DNA of 64,000 nucleotides from Pseudomonadota bacterium (GTDB lineage Bacteria; Pseudomonadota; Gammaproteobacteria; Burkholderiales; Chitinibacteraceae). Under the pieces are notes generated by a model. The model was not told the DNA's origin, searched no databases, and saw only the letters and a list, made by a program, of their open reading frames with translations. The stretch spans positions 1 to 64,000 of the forward strand of contig JAGTRM010000009.1 in assembly GCA_018261735.1 (NCBI GenBank), read 5' to 3'. Below, piece by piece: positions 1 to 64,000 of this stretch. A program made the translations under genes and the position numbers. Each line of letters opens with the position of its first letter. Position 1 is the stretch's first letter.

Positions 1-4
1 CGAA

Positions 5-442
5 TCATGACTGCCCCGACGTTTTATTGCCCATCCGTTTTTGCAACGCACGGGCGAGCCAGTCGGCAAACGGCGGCGTCACCGTCTGCTCGGCTTCGGA
101 CTCATCCGGCCTGGGCATGCTGGAAAGCAGGTTCACGCTCTGGGACGTCACCCCCAGCACCAGCCACTGATCGCGCACTTCAACCACCACCACGCGTTCG
201 CGCTGCCCGACCATCACTCCGGAAACCACACGCAACAGACCGCCCGCCGCGCGGGGCATCAGTGAAAACCGCCGCATCAGCCAAGCCGCCAATACGATCA
301 AGCCCAGCACCAAGCCCAGGGCAAACACTACCTGCACCATACTGCCAACCATTGATGTTTCCGTGGCCGGCGCGGATGCAGCGGCCATAGCCATACAGGG
401 CAAGCCGGCACCGAGCACCGGGACGAATAGGACAGGACGCAT
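5..442 (-). CDS. fliO: Flagellar biosynthesis protein FliO
   Basis: 145 aa. An N-terminal hydrophobic stretch resembling a signal peptide is followed by one strong membrane helix at about residues 33-55, then a small basic cytoplasmic domain ending with the typical hydrophobic beta-strand patch (VVVVEVRDQWLVLGV). FliO is the small membrane protein that helps assemble the FliP ring of the flagellar type III export gate. It is the last gene of the leftward fliK-L-M-N-O set, 4 bases after fliN. Its stop codon lies at the window edge, so fliP, the usual next gene, would be outside. Identification rests on position plus topology, because FliO sequence is poorly conserved. Confidence 0.9.
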   Translation of the reverse strand: MRPVLFVPVLGAGLPCMAMAAASAPATETSMVGSMVQVVFALGLVLGLIVLAAWLMRRFSLMPRAAGGLLRVVSGVMVGQRERVVVVEVRDQWLVLGVTSQSVNLLSSMPRPDESEAEQTVTPPFADWLARALQKRMGNKTSGQS

Positions 443-446
443 GGAT

Positions 447-893
447 TTACTTGTGCAGACGGCGAATTCGTTCCGCCGGAGTGATGATGTCGGTCAACCG
501 GATACCAAACTTCTCGTTCACCACAACCACTTCGCCCTGGGCGATCAAACAGCCGTTAACCAGGACATCCATGGGTTCACCGGCGAGGCCATCCAGCTCA
601 ACCACCGACCCCTGGGCGAGCTGCAGCAGGCTGCGGATGGCGATCTTGGTTCGGCCCAGCTCCACGGTCAAGGTGACCGGGATGTCCATGATCATGTCGA
701 TATTTTGCGCAGGCCCCGCGCGGGAACCCACCGTATCGAAGTGTTCAAAAATATCGGCCGGTTTGACCGTGGGTGAGGCCGCCTGGGCGGCACTTGCCTC
801 TGCGACTTCCTGCTCGGCCAATGCCGCGGCCCAGTCATCCATCACGCCGGCATCATCCTGCTGATCATCGGCGAAGTTATTCTCATCAGCCAT
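447..893 (-). CDS. fliN: Flagellar motor switch protein FliN
   Basis: 148 aa. An acidic variable N-terminus (about residues 1-65) precedes a C-terminal SpoA/FliN domain (IDMIMDIPVTLTVELGRTK ... VVVVNEKFGIRLTDII). FliN forms the lower part of the cytoplasmic C-ring that sets rotation direction and docks the export ATPase complex. I chose the ATG at 893 because a GGAG motif sits just upstream; a longer reading to 914 is possible. The start overlaps the end of fliM by 8 bases, suggesting translational coupling. Confidence 0.96.
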   Translation of the reverse strand: MADENNFADDQQDDAGVMDDWAAALAEQEVAEASAAQAASPTVKPADIFEHFDTVGSRAGPAQNIDMIMDIPVTLTVELGRTKIAIRSLLQLAQGSVVELDGLAGEPMDVLVNGCLIAQGEVVVVNEKFGIRLTDIITPAERIRRLHK

Positions 894-1905
894 TAGGCTC
901 TCCGTGGCTATCATCTTCCGGCAGGCCGGTCATCAGTTCCGGCGTGCTCAGAATCTTGTTCACCTTCAAGGCGTACTGGCCGTTGAGAATACCATATTTG
1001 CATTCGAGCACCGGCACGCCATCCACTTCGGCGACCACGGCCTCGGGAATATCGAGCGAAATCACATCGCCCACTTTCAAATTGATTACATCGCCAAGAG
1101 TGACCTGCGTGCCACCGAAATGCGCAACCAGATCGACCTCGGCTTGCTGCACCTGCCGGCGCAACAAGTTGAGCCAGCGATTATCCGCCTCAATCCGGTC
1201 GGCCTGCATCGAGCTATACAGCAGGTCGCGAATCGGCTCGATCATCGAATATGGCAGGCAGACGTGGAAATCGCCCCCGCCTGCGCCAAGTTCAATCTTG
1301 AAGGTATAGGAAACCACCACTTCGGTTGGTGTGGCGATATTGGCAAACTGGGTATTCATTTCCGAGCGCACATATTCGAACTGGCATTCGAATACCGGCT
1401 TCCAGGCGTTCTGGTATTCCTCGAACACCACATCCAGCAGCCGCTGGATGATACGCTGCTCGGTCGGGGTAAAGTCGCGCCCTTCCACCCGAACGTGGTA
1501 GCGGCCATCCGAGCCAAACAGGTTATCCACGACCAGAAACACGAAATCCGGATCAAAAATGAACAACCCGGTGCCGCGCAACGGCTTCATGTGGATCAAA
1601 TTCAGATTGGTCGGCACCACCAGATTGCGGATGAAATCACCGTACTTTTGCACCTTGATCGGCCCGACCGAGATTTCGGCATTGCGCCGCATGAAATTGA
1701 ACAGCGCGATACGTAAATTGCGGGCAAAGCGTTCGTTGAGAATTTCCAGGGTCGGCATGCGGCCGCGAACGATGCGCTCCTGCCGGCCGATGTCGTACGG
1801 CCGCACCGACGAGGCGTCAAATTCCTCGCTAGTGGCGTCTTCCTCGCCGGTCACGCCGCGCAGCAGCGCGTCGACCTCTTCCTGGGACAGGATATCGTCG
1901 GCCAT
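886..1905 (-). CDS. fliM: Flagellar motor switch protein FliM
   Basis: 339 aa, usual family length. It starts with the conserved CheY-P binding segment (ILSQEEVDALLRG), followed by the CheC-like middle domain and a C-terminal SpoA domain that pairs with FliN. FliM is the middle layer of the C-ring and the receptor for phosphorylated CheY, which implies chemotaxis control in this organism. It is located between fliL and fliN in the standard order. An AGAAG ribosome-binding motif precedes the ATG. Confidence 0.97.
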   Translation of the reverse strand: MADDILSQEEVDALLRGVTGEEDATSEEFDASSVRPYDIGRQERIVRGRMPTLEILNERFARNLRIALFNFMRRNAEISVGPIKVQKYGDFIRNLVVPTNLNLIHMKPLRGTGLFIFDPDFVFLVVDNLFGSDGRYHVRVEGRDFTPTEQRIIQRLLDVVFEEYQNAWKPVFECQFEYVRSEMNTQFANIATPTEVVVSYTFKIELGAGGGDFHVCLPYSMIEPIRDLLYSSMQADRIEADNRWLNLLRRQVQQAEVDLVAHFGGTQVTLGDVINLKVGDVISLDIPEAVVAEVDGVPVLECKYGILNGQYALKVNKILSTPELMTGLPEDDSHGEPNG

Positions 1906-1948
1906 GATTCTTCTGGTTTTTTAGAACTACTAAAACGGTTATAACGCT

Positions 1949-2467
1949 TCAGCGCACGATGAATGAAGTGAAATTGACAGAAAGCACGCCTTCTTCGCCT
2001 TCCGCGCCGATGATCTTGTTGACCATCTCCTTGATTTCAACTTCCAGCTTGTCGCGCCCATCAGGGGTTTTTACTTCTTCCGGCTTTTTGGAGCTAAGCA
2101 GCTTGTTGATGCCGCCCTGAACCTTTGGCAAGACCTGCTTCACGGATTCCTGGACATGCGCATCGGGCAGCTCGATCACGACCTCGGTCTGCATAACCTC
2201 GCCAGTATCGGAATTCAGATTAACCGTAAACACCGGCAGTTTTTCGAACACGGTGACATGTTTCTTGTCATCTTTTTTCTTGGCATCCTTTTTGGGCGCA
2301 GCTCCGTGGGCAGCTTCTGCACCGGCTTCTTCCGCGGCGGGGTCCGAGCGCAACATGAAATATGCAGCCAGGCCGCCGCCGATCAACAGTACCAGCGCAA
2401 CCACCCCGATGATGATGAACATCAGCTTTTTTTTCTTTGGAGCACCGTCCGCCTTAGCTTCCGCCAT
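1949..2467 (-). CDS. fliL: Flagellar basal body-associated protein FliL
   Basis: 172 aa. A short cytoplasmic Lys-rich start (GAPKKKKLMF) is followed by one transmembrane helix at about residues 17-39, a charged Ala/Lys linker (DAKKKDDKKHV) and the periplasmic FliL domain ending VLSVNFTSFIVR. FliL is an inner-membrane protein surrounding the stator and supporting torque at high load. It is separated from the upstream fliK by about 180 bases, so it may have its own promoter. I could not confirm a sigma-54 or sigma-28 site there. Confidence 0.95.
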   Translation of the reverse strand: MAEAKADGAPKKKKLMFIIIGVVALVLLIGGGLAAYFMLRSDPAAEEAGAEAAHGAAPKKDAKKKDDKKHVTVFEKLPVFTVNLNSDTGEVMQTEVVIELPDAHVQESVKQVLPKVQGGINKLLSSKKPEEVKTPDGRDKLEVEIKEMVNKIIGAEGEEGVLSVNFTSFIVR

Positions 2468-2647
2468 TTATCTCATTCTCTCTTAAATTAGGCTGTCATC
2501 CCAATCCGCAGCCGGAACAGCAGACACCACAAACCATACGCTCTGGAGCAAACCGGCGCAACTTAAGCGGGGTTATAAATCAAAAACCCCCTAAAAACAA
2601 GCGACAAGCAGAATGTATTGAGATATCACTTCGATTATGTTGCACCG
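2468..2647. other. fliL-fliK intergenic gap
   Basis: About 180 bases with no gene. It contains a weak GGGGTT/AACCCC hairpin near 2569-2592 without a T-run. It presumably carries a fliL promoter, but no flagellar-type sigma site could be matched convincingly. Confidence 0.4.
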
Positions 2648-3793
2648 TCAGACATAAAGACTGACGCCGGAACGTGCCACCTGCAGGCCCACCCCGGTGA
2701 GCGAGCGCTTCTCGACGACAGAGTCCGGCAATTGCCCAAAAAATTCGCCGGTCCCGCCATTTCGGCCAGGCAAAGCCGCCTGATTCCTGGATTGCTGCTG
2801 GGCCTGCTGCTGCAAACTGTCCGAAGCCACTTGTACGTTGACCAGCTGGATCCCCTGATCGGCCAACAGCGCGGTCAGGCGCGGCGTGGCCGCAGCCAAG
2901 GCTTCGCGTACGGCGGCATGCTGGGAGGTGAACACTACGCTGGCTTGATCCGACCCGAGCGTCAATTGAACCTCCATCGGTCCCAAGTGCGGCGGATTGA
3001 GCTGCATCTGCATTTGCTGCTCCTGCCGCCCCAGCATCAAGTTCACCCGTTGTGCCACGACTTCGCCCCAGCGTGCGTCCCCGACCGGTTCGCTGACGAA
3101 GTGCTGCCCGATTTCGCTATGCGTCACCGTGGAACCTTGCTCAACTTTTGCGACAGCCGCCTGCAGCAACTGTTGGGATTGCGCATCGCCCGCTCTATTC
3201 AGCAAATCGCCAAACTCATCGGCAAAACCGGATTGCTCACCGACCTTGGCCAAGCCTTGCGGCAATTCCTTGCCGATCCCGATGGAAACGTTTGCCGCCA
3301 GCTGCGGCATACTTTGTTCAATGGCCACCTCCGGCAAACCGGATTGTTCCGCAACAATGGCCGCCTCAGGGGACTGCCCGTCTGCAACCACCGCGGGAGT
3401 CACTGCCAGGCTTTGCTGCACCCATTGCAACAGCGCATTGGGCTGGCCGGCATCCGATTCAGCGGTCTCATCACCCGGAGCTTCCGTCAACTGCGATGCA
3501 TTGTACGGCTCGACCGGCAAAGAGGATCCAAACTGCTGCAGCATCAGCAACCACGGCGAGGCGGCGGCCTGCTGATCGCTCGCGGACGCGACCGGTTCCG
3601 GCTCGCCGGCAACGGGTTCTTTAGCCGTCGTGGTTTCTCCCGGTGGCATTTTTCCGTTTTCCTGCCGGCCGATTTCTCTGGCCAGCACGCCCTCGAAGGG
3701 CTGCACGGATTCATCCGGCGCAGCCGATTGGGTATCGCCGGCACGCGCAGCAGGCGCAGCGGAAGACAGAAGAGCAGCAGGAATAGCGGACAT
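2648..3793 (-). CDS. fliK: Flagellar hook-length control protein FliK
   Basis: 381 aa from the ATG at 3793, which has an AGAGG ribosome-binding site; a longer frame to 3865 would run upstream without one. The protein is Ala/Gln/Ser-rich and low in complexity for its first 250 residues, as is typical for the ruler part. A C-terminal Flg_hook-type domain (about residues 255-340) contains the marker LNPPHLGPMEVQL and a following Gln-rich tail. FliK is a secreted molecular ruler that switches the export gate from hook to filament substrates through FlhB. It stands first in the leftward operon, divergent from flhB, which it communicates with functionally. Confidence 0.93.
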   Translation of the reverse strand: MSAIPAALLSSAAPAARAGDTQSAAPDESVQPFEGVLAREIGRQENGKMPPGETTTAKEPVAGEPEPVASASDQQAAASPWLLMLQQFGSSLPVEPYNASQLTEAPGDETAESDAGQPNALLQWVQQSLAVTPAVVADGQSPEAAIVAEQSGLPEVAIEQSMPQLAANVSIGIGKELPQGLAKVGEQSGFADEFGDLLNRAGDAQSQQLLQAAVAKVEQGSTVTHSEIGQHFVSEPVGDARWGEVVAQRVNLMLGRQEQQMQMQLNPPHLGPMEVQLTLGSDQASVVFTSQHAAVREALAAATPRLTALLADQGIQLVNVQVASDSLQQQAQQQSRNQAALPGRNGGTGEFFGQLPDSVVEKRSLTGVGLQVARSGVSLYV

Positions 3794-3879
3794 GGAATTA
3801 CCTCTAAACATCATTGAGCCGACAGCCATCAAGCAAGGACGATGCCAGCCGCACCAGAAACCCATGTTAAACTTGGTCC

Positions 3880-5016
3880 ATGGCAGAGGATTCCGATCTC
3901 GAACGCACCGAACCCCCTTCGCCCCGGCGGCTGGAAGAAGCCCGCCGAAAGGGCCAGGTGCCGCGCTCGCGCGAACTCACCACCTTTGCGGTCCTGATGA
4001 CAGGCTTGCTCTCCGCATTCTGGGGCGGACCCGCACTCTATGCCGCCATCAAACAAATCATCGTCGCCGAATTTAGTTTTTCCCATGCCTCGCTGGCCGA
4101 TCCGGGCCAGATGCCGTTGCATTTCATTTCCTCGATGCGTGACGCCCTGCTGGTGCTCATGCCCATTTTTCTGGCCACTACGCTGGCCGCGCTGTTGACC
4201 CCCATCCTGATCGGCGGATGGCTGTTTTCATTTGACACGCTGTCGCCCAATTTTGGCCGAATGAACCCAATGAGTGGAATCGGCCGGATTTTCTCGGTCC
4301 GCAGCATTGTCGAAATGCTCAAAACCATCCTGAAATCTGGGTTGGTCGGCGGCGTGGCCGCAGCCACCCTCTGGCACGAGCGCGACCAGTTCCTCTCCCT
4401 CGTCATGATGCCCATGGACAGCGGGCTGCTTTACCTGTGGCAAATGGTGCGCTTCACGCTGCTGATGTCGGTCAGCGGCATCGCGGCTATCGTCCTGATC
4501 GATGTGCCTTACCAGCTGTGGGATTACCACAAGGGCCTGCGCATGACCAAGGAAGAGGTCCGGCAGGAAATGAAGGAAATGGAGGGCTCGCCCGAGATCA
4601 AGGGCCGCATCCGCCAGTTGCAGCGCGAAGCGGCCCGCAAACGCATGATGTCTGCCATTCCCAAGGCCGACGTGGTCGTCACCAACCCGACCCACTACGC
4701 CGTGGCGATCCAGTACGAAGCCGGCATGCGCGCGCCCAAAGTTGTCGCCAAAGGCTCCTTTCTGCTGGCCGAGCGCATCATTGATATCGCCAAGGAACAC
4801 AAGGTAGCCATTGTCCGAACCCCGCCCTTTGCCCGGGCGCTCTACCACCACGCCGAACTTGGCGAAGAAATTCCTGCCGCGTTGTATACTGCGGCGGCCG
4901 AAGTACTGGCTTATATTTACCAGCTCAAGCTATACCAGCGCCAAGGCGGCGTGGCGCCCGAGCTGAACGACAACCTGCCGGTGCCTGCCGAACTCGATCC
5001 GGAAGCCGCCGGATGA
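3880..5016 (+). CDS. flhB: Flagellar export gate protein FlhB
   Basis: 378 aa. An N-terminal basic segment (RTEPPSPRRLEEARRKGQ) and four membrane helices are followed by a cytoplasmic domain containing the autocleavage motif NPTH with Asn at residue 269, the same number as in the well-studied enteric protein. Cleavage between Asn and Pro is the substrate-specificity switch triggered by FliK. It begins a rightward operon with flhA 35 bases downstream. The 86-base gap to divergent fliK holds both promoters. Confidence 0.97.
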   Translation: MAEDSDLERTEPPSPRRLEEARRKGQVPRSRELTTFAVLMTGLLSAFWGGPALYAAIKQIIVAEFSFSHASLADPGQMPLHFISSMRDALLVLMPIFLATTLAALLTPILIGGWLFSFDTLSPNFGRMNPMSGIGRIFSVRSIVEMLKTILKSGLVGGVAAATLWHERDQFLSLVMMPMDSGLLYLWQMVRFTLLMSVSGIAAIVLIDVPYQLWDYHKGLRMTKEEVRQEMKEMEGSPEIKGRIRQLQREAARKRMMSAIPKADVVVTNPTHYAVAIQYEAGMRAPKVVAKGSFLLAERIIDIAKEHKVAIVRTPPFARALYHHAELGEEIPAALYTAAAEVLAYIYQLKLYQRQGGVAPELNDNLPVPAELDPEAAG

Positions 5017-5051
5017 TCCACCCCCGAACAACCTGACCCGAACCGAAAAGC

Positions 5052-7115
5052 GTGTGGCGCGAATTTAACCTCACCCGGCTGGCTGGCCCGATTCTCGTGC
5101 TGATGATCCTCGGCATGATGATTCTGCCGTTGCCGGCGATCGTCCTGGATTTCTTCTTCACCTTCAATATTGCCATTTCGGTGATCGTGTTGATGGTGAG
5201 CCTTTACGCGCGCGAGCCGCTGGAATTTTCCTCGTTCCCGACCGTGCTGCTGATGACCGCCCTGATGCGGCTCTCGCTCAATGTTGCATCAACCAAACTG
5301 GTGCTGACCGAAGGCCACACCGGGCCGGATGCGGCCGGCAAGGTGATCGAATCGTTCGGCCACGCCTTGATCGGCGGCAACCTCACGGTGGGCCTGGTGG
5401 GTTTCGTGATCCTGACCATCATCAATTTCGTCGTGATTACCAAGGGCGCAGGGCGAATCGCAGAAGTTTCCGCCCGCTTCACCCTGGACGCCATGCCCGG
5501 CAAGCAGATGGCGATCGATGCCGATCTCAACGCGGGCCTGATCGGCGAGGAAGAAGCCCGCAAGCGCCGTGCCCAGATCGCGCAGGAATCCAACTTCTTC
5601 GGCTCGATGGACGGCGCCTCGAAGTTCGTGCGCGGCGATGCGGTCGCCGGCATCATGATCATGATCATCAACATTGTCGGCGGATTGTCCGTCGGCATGC
5701 TGCAACACAACCTTGGCTTCGCCGAAGCGGGCACCACCTACACCCAGCTCACCATCGGTGACGGCCTGGTTGCCCAAATTCCCGGACTGATCATTTCCGT
5801 CGCCGCCGGTATCGTTGTCTCCCGGGTCAGCAACAACGAAGACCTGTCCGAACAATTGCTCGGCCAGCTATTCCGGAAACCGCAGGTGCTGTACGTCACT
5901 GCCGGCGTCATGGCTATCCTGGGCATCACGCCCGGCATGCCGCACTTTGCCTTCCTGATGATCGCCGCCGGCACCGGCGGGCTGGCCTGGTGGCTGGTGC
6001 AAGACACCAAGAAGAAAGAAGCCGCAGCCAAACAAGCCCCCGCCGCCGCAGCCAAACCAGCCGCCGAAGCGCCGCTGCAGGATGTCAGCTGGGCCGATGT
6101 CCAGCCGGTCGACCCGATCGGGCTGGAAGTAGGTTACCGTCTGATTCCATTGGTCGATCGCGCACAGGATGGCGAACTGCTGCGCCGCATCCGTGGCATC
6201 CGCAAGAAAATTGCGCAGGAACTGGGCTTTCTGGTCCCGGCCGTGCATATCCGCGACAACCTGGAACTAAAGCCCAACCAGTACCGTATCCAGCTCAAGG
6301 GGGTGGATGTTGGCGCCGGGGAAGCCTATGTGGGGCAATGGCTGGCGATCAATCCCGGCAATGCGGCCGGCAGCCTGGCCGGCACACGCACGCAGGATCC
6401 GACTTTCGGCCTGCCCGCGGTCTGGATCGATGCCTCATTGCGCGACCAGGCACAGGCCATGGGCTACACCGTCGTCGACGGCAGCACCGTGGTCGGCACC
6501 CATATTTCCAACATCCTGCAAAACCACGCCGCCGAATTGCTCGGCCGCGAAGAGGTGCAGCAGCTGCTTGACCATACCGGCAAGGAAACCCCGAAACTGA
6601 TCGAAGACCTGGTTCCGAAGGTCATCCCGATCGGCACTTTGCAGAAAGTACTGCAAAATTTGCTGGAAGAAGGCATGCACATCCGCGACATGCGCACGAT
6701 CCTGGAAACCATCGCCGAGCATATCGTGCGCACGCCAGATATCGACGAACTCACCTCCGCCGTGCGCGTCAGCCTCGGCCGTGCCATTGTGCACCAGCTA
6801 TTCCCGGGCGAAGATGAATTGCAGGTCGTTGCGCTGGAACCACAGCTCGAGCACATCCTGCTCTCTGCGGCTTCGGGCAAATCGCAAGGCGGCCTGGAGC
6901 CGGGATTGGCAGAGCGACTGCTGCAGCAAGCGACCGCCGTGGTTGAAAACATGGAAAGCCAGGGACTCAACACCGTACTGATCTGCCCGGCGCAACTGCG
7001 CCCGATGCTGTCGCGCTTCCTGCGCCGTTCCACCCCCGGTCTGCGCGTGATTGCCCATACCGAAATTCCGGACAACAAGACCATCCGGATTGTCGGACTG
7101 CTCGGCGGGCAGTAG
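5052..7115 (+). CDS. flhA: Flagellar export gate protein FlhA
   Basis: 687 aa with a GTG start and a weak ribosome-binding site. About eight N-terminal membrane helices with the FHIPEP family signature region (SARFTLDAMPGKQMAIDADL) lead to a long Ala/Lys linker at about 320-345 and a soluble C-terminal domain that binds export chaperones and substrates (DVQPVDPIGLEVGYRLIPLV onward). FlhA is the proton-driven core of the flagellar type III secretion gate. It ends 16 bases before the converging aceK stop; flhF, its usual neighbour, is displaced by 2 kb. Confidence 0.97.
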   Translation: MWREFNLTRLAGPILVLMILGMMILPLPAIVLDFFFTFNIAISVIVLMVSLYAREPLEFSSFPTVLLMTALMRLSLNVASTKLVLTEGHTGPDAAGKVIESFGHALIGGNLTVGLVGFVILTIINFVVITKGAGRIAEVSARFTLDAMPGKQMAIDADLNAGLIGEEEARKRRAQIAQESNFFGSMDGASKFVRGDAVAGIMIMIINIVGGLSVGMLQHNLGFAEAGTTYTQLTIGDGLVAQIPGLIISVAAGIVVSRVSNNEDLSEQLLGQLFRKPQVLYVTAGVMAILGITPGMPHFAFLMIAAGTGGLAWWLVQDTKKKEAAAKQAPAAAAKPAAEAPLQDVSWADVQPVDPIGLEVGYRLIPLVDRAQDGELLRRIRGIRKKIAQELGFLVPAVHIRDNLELKPNQYRIQLKGVDVGAGEAYVGQWLAINPGNAAGSLAGTRTQDPTFGLPAVWIDASLRDQAQAMGYTVVDGSTVVGTHISNILQNHAAELLGREEVQQLLDHTGKETPKLIEDLVPKVIPIGTLQKVLQNLLEEGMHIRDMRTILETIAEHIVRTPDIDELTSAVRVSLGRAIVHQLFPGEDELQVVALEPQLEHILLSAASGKSQGGLEPGLAERLLQQATAVVENMESQGLNTVLICPAQLRPMLSRFLRRSTPGLRVIAHTEIPDNKTIRIVGLLGGQ

Positions 7116-7131
7116 CCATCTCGAACCGGTC

Positions 7132-8940
7132 TCATTCCCGGCGATCAACCCGATCCGGCCCAAGGAATTTGCGACTGATCGTTTGTTCGTGCCCGTCAAA
7201 GACCCGGATAAAACGCAATTCCTGCGGATAGGGAAAGAAATCTTCCACCAGCCCGGCCCGGATACGCGCCTGCGTGTTTTGCCAGAATTCCGGTGTCAAC
7301 AAATCGGCATGGTCGCGGAGGAAAGTTTCGCGCAGTTGCGGGCTGCTCATCAGGAAACGACCGAACTCTTCTGGAAACACATCCATCCTGCCGACGGGAT
7401 ACCAGGGCTCGGCGCCCATTTCCGCTTCCGGATTGGGAGGTGGAGGAATATGCCGGAAGCAGCAATCGGTCATGTATTCGATTTCATCGTAATCGTAGAA
7501 CACCACCCGCCCATAACGCGTCACGCCGAAGTTTTTCGACAGCATGTCTCCAGGGAATACGTTTGCCTGCGCCATTTCCCGGATCGCATCGCCGTATTCA
7601 CGCACAGCGTCGCGCAGTTGCTGCGCATCGGCATGGGCCAGGTACAGGTTGAGCGGCGTCAGACGGCGCTCGATATAGACATGCTTGATCACCAGACGCT
7701 CGCCATCGTCCTCCAGGCTTTGCGCGCACACTTCGCGCAATTCCTTCAGCAACCCCGGCTCGAAACGGTCTCGCGGCAAGGCGACATGGGAGAACTCCAG
7801 CGTATCGGCCATGCGCCCCACCCGGTCCACCTGCTTCACCATCTGGTACTTTGTCATCACCGTCGCCGGCGCCATGTCTTTCTGGATATAGGCATGATCC
7901 TTGATGACCTTGAATACATACGGGAAGGAAGGCAGCGTGAAGACCGCCATGACCATGCCGCGCACGCCGGGTGCCACGATGAAGGTATCATTCGAGTGCT
8001 TCAAGTGGCTGCACAGATCCCGGTAGAACATGGTCTTGCCCTGCTTGCCCAGCCCCAGCATCGTATAGATTTCACCGGTCGGCTTGGCAGGCATGATCGA
8101 ACGCAGGAAAAACACATACGCCGACGGTACTTCCATGTCGACCATGAAATAGGCACGCGACAGCGAGAACAACAGCGAAATGCGCCAGGATTCGAGCAAA
8201 AGCGTATCCACACGAAGCCCTTGCGGCCCGTGTCGCACGGCCAGCGCAAACGGATATTCCTGATAGCCGTTCACGGCCTTGCCGATCAGCCAGGCCGATT
8301 TATTGCGGTAAAACGGCGAAGACAATACCTGTAGCTGGGAATTGACTTCCGTTTGCGGCCATTTCTTCAGATACCGGCGCAACGTGACCATCACCCGCAG
8401 GATATCCCTTTCCAGGTTCTCGAACGGCACCTGCCAGCCCACCGCGAGCAGGATGCGCCGTATGGTCTCGGGCAGACCTTGCTCTTGCGGATAGTAGCTG
8501 AGATAGCTGGGCGGGGATGAAACGATGTAGGCCGTGGAAATGGCCGGCCTGGCAAACAGATAGTCGTTATAAAAATAGGCACGGTCCAGAATGCGGCAGG
8601 ACACCGAATTGAAAAAAGTTTCAGCCAGCTCCGGTTGCTTGTGATTGATCAGCATGCCGATGTACATCAGTTTCACCTGCTGCCAGGTCACATCATCCAG
8701 CGCTTGCGCATGGAAGACGGTGCGCAGAAGCTGCACCGTTTCCGCCACCCGCTGGTCGTAGAACTGGACGCGTTCGCGCACCGCCTGCAATTCGCCCGGC
8801 CAATCGCACGCTTCAAAGCGCGCAGCGGCCTGGCGGCTACATTCGCGGAAAATGCTGTAGTGCCGATCGAAACCTTCGATCAATGTCAGCGCGATCCGGT
8901 AGGCCTGATCGGAGCCCAGCGGAAAAATGCGATCCGGCAT
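7132..8940 (-). CDS. aceK: Isocitrate dehydrogenase kinase/phosphatase AceK
   Basis: 602 aa, full family length. Recognisable AceK sequence includes the nucleotide-binding stretch GVRGMVMAVFTLPSFPYVFK and VVFYDYDEIEYMTDC. AceK reversibly phosphorylates isocitrate dehydrogenase and so sets the split between the TCA cycle and the glyoxylate shunt during growth on acetate or fatty acids. It has no glyoxylate-shunt neighbours here (no aceA or aceB); instead it lies inside the flagellar block, convergent with flhA and divergent from flhF. The acetate transporter satP in the same window fits acetate use, but that link is inference. Confidence 0.97.
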   Translation of the reverse strand: MPDRIFPLGSDQAYRIALTLIEGFDRHYSIFRECSRQAAARFEACDWPGELQAVRERVQFYDQRVAETVQLLRTVFHAQALDDVTWQQVKLMYIGMLINHKQPELAETFFNSVSCRILDRAYFYNDYLFARPAISTAYIVSSPPSYLSYYPQEQGLPETIRRILLAVGWQVPFENLERDILRVMVTLRRYLKKWPQTEVNSQLQVLSSPFYRNKSAWLIGKAVNGYQEYPFALAVRHGPQGLRVDTLLLESWRISLLFSLSRAYFMVDMEVPSAYVFFLRSIMPAKPTGEIYTMLGLGKQGKTMFYRDLCSHLKHSNDTFIVAPGVRGMVMAVFTLPSFPYVFKVIKDHAYIQKDMAPATVMTKYQMVKQVDRVGRMADTLEFSHVALPRDRFEPGLLKELREVCAQSLEDDGERLVIKHVYIERRLTPLNLYLAHADAQQLRDAVREYGDAIREMAQANVFPGDMLSKNFGVTRYGRVVFYDYDEIEYMTDCCFRHIPPPPNPEAEMGAEPWYPVGRMDVFPEEFGRFLMSSPQLRETFLRDHADLLTPEFWQNTQARIRAGLVEDFFPYPQELRFIRVFDGHEQTISRKFLGPDRVDRRE

Positions 8941-9129
8941 GCTGCCTCACTCCTGCGGACACAGGCAACTTCCAGTATAGGTATGGACATGGCGGGAACA
9001 AGACCTGCCCGGCAAAATCCCGCACACAGCAGCAAGCTTTACACCACAGGATTGATTTTCGATCCCGCAATATTTGTGCTGAACAGCGCTATCAGACAAT
9101 AATAAGCAGATTCCATTCGGCAGCGGATT

Positions 9130-10623
9130 ATGGTCGTTAAAAAGTTCTACGGAGCCACCACCCGAGATGCACTGCGCCAGGTTCGCGATGAACTGGGTCC
9201 GGACGCGCTCATCCTGTCGAACCGGCAGGTGGCCGGGGGCGGCTTCGAGATCATGGCGGTGGCCGAGGCCGATGTCGCCGTGCTGACCAGCATGCCGGAG
9301 GCCGCCAGTTCGCCCAAGCCGTCGCCGCGCGCCACACAGAACGGTGCGCGACTGATGCAGTCGGCCCAGACAGAAGCCCCGGCCAACCGCAGCGTAGCCC
9401 GGGCCTATGCCATTCCCGACGAAGATCACGATCCAACGCTGGACGATCTGGGCACCGCCGCACCCTTGGTGATCCGCAGCAGCCGCAGCGCACCCCAGCA
9501 ACCCCGTCCGCAACCTGCCATTGCGCCGGAAGCCTACGCGCCGCGCGAAGTGCCTCCGCCCCCACCGCCGCGCCGACCGGTTACCCTGGCCGAAAAACCG
9601 CTGCCAACCTTCGACTTCGAGGAACGCACGGCGCCCGCCACACCGGCGATGGACCAGGAAGCCGCGCAGGACATCGCGCGCGAGATCCGCATGCTGCGCG
9701 GCCTGCTGGAAAGCCAGCTTGCCGGCATGGCCTGGAACGAGCTGGCCAAGCACGCGCCGGAAAAACTCGAAGTCCTGCGCCAACTGCTTGCCGCCGGGTT
9801 CTGCCCGGCACTGTCTCGCCAGCTGATCGACAAGATGCCGGCAGGATTGGGCATCGATCAGGGAATCAACTGGGTCAAGGCCGCGCTCAAGCACAACCTG
9901 CCCACCCCCGGCGCCGACCAGGACATCATCGCCCGCGGCGGGGTCTACGCGCTGATCGGCCCCACCGGCGTGGGCAAAACCACCACGGTAGCCAAGCTGG
10001 CGGCGCGCTGCGCACTGGCACACGGCGCGCAATCCGTGGCGCTGCTCACCACCGACAGCTACCGGATCGGTGCGCACGACCAGCTGCGCATCTACGGTCG
10101 CATCCTCGGCGTGCCGGTACATGACGTGAAGGATGAAACCGATCTGGAACTGACCCTGTCCGATCTGTCCGACCGCCACCTGGTGCTGATCGACACAGTC
10201 GGTATGGGCCAGCGCGACCAGCGCATCGGCGAACAACTGGCATTGTTCAACTTGGACCACATCGGCACGCTGCTGCTGCTTTCGGCCAACGCGCAGGCCT
10301 CTACGCTCGACGATGTGGCGCGGCGCTACCGCAACAGCCATCTGGTCGGCTGCATCCTGACCAAGCTGGACGAAACCATGGCCTTTGGCGGCTGCCTGGA
10401 TGTTGCCATCCGCCACCGCCTGCCGCTGCATTTCGTCACCAACGGCCAGCGTGTGCCGGAAGATCTGCATGGCGCCAATACCGGCTACCTGATCGACCGG
10501 GCATTCCGCACCCAGCAGGACAACGCGGTCTACCAGCTCAAGAAAGACGAATACCCGGTCTTCATGGGCACGCAGGATGCGCCGCTGGATTTCAACCTGA
10601 GCCTCGGAGGCCAGCGTGCTTAA
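9130..10623 (+). CDS. flhF: Flagellar GTPase FlhF (SRP-type)
   Basis: 497 aa. The N-terminal region is followed by a Pro-rich linker (residues about 135-160), an N domain and the SRP-GTPase G domain: P-loop [10 protein letters not shown] with Lys283, TTDSYRIGAHDQLRIYG, DTVGMGQRD and TKLDE. FlhF places the first flagellar parts at the cell pole and sets flagellar site together with FlhG. It overlaps flhG by 8 bases, so the two are probably translationally coupled. The 189-base gap to divergent aceK would hold its promoter. Confidence 0.97.
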   Translation: MVVKKFYGATTRDALRQVRDELGPDALILSNRQVAGGGFEIMAVAEADVAVLTSMPEAASSPKPSPRATQNGARLMQSAQTEAPANRSVARAYAIPDEDHDPTLDDLGTAAPLVIRSSRSAPQQPRPQPAIAPEAYAPREVPPPPPPRRPVTLAEKPLPTFDFEERTAPATPAMDQEAAQDIAREIRMLRGLLESQLAGMAWNELAKHAPEKLEVLRQLLAAGFCPALSRQLIDKMPAGLGIDQGINWVKAALKHNLPTPGADQDIIARGGVYALIGPTGVGKTTTVAKLAARCALAHGAQSVALLTTDSYRIGAHDQLRIYGRILGVPVHDVKDETDLELTLSDLSDRHLVLIDTVGMGQRDQRIGEQLALFNLDHIGTLLLLSANAQASTLDDVARRYRNSHLVGCILTKLDETMAFGGCLDVAIRHRLPLHFVTNGQRVPEDLHGANTGYLIDRAFRTQQDNAVYQLKKDEYPVFMGTQDAPLDFNLSLGGQRA

Positions 10624-11512
10624 GGGGCGGCACGGCCGCGACCAGGCCGCCGGCTTGCGCGCGATGGTCACCACGCCCACCTGCCGCAGCATCAGCCTTG
10701 CCGGCGGACGCGGCGATGCCGGCACCACCACCCTGGTGGTCAATCTGGCCGCCGCGCTGGCCGAACGCAGCCGCGAGGTGATCATTCTTGATGAGTTCAG
10801 CGGGCTTTCCAATGTCTGCCACCGCCTGCGCCTGACTCCCCACTTCAGCATGGAGCAGGTACTGCGCCGCGAAGCGGGGCTCGCCGATGCGCTGCTCGAT
10901 TCCGGCCGCGGCTTTTCCGTCTTGCCCATCAGTGCCCGCCCGCAGGCCTTGGCCAGCCTGAACGAGCGCGAGCAGCACTGGCTCGGCAACGAATTCGAAC
11001 ATCTGGCTGCGGCGGCGGACTTCCTGCTGCTCGATACCTGCCCGGCCTCCCGGGCAGACACACCCTCGCTCAGCCTCGCCGCCGACGATGTCATGGTGGT
11101 GCTGACCAACCGGGCAGAATCGCTCACCGACGCCTACGCCACCATCAAACTGCTCTACACCGAATATGCGCGACATGATTTCCGCATCCTGGTGAACCGC
11201 GCGGCGAGCCTCGATGACGCCGCGGCACTGTTTGGCCGTATCCGCGAGGTGGCGCAGCAATATCTGGGACAGGAAATCCAGCTCAAACTGGTCGGTTTCG
11301 TGCCCGAGGATGAACGGCTGAACCGCGCCACCCGCCTGGGGCAGACCGTGCTCGAATCGTTCCCGGATTCGGAAGCGGCGATGGCCTTTCGCCAGCTCGC
11401 TGACGTGATGCTGCGCTGGACGCCGCCGCGCCAGCCTTCGAACTCTCCGGCGGCTTTTGTCCACCGGCTGATTGAATCAAGCCGGCTCCTTTCCGATCAA
11501 CTGCGCCACTAA
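10616..11512 (+). CDS. flhG: FlhG/FleN-type MinD-like flagellar number regulator (degenerate P-loop)
   Basis: 298 aa. The GTG start is supported by a GGAGG motif 5 bases upstream inside flhF. The overall fold pattern and position directly after flhF identify it as the MinD-family ATPase that limits flagellar number. The deviant Walker A region reads SLAGGRGDAGTTT, so the signature Lys is Arg32 and the P-loop Lys is Thr37. The DADLGLAN-type segment is changed to DEFSGLSN, and the Walker B-like segment reads LLLDTCPAS. It may be a non-hydrolysing FlhG or a structural relative. It is followed after 1 base by the transporter permease gene. Confidence 0.88.
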   Translation: MLKGRHGRDQAAGLRAMVTTPTCRSISLAGGRGDAGTTTLVVNLAAALAERSREVIILDEFSGLSNVCHRLRLTPHFSMEQVLRREAGLADALLDSGRGFSVLPISARPQALASLNEREQHWLGNEFEHLAAAADFLLLDTCPASRADTPSLSLAADDVMVVLTNRAESLTDAYATIKLLYTEYARHDFRILVNRAASLDDAAALFGRIREVAQQYLGQEIQLKLVGFVPEDERLNRATRLGQTVLESFPDSEAAMAFRQLADVMLRWTPPRQPSNSPAAFVHRLIESSRLLSDQLRH

Positions 11513-11513
11513 G

Positions 11514-12602
11514 ATGGATAACGCTGCCACTCTCGCGCCCAGCCCCGCAGATTCCGGCACGGATTACACGCTCAGCGGCGAACTCGACCTTGCCGCAGCC
11601 AGCCAGCTTTGGCCCCAGGCCCGCCTTCTGCCCGACACCACGCGCATCGACGCCCGCGGCGTAAACCGCTGTGATGGCGCCGGCGCGGCGCTGCTGTTCG
11701 ACCTGGCGCGGCGCGGCGTACACATCAGCGGGCTCGATCCGGCACTCCAGCACCTGATCGATGCGCTGGAGCCGGACAAACCCTTGGCAGGTGCCCTGCC
11801 GCCCTCCAAGCAACCCTTGATCACCCGCTTGGGTCAATGGGCGCAGGAATGGATCGCCGATCTCACCGAACAGATCACTTTCATCGGCGCCGCCAGCAGT
11901 GCGCTCGCAGGGCTTGTCCGCCGCCCGCGCGATTTGCGCTGGCGGGATTTCCTGACACAGTGCGAGCTCACCGGCGCCAATGCGCTGCCGATTGTCGCGC
12001 TGATTTCCTTCCTGATTGGCGTGATCCTGTCTTTCCAGTCCGCGCTGCCGCTGCGGCAATTCGGCGCGGAAATCTTCGTGGCCAACCTGCTGGGGCTCTC
12101 GCTGATTCGGGAAATGGGCCCGCTGATCACCGCCATCCTGCTGGCCGGGCGCACCGGCGCGGCGTTTGCAGCGGAAATCGGCACCATGAAGGTCAACGAA
12201 GAAATCAACGCGCTGGTCACTTTCGGCTTCGACCCGATCCGTTTCCTGGTACTGCCGCGCCTGCTTGCCGGACTGCTGATGGCGCCCCTGCTCACGGTCT
12301 GCGCCGAGGTGATCGGTTTGGCAGCCGGGGCCCTGGTACTGGAAGGATTCGGCATTCCGTTCCGGACCTTTGTCCATCAGGTCACCAGTTTTACCGACCT
12401 GCACGATTTACTGGGCGGCCTGTTCAAGGCAGCGATTTTCGGCCTGGAAGTCGCGGCCATCGGCTGCCTGCGCGGACTCTCCACCGGCGCCGGCGCCAGC
12501 GCGGTGGGCAGCTCGACCACCCGCGCCGTGGTGCAGACACTGGTGATCCTGGTGGTGACCGACGGCGTGCTGGCCGTGATTTACTATCAATTAGGAATAT
12601 AG
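11514..12602 (+). CDS. MlaE-type lipid ABC transporter permease with N-terminal STAS domain
   Basis: 362 aa from the ATG at 11514; a TTG at 11472 would extend it into flhG. Residues about 1-90 look like a STAS domain (YTLSGELDLAAASQLW ... DGAGAALLFDLARRGV). Residues about 110-362 are a MlaE/YrbE permease with the diagnostic LIREMGPLITAILLAGRTGAAFAAEIGTM region broken over two helices. It would form the membrane channel of an MCE-system ABC transporter moving phospholipid-like molecules between inner and outer membranes. The STAS domain is the MlaB-like partner fused in cis. It is first gene of a four-gene set. Confidence 0.92.
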   Translation: MDNAATLAPSPADSGTDYTLSGELDLAAASQLWPQARLLPDTTRIDARGVNRCDGAGAALLFDLARRGVHISGLDPALQHLIDALEPDKPLAGALPPSKQPLITRLGQWAQEWIADLTEQITFIGAASSALAGLVRRPRDLRWRDFLTQCELTGANALPIVALISFLIGVILSFQSALPLRQFGAEIFVANLLGLSLIREMGPLITAILLAGRTGAAFAAEIGTMKVNEEINALVTFGFDPIRFLVLPRLLAGLLMAPLLTVCAEVIGLAAGALVLEGFGIPFRTFVHQVTSFTDLHDLLGGLFKAAIFGLEVAAIGCLRGLSTGAGASAVGSSTTRAVVQTLVILVVTDGVLAVIYYQLGI

Positions 12603-12604
12603 CG

Positions 12605-13357
12605 ATGAGCGCTCCGCTGATTCGCGTCGACCATCTGCGCTGCGGTTACGGCGAACGCATTGTGCTCGATGAGGTCAGTTTCGAGGTTTCTGCCGGCGAA
12701 GTGCTGGCGCTGCTGGGCGGATCGGGCTGCGGCAAATCCACGTTGATGAAACACATGATCGGCCTGTACGAACCGATGGCTGGCAGCGTAGAAATCGGCG
12801 GGGACGACCTGGCCAGCGCCAGCGGCGACTTGCGCGAGCGCATCCTGCGACGCTTTGGTGTGATGTACCAATCCGGCGCGCTGTTCGGCTCGATGAGCGT
12901 GCTCGACAACGTGCGCCTGCCGCTGGAAAGCTTCAGCGATCTGGATGCTGCCGCCATCGAACTGGTCGCGCGGCTCAAGCTCAGGCTGGTCGGGCTGGAA
13001 GACTTCGCCGGCTTCCTGCCTTCCGAGCTCTCCGGCGGCATGCAAAAGCGCGCGGCCATTGCCCGCGCCATGGCGCTCGATCCGGCGATCCTGTTCCTGG
13101 ACGAGCCTTCGGCCGGCTTAGACCCGGTCACTTCGGCCGGACTGGATGCACTGATCCGCCGCCTGGCGCAAAGCCAGGGCATGACCATCGTCGTAGTCAC
13201 CCATGAACTGACCAGCATCAACGCGATTGCCGACCGCGCCGTGATGCTCGACCGCGAGGCCAAGGGCATCATTGCCATCGGCACCCCGGCAGAACTCGCC
13301 CGGAATGAAGACATCCGGGTTCAGCGCTTTTTCCTGCGTGAGGCAGACACCCCATGA
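12605..13357 (+). CDS. MlaF-type ABC transporter ATP-binding protein
   Basis: 250 aa, ATG at 12605 with AGGA upstream, 2 bases after the permease. It has Walker A GGSGCGKST (Lys44), signature ELSGGMQKRAAIARA, Walker B AILFLDEPSAGLDP and a switch His (VVVTHEL). The ELSGGMQKR form is typical of the MCE/Mla ATPase subgroup. It powers lipid movement by the STAS-permease and the MCE protein encoded next, whose start overlaps its stop by 4 bases. Confidence 0.95.
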   Translation: MSAPLIRVDHLRCGYGERIVLDEVSFEVSAGEVLALLGGSGCGKSTLMKHMIGLYEPMAGSVEIGGDDLASASGDLRERILRRFGVMYQSGALFGSMSVLDNVRLPLESFSDLDAAAIELVARLKLRLVGLEDFAGFLPSELSGGMQKRAAIARAMALDPAILFLDEPSAGLDPVTSAGLDALIRRLAQSQGMTIVVVTHELTSINAIADRAVMLDREAKGIIAIGTPAELARNEDIRVQRFFLREADTP

Positions 13358-14400
13358 GCGAACACAAAAAACACTTCCGGCTGGGCCTGTTTGTCCTGGT
13401 TGCACTGCTGATCAGCGTAGGTTTGCTGGTCGGGCTGGGCGCCGGCAAATGGTTCGCCACCAATGTCAAACTCGAAACCTACTTCGATGAATCGGTACAG
13501 GGCATCGATATCGGCTCCAAGATCCGCTACCGCGGTGTGGTCGTGGGCGAAGTCAGCGAGATCGGCTTTACCTACGCCCGCTACGAACAGGACAAACCGC
13601 CCACCCAGCGTTACCAGTACGTGCGGATCATCGCCAAGGTGCAAACCGAATTGTTCGGCGGCAAAAGCATCGCTTTCCCCGACCAGGCCACGCTCGACCG
13701 CGAAGCCAAGCGCGGCCTGCGCATCAAGATCACCCCGCAGGGGCTGACCGGCACCAGCTATCTGGAAATCGACTTCACCGATCCGGTCGAAAACCCGGCC
13801 CTGCCGATCAACTGGGAACCCGACAACCTGTACATTCCCACCGCCCGAAGCACCGTCAAACAGTTTCTCGACGGCGCTCAGGATGCCGTGACGCGCCTGC
13901 AGCGCATCGACCTGGAAGGGGCGGCCGACAACCTCAATCGCCTGCTGGAAACCACGGAAAAGAAAATCGACGCCCTGCCGATCGAGCGCATCGGCCGGAA
14001 TCTCGAGCAGATTTCCAGTGAGCTCGCCCAGGCGCATGTCGGCCGGACCGCCAGCGAAGCGGCTGCGCTGCTGGCCGAAGCGCGCGAAAGCAACCAGCAC
14101 CTGAAAAAACTGCTGTCCGATCCTGCGCTGGCCTCGGCCCCAGCCGATCTGGCCGCCTCTGCCCGGCGCGCGCGCGAGTTGCTGGAAAACCCGGAGCTCG
14201 CCCAGGCCATCAGCCGGCTCAACCAGTCCATGGGCCGCGTCGACCACCTGCTGGCCAGCCGCGATCAGGGCATCGCCACGCTAATCGACAACCTCAACGA
14301 CATCAGTGAAAACCTGAAAACGCTTACCGAATCCGCCCAGCGCCATCCGGCCGGACTGCTGCTCGGCGCGCCCCCCAAACCTTACGAGCCACCGCGATGA
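13354..14400 (+). CDS. MCE-domain lipid-binding protein (PqiB/MlaD-like)
   Basis: 348 aa. One N-terminal membrane helix (about residues 8-30) precedes an MCE domain: ETYFDESVQGIDIGSKIRYRG, broken here at the conserved region about residues 45-75, and ITPQGLTGTSYLEIDF. A long Glu/Leu/Arg-rich helical C-terminus follows. MCE proteins form periplasmic hexamers that receive or deliver lipids. It overlaps the ATPase and lipoprotein genes by 4 bases on each side, confirming one operon. Confidence 0.93.
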   Translation: MSEHKKHFRLGLFVLVALLISVGLLVGLGAGKWFATNVKLETYFDESVQGIDIGSKIRYRGVVVGEVSEIGFTYARYEQDKPPTQRYQYVRIIAKVQTELFGGKSIAFPDQATLDREAKRGLRIKITPQGLTGTSYLEIDFTDPVENPALPINWEPDNLYIPTARSTVKQFLDGAQDAVTRLQRIDLEGAADNLNRLLETTEKKIDALPIERIGRNLEQISSELAQAHVGRTASEAAALLAEARESNQHLKKLLSDPALASAPADLAASARRARELLENPELAQAISRLNQSMGRVDHLLASRDQGIATLIDNLNDISENLKTLTESAQRHPAGLLLGAPPKPYEPPR

Positions 14401-14993
14401 TCACACTGCTTCGTCCCCTCACCTTTGCCGCTGCGCTGTTGCTGGCGGGTTGCAGCCTGCAATCGGCCGCGCCGGAAAAAACCATTTACCAGTTCGGCGC
14501 CGAACGCCCCTCCTCCGCCACCGCCACCAGCCCGCGTTTCGGCTCGGTGCGCGTGGCCGATTTCCGCGTCACGCAGGCCAACCGCAGTAGCAGCCTGCTC
14601 TACCGGGAAACCGACCAGCGCTTTGTGGCCGACCCCTATCGCCAGTTCATCGCGCCGCCCGCCATTTTGCTGACCGAGCGCTGCCGGGCCTGGCTTGCCA
14701 GCAGCGGCCTGTTCCGCAACGTGTTGCCCAGCGGCGCACTGCTGGCCACCGATGCCACACTGGAAACCGAATTGGTCGAGCTGTATACCGACGTGCGCGA
14801 TCCGAAACACCCGGCCGCCGTGCTGAGCCTGCGCGCCTGGCTGGTGGATGCCAAGGGCGGCGCGGCCATGCCGGAATGGCGCTTCAGCCAGCGCGTACCG
14901 CTGACGAATGCCGATGCTGGCAGCGTGGTCGCGGGTCTCGACCAGGCGCTGAGCGCAGCACTGGCGGATCTGGAAAAGGCACTGTCTCGATAA
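14397..14993 (+). CDS. ABC-type transport auxiliary lipoprotein (PqiC/DUF330-like)
   Basis: 198 aa. A lipoprotein signal peptide is present with lipobox LLAGC, cysteine at about residue 18. The mature part matches the ABC transport auxiliary lipoprotein pattern (VRVADFRV, LLYRETDQRFVADPYRQF broken at about 60-75, FRNVLPSGALLATDATLETE). It is probably the outer-membrane lipoprotein partner of the MCE system. Last gene of the transporter set; fliA follows after 62 bases. Confidence 0.88.
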   Translation: MITLLRPLTFAAALLLAGCSLQSAAPEKTIYQFGAERPSSATATSPRFGSVRVADFRVTQANRSSSLLYRETDQRFVADPYRQFIAPPAILLTERCRAWLASSGLFRNVLPSGALLATDATLETELVELYTDVRDPKHPAAVLSLRAWLVDAKGGAAMPEWRFSQRVPLTNADAGSVVAGLDQALSAALADLEKALSR

Positions 14994-15055
14994 CGAGAAT
15001 TGGGAGTTTTCGCCTTCTCAGCTAAACTGCACGCCATTCATTCATCAGGTTCACC

Positions 15056-15799
15056 ATGGCCAGCCCTCGTGCACTCTCTCTCTATCAGGCAACGCAATCC
15101 GTCAGCGAAGAAGATCGCGTGGCTGGGCACATGCCGCTGGTGCGCCGCCTGGCCTACCATCTGGTCAGCCGTCTGCCGGCCAGTGTCGACGTGGACGACC
15201 TGATCCAGGTCGGCATGATGGGCCTGATGGAGGCGGCGCGCAGCTTCGATGCCAGTGCAGGGGTACAGTTTGAAACCTTCGCCAGCCAGCGCATTCGCGG
15301 CGCCATGCTGGACGAGCTACGCAATGCGGACTGGCTGCCGCGCCAGGCACGGCGCAACATGCGCGAAATCGAAAATGCATTGCGCAAACTCGAACAAACA
15401 CACGGCCGCCCGCCGGCCGAAAGCGAAATCGCCGGCGCCATGGGCGTACCGCTGGCCGAATACCAGCAAATGCTGAGCGAGGCCCGCGGCCATCAACTGG
15501 TGCATTACGAAGACTTCGAACAGGATGACGAGAACGATCAACTGGATCAGTACGCGGTGGACCACAACGCCAACCCGGCCGAGATCCTCACCGATTCTTC
15601 GTTCCGCCAGACCCTGATCGCCGGCATCGAAGCGCTGCCCGAGCGCGAAAAACTGCTGATGGCGCTGTATTACGACGAAGAACTCAACCTCAAGGAAATC
15701 GGCGCGGTGCTCGGCGTGACCGAATCACGCGTCTGCCAGCTTCACAGCCAGGCCGTTGCGCGCCTGCGGACAAAACTCAAGGATTGGACCAGCAAATAA
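15056..15799 (+). CDS. fliA: RNA polymerase sigma-28 factor FliA
   Basis: 247 aa. Region 2 (VAGHMPLVRRLAYHL ... DLIQVGMMGLMEAARSFD, FETFASQRIRGAMLDELR), region 3 and region 4 (LKEIGAVLGVTESRVCQLHSQAVARLR) are all present. FliA drives late flagellar and chemotaxis genes and is held inactive by FlgM until the hook is complete; flgM is not in this window. Its TAA stop shares one base with the motC ATG. The lipid transporter genes separate it from flhG, where it usually stands directly. Confidence 0.97.
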   Translation: MASPRALSLYQATQSVSEEDRVAGHMPLVRRLAYHLVSRLPASVDVDDLIQVGMMGLMEAARSFDASAGVQFETFASQRIRGAMLDELRNADWLPRQARRNMREIENALRKLEQTHGRPPAESEIAGAMGVPLAEYQQMLSEARGHQLVHYEDFEQDDENDQLDQYAVDHNANPAEILTDSSFRQTLIAGIEALPEREKLLMALYYDEELNLKEIGAVLGVTESRVCQLHSQAVARLRTKLKDWTSK

Positions 15800-16542
15800 T
15801 GGACCGGATCAGCATCATCGGCGTCATCCTCGGCCTCGCTGCCATCCTGCTCGGCCAAGTGCTCGAAGGCGGCAGCCTCGGTTCCTTGCTGCAGCTGACC
15901 GCGTTTCTGATTGTGATCGGCGGCACCACCGGCGCCGTGATGCTGCAAAGCCAGCAGCGCCACTTTGTCGCCGGCGTGCGCATGGCCGCTTGGGTGTTCG
16001 TTTCGCCCAAGATGGATTTCCGCAAAGTGCTCACCACCTTGCTCAACTGGGGCACCCAAGCCCGGCGCAACGGCCTGCTGGCCCTGGAAGCCTATGTGCA
16101 CAGCGAAAAAGACCCGTTCGTGAAACGCGGGCTCACCATGGTGGTCGACGGCGCCGAACCGGAAGTCGTGCGCCGCGCCATGGAGCTCGATATCGAATCC
16201 TACGAGGAACACGCCCGCGCCGCCGCGCGCATCTGGGAAGCGGCGGGCGGTTATTCGCCCACCTTCGGCATCCTCGGCGCCGTGCTCGGCCTGATCCATG
16301 TGATGGAAAACCTGACCGACCCTTCGCGCCTCGGCGCCGGCATCGCCGTCGCCTTCGTCGCCACGATCTACGGCGTCGGCGCCGCGAACCTCTTGTTCCT
16401 GCCGATCGCCAACAAGCTCAAGCACTACATCGCCCTGGAATGCCGCCGCCGCGAAATGCTGGCCGAGGGACTGTATTCCATCGCCAACGGCGAAAACCCG
16501 CGGCTGCTGGAGAACAAGCTGGCGGGGTATTTGCATAGTTAG
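15799..16542 (+). CDS. motC: Flagellar motor stator protein MotC (MotA family)
   Basis: 247 aa from the ATG overlapping the fliA stop. Four membrane helices are visible (about residues 5-25, 30-48, 145-170, 180-205). The MotA/TolQ/ExbB domain includes AAARIWEAAGGYSPTFGILG and the conserved Pro/Gly pattern of the third and fourth helices. It is the ion-channel stator subunit MotC that normally pairs with a peptidoglycan-binding MotD encoded next. Here no MotB/MotD gene follows: a non-flagellar gene starts 13 bases downstream. MotC itself looks complete to its C-terminus. Confidence 0.93.
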   Translation: MDRISIIGVILGLAAILLGQVLEGGSLGSLLQLTAFLIVIGGTTGAVMLQSQQRHFVAGVRMAAWVFVSPKMDFRKVLTTLLNWGTQARRNGLLALEAYVHSEKDPFVKRGLTMVVDGAEPEVVRRAMELDIESYEEHARAAARIWEAAGGYSPTFGILGAVLGLIHVMENLTDPSRLGAGIAVAFVATIYGVGAANLLFLPIANKLKHYIALECRRREMLAEGLYSIANGENPRLLENKLAGYLHS

Positions 16543-16555
16543 ACAGGCATATTTC

Positions 16556-16990
16556 GTGGACACTGAGGCAACTATCAGTCTTGTGAATGTGGTACTGGAC
16601 TATCAATACAACATGATTTGGGTTCGGAATTCACCTTGGGGTGTGAATCACGTCGAGTTCCTCTTCGCAGAAGCAGCACGTCTAATCACGAGCAACCCCG
16701 ATCTTCGAGAATGGACTATGAGCGCTGTAGAATATTCGATTCGTCAGGGCTACGAAGCAAACGGTGGCGCCACACCAAGACCAAGCGGATTTCTGCCACA
16801 TGAATTCGTTCTGTTTTTGGCACACTACACACGTTGGCCAGAATTCTCTTCTTTGGCTTCTCAGCTTCGTGGCTCGTCTAGGGATATATGGCGGTCAAAC
16901 CCATGCTGTTCGTGGTCACAACAGTTGGAGGCGGCGCTCCAGGATAATTGGGAAGATCGAAAATTCTATGTTTCTTTCAACCACGCCTAA
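16556..16990 (+). CDS. Hypothetical protein, orphan of different composition
   Basis: 144 aa, GTG start. I do not recognise a family. It is rich in Trp, Phe and Asn, has no signal peptide or membrane helix, and uses more A/T-ending codons than its neighbours. It sits exactly where motD would be expected and is followed by a REP-like palindrome, suggesting acquired DNA at the flagellar block edge. The size and Trp-rich soluble character would suit a contact-system immunity protein, but no toxin gene is adjacent, so that is only a guess. Confidence 0.55.
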   Translation: MDTEATISLVNVVLDYQYNMIWVRNSPWGVNHVEFLFAEAARLITSNPDLREWTMSAVEYSIRQGYEANGGATPRPSGFLPHEFVLFLAHYTRWPEFSSLASQLRGSSRDIWRSNPCCSWSQQLEAALQDNWEDRKFYVSFNHA

Positions 16991-17325
16991 CCCGGCGCGC
17001 AACCCGGTAACCCCCCATCTTTAACACGTAATCCTGAGTAGGTTGGATAAGCCGAAGGCGTCATCCGACGATTGATTTGGGGGTAAAAAACACCGAGCGT
17101 CGGAAGGCGCTGCGCTTTTCCGACTTACGCATGTATTCCGGGTTACCGTGTTGCCAATGAGCAGACTGAGCAATTTTCTGGCCCATCTTCTCCAATTACC
17201 GCCATTCGCGCAGGTAATTATTCAATGATCGTTGCCATCAAGCCGGGTATTGGCTAACAACAGGGTAAACTACGCCCCTAGTCTCTATCGCATCCGGCAA
17301 TTCGAGCTATTTTGTGAGTTATTCC
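16991..17325. other. Non-coding gap with REP-like element upstream of the helicase gene
   Basis: 335 bases without a supported gene. It holds the REP-like palindrome at 17038-17130, a surrounding 9-base inverted repeat (CGGTAACCC at 17005-17013, GGGTTACCG at 17140-17148) and a likely long 5' leader of the helicase gene, common for cold-induced deaD-type mRNAs. No promoter could be fixed with confidence. Confidence 0.6.
17038..17130. repeat. REP-like palindromic element, copy A
   Basis: Two 33-base arms (17038-17070 and 17098-17130) are imperfect inverted complements: the left begins GTAGGTTGGATAAGCC and the right ends CTTTTCCGACTTACGC. They would fold into a long hairpin. The same arms recur at 27225-27257 and 27292-27324, with a different loop. 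This resembles dispersed REP/MITE sequences of proteobacteria. No transposase is nearby. Confidence 0.8.
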
Positions 17326-19608
17326 ATGTCTGAAACACCGATTTCCCTTTTTTCCGACCTTGATCTGAGCGCGCCCTTGCTGCAAGCGCTCAAGGATGTC
17401 GGCTACGAATCCCCGTCGCCGATCCAGGCCGCGACGATTCCGCTCTTGCTGTCGAACCGCGACGTGCTGGGCCAGGCGCAAACCGGCACCGGCAAGACCG
17501 CTGCGTTCGCCCTGCCGATCCTCTCGCGCATCGACCTCGCGCAAGCCGCGCCACAGGCGCTGGTGCTTGCCCCCACGCGCGAACTGGCGATTCAGGTTGC
17601 CGAAGCATTCCAGCGCTACGCCACGCACATTCCCGGCTTCCATGTGCTGCCGATCTACGGCGGCCAGAGCTACGGCCCGCAACTCTCCGCCTTGCGCCGC
17701 GGCGTGCATGTGATTGTCGGCACGCCGGGCCGCGTGATCGATCACCTCGACAAAGGTTCGCTCGATCTGTCGCAACTTAAGACCCTCGTCCTGGATGAAG
17801 CCGACGAAATGCTGCGCATGGGCTTTATCGACGATGTGGAACGTATCTTGAAGGAAACCCCGGCCACGCGGCAGACCACGCTGTTCTCGGCCACCATGCC
17901 CAGCGCGATCAAGCGCATTGCGCAAACCTACCTGCGCGATCCGGAACTCGTGACCGTGGCCGCCAAGACCGGCACCGCCGACAACATCCGCCAGCGTTAC
18001 TGGCTCGTGAGCGGCATGCACAAGCTCGATGCGCTGACCCGCATCCTGGAAGCCGAGCCGTTCGATGGCATGATCATCTTCGCCCGCACCAAGCTCGGCA
18101 CCGAAGAGCTCGCCGGCAAACTGCAGGCGCGCGGTTTCTCCGCCGCCGCCATCAACGGCGATCTGCAGCAGGCGCAGCGCGAACGCACCATCGGTCAGCT
18201 GAAAGATGGCAGCATCGATATCCTGGTCGCCACCGACGTCGCCGCACGCGGGCTGGACGTGGACCGCATCAGCCACGTGATCAACTACGACGTGCCGACC
18301 GATCCGGAAAGCTACACCCACCGCATCGGCCGCACCGGCCGTGCCGGGCGCAGCGGCGAGGCGATCCTGTTCATCACGCCGCGCGAAAAAGGCCTGCTGA
18401 AGATGATCGAGCGCGCCACGCGCCAGCCGATCGGCACGCTGGAACTGCCGACGATCCAGGCCGTGAACGACGTACGCATTGCCAAGTTCAAGGACCAGAT
18501 CACCGAAACGTTGGCCGCCGGCGAGCTGAATCTGTTCGAATCGCTGATCGAAGACTACGAGCGCGAACACAATGTGCCCGCCATCGAGATCGCCGCGGCG
18601 CTGGCCAAGATGGCGCGCGGCGGCGTGCCGCTGTTGCTGGAAAAGCCCAAGCGCGAAGCCTGGGCCGAAGAGCGCCCTGCGCGCGGTGAGCGCTTCGAAC
18701 GGACCGAACGCGGCGAACGTTTTGAACGTGCGGAACGCGGCGAGCGCCCGGACCGCCGCCCGCGTGCCGAGCGCGAGGCAAGCCCGAGCTTCCCGAAGAA
18801 AGAACGCGTATTCCGTGCCGCCGACCCCGGCATGCGCACCTATCGCATCGAAGTGGGTTACGAGCATGGCGTGAAGCCGGGCAATATCGTCGGCGCGATT
18901 GCCAACGAAGCCGACCTCGATTCCAAGCAAATCGGCCGCATCGACATCTACGACGATTACGCCGTGCTCGATCTGCCGGAAAGCCTGCCAGCCGAGAAAC
19001 TTGAGCACCTGAAAACCGTGCGCGTAGCCGGCCGCCCGTTGCAGATCAGCCGCGATAACGCCACTGCGGCCCAAGCAGCCCCGGCAGCATCCAAGCCGGT
19101 TGCGCCCCAGGCATCCGTAGCGGCAAAACCGGCGCGCGAGGAAACTGGCAGCCGTCTGGATCTGGCCGCCTTCGCCGAACCGGCCGAGCCGCCTGCCGCG
19201 TCCAAGAAGGAAAAAGGCAAAGCCAAATTCAGGACCAGCACCTTCCGCATCGAAGTGGGTCGCAACCATGCGGTCACCCCCGGCAATATCGTCGGCGCCA
19301 TCGCCAACGAAGCAGGACTGGAAGCCAAGCTGATCGGCCGCATCGAGATCTTCGACAGCTACAGCCTGCTGGAACTGCCGGACGGCATGCCCAAGGAAAC
19401 GCTCGAACACCTGAAAACCGTATGGGTGGGTGGCCAGCAGTTGCGCATCAGCGAAGGCGGAGAAATGCCGCCGGAATCGACCAAGCCTGCCGCGAAGAAA
19501 ACCACGCTCGGCCTGAAACCCGGCGCGAGCAGCAAGCCGCCGTTCAAGGGCAAGGGCGAGTACACCAGCAACACGGCCAAGCCGTTTCGCAAGCGCCCCA
19601 AAGCGTAA
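17326..19608 (+). CDS. deaD: DEAD-box RNA helicase, DeaD/CsdA-like, with two DbpA RNA-binding domains
   Basis: 760 aa from the ATG at 17326; a GTG 12 bases earlier is an alternative. Helicase motifs in order: Q motif, AQTGTGKT (Lys57), PTRELA, DEAD at residues 157-160, SAT, and HRIGRTGRAGR. A repetitive Arg/Glu/Gly linker (ERFERTERGERFERAERGER) follows at about 450-485. Two DbpA-type RNA-binding domains follow at about residues 506-575 and 640-709, both with PGNIVGAIANEA. DeaD-type helicases unwind structured RNA in ribosome assembly and cold adaptation; two copies of this domain is unusual. A clear terminator follows. Confidence 0.94.
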   Translation: MSETPISLFSDLDLSAPLLQALKDVGYESPSPIQAATIPLLLSNRDVLGQAQTGTGKTAAFALPILSRIDLAQAAPQALVLAPTRELAIQVAEAFQRYATHIPGFHVLPIYGGQSYGPQLSALRRGVHVIVGTPGRVIDHLDKGSLDLSQLKTLVLDEADEMLRMGFIDDVERILKETPATRQTTLFSATMPSAIKRIAQTYLRDPELVTVAAKTGTADNIRQRYWLVSGMHKLDALTRILEAEPFDGMIIFARTKLGTEELAGKLQARGFSAAAINGDLQQAQRERTIGQLKDGSIDILVATDVAARGLDVDRISHVINYDVPTDPESYTHRIGRTGRAGRSGEAILFITPREKGLLKMIERATRQPIGTLELPTIQAVNDVRIAKFKDQITETLAAGELNLFESLIEDYEREHNVPAIEIAAALAKMARGGVPLLLEKPKREAWAEERPARGERFERTERGERFERAERGERPDRRPRAEREASPSFPKKERVFRAADPGMRTYRIEVGYEHGVKPGNIVGAIANEADLDSKQIGRIDIYDDYAVLDLPESLPAEKLEHLKTVRVAGRPLQISRDNATAAQAAPAASKPVAPQASVAAKPAREETGSRLDLAAFAEPAEPPAASKKEKGKAKFRTSTFRIEVGRNHAVTPGNIVGAIANEAGLEAKLIGRIEIFDSYSLLELPDGMPKETLEHLKTVWVGGQQLRISEGGEMPPESTKPAAKKTTLGLKPGASSKPPFKGKGEYTSNTAKPFRKRPKA

Positions 19609-19621
19609 CTACTAGGAAAAG

Positions 19622-19652
19622 AAAAACGCCTGCATTTTTGCAGGCGTTTTTT
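19622..19652 (+). terminator. Rho-independent terminator of the helicase gene
   Basis: A 10-base stem (AACGCCTGCA / TGCAGGCGTT) with a TTTT loop is followed by a run of T, 14 bases after the helicase stop. Confidence 0.93.
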
Positions 19653-19735
19653 ATGGCGCGCTCGCGCTGGGGATTAGAGTCTATTCCAGTAGGCGAGCGA
19701 GCCAAAGCAGATGATGACAGGAGGAAGGAGCACAG

Positions 19736-19820
19736 GCGCCCCGTAGGAAGTACCCTTGGGGTGAACCGGAATGTACATGTGAGTACATGAGGACGCCCCG
19801 CAGGAAGCACCCTTGGGGTG
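19736..19820. repeat. Direct pair of 28-base repeats
   Basis: Copies at 19736-19763 and 19793-19820 match at 25 of 28 positions; the core is ACCCTTGGGGTG preceded by CGCCCCG. Between them is a small palindrome (TGTACA-TGTGA-GTACAT region). The pair lies in a non-coding gap between the helicase terminator and the convergent ene-reductase. No function is recognised; such short dispersed repeats are common between genes in this group of bacteria. Confidence 0.7.
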
Positions 19821-19862
19821 TTCCGAGCACCGCCCGACTGTCAGATGCGAAGGCGCAGCCGC

Positions 19863-20936
19863 CTAATGGGATAGGCTCAGGGCCGGGTAGTCGAGATATC
19901 CCACCACCGGATCAGGCTGGCCGTAACCGTAGAACGTTTCCGGACGCGGCGGATTGAGTGCGGCGTTCAGCGCCAGTCGGCGCGGCAGATCGGGGTTGGC
20001 GATGAAATCCTTGCCGAAAGAAACGGCATCCGCTTCGCCGGCGGCAAGCACCTGCTGGGCAGTTTCGCGGCTAAAGGCCTCGTTGGCGATATACACGCCA
20101 CCGAACGCCTGCTTCAGCGCCGGGCCGATCTGGTTTTTACCCAGCGATTCACGCGCAAAAATGAACGCGATGCCGCGCCGGCCCAGTTCCCTGGCCACGT
20201 AGCCGAAAGTCGCCAGCGGGTTGGAGTCGCCCATCGAATGTGAATCGCCGCGCGGTGCCAGATGCACGCCGACGCGGCCCGGTCCCCATACCGAAATCGC
20301 GGCATCGGTGACTTCCAGCATCAGGCGCGCGCGGTTTTCGATCGAGCCGCCGTACTGGTCGGTGCGCAGGTTGGTGCTGTCCTGCAGGAACTGGTCGAGC
20401 AGATAGCCGTTCGCGCCGTGGATTTCCACGCCATCGAAACCGGCAAGTTTCGCGTTTTCCGCCGCCTTGCGATATGCCTCGACGATGCCCGGAATCTCAG
20501 CCGTTTCCAGCGCGCGCGGCGTGACGAACTCGCGCATCGGCCGCAGCAAGCTCACATGCCCCTTCGGAGCAATCGCGCTCGGCGCCACCGGCAGCTCGCC
20601 GCCCAGGTGCGACGGATCGGAAACCCGGCCGACATGCCACAACTGCACGAAGATGCGCCCGCCAGCGGCATGCACCGCATCGGTCACCAGCTTCCAACCG
20701 GCCACTTGCTCCGCGGACCAGATGCCCGGCGTATCGGGATAGCCCACGCCCATCGGCGTGACGGAAGTGGCTTCGCTCAGGATCAGGCCGGCGCTGGCGC
20801 GCTGCGCGTAATACTCGGCCATCAGGGCATTGGGAACGCGGCCTGCACTGGCGCGGCAGCGGGTCAGCGGTGCCATGACGATGCGGTTGGGCAATTGCAG
20901 GTCGCCGACTTGAATGGGATCGAACAAGGTGGTCAT
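19863..20936 (-). CDS. nemA: Old yellow enzyme family alkene reductase (NemA-like)
   Basis: 357 aa, full length for the FMN-dependent ene-reductases. Visible: N-terminal LFDPIQVGDLQLPNRIVMAPLTR, broken at about residues 4-26, the substrate-binding HGANGYLLDQFLQ with the His/Asn pair, and RTDQYGGS. These enzymes reduce activated C=C bonds, N-ethylmaleimide and nitro compounds with NAD(P)H. It lies downstream of, and on the same strand as, a quinone-reductase-like gene; together they look like an electrophile detoxification operon controlled by the divergent LysR gene. AAGAGG precedes the ATG. Confidence 0.93.
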   Translation of the reverse strand: MTTLFDPIQVGDLQLPNRIVMAPLTRCRASAGRVPNALMAEYYAQRASAGLILSEATSVTPMGVGYPDTPGIWSAEQVAGWKLVTDAVHAAGGRIFVQLWHVGRVSDPSHLGGELPVAPSAIAPKGHVSLLRPMREFVTPRALETAEIPGIVEAYRKAAENAKLAGFDGVEIHGANGYLLDQFLQDSTNLRTDQYGGSIENRARLMLEVTDAAISVWGPGRVGVHLAPRGDSHSMGDSNPLATFGYVARELGRRGIAFIFARESLGKNQIGPALKQAFGGVYIANEAFSRETAQQVLAAGEADAVSFGKDFIANPDLPRRLALNAALNPPRPETFYGYGQPDPVVGYLDYPALSLSH

Positions 20937-21024
20937 GGTGTGCCTCTTACAGGTTGAACAAGTTTGGTCGTTGCTTTACATGCGGCTCGATGGCAGAAAA
21001 ACAATGCCGGATTTCCCGACACGA

Positions 21025-22038
21025 TCAGAACCCTTCCAGCACGATCTTGCCTCGCGCCCGCCCGCTTTCGAGCAAGGCATGCGCGCCGCGCAGGTTGGCG
21101 GCGCAGATCGTGCCGAAGTGCTCGCCCACGGTGGTGCGGATCAGACCGGCGTCAACGAGCCCCGCAAGTTCATCGAGCAAGCGGCCCTGCGCGGCCATAT
21201 CTGCCGTGCCGAATAGCGAGCGGGTGAACATGGATTCCCAGTTCAGCGAAACGCTCTTGCGCTTGAGCAGGGCGATATTCACGGTCTTCGGATCGTCGAT
21301 CAGGCCGAACTTGCCCTGTGGCGCCATCGCTTCGGCGATCTCGGCGAAATGCTGGTCGGTGTGGGTCAGGCTCACCGCGTACTGCACCTGGGGAATGCCG
21401 ATGCGCTTGAGCTCGGCCGCCAGCGGCTGGCGGTGGTCGATCACGTGATGCGCGCCCAATTCCTGCACCCATTCCCGGGTCTGCGGCCGCGAAGCGGTGC
21501 CGATCACGGTCAGCGCAGTCAAGCGGCGCGCCAACTGGACCATGATCGAGCCCACGCCGCCCGCCGCACCGACGATCAGCAGCGCGCCCTGATCGACCGG
21601 CTTGCCCGGCGCGATCGCCAGGCGGTCAAACAGCATTTCCCACGCCGTGATCGCCGTCAGCGGCAGCGCGGCGGCCTGGGCAAAATCCAGGCTCTCGGGC
21701 ATCTTGCCGACGATGCGCTCGTCGACCAGTTGCAGCTCGCTGTTGCTGCCCTGCCGGGCGATCGAGCCGGCGTACCAGACCCGGTCGCCCGGCCGGAAAC
21801 GGGTTACGTCCGGCCCGACGGCGCGCACGATGCCTGCTGCATCCCAGCCCAGCACTTTCCACTCGCCCTCGGCCGGCGCCGCGCCCAGGCGCACCTTGGT
21901 ATCGACCGGGTTGACCGAAATCGCCCGCACTTCCACCAATAGATCGCGGCCACTGGCGACCGGCTCCGGCAGCGTGATGTCTTGCAAGGAAAGCGGATCG
22001 GTGATCGGCAGGGAATGCTGGTAGGCAACGGCTTTCAT
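21025..22038 (-). CDS. Zinc-type alcohol dehydrogenase-like / quinone oxidoreductase family protein
   Basis: 337 aa MDR superfamily reductase. The N-terminal GroES-like fold (ISVNPVDTKVRLG) and the NAD(P)H-binding GAAGGVGSIMVQLAR motif are clear. The Cys/His ligands for catalytic zinc are absent, so despite the common name it is more likely an NADPH-dependent quinone or enone reductase. It is divergent from the LysR gene and 88 bases upstream of nemA. A GGAAG motif precedes the ATG. Confidence 0.9.
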   Translation of the reverse strand: MKAVAYQHSLPITDPLSLQDITLPEPVASGRDLLVEVRAISVNPVDTKVRLGAAPAEGEWKVLGWDAAGIVRAVGPDVTRFRPGDRVWYAGSIARQGSNSELQLVDERIVGKMPESLDFAQAAALPLTAITAWEMLFDRLAIAPGKPVDQGALLIVGAAGGVGSIMVQLARRLTALTVIGTASRPQTREWVQELGAHHVIDHRQPLAAELKRIGIPQVQYAVSLTHTDQHFAEIAEAMAPQGKFGLIDDPKTVNIALLKRKSVSLNWESMFTRSLFGTADMAAQGRLLDELAGLVDAGLIRTTVGEHFGTICAANLRGAHALLESGRARGKIVLEGF

Positions 22039-22119
22039 GGTGGTCTTCCATCGGGAGAAAAGATGGGACCAGTATCAATCAACGGATATCGCAGATAAAC
22101 TAGCCACTCCGCGAATTAC

Positions 22120-22138
22120 TTTCAAAAATATTTTGAAA
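22120..22138. promoter_or_regulatory. AT-rich palindrome between quinone reductase and LysR genes
   Basis: Perfect 8-base arms TTTCAAAA and TTTTGAAA with an ATA spacer, in the 94-base divergent gap. The only plausible LysR start codon (TTG at 22133) lies inside the right arm. Binding here could block the regulator's own translation-start region; a LysR operator is inferred, not shown. Confidence 0.5.
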
Positions 22139-23047
22139 ATAAAAAACCTGCACGATCTGGAAATCTTCGTGCTGACCGCAGACAGCGGCAGCCTATCTGC
22201 GGCGGCGCGCCTGCTTGAGCTCTCGCCGGCAGTGGCCAGCGCCAGCCTCAAACGCCTCGAAGCCGAGCTTGGTATGGCGCTACTGCTGCGCTCGACCCGC
22301 AGCCTGCGCCTGACGGCGGAAGGCGAACGCCTGCTGCCCGCCGCGCGCCTGGCGCTGGCCGGACTCAAGGATGCGGTCGAGGAAATATCCACTGGCCGTC
22401 AGGTGATCCGCGACCACCTGCAAATCTCGATGCCGTCCGATCTGGGCCGCAACCAGATGCTGGGCTGGCTGGATGAATTCCTGACGCGCTACCCGGAAGT
22501 CACCTTGCGCATCCAGCTTTCCGACCGGCTGGCCGATATCTACCGCCAGCCGGTGGATATCGCGATCCGCTACGGCACGCCCGCCGACTCGGGTCTCGTC
22601 GCGCTGCCGCTGCTGCCGGGCAACCGCCGGGTGTTGTGCGCCTCGCCGGCGTATCTCGCGCGCCACGGCAGCCCGGCTTCGCCAGCCGAACTGACGCAGC
22701 ACAACTGCCTGCGCTACCGCTTGGGCGACGAAGTGCACGAGCGCTGGCAGTTTTTCCGAGATGGGGAGGAAACGAGCGTGGCCGTCAGCGGCAACCGGGT
22801 ATCTGACGACGCCGATGCAGTGCGGCGCTGGGCCGTGGCCGGGTTTGGCATTGCCAGCAAATCGCTGCTCGATCTGGTGCCCGATTTGCAGTCGGGGCGG
22901 CTGGTGCGCCTTTGTCCGGACTGGAGCGGCGAATCCGCTCCGCTTTCGCTGATCTGCGCCGACCGCCGCCAGCTCTCGCCCACCGTGGCCTTGCTGCGCG
23001 AGCATTTGCGCCAACGCTGCGAAGAGACGGTGGCAAACGGGATTTAG
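22133..23047 (+). CDS. LysR family transcriptional regulator
   Basis: 304 aa from a TTG start; the frame is open further upstream but would overlap the divergent gene. The N-terminal winged helix (LHDLEIFVLTADSGSLSAA, then ARLLELSPAVASASLKRLE) and substrate-binding domain up to residue 304 are intact. LysR proteins usually activate the divergent gene, here the quinone-reductase/nemA pair, in response to a small-molecule inducer, and repress themselves. No good ribosome-binding site is seen, so the exact start is uncertain. Confidence 0.9.
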   Translation: MKIKNLHDLEIFVLTADSGSLSAAARLLELSPAVASASLKRLEAELGMALLLRSTRSLRLTAEGERLLPAARLALAGLKDAVEEISTGRQVIRDHLQISMPSDLGRNQMLGWLDEFLTRYPEVTLRIQLSDRLADIYRQPVDIAIRYGTPADSGLVALPLLPGNRRVLCASPAYLARHGSPASPAELTQHNCLRYRLGDEVHERWQFFRDGEETSVAVSGNRVSDDADAVRRWAVAGFGIASKSLLDLVPDLQSGRLVRLCPDWSGESAPLSLICADRRQLSPTVALLREHLRQRCEETVANGI

Positions 23048-23080
23048 CGGCATGTGCTACACAGGGCGCCAAGGATGCGC

Positions 23081-23617
23081 TTATTTATTGAGATCCTTGT
23101 ATTCACCCACGGACTTCTGGATGATCTTGCGCACGTTGGCAGTTTCGGTTTTATTCAGGGTCTCCGCCACCAGGACAAACTGCCCGTTCAGGACGGCATC
23201 CTTGATCAGCGCCGCGAGTTTTCCCGCTTTCTCGCCCTCCGTTCCACCAGTATGACCCGAGGCGGCACCCACCACTCCGCCAAGAATGCCGCCAAGCCCC
23301 GCGCCCCAACCCAGCAAGGCCAGGGTGGGAATCAGCGGATTGGCAACAACCAGGCTCACGCTGGTCGCCACCAGGGCAACATCCACCAGCGCGCCGATAC
23401 CGCCGCCCACTGCGGAGCCGATCACGCTATCCTTGATCACGCTCGTCAGCACCTTGTTGCCTTCCGCTTGCGGCACCGTTTCCGGAAGAGCCGAATCGGC
23501 AGCGAACAGTTGTACGCGCTCGGGCGGGAAACCCAGCGCGAAGAGCTTGGAGCGTGCCTCTTCCGCATCCGACAGATAGACAAAAAAGCCCGAAACGTGG
23601 TGGCGGTAGGAGTCCAT
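23081..23617 (-). CDS. Gly-zipper membrane-associated hypothetical protein
   Basis: 178 aa. An N-terminal soluble part of about 60 residues resembles the small fold of stress proteins that sense altered spacing (FVYLSDAEEARSKLFALGF). Two long Gly/Ala-rich hydrophobic stretches with glycine-zipper spacing follow (GSAVGGGIGALVDVAL, GWGAGLGGILGGVVGAASG), then a charged amphipathic C-terminus. It probably inserts in or associates with the inner membrane. No named family recognised with confidence. GAGGGG precedes the ATG. It converges with the LysR gene. Confidence 0.75.
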   Translation of the reverse strand: MDSYRHHVSGFFVYLSDAEEARSKLFALGFPPERVQLFAADSALPETVPQAEGNKVLTSVIKDSVIGSAVGGGIGALVDVALVATSVSLVVANPLIPTLALLGWGAGLGGILGGVVGAASGHTGGTEGEKAGKLAALIKDAVLNGQFVLVAETLNKTETANVRKIIQKSVGEYKDLNK

Positions 23618-23747
23618 ACTTGTCCCCTCAAAATGATCAGAATGCTGGAGATGTGATAACGCCCGATAGCCTTCTCTTTATAGAGGGAAACGGGGCAACG
23701 CCCGGGGCTATCTAGCATCGACAAATCCAGCCTGCCTGAGTTCCGGC

Positions 23748-23785
23748 CTCTCCCGCACTGTGGCCTTGCTGCGTGGGCATTTGCG
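23748..23785 (+). pseudogene. Remnant resembling the 3' end of a LysR gene
   Basis: This 38-base stretch matches 33 of 38 bases at 22973-23010 inside the C-terminal coding part of the LysR gene; it would encode LSRTVALLRGHLR against LSPTVALLREHLR. No start, domain or longer frame surrounds it. I read it as a decayed duplicate fragment rather than a functional gene. Confidence 0.5.
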
Positions 23786-23879
23786 TAAAAACCAGCCAGG
23801 GGCCACCCGGGCCTGTCACAAAATGATCATCTTGAGGCACTACATTGTGTTTTTGTTTCCACGTTGACAGGACCCTCCC

Positions 23880-25262
23880 ATGTATCTTCGCCTGCTTCCT
23901 CTTGCTCTGATGCTCACGGCCTGCGCCACCAGCGGCACCCCGGTCTACCTCGCCCCGGCCCGTTTCGAACTGGCCCCGGTCCAGCATCCGGTCGTGGCCA
24001 TGGTCGAACGCTATGAAGTGGCCATCTCGGGCCGCGAAGCCTTGCCTTATTCCGGCCTGCATGCAGCCGCCTTCCCCAATGGTTTGCCGTTTGCGCCCGG
24101 CTCGGGCCTTGCGCTGAAGAAGGTTGAAAAGGATGGCAGCCTGGTATTCTGGTCACTGGGCGATCGAGGCCCGAACGCAGATTCGCCCAAGGCCATGATC
24201 AACGGCAAGAAAACCGATTCCAAAGTTTTCCTGACGCCGGATTTCGTGCCACGCCTGGCCGAAATCCGGGTTGAACTGGCAGGCAAAGCCGAGTTGATTC
24301 GCACCATTGCGCTCAGCCAGGACAATCAGCCCATGAGCGGCTTGCCACTGCCACCGGGGCAGGTGGGCGCCTCGGGCGAAGTGCCGCTTGCAGACAACAT
24401 CGCCACCCTGCCCTATCACTCACGCGGGATCGATCCGGAAGGCATCGCCGTGGATAAACAAGGCAAGCTCTGGATCGTGGACGAATACGGTCCTTTCCTG
24501 GCCCAAGTGGACCCGGAAAGCGGCAAGCTGCTGCGCAAACTGGCACCGGGCCAGGGTCTGCCGGCCGAGATCGGCGCCCGCCAGCCCAATCGCGGCTTTG
24601 AGGGTGTCGCCGTCACCCCGAACGGCAAAGTCTATGCCGCCGTGCAATCCACGCTCGATCTCGACGGCAAAACCAAAAACAGCGCGCAGTTCACCCGCAT
24701 CGTCGAATTGGATCCTGTCAGCGGCGCAACCCGTCAGCTCGCTTACCCGATCGATGTGGATGCCTACAAGAAAACCAGCGATGCCAAGCTGGGCGATCTG
24801 GTTGCCATCAGCGATACCCAACTGCTGCTGATCGAGCAAGGCAAGGACAAGAGCGGCAAGATGCGCAATGTGATCTACGCCATCGACATCGCACAGGCCG
24901 ACGATATCGGCGCTCGCAAAACCCGGGAAGGCAAAGCCCTCGAATATGCCGGCGCAGACGAGATAAAGGCAACCCGGCTGATTCGCAAGCAGAAGGTGCT
25001 TGATCTGCGCGATCTTGGCTGGACCGCTGAAAAGGCTGAAGGCCTGGCACTGATCGAAGGCGGCCTGGCCGTGATCAACGACAACGATTTTGGCCTGAGC
25101 GCGGTCATCAACGGCGACAAAGGCCAGGATATGGACGATTACACCGTCAACGGCAACCAGATTTCCAACAAGGGCCAGCTCACGGTCAAAGCCAGTGCAG
25201 AGGCCACGCAACTCTGGCTCCTGCACCTGAAACAACCCTTGAGCAAGTATTTCCCGAAATAA
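23880..25262 (+). CDS. Esterase-like activity of phytase family lipoprotein
   Basis: 460 aa. Lipoprotein signal with lipobox LTAC (cysteine at about residue 15). The mature protein matches the phytase-like beta-propeller family: SLGDRGPNADSP near the start, RGIDPEGIAVDKQGKLWIVDEYGPF broken at about 175-200, FEGVAVTPNGKVYAAVQS and AEGLALIEGGLAVINDNDFG. The members are secreted or outer-membrane phosphate-ester hydrolases of poorly known substrate. It stands alone, with AGGA before the ATG and a strong terminator after the stop. Confidence 0.88.
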   Translation: MYLRLLPLALMLTACATSGTPVYLAPARFELAPVQHPVVAMVERYEVAISGREALPYSGLHAAAFPNGLPFAPGSGLALKKVEKDGSLVFWSLGDRGPNADSPKAMINGKKTDSKVFLTPDFVPRLAEIRVELAGKAELIRTIALSQDNQPMSGLPLPPGQVGASGEVPLADNIATLPYHSRGIDPEGIAVDKQGKLWIVDEYGPFLAQVDPESGKLLRKLAPGQGLPAEIGARQPNRGFEGVAVTPNGKVYAAVQSTLDLDGKTKNSAQFTRIVELDPVSGATRQLAYPIDVDAYKKTSDAKLGDLVAISDTQLLLIEQGKDKSGKMRNVIYAIDIAQADDIGARKTREGKALEYAGADEIKATRLIRKQKVLDLRDLGWTAEKAEGLALIEGGLAVINDNDFGLSAVINGDKGQDMDDYTVNGNQISNKGQLTVKASAEATQLWLLHLKQPLSKYFPK

Positions 25263-25281
25263 ACCGTTACTCCCCGCAGAT

Positions 25282-25312
25282 CGGGCAACCCGCTTGGGTT
25301 GCCCGTTTTTTT
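25282..25312 (+). terminator. Rho-independent terminator after the phytase-like gene
   Basis: 10-base stem CGGGCAACCC / GGGTTGCCCG with a GCTT loop and seven T. Confidence 0.95.
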
Positions 25313-25437
25313 CGCGCGGATGCGCCAGCCTGGTTTTTACACAACCTAACAGACTTAACCCTGGTTTTACCCGCTGCCTCCTTTTTGCTCCGCGCCAGAC
25401 ACGGCAGAATTTCCGGCCGATTGAAAAGGAGTTCGCC

Positions 25438-26022
25438 GTGCGCAAATCCGTTACCCTGAATCTACTGCCGATTATCCTGGCCGTCACCTTGAGCGCCTGT
25501 GGCAGCCCACCCCGCGAAGGCGGCGGCATGCCACCCGGCGGCGTGGGCGATGCCATGCAGGGAGGAAATCGCAACGGAATAGGCTGCGCCTCGGTGGTCG
25601 AGCCCGTTCGCGAGCAACTGCGGGAAACCGCCATCGCCTTGGCCTTGACGCCCAAACAACAGGTGCTCTGGAACGACTATCAGGAGAGCATCAGCGCCCT
25701 GATGGCAGACCAGATGCGGGCAGAGGGTTATCAACCTGCCGCACGGCATGCGCCGCAGCAGATCAACAACAAGGTGAACACCGTGCGCAACCGCCTGGCG
25801 GCCATGGAAGACATTGCAGAACGCGCCAACACGCTCTACCAGTCATTGGACGAGGCACAGAAGAAAACCGCCGACCAGCGATTGGCCGGCACGGTACCGA
25901 ACCTGTATTCCGGCCTGAGCTGCCAAGGTGGCAACGAAAACAGCAGTAGCAAAAACACGACCGGCCCTGGTAGCCGAGGCGGACCGGGTGGCGGGATGGG
26001 CGGAGGAATGGGGCGCTTCTGA
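25438..26022 (+). CDS. Small lipoprotein with Gly-rich tail
   Basis: 194 aa from a GTG with a GGAG site (AAAAGGAGTTCGCC upstream). The signal sequence ends at lipobox TLSAC. The mature part has a helical middle (LTPKQQVLWNDYQESI, NRLAAMEDIAERANTLYQ, ADQRLAGTVP) resembling the periplasmic Spy/CpxP-type all-helical fold with an LTxxQ-like motif, and ends in a Gly-rich tail (GGPGGGMGGGMGRF). A periplasmic chaperone or metal-stress role is conceivable from the fold pattern only. Confidence 0.75.
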   Translation: MRKSVTLNLLPIILAVTLSACGSPPREGGGMPPGGVGDAMQGGNRNGIGCASVVEPVREQLRETAIALALTPKQQVLWNDYQESISALMADQMRAEGYQPAARHAPQQINNKVNTVRNRLAAMEDIAERANTLYQSLDEAQKKTADQRLAGTVPNLYSGLSCQGGNENSSSKNTTGPGSRGGPGGGMGGGMGRF

Positions 26023-26154
26023 CCGGATCACGACCGGAATACGCCCTGCTTTTCCAGATCTACCCATTTAGAAGGAAGCTAGTTAAAAGGGGAATTCAGG
26101 GGGCAATCCACCAACAGATTGCACCCTAGTCCCTACGGCGCAGATCACGAATCT

Positions 26155-26589
26155 TTACGACCAGAGATCATGCCGATCCCGCCGTTCCTGACGGTAGTTG
26201 GTCACTTCCAATCGAATGCCATCCGGATCATTGAAGAAAGTTGCCCAGTAATCGGATGCATATTCCGGATAAAGCCGCGCCTCTGTTGCCTCGATCCCCA
26301 AAGAGCGCAACCCGTTGGCCACGGCCACCACATCGGCAACGGATTCGACCCGGAAGCAAAAGTGATGCAGCCCAGGTGCGTAGGCATCGTGACTGAAGGT
26401 GGAGTGGGACGGTCGAAGAACATAGCCGAAATGTCGATTGAAATACTGGATATGCGGATCACCTCCCAGGGCAAAGGTGTTCTTGCGAAAACCCAGCGTT
26501 GCAAGCAAGGCTTTGTCATAAAAGGCTTCCGAGCGCTGAAGGTCGGATACCGTAATGTAGATATGGTCGATTCCGCTCACTTCAGTCAT
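26155..26589 (-). CDS. VOC (glyoxalase/bleomycin resistance) family protein
   Basis: 144 aa. It has the paired beta-alpha-beta-beta-beta VOC pattern with HIYITVSDLQRSEAFYDKAL, a metal-ligand-like HHFCFRV and FFNDPDGIRLEV at the C-terminal end. VOC proteins bind a metal and act as lyases, dioxygenases or drug-binding proteins; the substrate cannot be told. It lies in a stretch of small accessory genes, 41 bases downstream of another minus-strand hypothetical gene. Confidence 0.88.
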   Translation of the reverse strand: MTEVSGIDHIYITVSDLQRSEAFYDKALLATLGFRKNTFALGGDPHIQYFNRHFGYVLRPSHSTFSHDAYAPGLHHFCFRVESVADVVAVANGLRSLGIEATEARLYPEYASDYWATFFNDPDGIRLEVTNYRQERRDRHDLWS

Positions 26590-26630
26590 GGCATGGATTC
26601 CGGCGCGTTGAAAAACGAATTTGGCGGGGA

Positions 26631-27095
26631 TTACTCGCTGGCGTGGCGCAACAGCAGCAACAAGCGCTTATGGATATTGATAATCCGCCGCCGCCAAAGC
26701 TTTGGCTCCTTGGCATTGAGCGCATGAATCGAGCGCAGATCCTTGATCTTGTCGTAGATACTGTCAATCAGCAGCTTGGTCGGCTTGCCCGCCCAAGGCG
26801 CCAGATCGCTGCCGGACAGCCCTTCGAAATCTGGAATGGCGCTGCGCTTGACCGTGTTGAAATCGAAGCCGCTTTCGTTGAGCCGGTCGAACACCACGGT
26901 GGAGAAACGCGAAATGACCGCCTCGGGCGGCACATCGTCCTCGATCACCCGAAAGCACAGGCGCGAATTTTCTTTCAGCTCCTCGACCAGCGCCCGCACA
27001 TTGCCGCGGGTCTGTTTGTGCAGATCGCTGAACCACAGCATGGCCTTGGCACAACTGGACACCACGGATAACAGAGGAGAAACGGAGGCGAGCAT
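26631..27095 (-). CDS. Hypothetical protein with basic C-terminus
   Basis: 154 aa. No family recognised. It is soluble, probably mostly helical, and ends in a basic helix (RRRIINIHKRLLLLLRHA). The start could also be the Met about 18 residues later, since no clear ribosome-binding site precedes the first. It may be co-transcribed with the VOC gene downstream. Confidence 0.6.
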   Translation of the reverse strand: MLASVSPLLSVVSSCAKAMLWFSDLHKQTRGNVRALVEELKENSRLCFRVIEDDVPPEAVISRFSTVVFDRLNESGFDFNTVKRSAIPDFEGLSGSDLAPWAGKPTKLLIDSIYDKIKDLRSIHALNAKEPKLWRRRIINIHKRLLLLLRHASE

Positions 27096-27185
27096 GGCTT
27101 TTCCGCAGGCGAAGGAATGGCAGAAGCGTAACGGGGTGGCACCATCCGGGCAAGAGCGGGATCATCCGTTTGGGAGCCAAAACCC

Positions 27186-27207
27186 GGGGCGATTGCTTAA
27201 TCGCCCC
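27186..27207. repeat. Perfect hairpin beside REP copy B
   Basis: 9-base arms GGGGCGATT and AATCGCCCC with a GCTT loop. A near copy of part of it (GGGCGATTG-AGT-AATCG) occurs at 27338-27354 on the other side of the REP element. On the minus strand it could also serve as a weak terminator for the gene at 27359-27631. Confidence 0.6.
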
Positions 27208-27224
27208 TTGCTGACAAAGTACAG

Positions 27225-27324
27225 GTAGGTCGGATAAGCCAAAGGCGCCATCCGACGCATGGGATTCAAATATCCAACATTGGAAACCAAACGTCGGAAG
27301 GCGCTTCGCTTTTCCGACCTACGC
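27225..27324. repeat. REP-like palindromic element, copy B
   Basis: 33-base arms at 27225-27257 (begins GTAGGTCGGATAAGCC) and 27292-27324 (ends CTTTTCCGACCTACGC), imperfectly complementary, with a 34-base loop unlike that of copy A at 17038-17130. Flanked by 15-of-17 matching direct repeats at 27187-27203 and 27338-27354. Confidence 0.82.
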
Positions 27325-27358
27325 GGCGGCTGGGATCGGGCGATTGAGTAATCGGTAT

Positions 27359-27631
27359 CTACAAGAACGTTTCGCGCACTTTCTTATTAATGATTTCGCA
27401 AATTTCTGCGGTTTTCGGAAATTCGGCGGCGAGCCAGCCTGCAGGGACATAAACATGATTTAGGTACTGAACCACCGTTGTGCCATCGTAGCCAGCGCAC
27501 AAAAACACCTCAGATTCATTTCCTGTCATCGCCGCAGGAACAAATACCACGCCTTCTTCTGAAAGGCCAACTGAGCGTTTCCATTTGGGGATTTTTTTGT
27601 TCTCAGAATTTTCAACTTCGAACCATTGCAT
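27359..27631 (-). CDS. Small hypothetical protein
   Basis: 90 aa. The ATG at 27631 has an excellent AAGGAG site 6 bases upstream, which decides the start. The protein is soluble (MQWFEVENSENKKIP start, ICEIINKKVRETFL end), acidic to neutral, with no family recognised. Base composition is more AT-rich than the chromosome around it, and it lies between a REP element and the DUF2442/DUF4160 pair, pointing to an acquired accessory segment. Confidence 0.65.
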   Translation of the reverse strand: MQWFEVENSENKKIPKWKRSVGLSEEGVVFVPAAMTGNESEVFLCAGYDGTTVVQYLNHVYVPAGWLAAEFPKTAEICEIINKKVRETFL

Positions 27632-27693
27632 AACTATCTCCTTAAGAAAATGAATCAATGGGGTCAGTATCGATTGATTTTCCACCCCTATCC

Positions 27694-28186
<493 letters not shown>

Positions 28187-28200
28187 GACTTCATGCTAAC

Positions 28201-28227
28201 AAAAAACGCCCGCAATCGCGGGCGATT
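28201..28227 (-). terminator. Rho-independent terminator of gltD
   Basis: On the minus strand: 7-base stem CGCCCGC / GCGGGCG with a GATT loop and a run of six T, 24 bases after the gltD stop. Confidence 0.92.
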
Positions 28228-28251
28228 TTGATTCCAGCGAGGCGACCTGGA

Positions 28252-29667
<1,416 letters not shown>

Positions 29668-29734
29668 CTAAATACCTCACGTTCGGGAGCGGAGAACGGG
29701 GATGAACACTGCCCGTTTCCCGGCTCACCAGAAA

Positions 29735-32700
29735 TCAATCCTTCAACAGGCTGTCGATATGCGCGGCCTTCGGCTTCACCAGCCAGAAGGCATCCGCAGC
29801 GGCGTCGAAATCTTCCAGCAATTCGCGACCGATGCTGCTGCCGGTCAGCTTCACATGCTGTTCCAGCTTCTCGCGCAGGAACGCACGATGCGGTTCCATC
29901 GACTCGGTGTTGATGTGGTTGATGTCGATCAGCTCGTTGTTGTAGCGGTAGGCGAACTTGCGCGCCGGGTCGTAGACGAAGGCAAAGCCGCCGGTCATGC
30001 CCGCGCCGAAGTTGTAGCCCGTCTCGCCCAGCACGATCACGCAGCCGCCGGTCATGTATTCGCAGCCATGGTCGCCCACGCCTTCGACCACCGCGGTCGC
30101 GCCCGAATTGCGCACGGCGAAGCGCTCGCCCGCCACGCCTGCGGCAAACAGCTCACCGCCGGTCGCGCCGTACAAACAGGTATTGCCGGCGATCACCGCA
30201 TCCTGCGATTCGAAATCGCTGCCCTTGGGCGGGTAGATCACGATCTTGCCGCCCGCCATGCCCTTGCCGACATAATCGTTGGCATCGCCTTCGAGTTCGA
30301 TCGTCAGGCCATGGGCATTCCACACGCCCAAGCTTTGGCCGGCCGAACCGTGCAATCTGATCGTCAGGCAATCGGCCGGCAGCCCTTCCGCGCCATGCGC
30401 CTTGGCGATCTCGCCCGAGAGGCGCGCGCCGATCGAGCGGTTCACGTTATGCACCGCGTAATCGAACACCTGCGGCGCCTTGTCCCGGATGCCTGCCAGC
30501 GCGTCCCGCACCATCTGTTCGGCCAACTCACCCTTGTCGAACGACGGGTTGGAAGGCTCGATACAGAAGCGCGGCTCGCTGGCCGGAATCTCGCCCTGGC
30601 TCAGCAGCACATCGAGCTGCAGCTTGTGCTGCTTGCCGGTGATGCCGTTTTCCAGCGCCAAGAGGTCGCTGCGGCCGATCAATTCTTCCATCGTACGCAC
30701 GCCGAGTTGCGCCATCAGCTCGCGGGTTTCCTGCGCGATGAAGGTGAAGTAGTTCATCACCATTTCCGGGTAGCCGATGAAGTACTTGCTGCGCAGCTTC
30801 ACTTCTTGCGTCGCCACACCGGTCGCGCAGTTGTTCAGATGGCAGATGCGCAGGAACTTGCAGCCCAGCGCCACCATCGGCCCGGTGCCGAAACCGAACG
30901 ATTCCGCGCCCATCAGCGCCGCCTTGACCACGTCGAGACCCGTCTTCAAGCCACCATCGGCCTGCACGCGCACGCGTCCACGCAGGCCGTTGGCGCGCAG
31001 CACCTGTTGCGCTTCGGTCAGGCCCAGCTCGAACGGCGTGCCGGCGTATTTCACCGAAGTCAGCGGCGAAGCGCCGGTGCCGCCGTCGTGGCCGGAGATC
31101 GTGATCAGGTCGGCATAGGCCTTGGCTACACCAGCAGCAATCGTGCCAACGCCAGGCTCGGCTACCAGCTTCACCGACACCAGCGCCTGCGGGTTGACCT
31201 GCTTCAAGTCGAAGATCAGCTGCGCCAAGTCCTCAATGGAATAGATATCGTGGTGCGGCGGCGGTGAGATCAGCGAAATGCCCGGCTTGGAGCAGCGCAG
31301 CTTGGCGATCAGCGGGGACACCTTGTCGCCCGGCAACTGCCCGCCCTCGCCCGGCTTCGCGCCTTGCGCCACCTTGATCTGCAGCACTTCGGCATTGACC
31401 AGGTAATGCGGCGTCACGCCGAAGCGACCCGAAGCAATCTGCTTGATCTTCGACATCTTCACCGTGCCGTAGCGCACCGGATCTTCGCCGCCCTCGCCCG
31501 AATTGGAGCGCGCACCGAGGCGGTTCATGCCTTCGGCCAGCGCTTCGTGTGCTTCTGGAGAGAGCGCACCGAGCGACATGCCGGCGGAGTCGAAACGCTT
31601 CAAAATCGCCTCGACCGGTTCGACTTCAGACAACGGGATAGCCTTGGCCGCATCCAGCTTCAGCCCCATCAAGTCGCGCAGCATCGCCACCGGGCGCTCG
31701 TTCACCAGCTTGGCGTACTTGCGGTATTCGGCGTAATCGCCACCCTGCACCGCCTTTTGCAGCTGCATCACCACGTCCGGGTTGTAGGCGTGGTATTCCT
31801 CGCCGTGCACGTACTTGAGCAGGCCGCCCTGCTGGATCGGACGCATCGGGTTGAAGGCGAGCTTGTTCAGCAGCTTCTGGTCGGCTTCGAAATCGGCGAA
31901 ATCCGCGCCAGAAATACGCGATACGGTGCCGGCCAAGCACAGCTTGACCACGTCTTCGTGCACGCCGACGGCTTCGAACAATTGCGAGCTGCGGTAGGAC
32001 GCGATCGTCGAGATGCCCATCTTCGACAGGATCTTCAAGAGGCCCTTGTCGATGCCCTTGCGGAAGTTGGCGCAGGCCTTTTCGAGCGAATAGTCGAGCT
32101 GCCCCAGGTCGATCAGTTCCTGCACCGTCTGGTAGGCAAGGTACGGGTAGATCGCCGTCGCGCCGTAGGCGATCAGGCTGGCGAAATGGTGCGGATCGCG
32201 CGTGGTGCCGGTTTCCAGCACGATATTGGTCTTGCAGCGCAGACCGGCATTGACCAGCGCATGCTGCACCGCGCCGGTGGCGAACAGTGCGTGGATCGGC
32301 AGGCGATCCTTGGCAATCGCGCGGTCGGACAGCACCACGATCACCACGCCGTCCTCGCGCACTGCGGCCAGCACCTGGTCTTGCAGGCGCAAGATCGCGG
32401 CCTTGAGGTTCTCGGTTTCCGGGTCGTAGGAGAGGTCGAAGCTGCGGCTCTTGTAATCCGGGTCGATCTGTCCGGTCAGAATCCTGAACTTGCGCCCGGA
32501 GAGGATCGGTGAGCGCACTTCGATGCGCTTGGCGTTGTATTCCTCTTCCAGGAACACGTTGCGCTCGGAGCCGAAACAAGTGTTCAGCGACATCACGATC
32601 GCTTCGCGGATCGGGTCGATCGGCGGGTTGGTGACTTGCGCGAACTGCTGACGCAGGTAATCGAACGGCGAGCGCACCTTCTGCGACAGCACCGCCATTG

Positions 32701-34168
32701 GCGTGTCGTCGCCCATCGAGCCGATGGCTTCCTGGCCGTCGCGCGCGAGCACACTGATCACCTGATCGCGCTCTTCGAAAGTCAGCTGGAACTGCTTCTG
32801 GTAGGTCAGCAGCTGGTTCTTGTCCCAAATCTGCGCGACACCCGGATCGCCGCTTTCCTCGAGCTGGATCGCATGGCGCTTGATCCACTGGCGGTACGGA
32901 TTTGCCGACTTCAGCCGGTTGTCGATGGTTTCGGTATCGAGGAATTCGCCCGTGACCAGGTCGGCCGCTACGATCTGGCCCGGCTTCACGCGGCCCTTCT
33001 TCACCACGTCTTCCGGCTGGTAGTTCCACACGCCGATCTCGGACGCGATGGTCAGGTGGCGATCCTTGGTGATCACGTAGCGCGCCGGGCGCAGGCCGTT
33101 GCGGTCGAGCATGCAGCCGGCATAGCGGCCATTGGTCCAGACGATGCCGGCCGGGCCGTCCCACGGTTCCATGTGCAGCGAGTTGTATTCATAGAACGCG
33201 CGCAGATCGCGGTCGTTGCTATCGACGTTCTGCCAGGCCGGCGGCACCAGCATGCGCATCGCGCGGAAGATATCGATGCCGCCCATCAGCAGGCCTTCGA
33301 GCATGTTGTCGAGGCTCATCGAATCCGAACCGTTGGTCTGCACGATCGGGCGTACGCTGTCCATGTCCAGGTGCGGCGTTTCCAGGATCGCTTCGCGCGC
33401 CTTGGCCCACAGCCGGTTGCCGGCGACGGTGTTGATCTCGCCGTTGTGCGCGAGAAAGCGGAACGGCTGCGCGAGCTTCCACTGCGGCCAGGTGTTGGTC
33501 GAGAAACGCTGGTGATACACGGCGAGCGACGATTCGAAGCGCGGATCGCCCAGGTCCGGGTAGAACACCGGCAGGTTGTCCGGCGTCACCAGGCCCTTGT
33601 ACGAGATCACATGCGGGTTGAGCGTCGGCAGATAGAACGCGGCGTCCGAAGCATTGGCCTTTTCCGCCATGCGCCGCGCCTGGTAGAGCTTGCGCTCGAA
33701 CGCGAGATCGTCGAGCTCGGCCGGGCAGTTCACGAACACCTGCTTGAACAGCGGCAGCGTCTTGAGCGCGTATTCGCCGCAGGCTTCGATATTGGTCGGC
33801 ACGGTGCGGATGCCGGCCAGCACCAGCCCTTGCGCTTCGACGGCTTGTTGCAGGTTGGCGAGCGATTCGTCGGCACGGTGGAATACGAGACCGGCAGCAT
33901 AGCGCTCGGCCAGCGCAAAGCCGGAATCAAACGCCACGGCACGCAGGAAGCCATCGGGCTTGCGGAACAAGAGGCCGCAGCCATCGCCCGACTTGCCGTC
34001 GGCCGCGACCGCGCCGCGGTGAGTCAGGCTGGCGAGCGAATTGATCGCGGTGGAAACCAGCCAGTGCGAAGGCTTGTCGTCCATCTGTGTAATCAAACCA
34101 AAACCGCAGCTATCCTGTTCAAACTGCGGGCGGTACAGCGTGCCCTGCAACCAGCTTTGTCTGTCCAT
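29735..34168 (-). CDS. gltB: Glutamate synthase large subunit GltB
   Basis: 1477 aa from the ATG at 34168, chosen for its AAAGG motif; a TTG 9 bases earlier is possible. The class II amidotransferase domain begins after a short propeptide at Cys21 (DSCGFGLI). It is followed by the central domain, the FMN-binding synthase barrel ([18 protein letters not shown], and the 3Fe-4S cysteines near [13 protein letters not shown]) and the C-terminal beta-helix (GGxxG repeats). Together with GltD it forms the NADPH-GOGAT used for ammonia assimilation. Length and domains are complete. Confidence 0.97.
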
Positions 34169-34377
34169 CGCGTGCAACCTTTAGCTAAAACCGTTCAAAC
34201 CAATCAGACCGGCGCAAACCGCTCCAAACAAGCAGCCGTACCCATCCGACAAAAGGGTCAACAATATATACCTATTAGGGTTTTCCCGCAATTGCACCGG
34301 GCAGGAATCAATCTGCCGTCCATCAACCCGATTCCGGAATTACCATATGCACAACCTCCCTTTTGCCCGGATTTCTC

Positions 34378-36243
34378 ATGCGTGCTTTGTTGCTTGTCCT
34401 TTTCCTGCTCGCGGTACCGGCTTATGCCGCCAACCATGCCGAAATCGACGAGGGGCGCATTGCTAGCATCGCCCCGCTACTGCCTGCCACGCCGCAAGGC
34501 ATCGGGCCAACCTGTGCGGATCGCGCGGTCTGGGATCAACCTGCGCTCGCCGCTCGCCTCGCCGCCCCGAGCAAGGAGGCCGAAAAGCTCCTAAAGAAGT
34601 CGTTCCCGGCCTGGGATGACGAGGCCTATCTGGAATATTCCAGGAAAGGCAGCCGCCCGAACGGCGAGCGCATGATGAACGCACGCAAGGCATGGCTCTA
34701 CCCGCTGGTGATCGCCGAATGCCTGGAAAACAAAGCAAGATTCCTGCCCGCGATCGAGCGCACGCTGGCCGAACTCAACGCCCAGCCGACGTGGACTTGG
34801 GCCGCGCACGACAAGAATCTGCGCAATTTCAAAAACCGCGATTACGAAGTCGATCTTCTGGCTGCGGATATGGCCCATGACATCGCCCAGGCGCTTTACA
34901 TGCTCGGCGATGCGATCAGCCCGGCCGTGCGGCAGAAGACGCAGGCAGAGCTGGAAGCACGCATCTTTGCGCCGTTGCGCCGGACATTTACCACAGGAAA
35001 CAAAGACAACTGGTGGCTGAAGGCGGACCACAACTGGAACGCCGTCTGCTTGAAAGGTACGGTCGCCGCCGCGCTGGCCGCCTTGCCGGACCGCCGCGAC
35101 CGCGCACTGTTTGCCGCTGCCGGCGAGCATTACATCCAACGCTATCTGGGCGGCTTTCCTAATGATGGTTACAGCCTGGAAGGGCCGGGTTACTGGAATT
35201 ACGGCTTTTCGCATTTCGTCGAATTGCGCGAAGTGCTGATGCAGGCCACGGGCAGCCGGCTCGATCTGTTTGCCGCCCCCAAGGTGCGCAACATCGCGCT
35301 CTACGGTGCACGCATCGAAATGCTGCCCGGCAATATCGCCGCGTTCAGCGATGCCAACGCAAAGGAAAAAATCGATACCTTCACGCTGGCCTACAGCAAC
35401 GAAGCCCTCGGCCTGGGGATGCCGCTGAAACTGGCAATGGTGCCGGTCAGCGCCAACCGGGGCGCCAACAGCGCACCGCTATCCGTCGCCGCGATGCAGT
35501 TGTTTTCCCGGCCGTATGTCATCTCGGGACAGGCCGAAGCCCTCGATCCGCTGCGCAGTTATTTCGATCAGGTCGGCATGCTGGTTACCCGCCCAATGCC
35601 GGGCTCCGGCAGCCGGCTCGCCGCGAGCATCAAGGCCGGCGGCAACGCCAACCACAGCCACAACGACATCGGCTCCTACGCCATCGCGCTCGGCAGCGAG
35701 CAGCCGACCGGCGACGTCGGCCGCCCCGCTTATTCCAGCAAGACCTTCAGCAAGGCGCGCTACACCATCAAGGCGATCAATTCTTATGGCCACCCGGTTC
35801 CCGTGGTCGCTGGCGAGTTGCAGCAGAACGCCACCCAGGTCAAACCCAGGGGGCTCGCCACCCGCTTCACGCCGGAAGCCGACGAAATCACGCTCGACCT
35901 GGCCCCGGCCTACGATGTCTGGTCGCTGAAATCGCTCACCCGCACCCTGCGCCACGAGCGCGCCAACGGCGGCACGATCACCATCGAGGATCGTTTCGAA
36001 TACGGGTGGGAACGCAGCTTCGAAACCGCGCTGACCACGCTCGGCAACTGGCAGCAACTACCGGACGGCACGCTGGAGCTCTGGCAGAAGAGCGAACGCC
36101 TGCGCGTGCGAATCGAAGCCTCGGCGCCGTATGAGCTGATCGGGGAAACCATCGACGAGGAAGGTTTGGCTTTCACCCGCATCGCGATCCGGCTGAAAGA
36201 ACGGCAACAGACGGGCTGGGTACGACTGGTGATGCGAGCATAG
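34378..36243 (+). CDS. Heparinase II/III-type polysaccharide lyase, secreted
   Basis: 621 aa from the ATG at 34378. A signal peptide (MRALLLVLFLLAVPAYA) predicts periplasmic export. The helical toroid contains WWLKADHNWNAVCLKG (about residues 215-230), matching the HNWN motif of heparinase II-like enzymes. The C-terminal beta-sandwich starts with GNANHSHNDIGSY, the conserved His-rich catalytic/metal motif. Such enzymes cleave uronic-acid polymers or oligomers by beta-elimination; substrate (alginate or another uronan) cannot be read off. It stands divergent to gltB and converges with a DMT transporter. No strong ribosome-binding site. Confidence 0.85.
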   Translation: MRALLLVLFLLAVPAYAANHAEIDEGRIASIAPLLPATPQGIGPTCADRAVWDQPALAARLAAPSKEAEKLLKKSFPAWDDEAYLEYSRKGSRPNGERMMNARKAWLYPLVIAECLENKARFLPAIERTLAELNAQPTWTWAAHDKNLRNFKNRDYEVDLLAADMAHDIAQALYMLGDAISPAVRQKTQAELEARIFAPLRRTFTTGNKDNWWLKADHNWNAVCLKGTVAAALAALPDRRDRALFAAAGEHYIQRYLGGFPNDGYSLEGPGYWNYGFSHFVELREVLMQATGSRLDLFAAPKVRNIALYGARIEMLPGNIAAFSDANAKEKIDTFTLAYSNEALGLGMPLKLAMVPVSANRGANSAPLSVAAMQLFSRPYVISGQAEALDPLRSYFDQVGMLVTRPMPGSGSRLAASIKAGGNANHSHNDIGSYAIALGSEQPTGDVGRPAYSSKTFSKARYTIKAINSYGHPVPVVAGELQQNATQVKPRGLATRFTPEADEITLDLAPAYDVWSLKSLTRTLRHERANGGTITIEDRFEYGWERSFETALTTLGNWQQLPDGTLELWQKSERLRVRIEASAPYELIGETIDEEGLAFTRIAIRLKERQQTGWVRLVMRA

Positions 36244-36299
36244 TAAAAGCCGACCGAGAATTACTCATGCCAGGGCTCGCCCTGCCGTCACCGGGCGGA

Positions 36300-37190
36300 C
36301 TACGCGCTGCGCTCCATCCGACGCAGTAACGCCCGCGGGCTGAACCCGGTAACCAGCACCGTGCCCGCGATGACCGTGGACGAACCGAGCACGGTGTTCC
36401 AGCCCACGGTCTCGCCCAGGAACAACCAGCCCCAAAGAATGCCGAACAGAGGAATCAGGAAAGTGACCGTCAGTGTGGAGGTTGCGCCCACGTCGGCCAC
36501 CAGGCGGAAATACAGCAGGTAGGCCACGCCGCTGCACAGCACGCCCAGCGCCAGCACCGAAAGCCAGATGCCAGGACCGGGCACGGCACTGGCGGGCGAG
36601 AGCCACGCCACCGGCGCGATCAGCAGCGTTGCCGCCCACATGCTGCCGTGGGCATTGGCAAAAGCATCCAGAGCGCGCGCGGTCTTGGCATACGTTGTGG
36701 CAATGCCATAGCACCCTGCCGCCAGCACGGCAGCCAGGATCGCCACGCCGGCGCCGGGCAGGAAAGTGATCCGGTCGAACCCCACCAACAGGCTCACCCC
36801 CAGTACACCCAGTCCCAAGCCGAGCCAGGTTTTGGCCGGCAGCGCCTGGCGTGACCAGAGCGCACCGATCAGCGCGCCCCAGATCGGCGCCGTGGCATTC
36901 AGGATCGACAGCATCGAGACCGACAGCGTTCTGGCGGCGAAGGCAAACAGGAAAAACGGCAGCGCCGAATTGAACAAGCCGAGCATCAGGTAATGCCGCC
37001 AATGATCGCGCGCCTTGAGCGATTTGCCGAGCAGGCGCGCTACCACCCATAGAAATACTGCGGCAAATCCCACACGCAGGAATACCAGCGCGCCCGGCCC
37101 CAGCACCGGCGCGGCAATGCGCATGAAAAGAAACGATCCGCCCCAGATCGCGGCGAGAATACCCAAGCGCAGAAAGCTGGCAACACCCAT
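36300..37190 (-). CDS. EamA/DMT superfamily transporter
   Basis: 296 aa, ten predicted membrane helices in two EamA repeats (AAIWGGSFLFMRIA at the start; WGWLFLGETVGWNTVLGS in the second repeat). Such carriers usually export amino acids, metabolites or drugs; the substrate is unknown. The ATG has a perfect AAAGGAGA site. It is monocistronic. Confidence 0.9.
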   Translation of the reverse strand: MGVASFLRLGILAAIWGGSFLFMRIAAPVLGPGALVFLRVGFAAVFLWVVARLLGKSLKARDHWRHYLMLGLFNSALPFFLFAFAARTLSVSMLSILNATAPIWGALIGALWSRQALPAKTWLGLGLGVLGVSLLVGFDRITFLPGAGVAILAAVLAAGCYGIATTYAKTARALDAFANAHGSMWAATLLIAPVAWLSPASAVPGPGIWLSVLALGVLCSGVAYLLYFRLVADVGATSTLTVTFLIPLFGILWGWLFLGETVGWNTVLGSSTVIAGTVLVTGFSPRALLRRMERSA

Positions 37191-37346
37191 CTATTTCTCC
37201 TTTGTATCAGTAGCGGCTAAAGTATTTTGACAAGTATCCAGTAAATTACTGACGCAACATTCAAAAATTAAGCCCAACAAAATTGCCCGATGGAAAATGA
37301 CAGTGCGACAATGCGGCGATCCCACTTTGAATGTCACGGAGCCGCC

Positions 37347-38381
37347 ATGTCCCTTTCCAAAGCATCCACCGCCGCCCTGCTCGTCCAGATCATCCTGGTC
37401 GCGGTCTGGGCTTACCTGAGCAACGGAATATTGAGTTGGAGCCTTGCCCTTGGCGTAGCCGTGCTCGCATTGGCGGTCGGTCTACTCCGGAACAAGGCGG
37501 GCGGACAGACCGATACCCTGCAGCCGGTCCTGGCGGAATTGCTCGACAACAGCCGACATGGACGATTCGACGCGGTTGCCCAGCAGCTTTCCCGTCATCG
37601 CGACCACGCGGCGCTCGGCAAAATCCACCAGCTGTATGCCGATCTTTCCGGCGAACTGGCCAGAACCCGCGATCAGGTCAGTCAGGCGACGCACACGCTG
37701 GCCGATGTTCGCCATGACAAGGGTCATCCGGCGGATCTGAAAAAACAGGATTTGCGCCAGATTAAAGATGAAATCAGTGCGCTGCACACCTCGCTGGAAC
37801 AGATTATTGCCTTTACCGACCAGGCCGGCGTGCTGGCCCGCCAGGCCGCGGAGCGCGTCGGGATTACCGATTCGGCGATTGGGATCAGCGCAACCGAGAT
37901 CGGCTCGTTGATCGAATACTATCGGAGCATCTCCGCAACCTTCAAAGACCTGACCGCTCAATCGGAGCGGATCGGCCACATCGTGACCAGCATTCAGGAT
38001 ATTGCCAACCAGACCAATCTTCTGGCACTTAATGCCGCGATCGAGGCCGCCCGCGCAGGTGAAGCCGGCCGCGGCTTCGCGGTGGTTGCCGATGAAGTGC
38101 GCAAGCTCGCGGAACGCTCGGCGCTTTCCAGCAAGGAAATCGGCCAGATTGCCGAAGGACTGCAGACCACGGCGGCAGAAGCGTCCGGCGGCGTGGCCAA
38201 AGCCGGCGGCAGCGCGGAAACCGCGCTGAAACAGGCTCAGACTGCGCAGGCCGCCATGGCCGAGGTCAAGGCCAGCCTGCCGGTCCGTGTAGAAGTGGTC
38301 CGCAAGGCCAGGGCACAGATGGACGAACAGTTGAGCATTTGCAACAAACTGGATAGCGATCTTTCCGCACTGCTTTCCTGA
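37347..38381 (+). CDS. Compact methyl-accepting chemotaxis protein
   Basis: 344 aa from the ATG at 37347 (CGGAG upstream). Two adjacent membrane helices (about residues 8-24 and 29-46) are separated by only a few residues, so there is no periplasmic sensor domain. A coiled-coil linker without clear HAMP follows, and then the signalling hairpin with the conserved [20 protein letters not shown] and [14 protein letters not shown]. It binds CheA/CheW; input is probably cytoplasmic or membrane-based. A weak sigma-28-like site (CCCGATGG near 37286) precedes it but the match is poor. Confidence 0.88.
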
Positions 38382-38393
38382 TCATCCCGCATT

Positions 38394-38428
38394 GATCGCC
38401 CGCAACGCAGGTTTCGGTGCGGGCGATC
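38394..38428. terminator. Strong hairpin after the chemoreceptor gene
   Basis: Perfect 11-base arms GATCGCCCGCA and TGCGGGCGATC with a 13-base loop, 12 bases after the stop. There is no T-run, so it may work as an RNA stabiliser or a weak terminator. Confidence 0.5.
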
Positions 38429-38653
38429 CAATTTCAGGTGGCGTGCCGGGCAAACCGCCACAGCACCCGACGCTTCCATCGCCCCCGCATCCCTTTAGCC
38501 ACCCTTACCAATTACCCGCGTAAAAAACCGTTAACCCCCACCAGCACTGTCAACCGCCATGGCATGCTCGGCGTTGTTCCGCTGGCATGTGTGCCGCAGG
38601 AAGCTTATTGTGCAAGGCACCAAGCCATTATTTCGCCATCGCTGGATATGTCC

Positions 38654-40090
38654 ATGACTCCCAAACTCGCCTGCCTGCCGTTGATGCTGATACTGGCCGG
38701 CTGCATCTCGGTCGGGCCGAACTATCAGCCGCCCGAACCGGCCGCGCCGCCGCAATGGAAAAACGCCGCCCTGCTTGCTGCCACACCCAGTTCCAGCCAT
38801 GCCGATCTGGCGCGTTGGTGGCAGGCCTTCAACGATCCGGTGCTCGACCGGCTGATCGAAACCACCCTGACGCAGAACCTGGATCTGAAAAGCGCGCAGG
38901 CCAAGTTGCGCGAGACGCGCGCCCGTGCCGCCATAGCCGATGCCGCGCTGTATCCATCCGTGACCGCCAACGCCGGCGCCAAGCGCAGCGAAAGCGGCAG
39001 CGATGCAAATCCGAGCAAAACGTTCAGCGCGGGCCTGGATGCCAGCTGGGAGCTGGATATTTTCGGCGCCAACCGCCGCGCGAGCGAAGCCGCCGTCGCC
39101 ACGGCCAGCGCCTCGGAAGCCAGTCTGCGCGATACCCAGGTCAGCCTGATTGCGGAAGTGGTCAATGCCTATATCTCCCTACGCACGCTCGAAGCGCGCT
39201 ATGCCGCAGCCCAAAGCAGTTTGACCAGCCAGCAAGAAACGCGCGACCTGACGCGCTGGCGCTGGCAGGCCGGATTGGTGAGCGAACTGGATTTCACCCA
39301 GGCCGAAAGCACGCTGGCGCAAACCCGCGCCAAGCTGCCGGCATTCGATATCCAGTTGGAAAGTGCACGCAACCAGCTCACTGTGCTGCTGGGCGTTCCA
39401 CGCTCCGCCTTGCCCGATCTCTTGGCCGGCAGCGCTAAGGTCCCTGATTTCTCCAACGTGGCCAACATGCCGCTTCCGCTCGAAACCCTGCGCCAGCGCC
39501 CGGATATCCGCGTCGCCGAGCGCAATCTGGCCGCGCAGACCGCGCAAGTGGGCGCTGCCGAAGCCGCGCGTTATCCCACGTTGAGCCTGAGCGGCACACT
39601 CAGCCTGCAATCGGACCAATTGGGCCGCCTGCTGCGCGCAGATTCACTGATCAACAGCCTGGCCGCAAGCCTTACCGCGCCGATCTTCGATGCCGGCCGC
39701 ATCCGCGCCAACATCGCGGTACAAAATGCCGTTCTCGATCAAACGCTGGCCACCTATCAAAAAACCGTGCTGCAGGCGTTGGCCGACGTGGAAAACGCGC
39801 TGATGGCGCTGGCCAAGACCGAAGCGCGCCGGGCCGATTTGCGTACTGCCACGTCCACGGCAGAGGCCGCAGACAGCATGGCTCGCCAGCGCTACAGCGC
39901 CGGGCTGATCGATTACCTGACCGTGCTGGATGCCCAGCGCACGCTGCTTTCCGTGCAGGATTCGCTGCGCAGCGCCGAGGGTGATCGCGCCAGCGCGCTG
40001 GTTCAACTCTACAAAGCGCTGGGCGGCGGCTGGTCGTCCGCCACCAGCGCAGTAACACTCAATCAAGCCGGAGAAGCTCGACATGACTGA
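38654..40090 (+). CDS. NodT-type outer-membrane efflux lipoprotein (TolC family)
   Basis: 478 aa; the ATG at 38654 follows another at 38648. Lipoprotein signal with LILAGC, then GPNYQPPEP, typical of the NodT family of RND/ABC efflux outer-membrane channels. Two OEP repeats cover the remainder. It is the outer-membrane duct for the tripartite pump encoded downstream. Its stop overlaps the adaptor start by 8 bases. Confidence 0.94.
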   Translation: MTPKLACLPLMLILAGCISVGPNYQPPEPAAPPQWKNAALLAATPSSSHADLARWWQAFNDPVLDRLIETTLTQNLDLKSAQAKLRETRARAAIADAALYPSVTANAGAKRSESGSDANPSKTFSAGLDASWELDIFGANRRASEAAVATASASEASLRDTQVSLIAEVVNAYISLRTLEARYAAAQSSLTSQQETRDLTRWRWQAGLVSELDFTQAESTLAQTRAKLPAFDIQLESARNQLTVLLGVPRSALPDLLAGSAKVPDFSNVANMPLPLETLRQRPDIRVAERNLAAQTAQVGAAEAARYPTLSLSGTLSLQSDQLGRLLRADSLINSLAASLTAPIFDAGRIRANIAVQNAVLDQTLATYQKTVLQALADVENALMALAKTEARRADLRTATSTAEAADSMARQRYSAGLIDYLTVLDAQRTLLSVQDSLRSAEGDRASALVQLYKALGGGWSSATSAVTLNQAGEARHD

Positions 40091-41378
40091 CAACAACACC
40101 GGGGCCAGCCGCCCCGCCTTCTTGCAGAACGAACACAAATCCAGCCGGCGCAAATGGCTTTGGCTCGGCGGCGGGATCATTGCTCTTGCTGCCTTGGTCT
40201 GGGGCGGCTATGCGCTGTTTGGCAAGAACGGGGCCGACATGCGTTATGTTACCGAACCGATCAAGCGCGGCGATCTGGCGGTCAAGGTCTCGGCCACCGG
40301 CACGCTGAATCCAACCAATCAGGTGGATCTGGGCAGCGAACTATCCGGCACCGTGGCGCAGGTGCTGGTGGATTACAACGATCGGGTGAAAAAAGGCCAG
40401 GTTCTGGCGATCCTCGATACCACCAAGTTGCTCCAGCAGATCGCCAAATCGCAGGCGGCTGTTGGGGCCGCAAACGCCAGCGTGGCCCAGATGCGCGCCA
40501 CACTGAACGAGAGCAAATCCAAGCTGAACCGGTTTGAGGAAGTATCGCGTCTCTCCGGCGGCAAGGTGCCCTCCTCGACCGAAATGGATGCGGCACGCGC
40601 CGAGTACGAGCGCGCCCAAGCCAATTTGGCCAGCGCACAAGCCTCCGTGGCGGAAGCGCAAGCCACCTTGCAGTCCAATCAAACCGATCTCACCAAATCC
40701 CAGATCCGCTCACCGGTCAATGGCGTGGTGCTCTCGCGCGCCGTAGATCCGGGCCAGACCGTGGCTGCTTCGTTGCAGGCGGTCACCCTGTTCACCATTG
40801 CCGAAGACCTGACCAAGATGGAGCTGATCGTTTCCATTGCCGAATCCGACGTCAGCCAGGTCAAGGCCAGGCAGCGCGCCAGGTTCAATGTCGATGCCTA
40901 TCCGGACAAACAGTTTCCGGCCACGATCAAGCTGGTGCGTGTCGGCTCCAAGACTGTCAGCAATGTGGTCAGTTATGAAACTGTGCTGGAAGTGGCCAAC
41001 AACGATATGTCGCTGCTGCCGGGCATGACCGCCACCGCCGATATTCTGGTCGCGGAAAAAACCAACGCACTGCTGCTGCCCAATACCGCCCTGCGCTTCA
41101 AGCCCGCGGCCAGAGCCGAAAAAACCAGCGGCGGGAACATTCTGAGCGCATTGATGCCGCGCCCGCCTGGCCAACGCACACGCCCGGCCGCAGCCAGCAG
41201 CCCGGCTCGCGCCGATGGCACCAAGGCGCCTGCCACCGTGTGGGTCAATACAGCGGAAGGCCCAAGCCCGCGCAAGGTCCAGACCGGTCTGAGCGATGGT
41301 AAATACACCGAGATCCTCGCTTCCGATCTGAAAGAAGGCGACGAGGTCATTACCAACACCGTGACGGTCAATAAATGA
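40083..41378 (+). CDS. macA: MacA-like periplasmic adaptor (HlyD family)
   Basis: 431 aa. One N-terminal membrane helix (about residues 24-43) leads to a biotinyl-lipoyl half-motif (VKVSATGTLNPTNQVDLGSE), an alpha-helical hairpin (residues about 100-185) and a beta-barrel domain. It bridges the inner-membrane MacB-type transporter and the outer-membrane channel. A Pro/Ala-rich insertion near residues 345-380 (PRPPGQRTRPAAASSPARA) is longer than usual. Overlaps both neighbours by a few bases. Confidence 0.9.
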   Translation: MTDNNTGASRPAFLQNEHKSSRRKWLWLGGGIIALAALVWGGYALFGKNGADMRYVTEPIKRGDLAVKVSATGTLNPTNQVDLGSELSGTVAQVLVDYNDRVKKGQVLAILDTTKLLQQIAKSQAAVGAANASVAQMRATLNESKSKLNRFEEVSRLSGGKVPSSTEMDAARAEYERAQANLASAQASVAEAQATLQSNQTDLTKSQIRSPVNGVVLSRAVDPGQTVAASLQAVTLFTIAEDLTKMELIVSIAESDVSQVKARQRARFNVDAYPDKQFPATIKLVRVGSKTVSNVVSYETVLEVANNDMSLLPGMTATADILVAEKTNALLLPNTALRFKPAARAEKTSGGNILSALMPRPPGQRTRPAAASSPARADGTKAPATVWVNTAEGPSPRKVQTGLSDGKYTEILASDLKEGDEVITNTVTVNK

Positions 41379-42094
41379 TGGCAGAAGCAGCATCGCAACC
41401 CCTGATCAGCCTGCGCGGCATCACCAAAAGCTATGGCACCGGCAGTGCCGCATTCCAGGCCTTGCGCGGCATTGATCTGGATATCCGCAGCGGCGAGTTT
41501 GTCGCGGTGATGGGACCCAGCGGCTCGGGCAAATCCACGGCGATGAACCTGCTCGGCTGCCTGGATGTCCCCACCACCGGCGAATACCACTTCCAGGGCG
41601 TGCAGGTCGAAACGCTGAGCCGGGACGAGCGCGCGCTGCTGCGCCGGCATTGCTTCGGTTTCGTCTTCCAGGGTTTCAACCTGTTGGCACGCACTTCAGC
41701 GCTGGAAAACGTGGAACTGCCGCTGCTCTATCGCGGCATACCGAGCAAGGAGCGCCACGAAAAAGCCCGTGCCGCACTGGCCCAGGTCGGGCTGACCGGC
41801 TGGGAAACACACACGCCCGGCGAGCTTTCCGGCGGCCAGCAACAGCGCGTCGCCATTGCCCGCGCCATTGCCACCGAACCGGTACTGCTGCTCGCCGACG
41901 AGCCGACCGGCAACCTGGATTCGGAGCGCAGCCGGGAAATCATGGAGCTGCTCTTGCACCTGAATACCGATAACGGCATCACCGTGCTGATGGTCACGCA
42001 CGAGCACGATATGGCGGCCTATGCGCGACGCGTGGTGCACTTCATCGACGGCCGCGTGTCCAGCGATGAAACGCAACAAGGAGAAGGCGCATGA
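41375..42094 (+). CDS. MacB-like ABC transporter ATP-binding protein
   Basis: 239 aa. Walker A GPSGSGKST, signature GELSGGQQQRVAIARA, Walker B LLADEPTGNLDS and H-loop MVTHEHD are all present. It belongs to the LolD/MacB ATPase group that drives mechanotransmission pumps. In canonical MacB this domain is fused to the permease; here it is a separate gene overlapping the permease by 4 bases. Confidence 0.95.
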   Translation: MMAEAASQPLISLRGITKSYGTGSAAFQALRGIDLDIRSGEFVAVMGPSGSGKSTAMNLLGCLDVPTTGEYHFQGVQVETLSRDERALLRRHCFGFVFQGFNLLARTSALENVELPLLYRGIPSKERHEKARAALAQVGLTGWETHTPGELSGGQQQRVAIARAIATEPVLLLADEPTGNLDSERSREIMELLLHLNTDNGITVLMVTHEHDMAAYARRVVHFIDGRVSSDETQQGEGA

Positions 42095-43308
42095 TCCTGA
42101 ATGCCTTCCTGCTGGCCCTGCGCGAGATTCGCCGCAATCTGATGCGCGCCTTCCTGACCGTGCTCGGCATCGTGATCGGCGTCGCCGCCGTGGTCACCAT
42201 GGTCACGCTCGGCAACGGCGCCACGCAGATGATCACCTCCCAGGTGGCCAGCCTGGGCAGCAACCTCTTGATCGTGATGCCGGGCACGCGTATGGGTCCC
42301 GGTGGCGGCGGCAATCCACCGCCCAACTTCCAGGAATCCGATGTCACGGCCCTGCTCGACAATATCAACGGCATCCGGCTGGCCGCGCCGGCCACCAACA
42401 GCTCGCTTACGGTGCAATACCTGCAGGCCAACCTGACCACGCGCGTCACCGGCTCGACTGCGGATTACTTCGAGATCGGCAACTGGCAACTGGCCAGCGG
42501 GCGAATTTTCACCGACTCCGAGCAACGCTCGGCCCGGCCGGTCTGCGTGATCGGCGAAACCGTGCGCAAGGAATTGTTTGGCGGCGGCAGCCCGCTTGGC
42601 GAGCGCATCCGTCTGCGCACGCAAGCCTGCGAAGTAATCGGCGTACTGGCGTCCAAGGGGCAATCGGCGATGGGGCAGGATCAGGATGCGGTGGTCGTCA
42701 TGCCGTACAAAGCCTTCCAGCGCCGAATTGCGGGGCGGCAAAGCCAGCAGGGCGTGGGCAGCATCAATGTCTCGCTGCGCGACGGCGAAGACAGCGCGCA
42801 AGTGGTCGATAGTATTAGCACGCTGATGCGCGAGCGGCGCAGCCTTTCCGCCAACGAAGTCGACAACTTCAGCGTGATCGATACCAAGGAAATCGCCGCC
42901 ACCCTGTCCAACACCACCAAGATACTGACCGCGCTGCTCGGCGCGGTTGCAGCGGTCAGCCTGGTCGTGGGCGGCATCGGCATCATGAACATCATGCTGG
43001 TCTCGGTGACCGAGCGCACGCGCGAGATCGGCACCCGGCTGGCCATTGGTGCGCTGGAACGCGAGGTGCTGCTGCAATTCCTGATCGAGGCCGTGGCCCT
43101 GTCATCGTTCGGCGGCTTGATCGGCATCGCGCTGGCCTTGGGTTCATCGATGCTGCTGACCTGGATTTTGAACATGCCCTACGTGTTCGATGTGCAGATC
43201 AACGTGTTGTCTTTCTGCGTCTCGGCCACAATCGGCGTGGTCTTCGGCTTCGTTCCCGCCCGGCGCGCCGCGCGACTCAACCCGATCGATGCCTTGCGGC
43301 ACGAGTAA
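42091..43308 (+). CDS. MacB-like ABC transporter permease
   Basis: 405 aa. First membrane helix (AFLTVLGIVIGVAAVVTMV) is followed by a MacB-type periplasmic core domain (about residues 45-245) and three further helices of the FtsX family with the VVGGIGIMNIMLVSVTERTREI region broken near residues 290-312. The family exports peptides, siderophores, lipoproteins or drugs such as macrolides. Last gene of the outer-membrane channel/adaptor/ATPase/permease operon. Confidence 0.94.
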   Translation: MILNAFLLALREIRRNLMRAFLTVLGIVIGVAAVVTMVTLGNGATQMITSQVASLGSNLLIVMPGTRMGPGGGGNPPPNFQESDVTALLDNINGIRLAAPATNSSLTVQYLQANLTTRVTGSTADYFEIGNWQLASGRIFTDSEQRSARPVCVIGETVRKELFGGGSPLGERIRLRTQACEVIGVLASKGQSAMGQDQDAVVVMPYKAFQRRIAGRQSQQGVGSINVSLRDGEDSAQVVDSISTLMRERRSLSANEVDNFSVIDTKEIAATLSNTTKILTALLGAVAAVSLVVGGIGIMNIMLVSVTERTREIGTRLAIGALEREVLLQFLIEAVALSSFGGLIGIALALGSSMLLTWILNMPYVFDVQINVLSFCVSATIGVVFGFVPARRAARLNPIDALRHE

Positions 43309-43465
43309 AAGCATGGCAGTCGCCGCGCCGGTTCTGTTTTCTGCATCCGGCGCGACACTCCAGGCACTGTTGACGCCAGTTTAACCTTGGCGCATCGTAG
43401 CCTTGCGGCTTCCACTTTCCTTCTGGAACGGGGAATTCCCCTTCACCCACCGGACAGCACACACC

Positions 43466-43936
43466 ATGCTCCGCATCGGCCTCATTTCCGACACGCACGG
43501 CCTGCTTCGTCCCGAGGCCAGGCTTTTCCTGCACGGCTGCGACGCTATCATCCACACGGGCGATATCGGTGCCGGCATCCTGGAAGAACTTGCCGCGCTG
43601 GCGCCTGTCACCGCAGTACGGGGCAATACGGACGTCGGCCCATGGGCGGATCTGCTGCGCGAGACAGAATTGCTGAAAACGGGCGATGTGCTCGTCTGCG
43701 CCATTCACGACCTTGCCCGGCTGCGCATCGATCCGGTGGCCGAGGGCATTCGCGTCGTGATCTGCGGGCATTCACACAAGCCGCAGGTCGCAGAACGGGA
43801 AGGCGTTCTCTACGTCAACCCAGGAAGCGCCGGGCCGCGCCGCTTCAAGCTGCCCATCGCGGTCGGCGAGCTTATCGTCAACGGCAGTGCGGTCTCGGCC
43901 CGCATTGTCGAGCTGGAAGGCTCCAGCACCTCCTGA
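43466..43936 (+). CDS. YfcE/MJ0936-type metallophosphoesterase
   Basis: 156 aa. Calcineurin-like motifs SDTHGLL, HTGDIG, GNTD, and GHSHKP provide metal ligands; NPGS is typical of YfcE-like phosphodiesterases. Only short forms of this family hydrolyse model phosphodiesters; the natural substrate is unknown. The start at 43466 removes an unlikely extension and begins at MLRIGLISDTHG. Confidence 0.93.
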   Translation: MLRIGLISDTHGLLRPEARLFLHGCDAIIHTGDIGAGILEELAALAPVTAVRGNTDVGPWADLLRETELLKTGDVLVCAIHDLARLRIDPVAEGIRVVICGHSHKPQVAEREGVLYVNPGSAGPRRFKLPIAVGELIVNGSAVSARIVELEGSSTS

Positions 43937-43999
43937 CCCTCCATCACCCCGCCTTGAACTTTGTATCGCCGCAAGGCGCTTCGTAACAAGGAGAACATC

Positions 44000-44386
44000 A
44001 TGAACAACAATCCGGTTTGCTGGTTCGAGATCTACGTGCAGGACATGCCGCGCGCCAAGCGCTTTTACGAAACCGTCTTCCAGACCACGCTCACCCGGCT
44101 GGAAACACCCGATCTGGAAATGTGGGCATTTCCCATGCAGCCGGAGGGCACCGGCGCGACGGGCTCCTTGGTCAAAATGCAGGGTGTTTCTTCCGGCGCG
44201 AACAGCGTGCTGGTCTACTTCAGTTGTGCCGACTGCGCGGTTGAAGCCAGTCGTGTCGCCGCCGCTGGCGGGCAAGTTCACAAGGAGAAATTCTCGATTG
44301 GCCAATACGGTTTCATCGCCCTGGTTTCCGATACCGAAGGCAACATGATCGGGCTGCATTCATGCATTGAACAAGTCACCCCATAG
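44000..44386 (+). CDS. VOC (glyoxalase) family protein
   Basis: 128 aa with an AAGGAG site 7 bases before the ATG. The pattern CWFEIYVQDMPRAKRFYETV and the C-terminal GFIALVSDTEGNMIGLHS are typical of the short VOC proteins that form dimers. Function unknown. It shares a direction with the neighbouring phosphodiesterase and SRPBCC genes. Confidence 0.9.
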   Translation: MNNNPVCWFEIYVQDMPRAKRFYETVFQTTLTRLETPDLEMWAFPMQPEGTGATGSLVKMQGVSSGANSVLVYFSCADCAVEASRVAAAGGQVHKEKFSIGQYGFIALVSDTEGNMIGLHSCIEQVTP

Positions 44387-44460
44387 ATGCACTTCCTTGG
44401 CCGTAAATAGGCCTGCAGGTAACTCAAGAGGCAGCAGAGACACCCGAAGGAGGCATGGCA

Positions 44461-44862
44461 ATGACTGAAATGAGCGAGGTACGGCATTTGGGCGTTTCCA
44501 TCGCGCGCAACGTGGAGTTGGTCTACGATTTTTTGTCCGATCCGGCCAACCTCCCGCAATGGGCCTCCGGGCTGGGCACAGTGAGCAACGTTGACGGGCA
44601 ATGGGCTGCACAAACGCCCGATGGCCCTATACTCATCCGCTTCTGCGAACCCAACCGCTTCGGCGTTCTCGATCACTGGGTTACACCACCGTCAGGGGCA
44701 CCGATCTACCTTCCATCTCGCGTGGTCGCCAATGGCGACGGCTCCGAGCTGATCTTCACCCTTTTCCGCCAACCGGACATGGATCAGGAAAAGTTCGAAG
44801 CCGATGCCGAATGGGTGATGCGCGATCTCAACACCGCAAAGCACCTTCTGGAAGCCGCATGA
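44461..44862 (+). CDS. SRPBCC-like small protein
   Basis: 133 aa from the second of two close ATGs, chosen since the GGAGG motif is 7 bases ahead of it. The helix-grip start (VELVYDFLSDPANLPQWASG) and beta-rich body match SRPBCC/polyketide-cyclase proteins, which bind hydrophobic ligands. Its stop overlaps the start of the alginate lyase gene (ATGA), implying co-expression. Confidence 0.82.
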   Translation: MTEMSEVRHLGVSIARNVELVYDFLSDPANLPQWASGLGTVSNVDGQWAAQTPDGPILIRFCEPNRFGVLDHWVTPPSGAPIYLPSRVVANGDGSELIFTLFRQPDMDQEKFEADAEWVMRDLNTAKHLLEAA

Positions 44863-45842
44863 GAATACCTTCGCACTGGCTGGCCATCCTGCTTTGCCTG
44901 CCCATGCTGCAAGCACGAGCCTGCCCCACGCCGCCAGCCGCCGAGCGCGATCTGAAAGCCAATTCCTTCTATGCGGACAGCAGCGGTTCGATCATCGACG
45001 CAGACAAGCTGGCGCGCTACAAGGCGGACGCCGCCCCGGTAGACAACTTCCTGCGCAAGGTGGCGCAGATGGCGAGCGACTACCAGGCCGGCGATGAAGC
45101 CGCTGGCCGCTGCGCCATGACCTGGCTGGTGCACTGGGCCGAGAACGATGCGCTGCTCGGCAAGGCAATCGGCGGCAGCCAGGCGGAATTTCTGCGCAAA
45201 TGGACGCTGGCCGGGCTCGCCGCTGCTTACCTGAAGGTGCAACCCGTCGCCACGGCAGCCGAACGCCAGCAGATCACCCAATGGTTCCCGGCGATGGCTG
45301 AATTCGGCCTCGCCGTGTTTCGCGATCCAAGGCACAAGAAAAACAACCACTACTACTGGGTTGGGCTGGCCGTGCTGGGTGCCGGCATTGCCGCCAACGA
45401 TGCCAAACTCATCGACACCGCGCGCGGCATCTACGACAAGGCACTGGCGGATATCGGGGACGACGGCACGCTGCCGCTGGAAATGGCGCGCGCCAGCCGC
45501 GCACTGCATTACCACAACTACGCGATGGAACCCTTGGTGCTGATGGCCGAGGAAGCCCGCCTGCTCGGCGAAGACTGGTACGCGCGTCAGGACCGGCGCC
45601 TTGATCGGCTGGCCCGGCGTATCGTGGCCGGTCTCGACGATCCGCAATGGTTTGCCACGCGTACCGGCAAGAAACAGGAAATCCCGCACGGCAACCAGCT
45701 GGGCTGGATGCTGCTTTACCGCAAGGCAGCACCCGAGTCGGCGATATTCGATAACCGGTTCCCCACCGGCGAAGTGAGTGATTCGCGCTTGGGCGGCAGT
45801 CTCTCCCGCCTGGCCGAAAAGGGTTTTCCATCCCGTCCTTGA
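44859..45842 (+). CDS. PL5-type alginate (poly-mannuronate) lyase
   Basis: 327 aa from the ATG that overlaps the previous stop. Signal peptide MRIPSHWLAILLCLPMLQARA predicts periplasmic location. The catalytic-core motif NNHYYWVGLAVLG corresponds to NNHSYW in AlgL, and RASRALHYHNYAMEPL carries the conserved Arg/His/Tyr residues. AlgL-type enzymes cut mannuronate-rich alginate in the periplasm, either as a nutrient enzyme or as a clearing factor for alginate producers. No alg biosynthesis genes are in the window, so catabolic or scavenging use is more likely. Confidence 0.9.
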   Translation: MRIPSHWLAILLCLPMLQARACPTPPAAERDLKANSFYADSSGSIIDADKLARYKADAAPVDNFLRKVAQMASDYQAGDEAAGRCAMTWLVHWAENDALLGKAIGGSQAEFLRKWTLAGLAAAYLKVQPVATAAERQQITQWFPAMAEFGLAVFRDPRHKKNNHYYWVGLAVLGAGIAANDAKLIDTARGIYDKALADIGDDGTLPLEMARASRALHYHNYAMEPLVLMAEEARLLGEDWYARQDRRLDRLARRIVAGLDDPQWFATRTGKKQEIPHGNQLGWMLLYRKAAPESAIFDNRFPTGEVSDSRLGGSLSRLAEKGFPSRP

Positions 45843-46155
45843 GGGTTGAAACACCCGGCCCGGCAAGGCCCATGTCGAGCATGCGCAGCACAACAAATCC
45901 CGCCACGCGAGCCATGCCAATACCCGTCCCAAGCCATGCTAAACCCTTGCCGCACGCGCCGGCCCCCTGGGCGCCGACTCCCGGCGACATCCGGCGAAAG
46001 CGCACTTTTCACGCTTGATTCGGGTCAAATTCGTCCAATAATTCGTGGTAATTCACGGGCGTAGCAGGTAGAGTCGCGCCCGACCTGATGGCGCGCCTGT
46101 CTCGCGCTGCGTCACCACCATTTACAACCAACACACGAATCTACAGGGAGTACTC
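45843..46155 (+). other. Non-coding gap upstream of satP
   Basis: 313 bases without a gene. Contains the FNR-like site at 46015-46028 and a plausible promoter region (TAATTC at 46049-46054). No clear terminator for the alginate lyase gene was found. Confidence 0.5.
46015..46028 (+). promoter_or_regulatory. FNR/ANR-like site upstream of satP
   Basis: TTGAT-TCGG-GTCAA matches the TTGAT-N4-ATCAA consensus at 9 of 10 fixed positions. A -10-like TAATTC lies about 28 bases downstream of its centre, close to the spacing of class II activated promoters. Confidence 0.6.
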
Positions 46156-46731
46156 ATGTCTCACCCGACTGGCGCCCTCGCCAACCCCGCACCGCTTGGC
46201 CTGCTTGGCTTCGGCATGACCACCATTCTGCTGAATCTGCACAACGCCGGTTTCTTTCCGCTGACCAGCATGATCCTGGCCATGGGCATTTTCTACGGTG
46301 GCATCGCACAAGTGATCGCTGGCGTGCAGGAATGGAAAATGGGCAACACTTTCGGCGCAACCGCGTTCACTTCGTACGGTTTCTTCTGGCTGACCCTGGT
46401 CGGCCTGATCGCGCTGCCGAAGATGGGTTTTGCCGCCGACAACGGCACCTCGATGGCCGCCTACCTCGGCATTTGGGGCGTGTTCACCCTGTTCATGTTC
46501 ATCGGCACACTGAAGCTGAGCCGCACCCTGCAGGTGATCTTCGGTTCGCTCGTGGTGCTCTTCTTCCTGCTGGCCATTGAAAAGGCCACCGGTAACGAAG
46601 AACTGGCCCGCATCGCCGGTTTCGAAGGCATCTTCTGCGGCGCTTCCGCCTTCTACTGCGCCGTGGCCCAGATCCTGAACGAAATCTACGGCCGCACCGT
46701 GCTGCCGCTGGGTGCTCCGGCAGCCAAGTAA
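46156..46731 (+). CDS. satP: Acetate/succinate transporter SatP (GPR1/FUN34/YaaH family)
   Basis: 191 aa, six membrane helices. The family signature [14 protein letters not shown] is at residues about 8-21. SatP-type proteins form hexameric channels that take up acetate and succinate with protons. AGGGAG precedes the ATG. The FNR-like site upstream suggests oxygen control. Acetate use would also involve AceK, encoded far upstream in this window. Confidence 0.95.
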
Positions 46732-46750
46732 TCAGCTCCGGCTCCAACGA

Positions 46751-46780
46751 AAAAGGCAGACGAAAGTCTGCCTTTTTCTT
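46751..46780 (+). terminator. Rho-independent terminator of satP
   Basis: 11-base stem AAAAGGCAGAC / GTCTGCCTTTT with a GAAA tetraloop and trailing T. Confidence 0.95.
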
Positions 46781-46898
46781 TACCCATCCCCTCGAACACG
46801 CAACACCCTGCCCGACCGATCAATCCGGGAAGTACCGGGATAGCGATGCCAGTCTGCATGCATCATCTTGAAGCAGGCATGGTCAAACATGCACCAAC

Positions 46899-46927
46899 AA
46901 AAAAACCCGCCGAAGCGGGTTTTTTTT
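46899..46927 (-). terminator. Terminator of first csp gene
   Basis: AACCCGC / GCGGGTT stem with a CGAA loop, flanked by A-run and T-run so it can act in both directions; it lies 15 bases after the stop of the minus-strand csp gene. Confidence 0.88.
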
Positions 46928-46941
46928 GCACAACCTGGGGA

Positions 46942-47145
46942 TTAAGCAGCTTGAATGTTCGAAGCTTGCTTGCCCTTTTGACCGGTGGTGACTTCGAAGG
47001 AGACGCGTTGGCCTTCCTTCAGAGTCTTGAAACCGGGCATGTTGATTGCGGAGAAGTGAGCGAACAGATCTTCGCCGCCTTCGTCCGGAGTGATAAAGCC
47101 AAAACCCTTGGAATCATTGAACCACTTAACGGTGCCGAGAGACAT
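46942..47145 (-). CDS. Cold-shock protein, CspA family (copy 1)
   Basis: 67 aa, whole length. RNA-binding motifs KGFGFI and DLFAHFS are intact ([18 protein letters not shown] start). CspA proteins melt RNA secondary structure and aid translation after cold or in stationary phase. It differs from the neighbouring copy at 3 of 67 residues (S2A, E/D, V/I). About 120 bases of 5' leader separate it from copy 2. Confidence 0.97.
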
Positions 47146-47220
47146 TCTTGAATTTCCTATCAAAAAATATTTTTCAGGCAAACAGCATAGTTTTTTGAAT
47201 ATGCCGATTCGCCCAGTTTG

Positions 47221-47254
47221 CAAAAACCCGCACTAACTTGCGTCGGTGCGGGTT
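47221..47254 (-). terminator. Terminator of second csp gene
   Basis: Stem AACCCGCAC / GTGCGGGTT with a 12-base loop, followed on the minus strand by TTTTTG. It means the two csp genes are separate transcripts. Confidence 0.85.
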
Positions 47255-47265
47255 ATTTACGAGGA

Positions 47266-47469
47266 TCAGGCTGCCTGGATGTTCGAGGCTTGCTTGCCCT
47301 TTTGGCCGGTCGTGATATCGAAGGAGACGCGTTGGCCTTCCTTCAAAGTCTTGAAACCTGGCATGTTGATTGCAGAGAAGTGAGCGAACAGATCTTCGCC
47401 GCCTTCATCAGGAGTAATGAAACCAAAACCTTTGGAGTCGTTGAACCACTTTACAGTACCGAGTGCCAT
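47266..47469 (-). CDS. Cold-shock protein, CspA family (copy 2)
   Basis: 67 aa, [18 protein letters not shown] start. The two copies are almost identical in protein but differ at many third codon positions, so the duplication is not recent or they are under strong protein-level selection. The 256-base gap to divergent clpS would carry both promoters and a structured cold-shock leader. Confidence 0.97.
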
Positions 47470-47725
47470 TGCTGGATATTCCTATTTCGATAAACAAAAA
47501 ACCTCAACGAGGTACGCTGGGTTTGATAGTACAAGACAAGCAAAACGGCAAGACCGGTACTGCGTGAAACTTGACATCAAACTCTGAAAAATGGTTTTAC
47601 GCGAGTTATGCGGTACTGGTCAAGCGAAAGTGGTTATGTTGCACCAAACTGTTACAAATTTGCTCACTTGAAAAGCAGGGCTGCTGGACCAAAATGAAAT
47701 CTGAAGCAGTTAAAACGGAAAGGCA

Positions 47726-48037
47726 ATGGCAATCAAGCATCAACAGGAAACGGATCTGGCGCAACAAACGATCCGTAGCGAGCCCCCGGCCATGTGGCGA
47801 GTCGTGCTGTTGAACGACGATTTCACTCCCATGGATTTTGTAACAACGGTGCTCCAGACTTTTTTCGCAATGGACTATGAACGTGCAACGCAAATCATGC
47901 TCAAAATCCATACAGAGGGCCGTGGCATCTGTGGCGTATTCCCCAAGGATGTCGCCGCAACCAAGGTTTCCGAGGTGACCCGCTTCGCCCGGCAACACCA
48001 GCATCCGCTGCAATGCATCATGGAGGTACAGCAATGA
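47726..48037 (+). CDS. clpS: ClpS, ATP-dependent Clp protease adaptor
   Basis: 103 aa. The conserved [18 protein letters not shown] motif ([18 protein letters not shown] in this protein) and the end [13 protein letters not shown] identify the N-end-rule adaptor that hands substrates to ClpAP. It precedes clpA, overlapping its start by 4 bases. AAAGG precedes the ATG. Confidence 0.97.
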
Positions 48038-50301
48038 TTGCCCAGGAACTCGAAGTCAGCCTGCACATGGCTTTCATGGAGGCGCGCCAGAAGCGCCACG
48101 AATACATCACTGTCGAGCATTTGCTGCTCGCGCTGACGGACAACCCGTCGGCGAGCGAGGTACTGCGTGCCTGCGGCTCCAATCTGGATGAGCTGCGCCG
48201 GCTGTTGACCGAGTTCGTCAACGAGCATACGCCGATCGTTTCCGGTTCAAATGAAGTGGAAACCCAACCGACCATCGGCTTCCAGCGCGTGATTCAGCGC
48301 GCCATCCTGCATGTGCAATCGTCGGGCAAGAAGGAAGTCACCGGCGCCAATGTACTGGTCGCCATTTTCGGCGAGAAGGATAGCCATGCGGTGTATTACC
48401 TGCACCAGCAAGGCATCACCCGGCTGGATGTGGTGAACTTCATCGCCCACGGCATCGCCAAGAGCAATGGCACAGCCCAGCCGCCCAAACCGGAATCGCA
48501 CGAAGAACACGACCAGGAAAGCGCCACCACTAGCGGCGGCGCCCTGGAAAACTTCACGCAGAACCTTAACCACCTGGCATTGAGCGGCCGGATCGACCCC
48601 TTGATCGGCCGGGAAGCCGAGCTGGAACGGGTGATCCAGACCCTTTGCCGCCGCCGCAAGAACAACCCCCTGCTGGTCGGCGAGGCCGGCGTGGGCAAGA
48701 CCGCCATTGCCGAAGGGCTGGCGCGCCGCATTGTCGAAGGCGAAGTGCCGGATATTCTGTCCGATGCCACGGTTTACGCACTCGACATGGGCGCATTGCT
48801 CGCCGGCACCAAGTATCGCGGCGATTTCGAGCAGCGTCTGAAAGCCGTGATCAAGCAGTTGACCGATGAGCCGGGCGCAATCATGTTCATCGACGAGATC
48901 CACACCCTCGTCGGCGCCGGTGCTGCTTCGGGCGGCACGCTCGATGCCTCGAACCTGTTGAAGCCGGCACTTTCCAACGGCGCGTTGAAGTGCATTGGCG
49001 CCACCACGTATAACGAATACCGCGGCATCTTCGACAAGGACAACGCGCTGTCACGCCGTTTCCAGAAGATCGACGTTGCCGAACCGACCATCGAGCAGAC
49101 TGTTGAAATCCTCAAGGGCCTGAAGGACAAGTTCGAGCAGCACCACAGCGTGAAATACACGGCGGCGGCGCTGACCGCTGCGGCGGAGCTGTCGGCCAAG
49201 TTCATCAATGACCGCCACCTGCCGGACAAAGCCATCGACGTGATCGACGAAGCCGGCGCTGCACAGAAGATTCTGCCCAAGTCGAAGCAGAAGAAAACCA
49301 TCAACAAGCACGAGATCGAAGAGATCATTGCCAAGATTGCGCGCATTCCGCCGAAGAATGTCTCGGCCGATGACCGCAACTCGCTCAAGACGCTCGATTC
49401 CGATCTCAAGCATGTGGTGTTCGGTCAGGATCCGGCCATTGATGCCTTGGCATCGGCGATCAAGATGGCGCGCTCGGGACTGGGCAATCCGCAGAAGCCG
49501 ATCGGCAACTTCCTGTTCAGCGGCCCGACCGGGGTGGGCAAGACCGAAGTCGCCCGGCAACTGGCCTACACGCTGGGCATCGAGCTGATCCGCTTCGATA
49601 TGTCCGAATACATGGAACGCCACGCAGTGAGCCGCCTGATCGGCGCCCCGCCCGGTTATGTCGGCTTCGAGCAGGGCGGCTTGCTGACCGAGGCGATCAC
49701 CAAGCATCCGTATTCGGTATTGCTGCTCGACGAAATCGAGAAAGCGCATCCGGACATCTACAGCGTGCTGCTGCAAATCATGGATCACGGCACGCTGACC
49801 GACAACAACGGGCGCAAGGCCGATTTCCGCAACGTGATCATCATCATGACCACCAATGCCGGCGCAGAATCGCTGAATCGAGCAGTCATCGGCTTTACTG
49901 CGAAGAAGGAAAGCGGCGACGAGATGCAGGAAATCAAACGCCTGTTCACGCCGGAATTCCGCAACCGACTGGATGCCACGATCTCGTTTGCCCCGCTCAC
50001 GCCGCAGGTCATCCTGCAGGTTGTGGACAAGTTCCTGCTGCAACTGGAAATCCAGCTGCAAGAGAAGAAAGTGGAAGCCCACTTCACTCCGGAACTGAAG
50101 GCCTGGCTGGCAGAGAAAGGCTTCGACCCGCAGATGGGCGCCCGTCCGATGGCGCGCCTGATTCAGGACACCATCCGCAAGGTGCTGGCCGACGAGCTGC
50201 TGTTCGGCAAGCTGGCCAACGGCGGCGAGGTCACCATCGATATCGACGACCACGGCAAGGCCAGGCTGTCGTTCCCGGAAAAAACAACGCAACCGGCCTA
50301 G
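48034..50301 (+). CDS. clpA: ClpA, ATP-binding subunit of ClpAP protease
   Basis: 755 aa, two AAA+ modules: GEAGVGKTA in the first and GPTGVGKTE in the second, both with Walker B and sensor residues. The N-terminal Clp-N repeat is present. The start at 48034 has GGAGG 7 bases ahead. ClpA unfolds proteins for the ClpP protease; clpP itself is not in the window. A strong terminator follows. Confidence 0.97.
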
Positions 50302-50329
50302 TACACACCATCCTCAAGCTTCCTCCTCT

Positions 50330-50362
50330 CGGCACAGCTCTCCAGGCTGTGCCGTTTTTTTT
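50330..50362 (+). terminator. Rho-independent terminator of clpSA
   Basis: 9-base stem CGGCACAGC / GCTGTGCCG, 7-base loop and eight T. Confidence 0.96.
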
Positions 50363-50398
50363 GCGGCCTTGCTGAAATACCGTGAACAATGCCTAAGC

Positions 50399-50412
50399 TT
50401 GATGTCAGTCAA
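50399..50412 (+). promoter_or_regulatory. FNR/ANR-like site upstream of the cyd operon
   Basis: TTGAT-GTCA-GTCAA, matching the consensus at 9 of 10 fixed positions, 83 bases before the cydP start. A -10-like TACAAT at 50446-50451 lies downstream. Oxygen control of cytochrome bd fits known biology. Confidence 0.7.
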
Positions 50413-50481
50413 CTAATACCAAAGTCGTATCGGGTTCCGTCCGACTACAATGAGCACAAATACGCAACAAGAAGCATTTTC

Positions 50482-50703
50482 ATGTCGGCATTCAAAAAAC
50501 CTGTCGGGAAAAAATTCCACAAGGAAATCGGCTGGATTTTGCTGATCAAGCTCGTCCTGATCATCGCCATCCGCATGATTTTTTTCAGCCATCCCCTGCC
50601 CAAACCGGACCGCATGGACCTCACCGCTGCCCACTTGCTCGGTGCCACTGCCTCTGCACCCCATTCGTCTTTAACTGAAAACCGGAGGTCTTATGATCAG
50701 TGA
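50482..50703 (+). CDS. cydP: CydP, small cyd-operon protein
   Basis: 73 aa from the ATG at 50482 (a longer frame from 50389 would cover the promoter). A basic start ([17 protein letters not shown]), one membrane helix ([18 protein letters not shown]) and a short tail match the CydP type found in front of cydA in beta- and some gammaproteobacteria, with unclear function. It overlaps cydA by 11 bases. Confidence 0.85.
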
Positions 50704-52249
50704 ATCCCTGGTCGATCTGTCACGGCTGCAGTTTGCCGTTACAGCCCTGTACCATTTCTTGTTTGTCCCGCTCACCCTCGGACTGGCCTGGATTCTGGTC
50801 ATCATGGAAATGGTCTACGTGATGACCGGCAAGGAAATCTACCGTGACATGGTGAAGTTCTGGGGCAAGCTGTTCGGTATCAACTTTGCACTGGGCGTGA
50901 CTACCGGCATCACGCTGGAATTCCAGTTCGGAACCAACTGGGCCTATTACTCGCATTACGTGGGCGACATTTTTGGCGCACCACTGGCCATCGAAGGCTT
51001 GCTTGCATTCTTCCTGGAATCGACCTTCATCGGGCTGTTTTTCTTTGGCTGGCAGCGGCTGTCCAAGGTGGGGCACCTGATCGCCACCTTCCTGATGGCG
51101 CTCGGCTCCAACCTCTCTGCCCTGTTGATCCTGGTCGCCAACGGCTGGATGCAGGACCCGGTCGGCGCAGAATTCAACTTCCAGACCATGCGCATGGAGA
51201 TGACGGATTTCTGGGCCGTGCTGTTCAACCCGACAGCGCAGGCCAAGTTCGTGCATACCCTGTCGGCAGGCTACGTGACCGGCGCCGTGTTTGTGCTGGG
51301 CATCTCGGCCTGGTACCTGCTCAAGGGACGCGACAAACCGTTCGCCCTGCGCTCATTCCGGATCGCGGCGGCATTCGGTTTCGCTTCGGCGTTGTCGGTG
51401 ATCGTGCTGGGCGATGAATCAGGCTATACCGTGACCGAATCGCAGCAATCCAAGCTCGCCGCCATGGAAGCCATGTGGGAAACCGAACCGGCTCCGGCCG
51501 GGCTGACCCTGTTCGCGCTGCCCGACCAAGCCGCCCGCACCAATCACTATGAAATCAAGATTCCCTATGTAATGGGCATTATCGGCACCCGCACGCTCAG
51601 CACGGAAATTCCGGGCATCAATGACATCATCGCCATGAACCGTGCCCGGATCGAGAAAGGCCAGAAAGCGGTGATCGCCCTGGAAGCCCTGCGCCGCGAT
51701 CCGAAAGACCCAACGGTCAAGGCAGTGTTTGACCAGTACAAATCCGATCTGGGATTCGGCCTGCTGCTGAAGAAATATGTGGCCGATGTGCGCCAGGCCA
51801 CGCCGGAGATGATGGACAAGGCCGCCGAAGACACCATCCCGAAAGTCGCGCCGATGTTCTGGAGCTTCCGCCTGATGGTGGCGCTGGGTGTCGGCTTCCT
51901 GCTGCTGTTCAGCTGGGCATTCTGGGCCAGTGCGCGCAACCGCATCGAGAACAACCGCTGGCTGCTGAAAACCGCCATCTGGTTCATCCCTGCCCCGTGG
52001 ATTGCCTGCGAGCTGGGTTGGGTTGTGGCGGAATATGGTCGCCAGCCCTGGACGATCTACGGCGTACTGCCGACGCACCTTTCCACCTCGACACTGTCAG
52101 TGGGCAGCATCGTCTTCTCGCTGGGTGGCTTTATCGTGTTCTACACCGGCTTGCTGATCGCGGAAATGTACCTGATGTTCAAGTACGCACGCCTCGGCCC
52201 GAGCTCGTTGGGCACCGGCAAGTACCACCTCGAACAGCAAGGAGCCTGA
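50693..52249 (+). CDS. cydA: Cytochrome bd ubiquinol oxidase subunit I
   Basis: 518 aa, close to the long-Q-loop form. Heme b ligand region [13 protein letters not shown] (His21), quinol-site segment and [16 protein letters not shown] are conserved. It oxidises quinol and reduces oxygen with high affinity, typical for microaerobic life. GGAGG precedes the ATG. CydB follows after 2 bases. Confidence 0.97.
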
Positions 52250-52251
52250 AC

Positions 52252-53388
52252 ATGGATTACGCAACCCTGAAATTCATCTGGTGGCTGCTGGTCGGCGCAC
52301 TGCTGATCGGCTTCGCGATCATGGACGGCCATGACATGGGCGTCGGCGCGCTGCTGCCCTTTGTCGGCAAGAACGATACCGAACGCCGGGTGATGATCAA
52401 CAGCATCGCCCCGCACTGGGAAGGCAACCAGGTCTGGTTCGTGACCGCCGGCGGCGCCATTTTCGCAGCCTGGCCGTTCGTTTATGCCACGGCGTTTTCC
52501 GGCTTTTACTTCGCCATGCTGGCCGTGCTGTGGGCGCTGTTTTTCCGCCCGGTCGGCTTTGATTACCGCAGCAAGGTGGCAGACCCGCGCTGGCGCAGCT
52601 TCTGGGACTGGGGCCTGTTTGTCGGCGGCGCCGTGCCGCCGGTCATCTTCGGCGTGGCCTTCGGCAACCTGTTCCTGGGCGTGCCGTTCCAGTTCGACGA
52701 CACGCTGCGCGTGACCTACACCGGCAGTTTCTTCGGCCTGCTCACGCCATTCCCGCTGTTGTGCGGCGTGGTGAGCCTGGCCATGTTGGTGACGCAGGGC
52801 GCGCATTATCTGATGCTTCGCACCGACGGCGATGTGGCACAACGCTCGCGCAAGGCGGCCATTGCGTTCAACCTGATTCTGGCCGCGACCTTCGCGCTAG
52901 CCGGAGCCTGGCTGGCCTATGGCATTCCCGGCTATGCGATCACGAGCGGCGGACTGCCCGGCGCGCCCTCCGATCCGCTGGCCAAAGAGGTTGTTCAGCA
53001 GACCGGTGAGTGGCTTGCCAACTACTCGCGCTATCCCGCGACCCTGCTGCTGCCGGCGCTGGCTTTCGCCAGCATCGCCATCGGGCTGATCGCAGCAATC
53101 AAGAACAAGGGCGGTATTGCGTTCATTGCCAGCAGCCTGACCTGCACCGGCATCATCGGCACAGCCGGCGCATCGCTGTTTCCGTTCGTACTGCCCTCAT
53201 CCAGCCACCCGCAAAGCAGCCTGACTGCCTGGGATGCCACCTCCAGCCACTTCACCCTCGGCATCATGCTGGGCGTGGTCATCCTCTTCCTGCCGCTGGT
53301 CGTGATCTACACCAGCTGGGCCTACCGGGTGATGCGCGGCAAGGTCACGGGCACATTCATTGAACAAAACAGCAAGTCGGTTTATTGA
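52252..53388 (+). CDS. cydB: Cytochrome bd ubiquinol oxidase subunit II
   Basis: 378 aa from the ATG at 52252. [18 protein letters not shown] near the start and [20 protein letters not shown] (broken at about 46-66) are typical of CydB. It scaffolds CydA. The start lies just after the cydA stop; AAGGAG is present before it. Confidence 0.97.
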
Positions 53389-53418
53389 AAACGCGGCTTG
53401 GCACAACTGGAGAAAATC

Positions 53419-53541
53419 ATGTGGTACTTCACCTGGATACTGGGTTTAACCGCGGCCCTGCTGCTCGCGGCAATGAATGCAATGTGGTACGAGGCGCAGG
53501 AAAACAATAAAGAAAACAACGGGAAACACCCCATCCCCTGA
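53419..53541 (+). CDS. cydX: CydX, small subunit of cytochrome bd
   Basis: 40 aa, starting MWYFTWILGLTAALLLAA and containing NAMWYEA, close to the known CydX pattern MWYFAWILG. It is a single membrane helix that stabilises the heme site in CydAB. It lies 30 bases after cydB with GGAG before the ATG. Its hydrophilic tail (NNKENNGKHP) is longer than in the standard enteric form. Confidence 0.92.
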   Translation: MWYFTWILGLTAALLLAAMNAMWYEAQENNKENNGKHPIP

Positions 53542-53565
53542 AGGAGGCCGTACTTTTCCACTCAC

Positions 53566-53594
53566 GCGAGCAGGGCCGTTCAGGCTCTGCTCGC
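53566..53594. terminator. Hairpin between cydX and the convergent DUF2325 gene
   Basis: 12-pair stem (GCGAGCAGGGCC with GGCTCTGCTCGC, one G-T pair) and a 5-base loop, in the 77-base convergent gap. It lacks a clear T-run on either strand; it is likely a two-way transcription barrier. Confidence 0.5.
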
Positions 53595-53618
53595 CGGACT
53601 GCACCGCAGCTATCGCGC

Positions 53619-54845
53619 TCACGAATCAGGCAGCACCTGCGGGTCAACCGCGCCTTGCATGGGACGGAACAGGGTATTGAGCCCGCCAAGGAAAGCGCTC
53701 ACGCTCGGTTTTTTGGCATAGAAACACGGCTTGCCGGTTTTCTTGCACAGATCCTTTACCAGCCAATAGGCATTATGGTTGATGCAACCGGCCTGACAGA
53801 TCACGGCATCGGCACAAGATATATTCGATTCCAGCCGGTGAAAGCTCTCCTCCACACCGCCATCGTGGTGTACGAATTTCCCGCCGAGGCGTTCCACCAT
53901 GCCGCGATAGATATCGATGGCCCCGGTGCGCCCGCCCACGCACAGCACGCAACGGCCGGCCAGATCGGCATTTTTCCCCGGCACACAGGGGATCTGAACA
54001 GCATTCGCCAGCAACACCCCGCGCAACTCGTCTTCCAGCCGGGCATTTTCCTTGCGCGATTCCGCGAGTTCTGCGGCCAATTCGGTCTGGCATGCGGCCT
54101 GCTCGCGCAAGCGTGCTTCGCTTTGCAACAGCCTTTGTTGCGCCAGCGCCAGATCATGCAGCAGCCTGGCGGGATGCCCGGCATTTTCTGCCATACTCTT
54201 CAGGCGCTGCACCTCTGCCCCCAGGCGCAGGATCTCTTCATTGCGCCCTTGCAGTTGCTTCACCAAGCTATCGACCGTTCCGGCATTTTCTGCGCGAAAT
54301 GCGGTAAAGCGTTGCTGCATGGTGGCCAGCTCTTCGGCCAGCTGCAGATTTTCCTGCTCCAGCGCTTGCATCTGCTTTTGTTCGCGCCGCTGTGCACTGC
54401 CCAGCTGATGTTGCAGCATGTGAATATCGGCATATACCTGCTGGTTCAGCACAGCATCGCATTGTGGATGCGTCCAGACAGCCCAGAGCGCACCACGCAC
54501 CTGCGTGCCATGCAATGCCTCGCGCCAGAGCGCCAGCAGCTGATCCGGTGTCTTGGCCGTGCGAAAGCGCTTCAGGGCCAGGACGTAACGTTTTTCCAGT
54601 TCCCGTTGCAGCTGTTCGGCAAACGGCGTGCGCTTCTCACACAGTCGGACCGCCGTGACATGCACCTCGTAATCGCTGGTTTTCCCGGGAAGATTCACTG
54701 CCCGCCCCAGCAAACGGCGTAATTCGCTCACCTCGAAACACACCCCGACCAGCGGGCAGTAGCACTTCTCGTCCAGCTCCCACAAACGCTTGCGGCGCGA
54801 AGAGGCGGGGAGTTTTTCCGGACAAGCGCCCGTCAGGCCGCACAT
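53619..54845 (-). CDS. DUF2325 protein with Cys-rich head and coiled coil
   Basis: 408 aa from the ATG at 54845 (AGGA ahead). Five Cys lie in the first 36 residues (C2, C8, C28, C30, C36), with WELDEKCYCPLVGVCF. A long heptad-like coiled coil spans about residues 165-300. The C-terminal DUF2325 domain (about 310-395) has CVLCVGGRTGAIDIYRGMV (two parts), HHDGG, and CQAGCINHNAYWLVKDLC. This family is of unknown function. The Cys layout suggests a metal or redox sensor. Its start overlaps the upstream 91-aa gene, and both lie divergent to feoABC under a possible Fur site. Confidence 0.88.
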   Translation of the reverse strand: MCGLTGACPEKLPASSRRKRLWELDEKCYCPLVGVCFEVSELRRLLGRAVNLPGKTSDYEVHVTAVRLCEKRTPFAEQLQRELEKRYVLALKRFRTAKTPDQLLALWREALHGTQVRGALWAVWTHPQCDAVLNQQVYADIHMLQHQLGSAQRREQKQMQALEQENLQLAEELATMQQRFTAFRAENAGTVDSLVKQLQGRNEEILRLGAEVQRLKSMAENAGHPARLLHDLALAQQRLLQSEARLREQAACQTELAAELAESRKENARLEDELRGVLLANAVQIPCVPGKNADLAGRCVLCVGGRTGAIDIYRGMVERLGGKFVHHDGGVEESFHRLESNISCADAVICQAGCINHNAYWLVKDLCKKTGKPCFYAKKPSVSAFLGGLNTLFRPMQGAVDPQVLPDS

Positions 54846-55108
54846 AAGGTCATTCCTGCCCGAAAATTGCTGGTCGCAGGCGCCGGCGCTTGCTGCCAGT
54901 CGTCGCGCAGACATTCGCACAACTCGCGAAACTCCGACGGCAAACTCTCGTCCGCACTCAACAGGGTCAACCATGCCGCCAGCATGCGAACCGTGCGCGG
55001 ATTGATCTCGCGCTGCCTGCCCGCCAGCAAACCGCCATGCATCTGGAACAGCAACTCGCCCAGGACATCAAAAACCGGCGCAGCCACGACATGATGGGAT
55101 GCAGTCAT
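54833..55108 (-). CDS. Small hypothetical protein coupled to the DUF2325 gene
   Basis: 91 aa from the ATG at 55108 (GGAG 7 bases upstream). It is mostly helical and acidic in the middle (FRELCECLRDDWQQ), with no known family. It overlaps the DUF2325 gene start by 13 bases and is the first gene behind a Fur-like site at 55127-55145. Probably acts with the DUF2325 protein. Confidence 0.72.
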   Translation of the reverse strand: MTASHHVVAAPVFDVLGELLFQMHGGLLAGRQREINPRTVRMLAAWLTLLSADESLPSEFRELCECLRDDWQQAPAPATSNFRAGMTLCAA

Positions 55109-55126
55109 GATAAACTCCACTTAACT

Positions 55127-55145
55127 GAGAATGCTTCTCATTTAA
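55127..55145 (-). promoter_or_regulatory. Possible Fur site of the DUF2325 operon
   Basis: GAGAATGCTTCTCATTTAA matches the 19-base Fur consensus at about 12 positions and contains the perfect palindrome TGAGAA-TGC-TTCTCA (55126-55140). It is 18 bases upstream of the 91-aa gene start. Confidence 0.5.
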
Positions 55146-55208
55146 TATTCATCAACCAGGCCTGTCAAGCGCATTGTGGCAATGCATCAATTTCAAATTC
55201 TTGAAAAA

Positions 55209-55222
55209 TTGATCCACATCAC
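55209..55222 (+). promoter_or_regulatory. FNR/ANR-like site upstream of feoA
   Basis: TTGAT-CCAC-ATCAC, 9 of 10 fixed positions. FNR activation of feo with Fur repression is known in enteric bacteria, so the combination here is sensible. Confidence 0.55.
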
Positions 55223-55255
55223 ATGCACGGCAATGCGCGGATTACACGCCGTAAC

Positions 55256-55274
55256 GATATTGATTATCATTCTG
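55256..55274 (+). promoter_or_regulatory. Fur site upstream of feoABC
   Basis: GATATTGATTATCATTCTG matches GATAATGATAATCATTATC at 15 of 19 positions. It lies about 90 bases before feoA and overlaps the likely promoter. Confidence 0.72.
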
Positions 55275-55362
55275 ATTAATTTCTATTACCGCGCAGGCAA
55301 AGAACTTGCTTGAGCCATGTACAAACAACACCGGGCACCGCCCGTCAGGGAGATCCAGACTC

Positions 55363-55608
55363 ATGTCGAACAACACTTTGGGGCAACTCGTGCGCGGCCA
55401 GAAAGCCGTGGTCACCGGCCTTCTGGCCGAATCGCGGCCTTTCCGCCGCAAATTGCTGGCCATGGGGCTAACCCCCGGCTGTGAGGTGGAAATTGTGCGC
55501 GTCGCGCCGCTGGGCGACCCGATGGAGGTTTCCTTGCGCGGTTTCCGCCTAAGCCTGCGCCGTATTGAAGCAGCCGGGATTGGCGTGGAGGTGATCAGCC
55601 ATGCATGA
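55363..55608 (+). CDS. feoA: Ferrous iron transport protein FeoA
   Basis: 81 aa from the ATG at 55363. SH3-like fold with RRKLLAMGLTPGCEVEIVRVAP (in two parts) and VSLRGFRLSLRR. FeoA is a cytoplasmic partner needed for FeoB iron transport. It overlaps feoB by 8 bases. Confidence 0.95.
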   Translation: MSNNTLGQLVRGQKAVVTGLLAESRPFRRKLLAMGLTPGCEVEIVRVAPLGDPMEVSLRGFRLSLRRIEAAGIGVEVISHA

Positions 55609-57943
55609 AATTGAAATCGCCCTGCTGGGCAATCCGAACTGTGGCAAAACCACCGTATTCAATGCCCTGACTGGTGCGCGTCAGCGCGTGGGCAACTGGC
55701 CCGGCGTAACCGTCGAAAAGAAAATCGGCCGCTTCAACCGACACGGCCGGACGATCAACGTGGTTGATCTGCCCGGGACTTATGCGCTGGAGCATGAAAT
55801 TCATGGCTTGTCTGACGATGAACGCATCGCCCGCGACTATGCCATGGCGGGAGAGGCCGACCTGATCGTTAACGTGATTGATGCCTCGAACCTGCAACGC
55901 AACCTGTACCTGACCTTCCAGTTGCTCGACCTGGGCCGGCCCATGCTGGTCGTGCTCAACATGATGGATTCGGTTGAAGATCGTGGCGAAGAAATCGACA
56001 TCCCGGCCCTGCAAACGGCATTGGGCTGCCCGGTAATCGGCATTGCCGCCAGCCGGAACAGAGGGATTGCCGAACTGAAGGACGTTATCTTCCATGCAGC
56101 GGAGAAGCCCGTACCGCCAATCGGCACACAAACCTTGCCGGCCGCCCATGCCACGGCACTATCCGCGCTATCTGCCGCATCCGAAAACCTGGCCGGCCAA
56201 AGCCGCTGGCATTTACTTGGATTGGTGCAGAATGGCGATTCGGACAAAGCCCTGAACGACAAAGAAATATCAGCGCTGCAGAACTTGCAGCAAAGCTGGG
56301 GAAGTTCATTTGACGGGGAAATCGATATTGCCATTGCAAGCGCACGCTATGAAGCCATCGATGCCTTGTGCAAGGGAGTCTTCAGCCGGCCGCTTGAAGC
56401 CGGCGAGGCACTGACCAGCAAGCTCGATCGTATTGCGCTGCACCGCATCTGGGGCATTCCGGTCTTCCTGGGCGCGATGTACCTGATGTTCCTGCTTTCG
56501 ATCAATGTCGGCTCCGCGTTTATCGATTTCTTTGACGTGCTGGCAGGCACGCTGTTTGTTGAAGGCGCAACAGAGGTATTGAGCCAGATAGGCACGCCCG
56601 AGTGGCTCACCGTGTTCATTGCCAACGGCATCGGTGGCGGTATCCAGACCGTATCAACCTTCATCCCGGTGATCGCCGCAATGTTCCTGTGTCTTTCCTT
56701 CCTTGAAGACTCGGGTTATCTCGCGCGTGCCGCAATGGTGACGGACCGGGCAATGAACAAACTGGGTCTGCCAGGGAAAGCCTTTGTGCCGATGCTGGTC
56801 GGTTTCGGCTGCAACGTGCCGGCGATCATGGGCACGCGCACGCTGGATTCGGTACGTGACCGCCTGCAGGCCGTGATGATGATCCCGTTCATGTCCTGCG
56901 GTGCCCGGCTGCCGGTTTATGCGCTGTTCGCCGCGGCATTCTTCCCGACCAACGGCCAGAACGTGGTGTTTGCGCTCTACCTGGCCGGCATCATCGTGGC
57001 CTCTGCCACCGGATTGATCCTCAAGCACACGCTGCTGCCAGGCAAATCCACCCCTTTCGTGATGGAGCTTCCACCCTACCGCATGCCCACACTGAAAGGC
57101 CTGCTGCTGCGCAGTTGGGACCGCCTCAAGGTGTTTATCCTCAACGCAGGCAAGATCATCGTCGGCGTGGTGATGGTGCTGAATATTCTTAACTCGCTCG
57201 GCACCGACGGCAGCTTTGGCAACGAAAACACTGAAAAATCCGTTCTGACCAGCGTAAGCCAGCATGTTTCGGTGGTATTCGAGCCCATGGGTGTCAGCCG
57301 CGAAAACTGGCCTGCGACCGTGGGTATTTTCACCGGCATCTTCGCCAAGGAAGCCGTGGTCGGCACTCTGGATTCGCTCTACACCAGCATTGCCGCCAAG
57401 GACAACAAGGAAGAAGAGGAGAAAGAACCGTACAGCCTGCCGGGTGGAATACAGAAAGCATGGGAAACGATTCCGGAAAATCTGGGCAAGCTGGGTGATT
57501 CCCTGGCCGACCCGCTGGGTATCAACCTGGGCGATGTGGAAGCTGCCGAGGCCGCAGGTGACGAGATCAACAAGGATAACTTCGCGGTGATGCGCCAGCT
57601 GTTCGGTTCGACTGCCGCCGCCATCGCCTACTTGTTGTTCGTGTTGCTCTATATTCCCTGCGTGGCCGCGCTGGGCGCGGTTTACCGCGAAACCGGCTCG
57701 CGCTGGACGCTGCTGGTAGCCGGCTGGGCGTTCGCCATGGCTTGGGGCAGCGGCACGCTGTGGTACCAGGCAGCCCAGCTCGGCACATCGCCATTGAGCG
57801 CAGGAAGCTGGATTGTCAGCCTGGTTCTGGCAGCCGCCCTCGGTATCGTCCTGCTGCGCCGTGCAGGCCAGCGCGCCGGAGAGATCCGGGCATCCGCCCC
57901 TGCTCAAGAAAAAGCTTGCGCCAGCGGAAGTTGCTGCCAATGA
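55601..57943 (+). CDS. feoB: Ferrous iron transporter FeoB
   Basis: 780 aa. N-terminal G domain: G1 GNPNCGKTT, G3 DLPGTY, G4 NMMD. Membrane domain with two Gate motifs (FLCLSFLEDSGYLARAA..., and GCNVPAIMGTR). The C-terminus ends in a short Cys-rich tail (CASGSCCQ). It imports Fe2+ across the inner membrane. Stop shares an ATGA overlap with the feoC-like gene. Confidence 0.97.
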   Translation: MHEIEIALLGNPNCGKTTVFNALTGARQRVGNWPGVTVEKKIGRFNRHGRTINVVDLPGTYALEHEIHGLSDDERIARDYAMAGEADLIVNVIDASNLQRNLYLTFQLLDLGRPMLVVLNMMDSVEDRGEEIDIPALQTALGCPVIGIAASRNRGIAELKDVIFHAAEKPVPPIGTQTLPAAHATALSALSAASENLAGQSRWHLLGLVQNGDSDKALNDKEISALQNLQQSWGSSFDGEIDIAIASARYEAIDALCKGVFSRPLEAGEALTSKLDRIALHRIWGIPVFLGAMYLMFLLSINVGSAFIDFFDVLAGTLFVEGATEVLSQIGTPEWLTVFIANGIGGGIQTVSTFIPVIAAMFLCLSFLEDSGYLARAAMVTDRAMNKLGLPGKAFVPMLVGFGCNVPAIMGTRTLDSVRDRLQAVMMIPFMSCGARLPVYALFAAAFFPTNGQNVVFALYLAGIIVASATGLILKHTLLPGKSTPFVMELPPYRMPTLKGLLLRSWDRLKVFILNAGKIIVGVVMVLNILNSLGTDGSFGNENTEKSVLTSVSQHVSVVFEPMGVSRENWPATVGIFTGIFAKEAVVGTLDSLYTSIAAKDNKEEEEKEPYSLPGGIQKAWETIPENLGKLGDSLADPLGINLGDVEAAEAAGDEINKDNFAVMRQLFGSTAAAIAYLLFVLLYIPCVAALGAVYRETGSRWTLLVAGWAFAMAWGSGTLWYQAAQLGTSPLSAGSWIVSLVLAAALGIVLLRRAGQRAGEIRASAPAQEKACASGSCCQ

Positions 57944-58212
57944 TGAACGAACTGCGCCTCTATCTGCAGGATCGGCCTTCGGTGAGCCTGGCAGAACTTA
58001 GCCGCCAGTTCAAACAACCGGCGGCGGTGATTCAGGGCATGCTGTCGCATTGGCTGCGCAAGGGGCGCGTTGTGTTGATGCGCGCACCTTGTGCTGACCA
58101 CTGCGGCCAGTGCGCCGGCGAAACCGAATGGTATCGCTGGCAAGAAAATCAACGGGCAGTCATCTTGCTCAAGCCCGTGAACTCCAACCACTCAGGAGAA
58201 TCCCCATGCTGA
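57940..58212 (+). CDS. feoC: FeoC-like winged-helix protein with Cys cluster
   Basis: 90 aa. N-terminal winged helix (LYLQDRPSVSLAELSRQF) and a Cys cluster CADHCGQC that fits the Fe-S-binding loop of FeoC proteins. FeoC protects or tunes FeoB, perhaps in response to iron or oxygen. Overlaps feoB by 4 bases and the ferritin gene by 7. Confidence 0.85.
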   Translation: MMNELRLYLQDRPSVSLAELSRQFKQPAAVIQGMLSHWLRKGRVVLMRAPCADHCGQCAGETEWYRWQENQRAVILLKPVNSNHSGESPC

Positions 58213-58712
58213 CTCCGTCCATGACAGATCGCTTGAACCACCAGATCAACCTTGAACAATTCTCATCCAACCTTTACCTGCAGATGAGCGCCTGGTGCGA
58301 TCATCAGGGTTACACCGGCAGCGCTGCCTTCCTGCGCGAGCATGCCATGGAAGAACTCAAGCACATGTACAAGCTGTTCGACTATGTGTGCGAAACCGGT
58401 GCGCCTGCAGTATTGGGCAGCATCCCCGCCCCGCCTGTGACCTTCGCCTCGCTCGGCGAAGTTTTCAAGATGACCTACGAGCATGAAATCAAGATCACCG
58501 GCGCCATCAACAAACTGGTCTCGTTTGCGCTTGCTGAAGAAGACTTCAGCACCTTCCAGTTCCTGCAATGGTATGTGAGCGAACAGCATGAGGAAGAGCG
58601 CCTGTTCAAGAGCATCCTCGACAAGATCGCCGTGATCGGACTCGACGGCAAGGGCATCTACTTCCTCGACAAGGAAATCCGCAAACTGGCCGGACAAACC
58701 AGCGCGGGCTGA
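58206..58712 (+). CDS. ftnA: Ferritin (FtnA-type)
   Basis: 168 aa with AGGAGA before the ATG. Ferroxidase ligands are visible: Glu17 in NLEQFSSNLY, EELKHMYKLF (Glu50/His53-type), and Glu/Gln in the YVSEQHEEER helix. It stores iron as ferric mineral in a 24-mer. Being in the feo operon is notable, since storage and uptake would be turned on together; a separate promoter inside feoC is possible. Confidence 0.95.
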   Translation: MLTPSMTDRLNHQINLEQFSSNLYLQMSAWCDHQGYTGSAAFLREHAMEELKHMYKLFDYVCETGAPAVLGSIPAPPVTFASLGEVFKMTYEHEIKITGAINKLVSFALAEEDFSTFQFLQWYVSEQHEEERLFKSILDKIAVIGLDGKGIYFLDKEIRKLAGQTSAG

Positions 58713-58738
58713 CTTTGCTGCATATTTTCCTGCTCGGG

Positions 58739-58767
58739 CGGGGACGGGAAGCCGTTCCCGCGTTATT
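58739..58767 (+). terminator. Terminator-like hairpin after ferritin
   Basis: CGGGGACGG / CCGTTCCCG stem (one G-T pair) with a GAAG loop, followed by CGTTATTTTG. It is similar to the hairpin at 58944-58965. Confidence 0.7.
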
Positions 58768-58943
58768 TTGCAGACACACTCCATCTTGCAGCACATCGAG
58801 TGCTAGCGAGGCTCTTCCTCCGGAGGGAGGAAGCGGGGATGGAGGGGATCAATCAAGAAAGGCTGCGAGTTGTAACGCATGGTGAAATCACTCGAGCTTG
58901 CTCGAGTGTGCTCATCTTGAATGCTTGCCACATTGCCGGCAGC

Positions 58944-58972
58944 CGGGAACGGGAAACCGTTCCCGCTTTTTT
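58944..58972 (+). terminator. Rho-independent terminator inside the ferritin-catalase gap
   Basis: 9-base stem CGGGAACGG / CCGTTCCCG, GAAA loop, then CTTTTTT. It stands in front of the catalase gene and so ends a separate transcript or a leader. Confidence 0.85.
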
Positions 58973-59047
58973 ATGTCTGCTGCACCTTGCAATGGTGTGC
59001 TCCTTGGCTACACATAAACAACAGTCTCATTCCAAGGAGTGCATGCC

Positions 59048-60508
59048 ATGAGCCAGGACAAGAAGCTCACCACCGCTGCCGGCTGCCCGGTGGTCGACAA
59101 CCAGAACACGATGACTGCCGGCCCTCGCGGCCCGGTGCTGTTGCAAGATGTGTGGCTGCTGGAAAAGCTCGCGCATTTCGACCGGGAAGTGATTCCGGAG
59201 CGGCGCATGCACGCCAAGGGTTCGGGCGCCTACGGCACGTTCACGGTGACGCATGACATCACGCGCTACACCCGCGCCAAAATATTCAGCCAGATCGGCA
59301 AAAAAACCGAACTCTTTGCCCGCTTCACCACCGTGGCCGGCGAGCGCGGCGCGGCCGATGCCGAGCGCGATATCCGCGGCTTTGCGCTCAAGTTCTACAC
59401 CGAAGAAGGCAACTGGGATCTGGTCGGCAACAACACGCCCGTGTTCTTCCTGCGCGATCCGCTCAAGTTCCCGGATCTGAACCATGCAGTAAAACGCGAT
59501 CCGCGCACCAATATGCGCAGCGCGGGCAACAACTGGGATTTCTGGACCTCGTTGCCCGAGGCCTTCCACCAAGTCACCATCGTAATGTCTGATCGCGGCC
59601 TGCCGGCCAGTTACCGCCACATGCATGGCTTTGGCAGCCACACATTCAGCTTTATCAACGCGCAGAACGAGCGGCATTGGGTCAAATTCCACTTCCGCAC
59701 CGAGCAGGGCATCAAGAACCTGACAGATGCCGAAGCAGAAGCTATTGTCGGCAAAGACCGCGAAAGCCACCAGCGCGACCTGTTCGAGAGCATCGAAAAG
59801 GGCGATTTCCCGAAATGGACGCTATTCATCCAGATCATGCCGGAAAAGGATGCATCGAAAGTCCCCTACAACCCGTTCGACCTGACCAAGATCTGGCCGC
59901 ACAAGGATTACCCGCTGATCGAAGTCGGCGTGATGGAACTGAACCGCAACCCGGAGAACTTCTTCGCCGAAGTCGAGCAATCGGCGTTCAACCCCGCGGC
60001 CGTGGTGCCTGGCATCAGTTTTTCGCCCGACAAGATGCTGCAGGCACGGCTGTTTTCTTACGGCGATGCGCAGCGCTACCGACTGGGCGTGAACCATCAC
60101 CAGATTCCGGTCAACGCCCCGCGCTGCCCGGTACACAGCTACCACCGCGACGGCATGACCCGCGTGGACGGCAACCACGGCGGCACGCTCGGCTACGAGC
60201 CGAACAGCTACGGTGAATGGCAAGAGCAGCCGGATTTCTCCGAACCGCCGCTCAGCATCGAAGGCGCAGCTGACCACTGGAATCACCGCGTCGATGACGA
60301 TTACTTCTCGCAACCGCGCGCGCTGTTCAAGTTAATGACGCCGGCGCAGCAAAAGGTGCTGTTCGAGAACACCGCCCGCTCGGTCGGCGGTGCACCGAAG
60401 GAAATCCAGTTGCGCCACATCGGCAACTGCCTGAAGTGTGATCCGGCCTACGGCAAGGGCGTTGCCGATGCCTTGGGAATTGATCTGGATGAAATACCTG
60501 CGGGCTGA
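59048..60508 (+). CDS. katA: Monofunctional catalase, clade 3 (KatA-type)
   Basis: 486 aa from the ATG at 59048 (GGAG 8 bases upstream). The catalytic His55 ([12 protein letters not shown]) and Asn128 ([12 protein letters not shown]), and the heme-binding Tyr ([13 protein letters not shown]) are conserved. It breaks down hydrogen peroxide, a logical neighbour of iron uptake and storage because free iron makes peroxide toxic. A terminator follows. Confidence 0.97.
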
Positions 60509-60529
60509 TCTACTCTCCTGTCAATTGCA

Positions 60530-60565
60530 AAAAGGGAAATCTGCATCCGGGTTTCCCTTTTATTT
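60530..60565 (+). terminator. Terminator of the catalase gene
   Basis: AAAAGGGAAA / TTTCCCTTTT stem, 12-base loop, then ATTTTG. Confidence 0.85.
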
Positions 60566-60748
60566 TGTCCGCCATCCCTCAGCCATCTTTTGTTGGAAAC
60601 CCGGCAAACGCATGCCCTTGTGGTAAGTCCCCAATGTCAGACATCCAACAAAAGAGCTACCCTATGGCCTGTTTTTACCGCCGAAAGCCCGATTTTCCGG
60701 CCCGGCCATTGCTGCGCGGCATCGGCCGCATCCGACCGAGGAAACTCC

Positions 60749-62116
60749 ATGAATGAAGAAATCCAGGGCGAAGCGCTCAAGCGCGGATTGAAAAATCGCC
60801 ATATCCAGTTGATCGCGCTGGGCGGCGCGATCGGTACCGGGCTGTTCCTGGGCATTGCACAGACCATCAAGATGGCCGGGCCTTCCGTGCTGCTGGGCTA
60901 TGCGCTCGGCGGCTTCATTGCCTTCCTGATCATGCGCCAGCTCGGTGAAATGGTGGCCGAAGAGCCGGTTTCCGGCTCGTTCAGCCATTTTGCCTACAAG
61001 TACTGGGGCGACTTTTTCGGTTTCCTCTCGGGCTGGAATTACTGGGTGCTCTATATCCTGGTCAGCATGGCCGAGCTCTCCGCCGTAGGCATCTATGTGC
61101 ATTTCTGGTGGCCGGACATACCGACCTGGGTTTCCGCCGCAGTATTTTTCGTGGTGATCAATGCGGTGAACCTGGCCAACGTCAAACTGTTCGGCGAGAT
61201 GGAGTTCTGGTTCGCGCTGATCAAGGTTGTGGCCATCATCGGCATGATCCTGTTCGGCGGCTGGCTGCTGTTCACCGGCACCGGCGGCCCGCAAGCCTCG
61301 GTCAGCAACCTGTGGGCGCTGGGCGGCTTCTTCGCCAACGGCTTCAACGGCTTTGTGCTGTCGCTGGCAATCATCATGTTTTCGTTCGGCGGGCTGGAGC
61401 TCGTCGGCATTACCGCGGCTGAGGCCGATGATCCGCGCCACAGCATTCCGCGCGCGGTGAACCAGCTGATCTACCGGATCCTGATCTTCTACATCGGCGC
61501 GCTGGCGATCCTGCTCGCGCTGTTCCCGTGGAGCCAACTGGCCGAAGGCGGCAGCCCGTTCGTGCTGATCTTCTCGGCGCTGGGCAGCAACCTGACGGCC
61601 AACCTGCTCAACGTCGTCGTGCTGACTGCTGCCCTGTCGGTCTACAACAGCGGCGTGTACTGCAACAGCCGCATGCTGCATGGCCTGGCCCAGCAGGGCA
61701 ACGCGCCGCGTATCCTCGCGCATGTCGACAAGCGCGGCGTGCCGGTTCCCGCCATCCTGGTTTCGGCCGTGGCAACCTTTGCTTGCGTGGTGCTCAACTA
61801 CCTGGTGCCGGGCAAGGCCTTCCAGCTGCTGATGGCGCTGGTGGTCGCCTCGCTGGTGATCAACTGGGCCATGATCAGCCTGGCGCACATCAAGTTCCGC
61901 CGCGCCAAGATCCGCGAAGGTGTTGAGCCGGTGTTCAAGGCTTTCTGGTTTCCGTTCAGCAACTACCTCTGCCTGGCATTCCTGGCCTTCATGCTGGTAC
62001 TGCTCTACCTGAACGGGGAAAAAATTGCTGTGGGACTGGTGCCGGTCTGGCTGGGATTGATTTGGCTCGGCTATCGTTTCAAAACACGGCCGCTTTCACT
62101 GGCTACAAACCAATAA
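60749..62116 (+). CDS. Amino acid permease (AAT/APC family)
   Basis: 455 aa from the ATG at 60749 (GAGGAAA ahead). Twelve membrane helices; the family marker KNRHIQLIALGGAIGTGLFL, broken over residues 16-34, EMVAEEPVSGSF and PFVLIFSALG are typical of the enteric aromatic/GABA/proline permease group. The exact amino acid is not readable. It is followed by the candidate small RNA. Confidence 0.92.
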   Translation: MNEEIQGEALKRGLKNRHIQLIALGGAIGTGLFLGIAQTIKMAGPSVLLGYALGGFIAFLIMRQLGEMVAEEPVSGSFSHFAYKYWGDFFGFLSGWNYWVLYILVSMAELSAVGIYVHFWWPDIPTWVSAAVFFVVINAVNLANVKLFGEMEFWFALIKVVAIIGMILFGGWLLFTGTGGPQASVSNLWALGGFFANGFNGFVLSLAIIMFSFGGLELVGITAAEADDPRHSIPRAVNQLIYRILIFYIGALAILLALFPWSQLAEGGSPFVLIFSALGSNLTANLLNVVVLTAALSVYNSGVYCNSRMLHGLAQQGNAPRILAHVDKRGVPVPAILVSAVATFACVVLNYLVPGKAFQLLMALVVASLVINWAMISLAHIKFRRAKIREGVEPVFKAFWFPFSNYLCLAFLAFMLVLLYLNGEKIAVGLVPVWLGLIWLGYRFKTRPLSLATNQ

Positions 62117-62267
62117 AGGCAATTAAACCAATTAAAACACTGCAAACTGCCAGAAAATTTGACGTCCCGCTCGGTCACTCAGGGAAACCGGAGGGCGACA
62201 ATGCCGGCAAAATGTAGTTCATGTGAAAATTCACCCAAAACATCGGGTAACTTTACTACCAAAATAA

Positions 62268-62296
62268 TTGAGGAATGGCGGGGATTTGCGTATAGT
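62268..62296 (+). promoter_or_regulatory. Sigma-70-type promoter of the candidate small RNA
   Basis: -35 TTGAGG at 62268-62273 and -10 TATAGT at 62291-62296, exactly 17 bases apart. Expected transcription start is about 62303. Confidence 0.7.
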
Positions 62297-62302
62297 TCAG
62301 TT

Positions 62303-62430
62303 GTCGCCCAGCTGCATGGGCGGTGTACTGCAAGTTTGGTTTCGCGGTTTTCCGCAAATCGAACCTCTTCTCCTCCTCCTCGGCCCGATTACGGATGCTT
62401 GCCAGAAGCAACCGAATCGGGTGTTTTTTT
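62303..62430 (+). ncRNA. Candidate anti-Shine-Dalgarno small RNA, about 128 nt
   Basis: Ordered elements: hairpin 1 CGCCC / GGGCG (62305-62322); hairpin 2 at 62334-62364, with a 13-pair stem (one bulged C) closed by GCGG-TTTT-CCGC; an unpaired CUCUUCUCCUCCUCCU tract (62365-62380); and a terminator hairpin CCCGATT / AATCGGG with inner pairs (62384-62421) followed by a T-run. The promoter is 7 bases upstream. The layout resembles neisserial sibling sRNAs that pair with ribosome-binding sites, but I claim similarity of design, not homology. Confidence 0.68.
62384..62430 (+). terminator. Intrinsic terminator of the small RNA
   Basis: Stem CCCGATT-CGG / CCG-AATCGGG with an inner GCTT/AAGC part, then GTGTTTTTTT. 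It is on the plus strand and cannot serve the minus-strand reductase. Confidence 0.9.
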
Positions 62431-62520
62431 GCCTGTTACTTTCGCCCTGCAAAATCACGCCCATCAGGCTGCGTCTGACATGCCAGCGCAACCTGATCTG
62501 CTCATCGATCAACCTATGAA

Positions 62521-63564
62521 TCAGCCTGCTGTACTGGATGCTGCCCAGATGTTCAAACCCGCATCGCTGGCCCAGACATCGATTTCAGCCAGTTCTTCAG
62601 CTGAAAAAGCCAGATTGGACAATGCCGCCACGTTCTCCTCCAGCTGGCTGATTTTGCTGGCGCCAATCAAGGCCGAAGTCACGCGCAAATCACGCAAAAC
62701 CCAAGCCAGCGCCATTTGTGCCAGCGATTGCCCCCGCCGTTGCGCGATATCGGCAAGGCCCTGGATTTTCTCCAGATTGGAGGATTCCAGGAAGTTTTCG
62801 CGAAACGAGGGCGAACTCTTGGCCTTGCGCGAATCGGCCGGAATCCCGCCCAGATACTTCCCGGTCAAGAGGCCCTGCGCAAGCGGCGAAAACACGATAC
62901 AGCCGATATCCTGCTCTTCGAGCGTATCGAGCAAATCCTCTTCGATCCAGCGATTGAGCATCGAATATGAGGGCTGGTGAATCACGCAAGACATGCCCAT
63001 TTCCCGCAGTAGGGCCGAGGCTTCGCGGGTCTTTTTCGCCGAATACGACGAAATCCCGGCATACAGCGCCTTGCCCTGTTTGACGGCTGTGGCCAGTGCA
63101 CCCATGGTTTCTTCCAGCGGCGTATCCGGATCAAAGCGGTGCGAATAGAAAATATCGACATAGTCGATCTGCATCCGCTTCAGGCTCTGGTCCAGACTGG
63201 CCAGCAGGTACTTGCGCGAACCGTCGACGCCGTACGGGCCGGGCCACATCCGGTAACCGGCCTTGGTGGAAATGATCAGCTCGTCGCGATAGGCAGCCAG
63301 ATCCGTGGCAAGCACCCTGCCCAGCAATTCCTCGGCGGCACCGGGCGGCGGACCATAGTTGTTGGCCAGATCGAAATGGGTGATGCCAAGATCGAAAGCC
63401 CGCAGCAACAAATTCTTGGCGCTGGAGAAATCCGCCTCTCTGCCGAAGTTTTGCCACAGCCCCAGCGACAGGGCAGGCAATTGCAAGCCGCTGCGGCCCA
63501 GCCGCCGATACGGCATCGAATCATAGCGGGTCGTGCTGGCAACATAGTTAACACCGGACATCAT
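62521..63564 (-). CDS. Aldo/keto reductase (YghZ/Gpr-type)
   Basis: 347 aa. (beta/alpha)8 NADPH-dependent reductase with catalytic Tyr in FDLANNYGPPPGAAEE, VDIFYSHRFDPDTPLEET, and an NADPH-binding end (ALIGASKISQLEENVAAL). Closest to L-glyceraldehyde-3-phosphate reductase / methylglyoxal-reducing YghZ group. GGGAG precedes the ATG. A perfect palindrome lies upstream. Confidence 0.92.
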   Translation of the reverse strand: MMSGVNYVASTTRYDSMPYRRLGRSGLQLPALSLGLWQNFGREADFSSAKNLLLRAFDLGITHFDLANNYGPPPGAAEELLGRVLATDLAAYRDELIISTKAGYRMWPGPYGVDGSRKYLLASLDQSLKRMQIDYVDIFYSHRFDPDTPLEETMGALATAVKQGKALYAGISSYSAKKTREASALLREMGMSCVIHQPSYSMLNRWIEEDLLDTLEEQDIGCIVFSPLAQGLLTGKYLGGIPADSRKAKSSPSFRENFLESSNLEKIQGLADIAQRRGQSLAQMALAWVLRDLRVTSALIGASKISQLEENVAALSNLAFSAEELAEIDVWASDAGLNIWAASSTAG

Positions 63565-63627
63565 TCACTCCCAGATTGATCAAACAGGATGGATCGCCGC
63601 GCCAGTCTTGAAACGGCACACGACCAA

Positions 63628-63648
63628 AAGGTAAGGTGGCCTTACCTT
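63628..63648. promoter_or_regulatory. Perfect palindromic operator in the reductase/MgtC gap
   Basis: Arms AAGGTAAGG and CCTTACCTT with a TGG spacer. It lies in the divergent gap between the aldo/keto reductase and the MgtC-family gene. No regulator gene is nearby in the window; the site could be for a MarR-, TetR- or HxlR-type repressor. Confidence 0.6.
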
Positions 63649-63751
63649 AACATTTTGTATTTTACCCGACCAGCCATCCTACAATAAAGGAAGGCTCTTT
63701 GCGCTTGGCATTGCGCGCAAGGCCCCGCGAACAGGAAAGGAGCTCCCCCAC

Positions 63752-64000
63752 ATGCTCTGGCTGGAATCACTGGCGTCCTATTGGTCGGTTCCCGAAATCA
63801 CCGTCAATCTCATTATTTTTGCCAATTTGCTGGGGGCGTTGTTGCTCGGACTGCTGGTGGGTTATGAGCGCTCCTTCCATGGCCGTGCAGCGGGAATGCG
63901 TACCTACGGACTCGTCTGCATGGCATCTGCTGCGCTGACCGTCATCGCCGGCTACCCGGGCTATTGGTATGGGGAGCACGCAAGCATGCCCGGCGTGGAC
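63752..64000 (+). CDS. MgtC/SapB family membrane protein (partial)
   Basis: First 83 codons only; runs off the window end. GGAG is present before the ATG. Two or three membrane helices are visible (NLIIFANLLGALLLGLLVGY), and RAAGMRTYGLVCMASAALTV is the conserved MgtC core. MgtC proteins help survive low magnesium or acid; many longer relatives have unknown roles. Confidence 0.88.
   Translation, partial: MLWLESLASYWSVPEITVNLIIFANLLGALLLGLLVGYERSFHGRAAGMRTYGLVCMASAALTVIAGYPGYWYGEHASMPGVD

Follow-up and report, generated by a model that had tools for sequence, protein, structure and literature searches.

A predicted anti-Shine-Dalgarno small RNA of Formivibrio with a HexR-type promoter element and relatives across the Chitinibacteraceae that carry a 30-amino-acid reading frame

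The stretch of DNA analysed here, a window of 64,000 nucleotides, comes from a Formivibrio species (Chitinibacteraceae, Neisseriales) whose genome is available as a 3.78 Mb draft, 94% complete. Close to the end of the window, between genes for an AroP/PheP-like amino-acid permease (60749..62116, forward strand) and an aldo/keto reductase of the L-glyceraldehyde 3-phosphate reductase family (62521..63564, reverse strand), both of which we place outside the system, lies a predicted small RNA of ~128 nt (62303..62430, forward strand, as are all its parts), recognized by its fold and by homologues retrieved with covariance models. The folding energy of 62303–62430 is −50.4 kcal/mol against a mean of −36.4 for shuffled sequences (z = −4.2, with none of 200 shuffles equally low), and the fold consists of two hairpins, an open CU tract, and a terminator hairpin with seven Ts. 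Stem-loop 1 (62304..62323) displays the loop GCUGCA and is followed by stem-loop 2 (62334..62364), the 18-nt anti-Shine-Dalgarno (anti-SD) tract CUCUUCUCCUCCUCCUCG (given also as CTCTTCTCCTCCTCCTCG; 62365..62382), which is the predicted seed, and an intrinsic terminator (62383..62430) made of a hairpin at 62383–62422 and a T7 run at 62424–62430. In the folding ensemble of the window copy the tract is 96% unpaired, and the two hairpins, unpaired tract and T-run terminator of the original prediction are hereby borne out.

The RNA recurs elsewhere in the genus. A second copy is present on another contig of the host genome (87% identity over ~130 nt), the sister genome Formivibrio sp. MAG_CA269 has four, one of which (L003) is syntenic with the window copy, and Formivibrio citricus DSM 6150 has one (covariance model match, E = 1.4e-16). 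The two, four and one copies in these three genomes are dispersed and have differing neighbours: the permease and the aldo/keto reductase flank only the window copy and its sister ortholog L003, whilst copies L002 and L004 neighbour ahpC and a TRAP transporter, and the F. citricus copy neighbours ahpC and ychJ. Since the gene neighbours vary between copies, the permease is no guide to function, and the earlier expectation of amino acid or TCA cycle targets, which had been derived from it, loses its footing. The tract CUCUUCUCCUCCUCCUCG is identical across five Formivibrio copies. The genus shows the defining features of sibling anti-SD sRNAs: multiple related copies with a common C/U-rich tract that is unpaired and whose sequence complements ribosome-binding sites.

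Both primary sequence and structure are conserved among these copies. Positions 62301–62420 share 83–97% identity with the syntenic copy of the sister species, compared to ~43–70% across most of the intergenic flank. In an alignment of seven homologues, 93.3% of the structure-paired cells can pair, and two-sided changes that keep the pairing were found in 13 of 38 pairs, distributed over helix 1 (5/8), stem-loop 2 (2/13) and the terminator (6/17); this alignment was fitted to the model, and the counts therefore lean toward the structure. Neither value was reached in any of 500 shuffles, and sliding the pairing partners lowered the paired fraction to at most 51%. When the five copies were aligned with MAFFT instead, RNAalifold recovered these three helices again, and 10 pairs changed on both sides. 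The hairpins and CU tract that a covariance search of related genomes had been expected to reveal are thus indeed there.

A BLAST search in 60 relatives found copies in the genus only, and a pattern scan of 84,980 species gave good model scores only at Formivibrio loci, the other 57 genome loci and a single viral locus being chance-like. Six matches outside the family from order-wide model searches (G205, G413, G346, G282, G339, and G312) look on inspection like coding sequence or unrelated terminators. At a further locus outside the family (G423 L165, match start 1501), GACTCCTCCATCCTCC / CACGACTCCTCCATCCTCCTCC stands ahead of a terminator-like T-run and has ~16 nt in common with the family tract. 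In Rfam 15, no match reached the gathering score in the window or over the Formivibrio and relative RNAs tested, and relaxed thresholds yielded no member either. The only match at the gathering score among the RNA loci tested was a different element, sX9 (RF02228, L148 1610–1686, reverse strand); 3' of it, at ~5551–5591 of host contig G000:C8 (reverse strand; L148 1501–1541), another CU tract with a terminator (GAGGACTCCTCCTCTTATCCCGCTGATTCAGCGGGA-T9) was seen, which is possibly a further anti-SD RNA of the host genome. The earlier proposal of an undescribed small RNA whose anti-SD tract lies exposed is well supported, since the RNA has paralogues, covaries, keeps its tract and matches nothing in Rfam: a genuine small RNA, not listed before, is very probably encoded in the window, and the family to which it belongs is real and undescribed.

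Upstream of the RNA, a −35 box TTGAGG (62268..62273, forward strand), whose TTGA is kept in the copies, and a −10 box TATAGT (62291..62296, forward strand), which aligns with TATAGT/TATATT/ATACAT-like boxes in the copies, form the sigma-70-like promoter predicted earlier. Its presence and conservation are upheld, although the match TTGAGG-17-TATAGT at 62268–62296, taken alone, is at chance level (1 found vs. 1.3 expected from shuffles). A palindrome, GTAACTTTACTAC (62247..62259, forward strand), is situated 8 nt upstream of the −35 box and resembles a HexR operator. All 37 promoters compared, from Formivibrio and other genera, have a GTA-N7-TAC palindrome upstream of the −35 TTG at a distance of 7–8 nt; these loci are related and hence not independent, and dinucleotide shuffles average 0.165. 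The arms of this operator differ among genera (GTAGCAATACTAC, GTAATTTAAGTAC, GTAGTTTTTCTAC, and others) and the GTA/TAC ends are constant; among the Formivibrio operators, that of the window copy is the most degenerate, reading GTAAC in place of GTAGT. A second conserved block, TGTAGTTCATGTGAAAATTCAC (62213..62234, forward strand), is common to five Formivibrio copies as TGTAGTTnnTGTGAAAATTnAC, and a similar block is found at L002–L005 and L030, in the F. citricus copy, and in other genera. Judged by this conservation of promoter elements, the functional unit starts farther upstream than the RNA itself, at ~62213. Within 62213–62234 of the window copy we observed a GTAGT half-site and a GTGAA-N2-TTCAC palindrome. 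One sibling in MAG_CA269 (L006/L040) lacks the operator and is located directly 3' of an MFS transporter gene, as a 3'-UTR-type sibling.

In the host genome, this motif also stands at the promoter between the divergent genes edd and zwf, at pyk, and at the promoter of another edd. A genome scan with the 15-mer (up to two mismatches) was not enriched over a reversed-pattern control, and the weight of the motif rests on where intact palindromes fall rather than on the scan counts. The sole RpiR-family gene found in the host genome is hexR, which sits between pgl and pgi and passes the NCBIfam HexR cut-off (304 vs. 296 bits); an RpiR/HexR-type palindrome in the promoter is thereby accompanied by hexR in the same genome, as for members of a HexR regulon. 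Because the motif recurs at edd/zwf, pyk and the second edd, and because hexR is the only RpiR gene found, control of the promoter by HexR and its ligand KDPG is the best inference and likely, which points to sugar-phosphate control instead of the amino acid or TCA cycle connection proposed at first. The alternative that keeps a genuine trans-acting anti-SD sRNA and has the palindrome read by another regulator, making the sugar-phosphate link through HexR wrong, draws on Pseudomonas, where RccR, a related regulator that answers to KDPG, recognizes TGTAGT/ACTACA palindromes of such length (15 bp), and HexR recognizes TTGT-N7-8-ACAA (PMC5489143); moreover, the draft is 94% complete, so another RpiR regulator could be missing. 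Against this stand the identity and location of hexR and the occurrence of the motif at zwf/edd and pyk, and even under RccR the signal would be unchanged; we regard another regulator as unlikely, although it is the strongest of the competing explanations. Under HexR control, the position of the operator upstream of the −35 box would fit activation, with repression also possible: VcdRP is repressed through a CRP site that likewise lies ahead of the −35 box (PMC8672173).

The weak matches that our first model gave in other genera turned out to be the 3' ends of a longer transcript. In 30 of 43 genomes, covering most other Chitinibacteraceae genera, the same promoter and the same 3' end with UUAUCGACUCCUCCAUCCUC and a terminator enclose an open reading frame (ORF) of 30 amino acids. 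The ORF was found once per genome in 28 of the 43 Chitinibacteraceae genomes by BLAST, and in two more via the RNA; its consensus is MRTLxKIxKNxExxQRLLVKSYGWQLTLxR (e.g., L105 1501–1593) and it is preceded by an AAGGAG-type site. Within-genus pN/pS values are 0.11–0.39 in most genera (0.28 overall), with the 0.92 of genus g7 explained by one additional codon left unaligned. Neither Pfam nor NCBIfam contains a match to the peptide, and a 399-genome sample of the order gave no convincing one outside the family, where a single hit was returned (G229, E = 0.002). 3' of the ORF, every aligned locus has an invariant AUCGACUC, a CU tract (e.g., UUAUCGACUCCUCCAUCCUC) and a GC-rich terminator, and in a ten-sequence subset the hairpins of these ORF-bearing relatives covary. 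GTAGT half-sites were also seen repeated inside the transcribed region, between the ORF and the CU tract (L105, L108, and L110). In nine genomes of genus g8, neither the ORF nor the RNA is convincing.

The ORF is absent from the window copy and from the other Formivibrio copies, and the two forms are nevertheless homologous by several lines of evidence, namely the promoter, the 3' end, reciprocal models and synteny. A covariance model built solely from ORF-bearing loci, with Formivibrio left out (R3), recovered both host-genome copies (E = 9.1e-6 and 3.3e-5), the four copies of the sister genome (E = 7.7e-5 to 0.013) and the F. citricus copy (E = 6.8e-4), whilst the RNAs of F. citricus and of genome G011 share a position just 3' of ychJ. 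In one further genome, G006, the promoter and the RNA are kept and the ORF is absent. The G006 RNA resembles that of genus g3, which retains the ORF, and this suggests that the ORF was probably lost more than once. A candidate dual-function RNA appears to be the ancestor of the Formivibrio RNAs, which would have shed the ORF and multiplied.

The ORF-bearing form also admits a reading in cis, in which the CU tract of the relatives pairs with the ribosome-binding site of the 30-amino-acid ORF or acts as an attenuator, and the Formivibrio tract is a non-functional relic. The AAGGAG site of the ORF would suit such pairing, as would the full-length folds of the relatives, which leave the tract only partly open (0.34–0.82 unpaired). 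However, Formivibrio and G006 have kept promoter, tract and terminator in the absence of the ORF, and the Formivibrio tract, compared with that of the relatives, is longer, invariant and fully open in five copies, with up to four copies per genome, and we consider the cis reading improbable. That ORF-less copies keep the tract, and have it longer, argues instead that it would act in trans, not on its own leader. We hold it probable that the RNA is a trans-acting sibling anti-SD sRNA, governed by HexR and descended from an ORF-bearing, family-wide transcript. As one of a sibling set in Formivibrio, the ~128-nt RNA would act in trans by base pairing, with its unpaired CUCUUCUCCUCCUCCUCG tract annealing to purine-rich ribosome-binding sites and blocking translation of the target mRNAs. 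HexR, the KDPG-responsive regulator of the Entner-Doudoroff pathway, would bind the GTA-N7-TAC site found upstream of the −35 box and, when KDPG-free because no sugar is being degraded, would activate the RNA; repression is the alternative. Such a circuit would probably serve to keep sugar uptake or central carbon enzymes in step with the carbon supply. The ancestor would have been the longer family-wide transcript encoding the 30-amino-acid protein, with Formivibrio losing the ORF and multiplying the RNA.

Judged from the promoter element, targets in sugar uptake or central carbon metabolism are more likely than amino acid or TCA cycle targets. In the host genome, a nine-nucleotide complement of the tract, AGGAGGAGACAAAGATG, is found at the start of a gene whose product is the substrate-binding protein of a sugar ABC transporter. 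The anti-SD target pattern has few sites in this genome, with counts barely above those of a reversed-pattern control, and the sugar ABC transporter is only a lead.

Two further explanations concern what kind of element this is. That the locus is a mere strong terminator or untranslated region of the permease gene, with neither a promoter nor a function of its own, is suggested by its place 3' of the permease on the same strand, by a promoter match that by itself does not exceed chance, and by the position of sister copy L006 behind an MFS gene with no operator; we think this very unlikely, given that copies set among unrelated genes keep the promoter block and that the whole RNA body, not the terminator alone, is conserved and covaries. 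Membership in the Betaproteobacteria toxic small RNA family (RF02278) or among the neisserial NmsR/RcoF siblings we discount almost entirely. In its favour, the CU tract and terminator are similar in style and RF02278 is the only Rfam match (E = 0.65). This match, however, scores 16.3 bits against a gathering score of 50, and the NmsR RNAs are tandem, respond to RelA and carry one anti-SD region between SL1 and SL2 and another in the SL2 loop (PMC5362039), whereas the copies described here are dispersed on separate contigs with different neighbours and have a single tract between stem-loop 2 and the terminator. RF02278 shares a UCUCCUCC tract followed by hairpins and a terminator, in a model of 64 nt compared to the 128 nt of our RNA. 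NmsRA/NmsRB (RcoF1/2; NgncR_162/163) are likewise sibling anti-SD sRNAs of the order Neisseriales, with UC-rich single-stranded anti-SD regions and a role in central metabolism (PMC5362039, PMC9973317). Repression of TCA-cycle mRNAs is among their features. The neisserial comparison drawn in the original prediction survives for the style of action, and not for descent or layout; there the control is by RelA, and here a HexR-type operator is found.

To our knowledge, only a small number of dual-function RNAs have been described, and those among them with a link to carbon, SgrS and VcdRP, come from gammaproteobacteria. SgrS/SgrT of enteric bacteria is tied to SgrR and glucose-phosphate stress. 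It differs from our RNA in this regulator (probably HexR/KDPG here), in sequence and in seed, and our RNA has no Rfam match; it shares with the ORF-bearing relatives a small ORF upstream of a distal base-pairing segment and, probably, sugar-phosphate-linked control (PMC8672173). Within SgrS/SgrT, the base-pairing part is conserved and the ORF is present in only some species (PMC8672173). The wider Chitinibacteraceae family also resembles VcdRP of Vibrio cholerae: both have a ~300-nt transcript with an ORF of 29–30 amino acids (29 in VcdRP) first and then a C-rich pairing tract and terminator, a carbon-regulator site upstream of the −35 box and a link to carbon metabolism (PMC8672173). The VcdRP peptide, VcdP, binds the citrate synthase GltA. 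VcdRP has a CRP site and a four-cytosine tract, where the present family has a HexR/RpiR-type site and an extended CUCCUCC anti-SD, and Formivibrio has lost the ORF and multiplied the RNA; the likeness is one of anatomy. Most other genera present the dual-function anatomy at the sequence level (an ORF with an SD site, under purifying selection), while the window copy and the other Formivibrio copies, which have no ORF, fall outside this class. A literature search found no HexR-controlled sRNA, and in Bns1, the only neisserial sRNA for which dependence on HexR was tested, none was seen (PMC4423775).

Beyond the original prediction, the analysis yields paralogues, a HexR-type operator and ORF-bearing relatives, along with a conserved 30-amino-acid small-protein family that matches no Pfam or NCBIfam entry. 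The broadest reading, on which we are evenly divided, is that a dual-function RNA controlled by KDPG/HexR, not described before, is common to the Chitinibacteraceae as a family, that Formivibrio and G006 independently dropped its protein, and that Formivibrio amplified it into a set of HexR-controlled riboregulator siblings. If true, the Neisseriales would hold an unrelated instance of a dual-function RNA, one linked to HexR/KDPG. As related genera have this promoter and RNA either with the ORF or without it, a comparison of natural variants would tell the role of the protein from that of the RNA and, if the reading is correct, the family would document in nature how a dual-function RNA becomes a set of regulators that are wholly non-coding.
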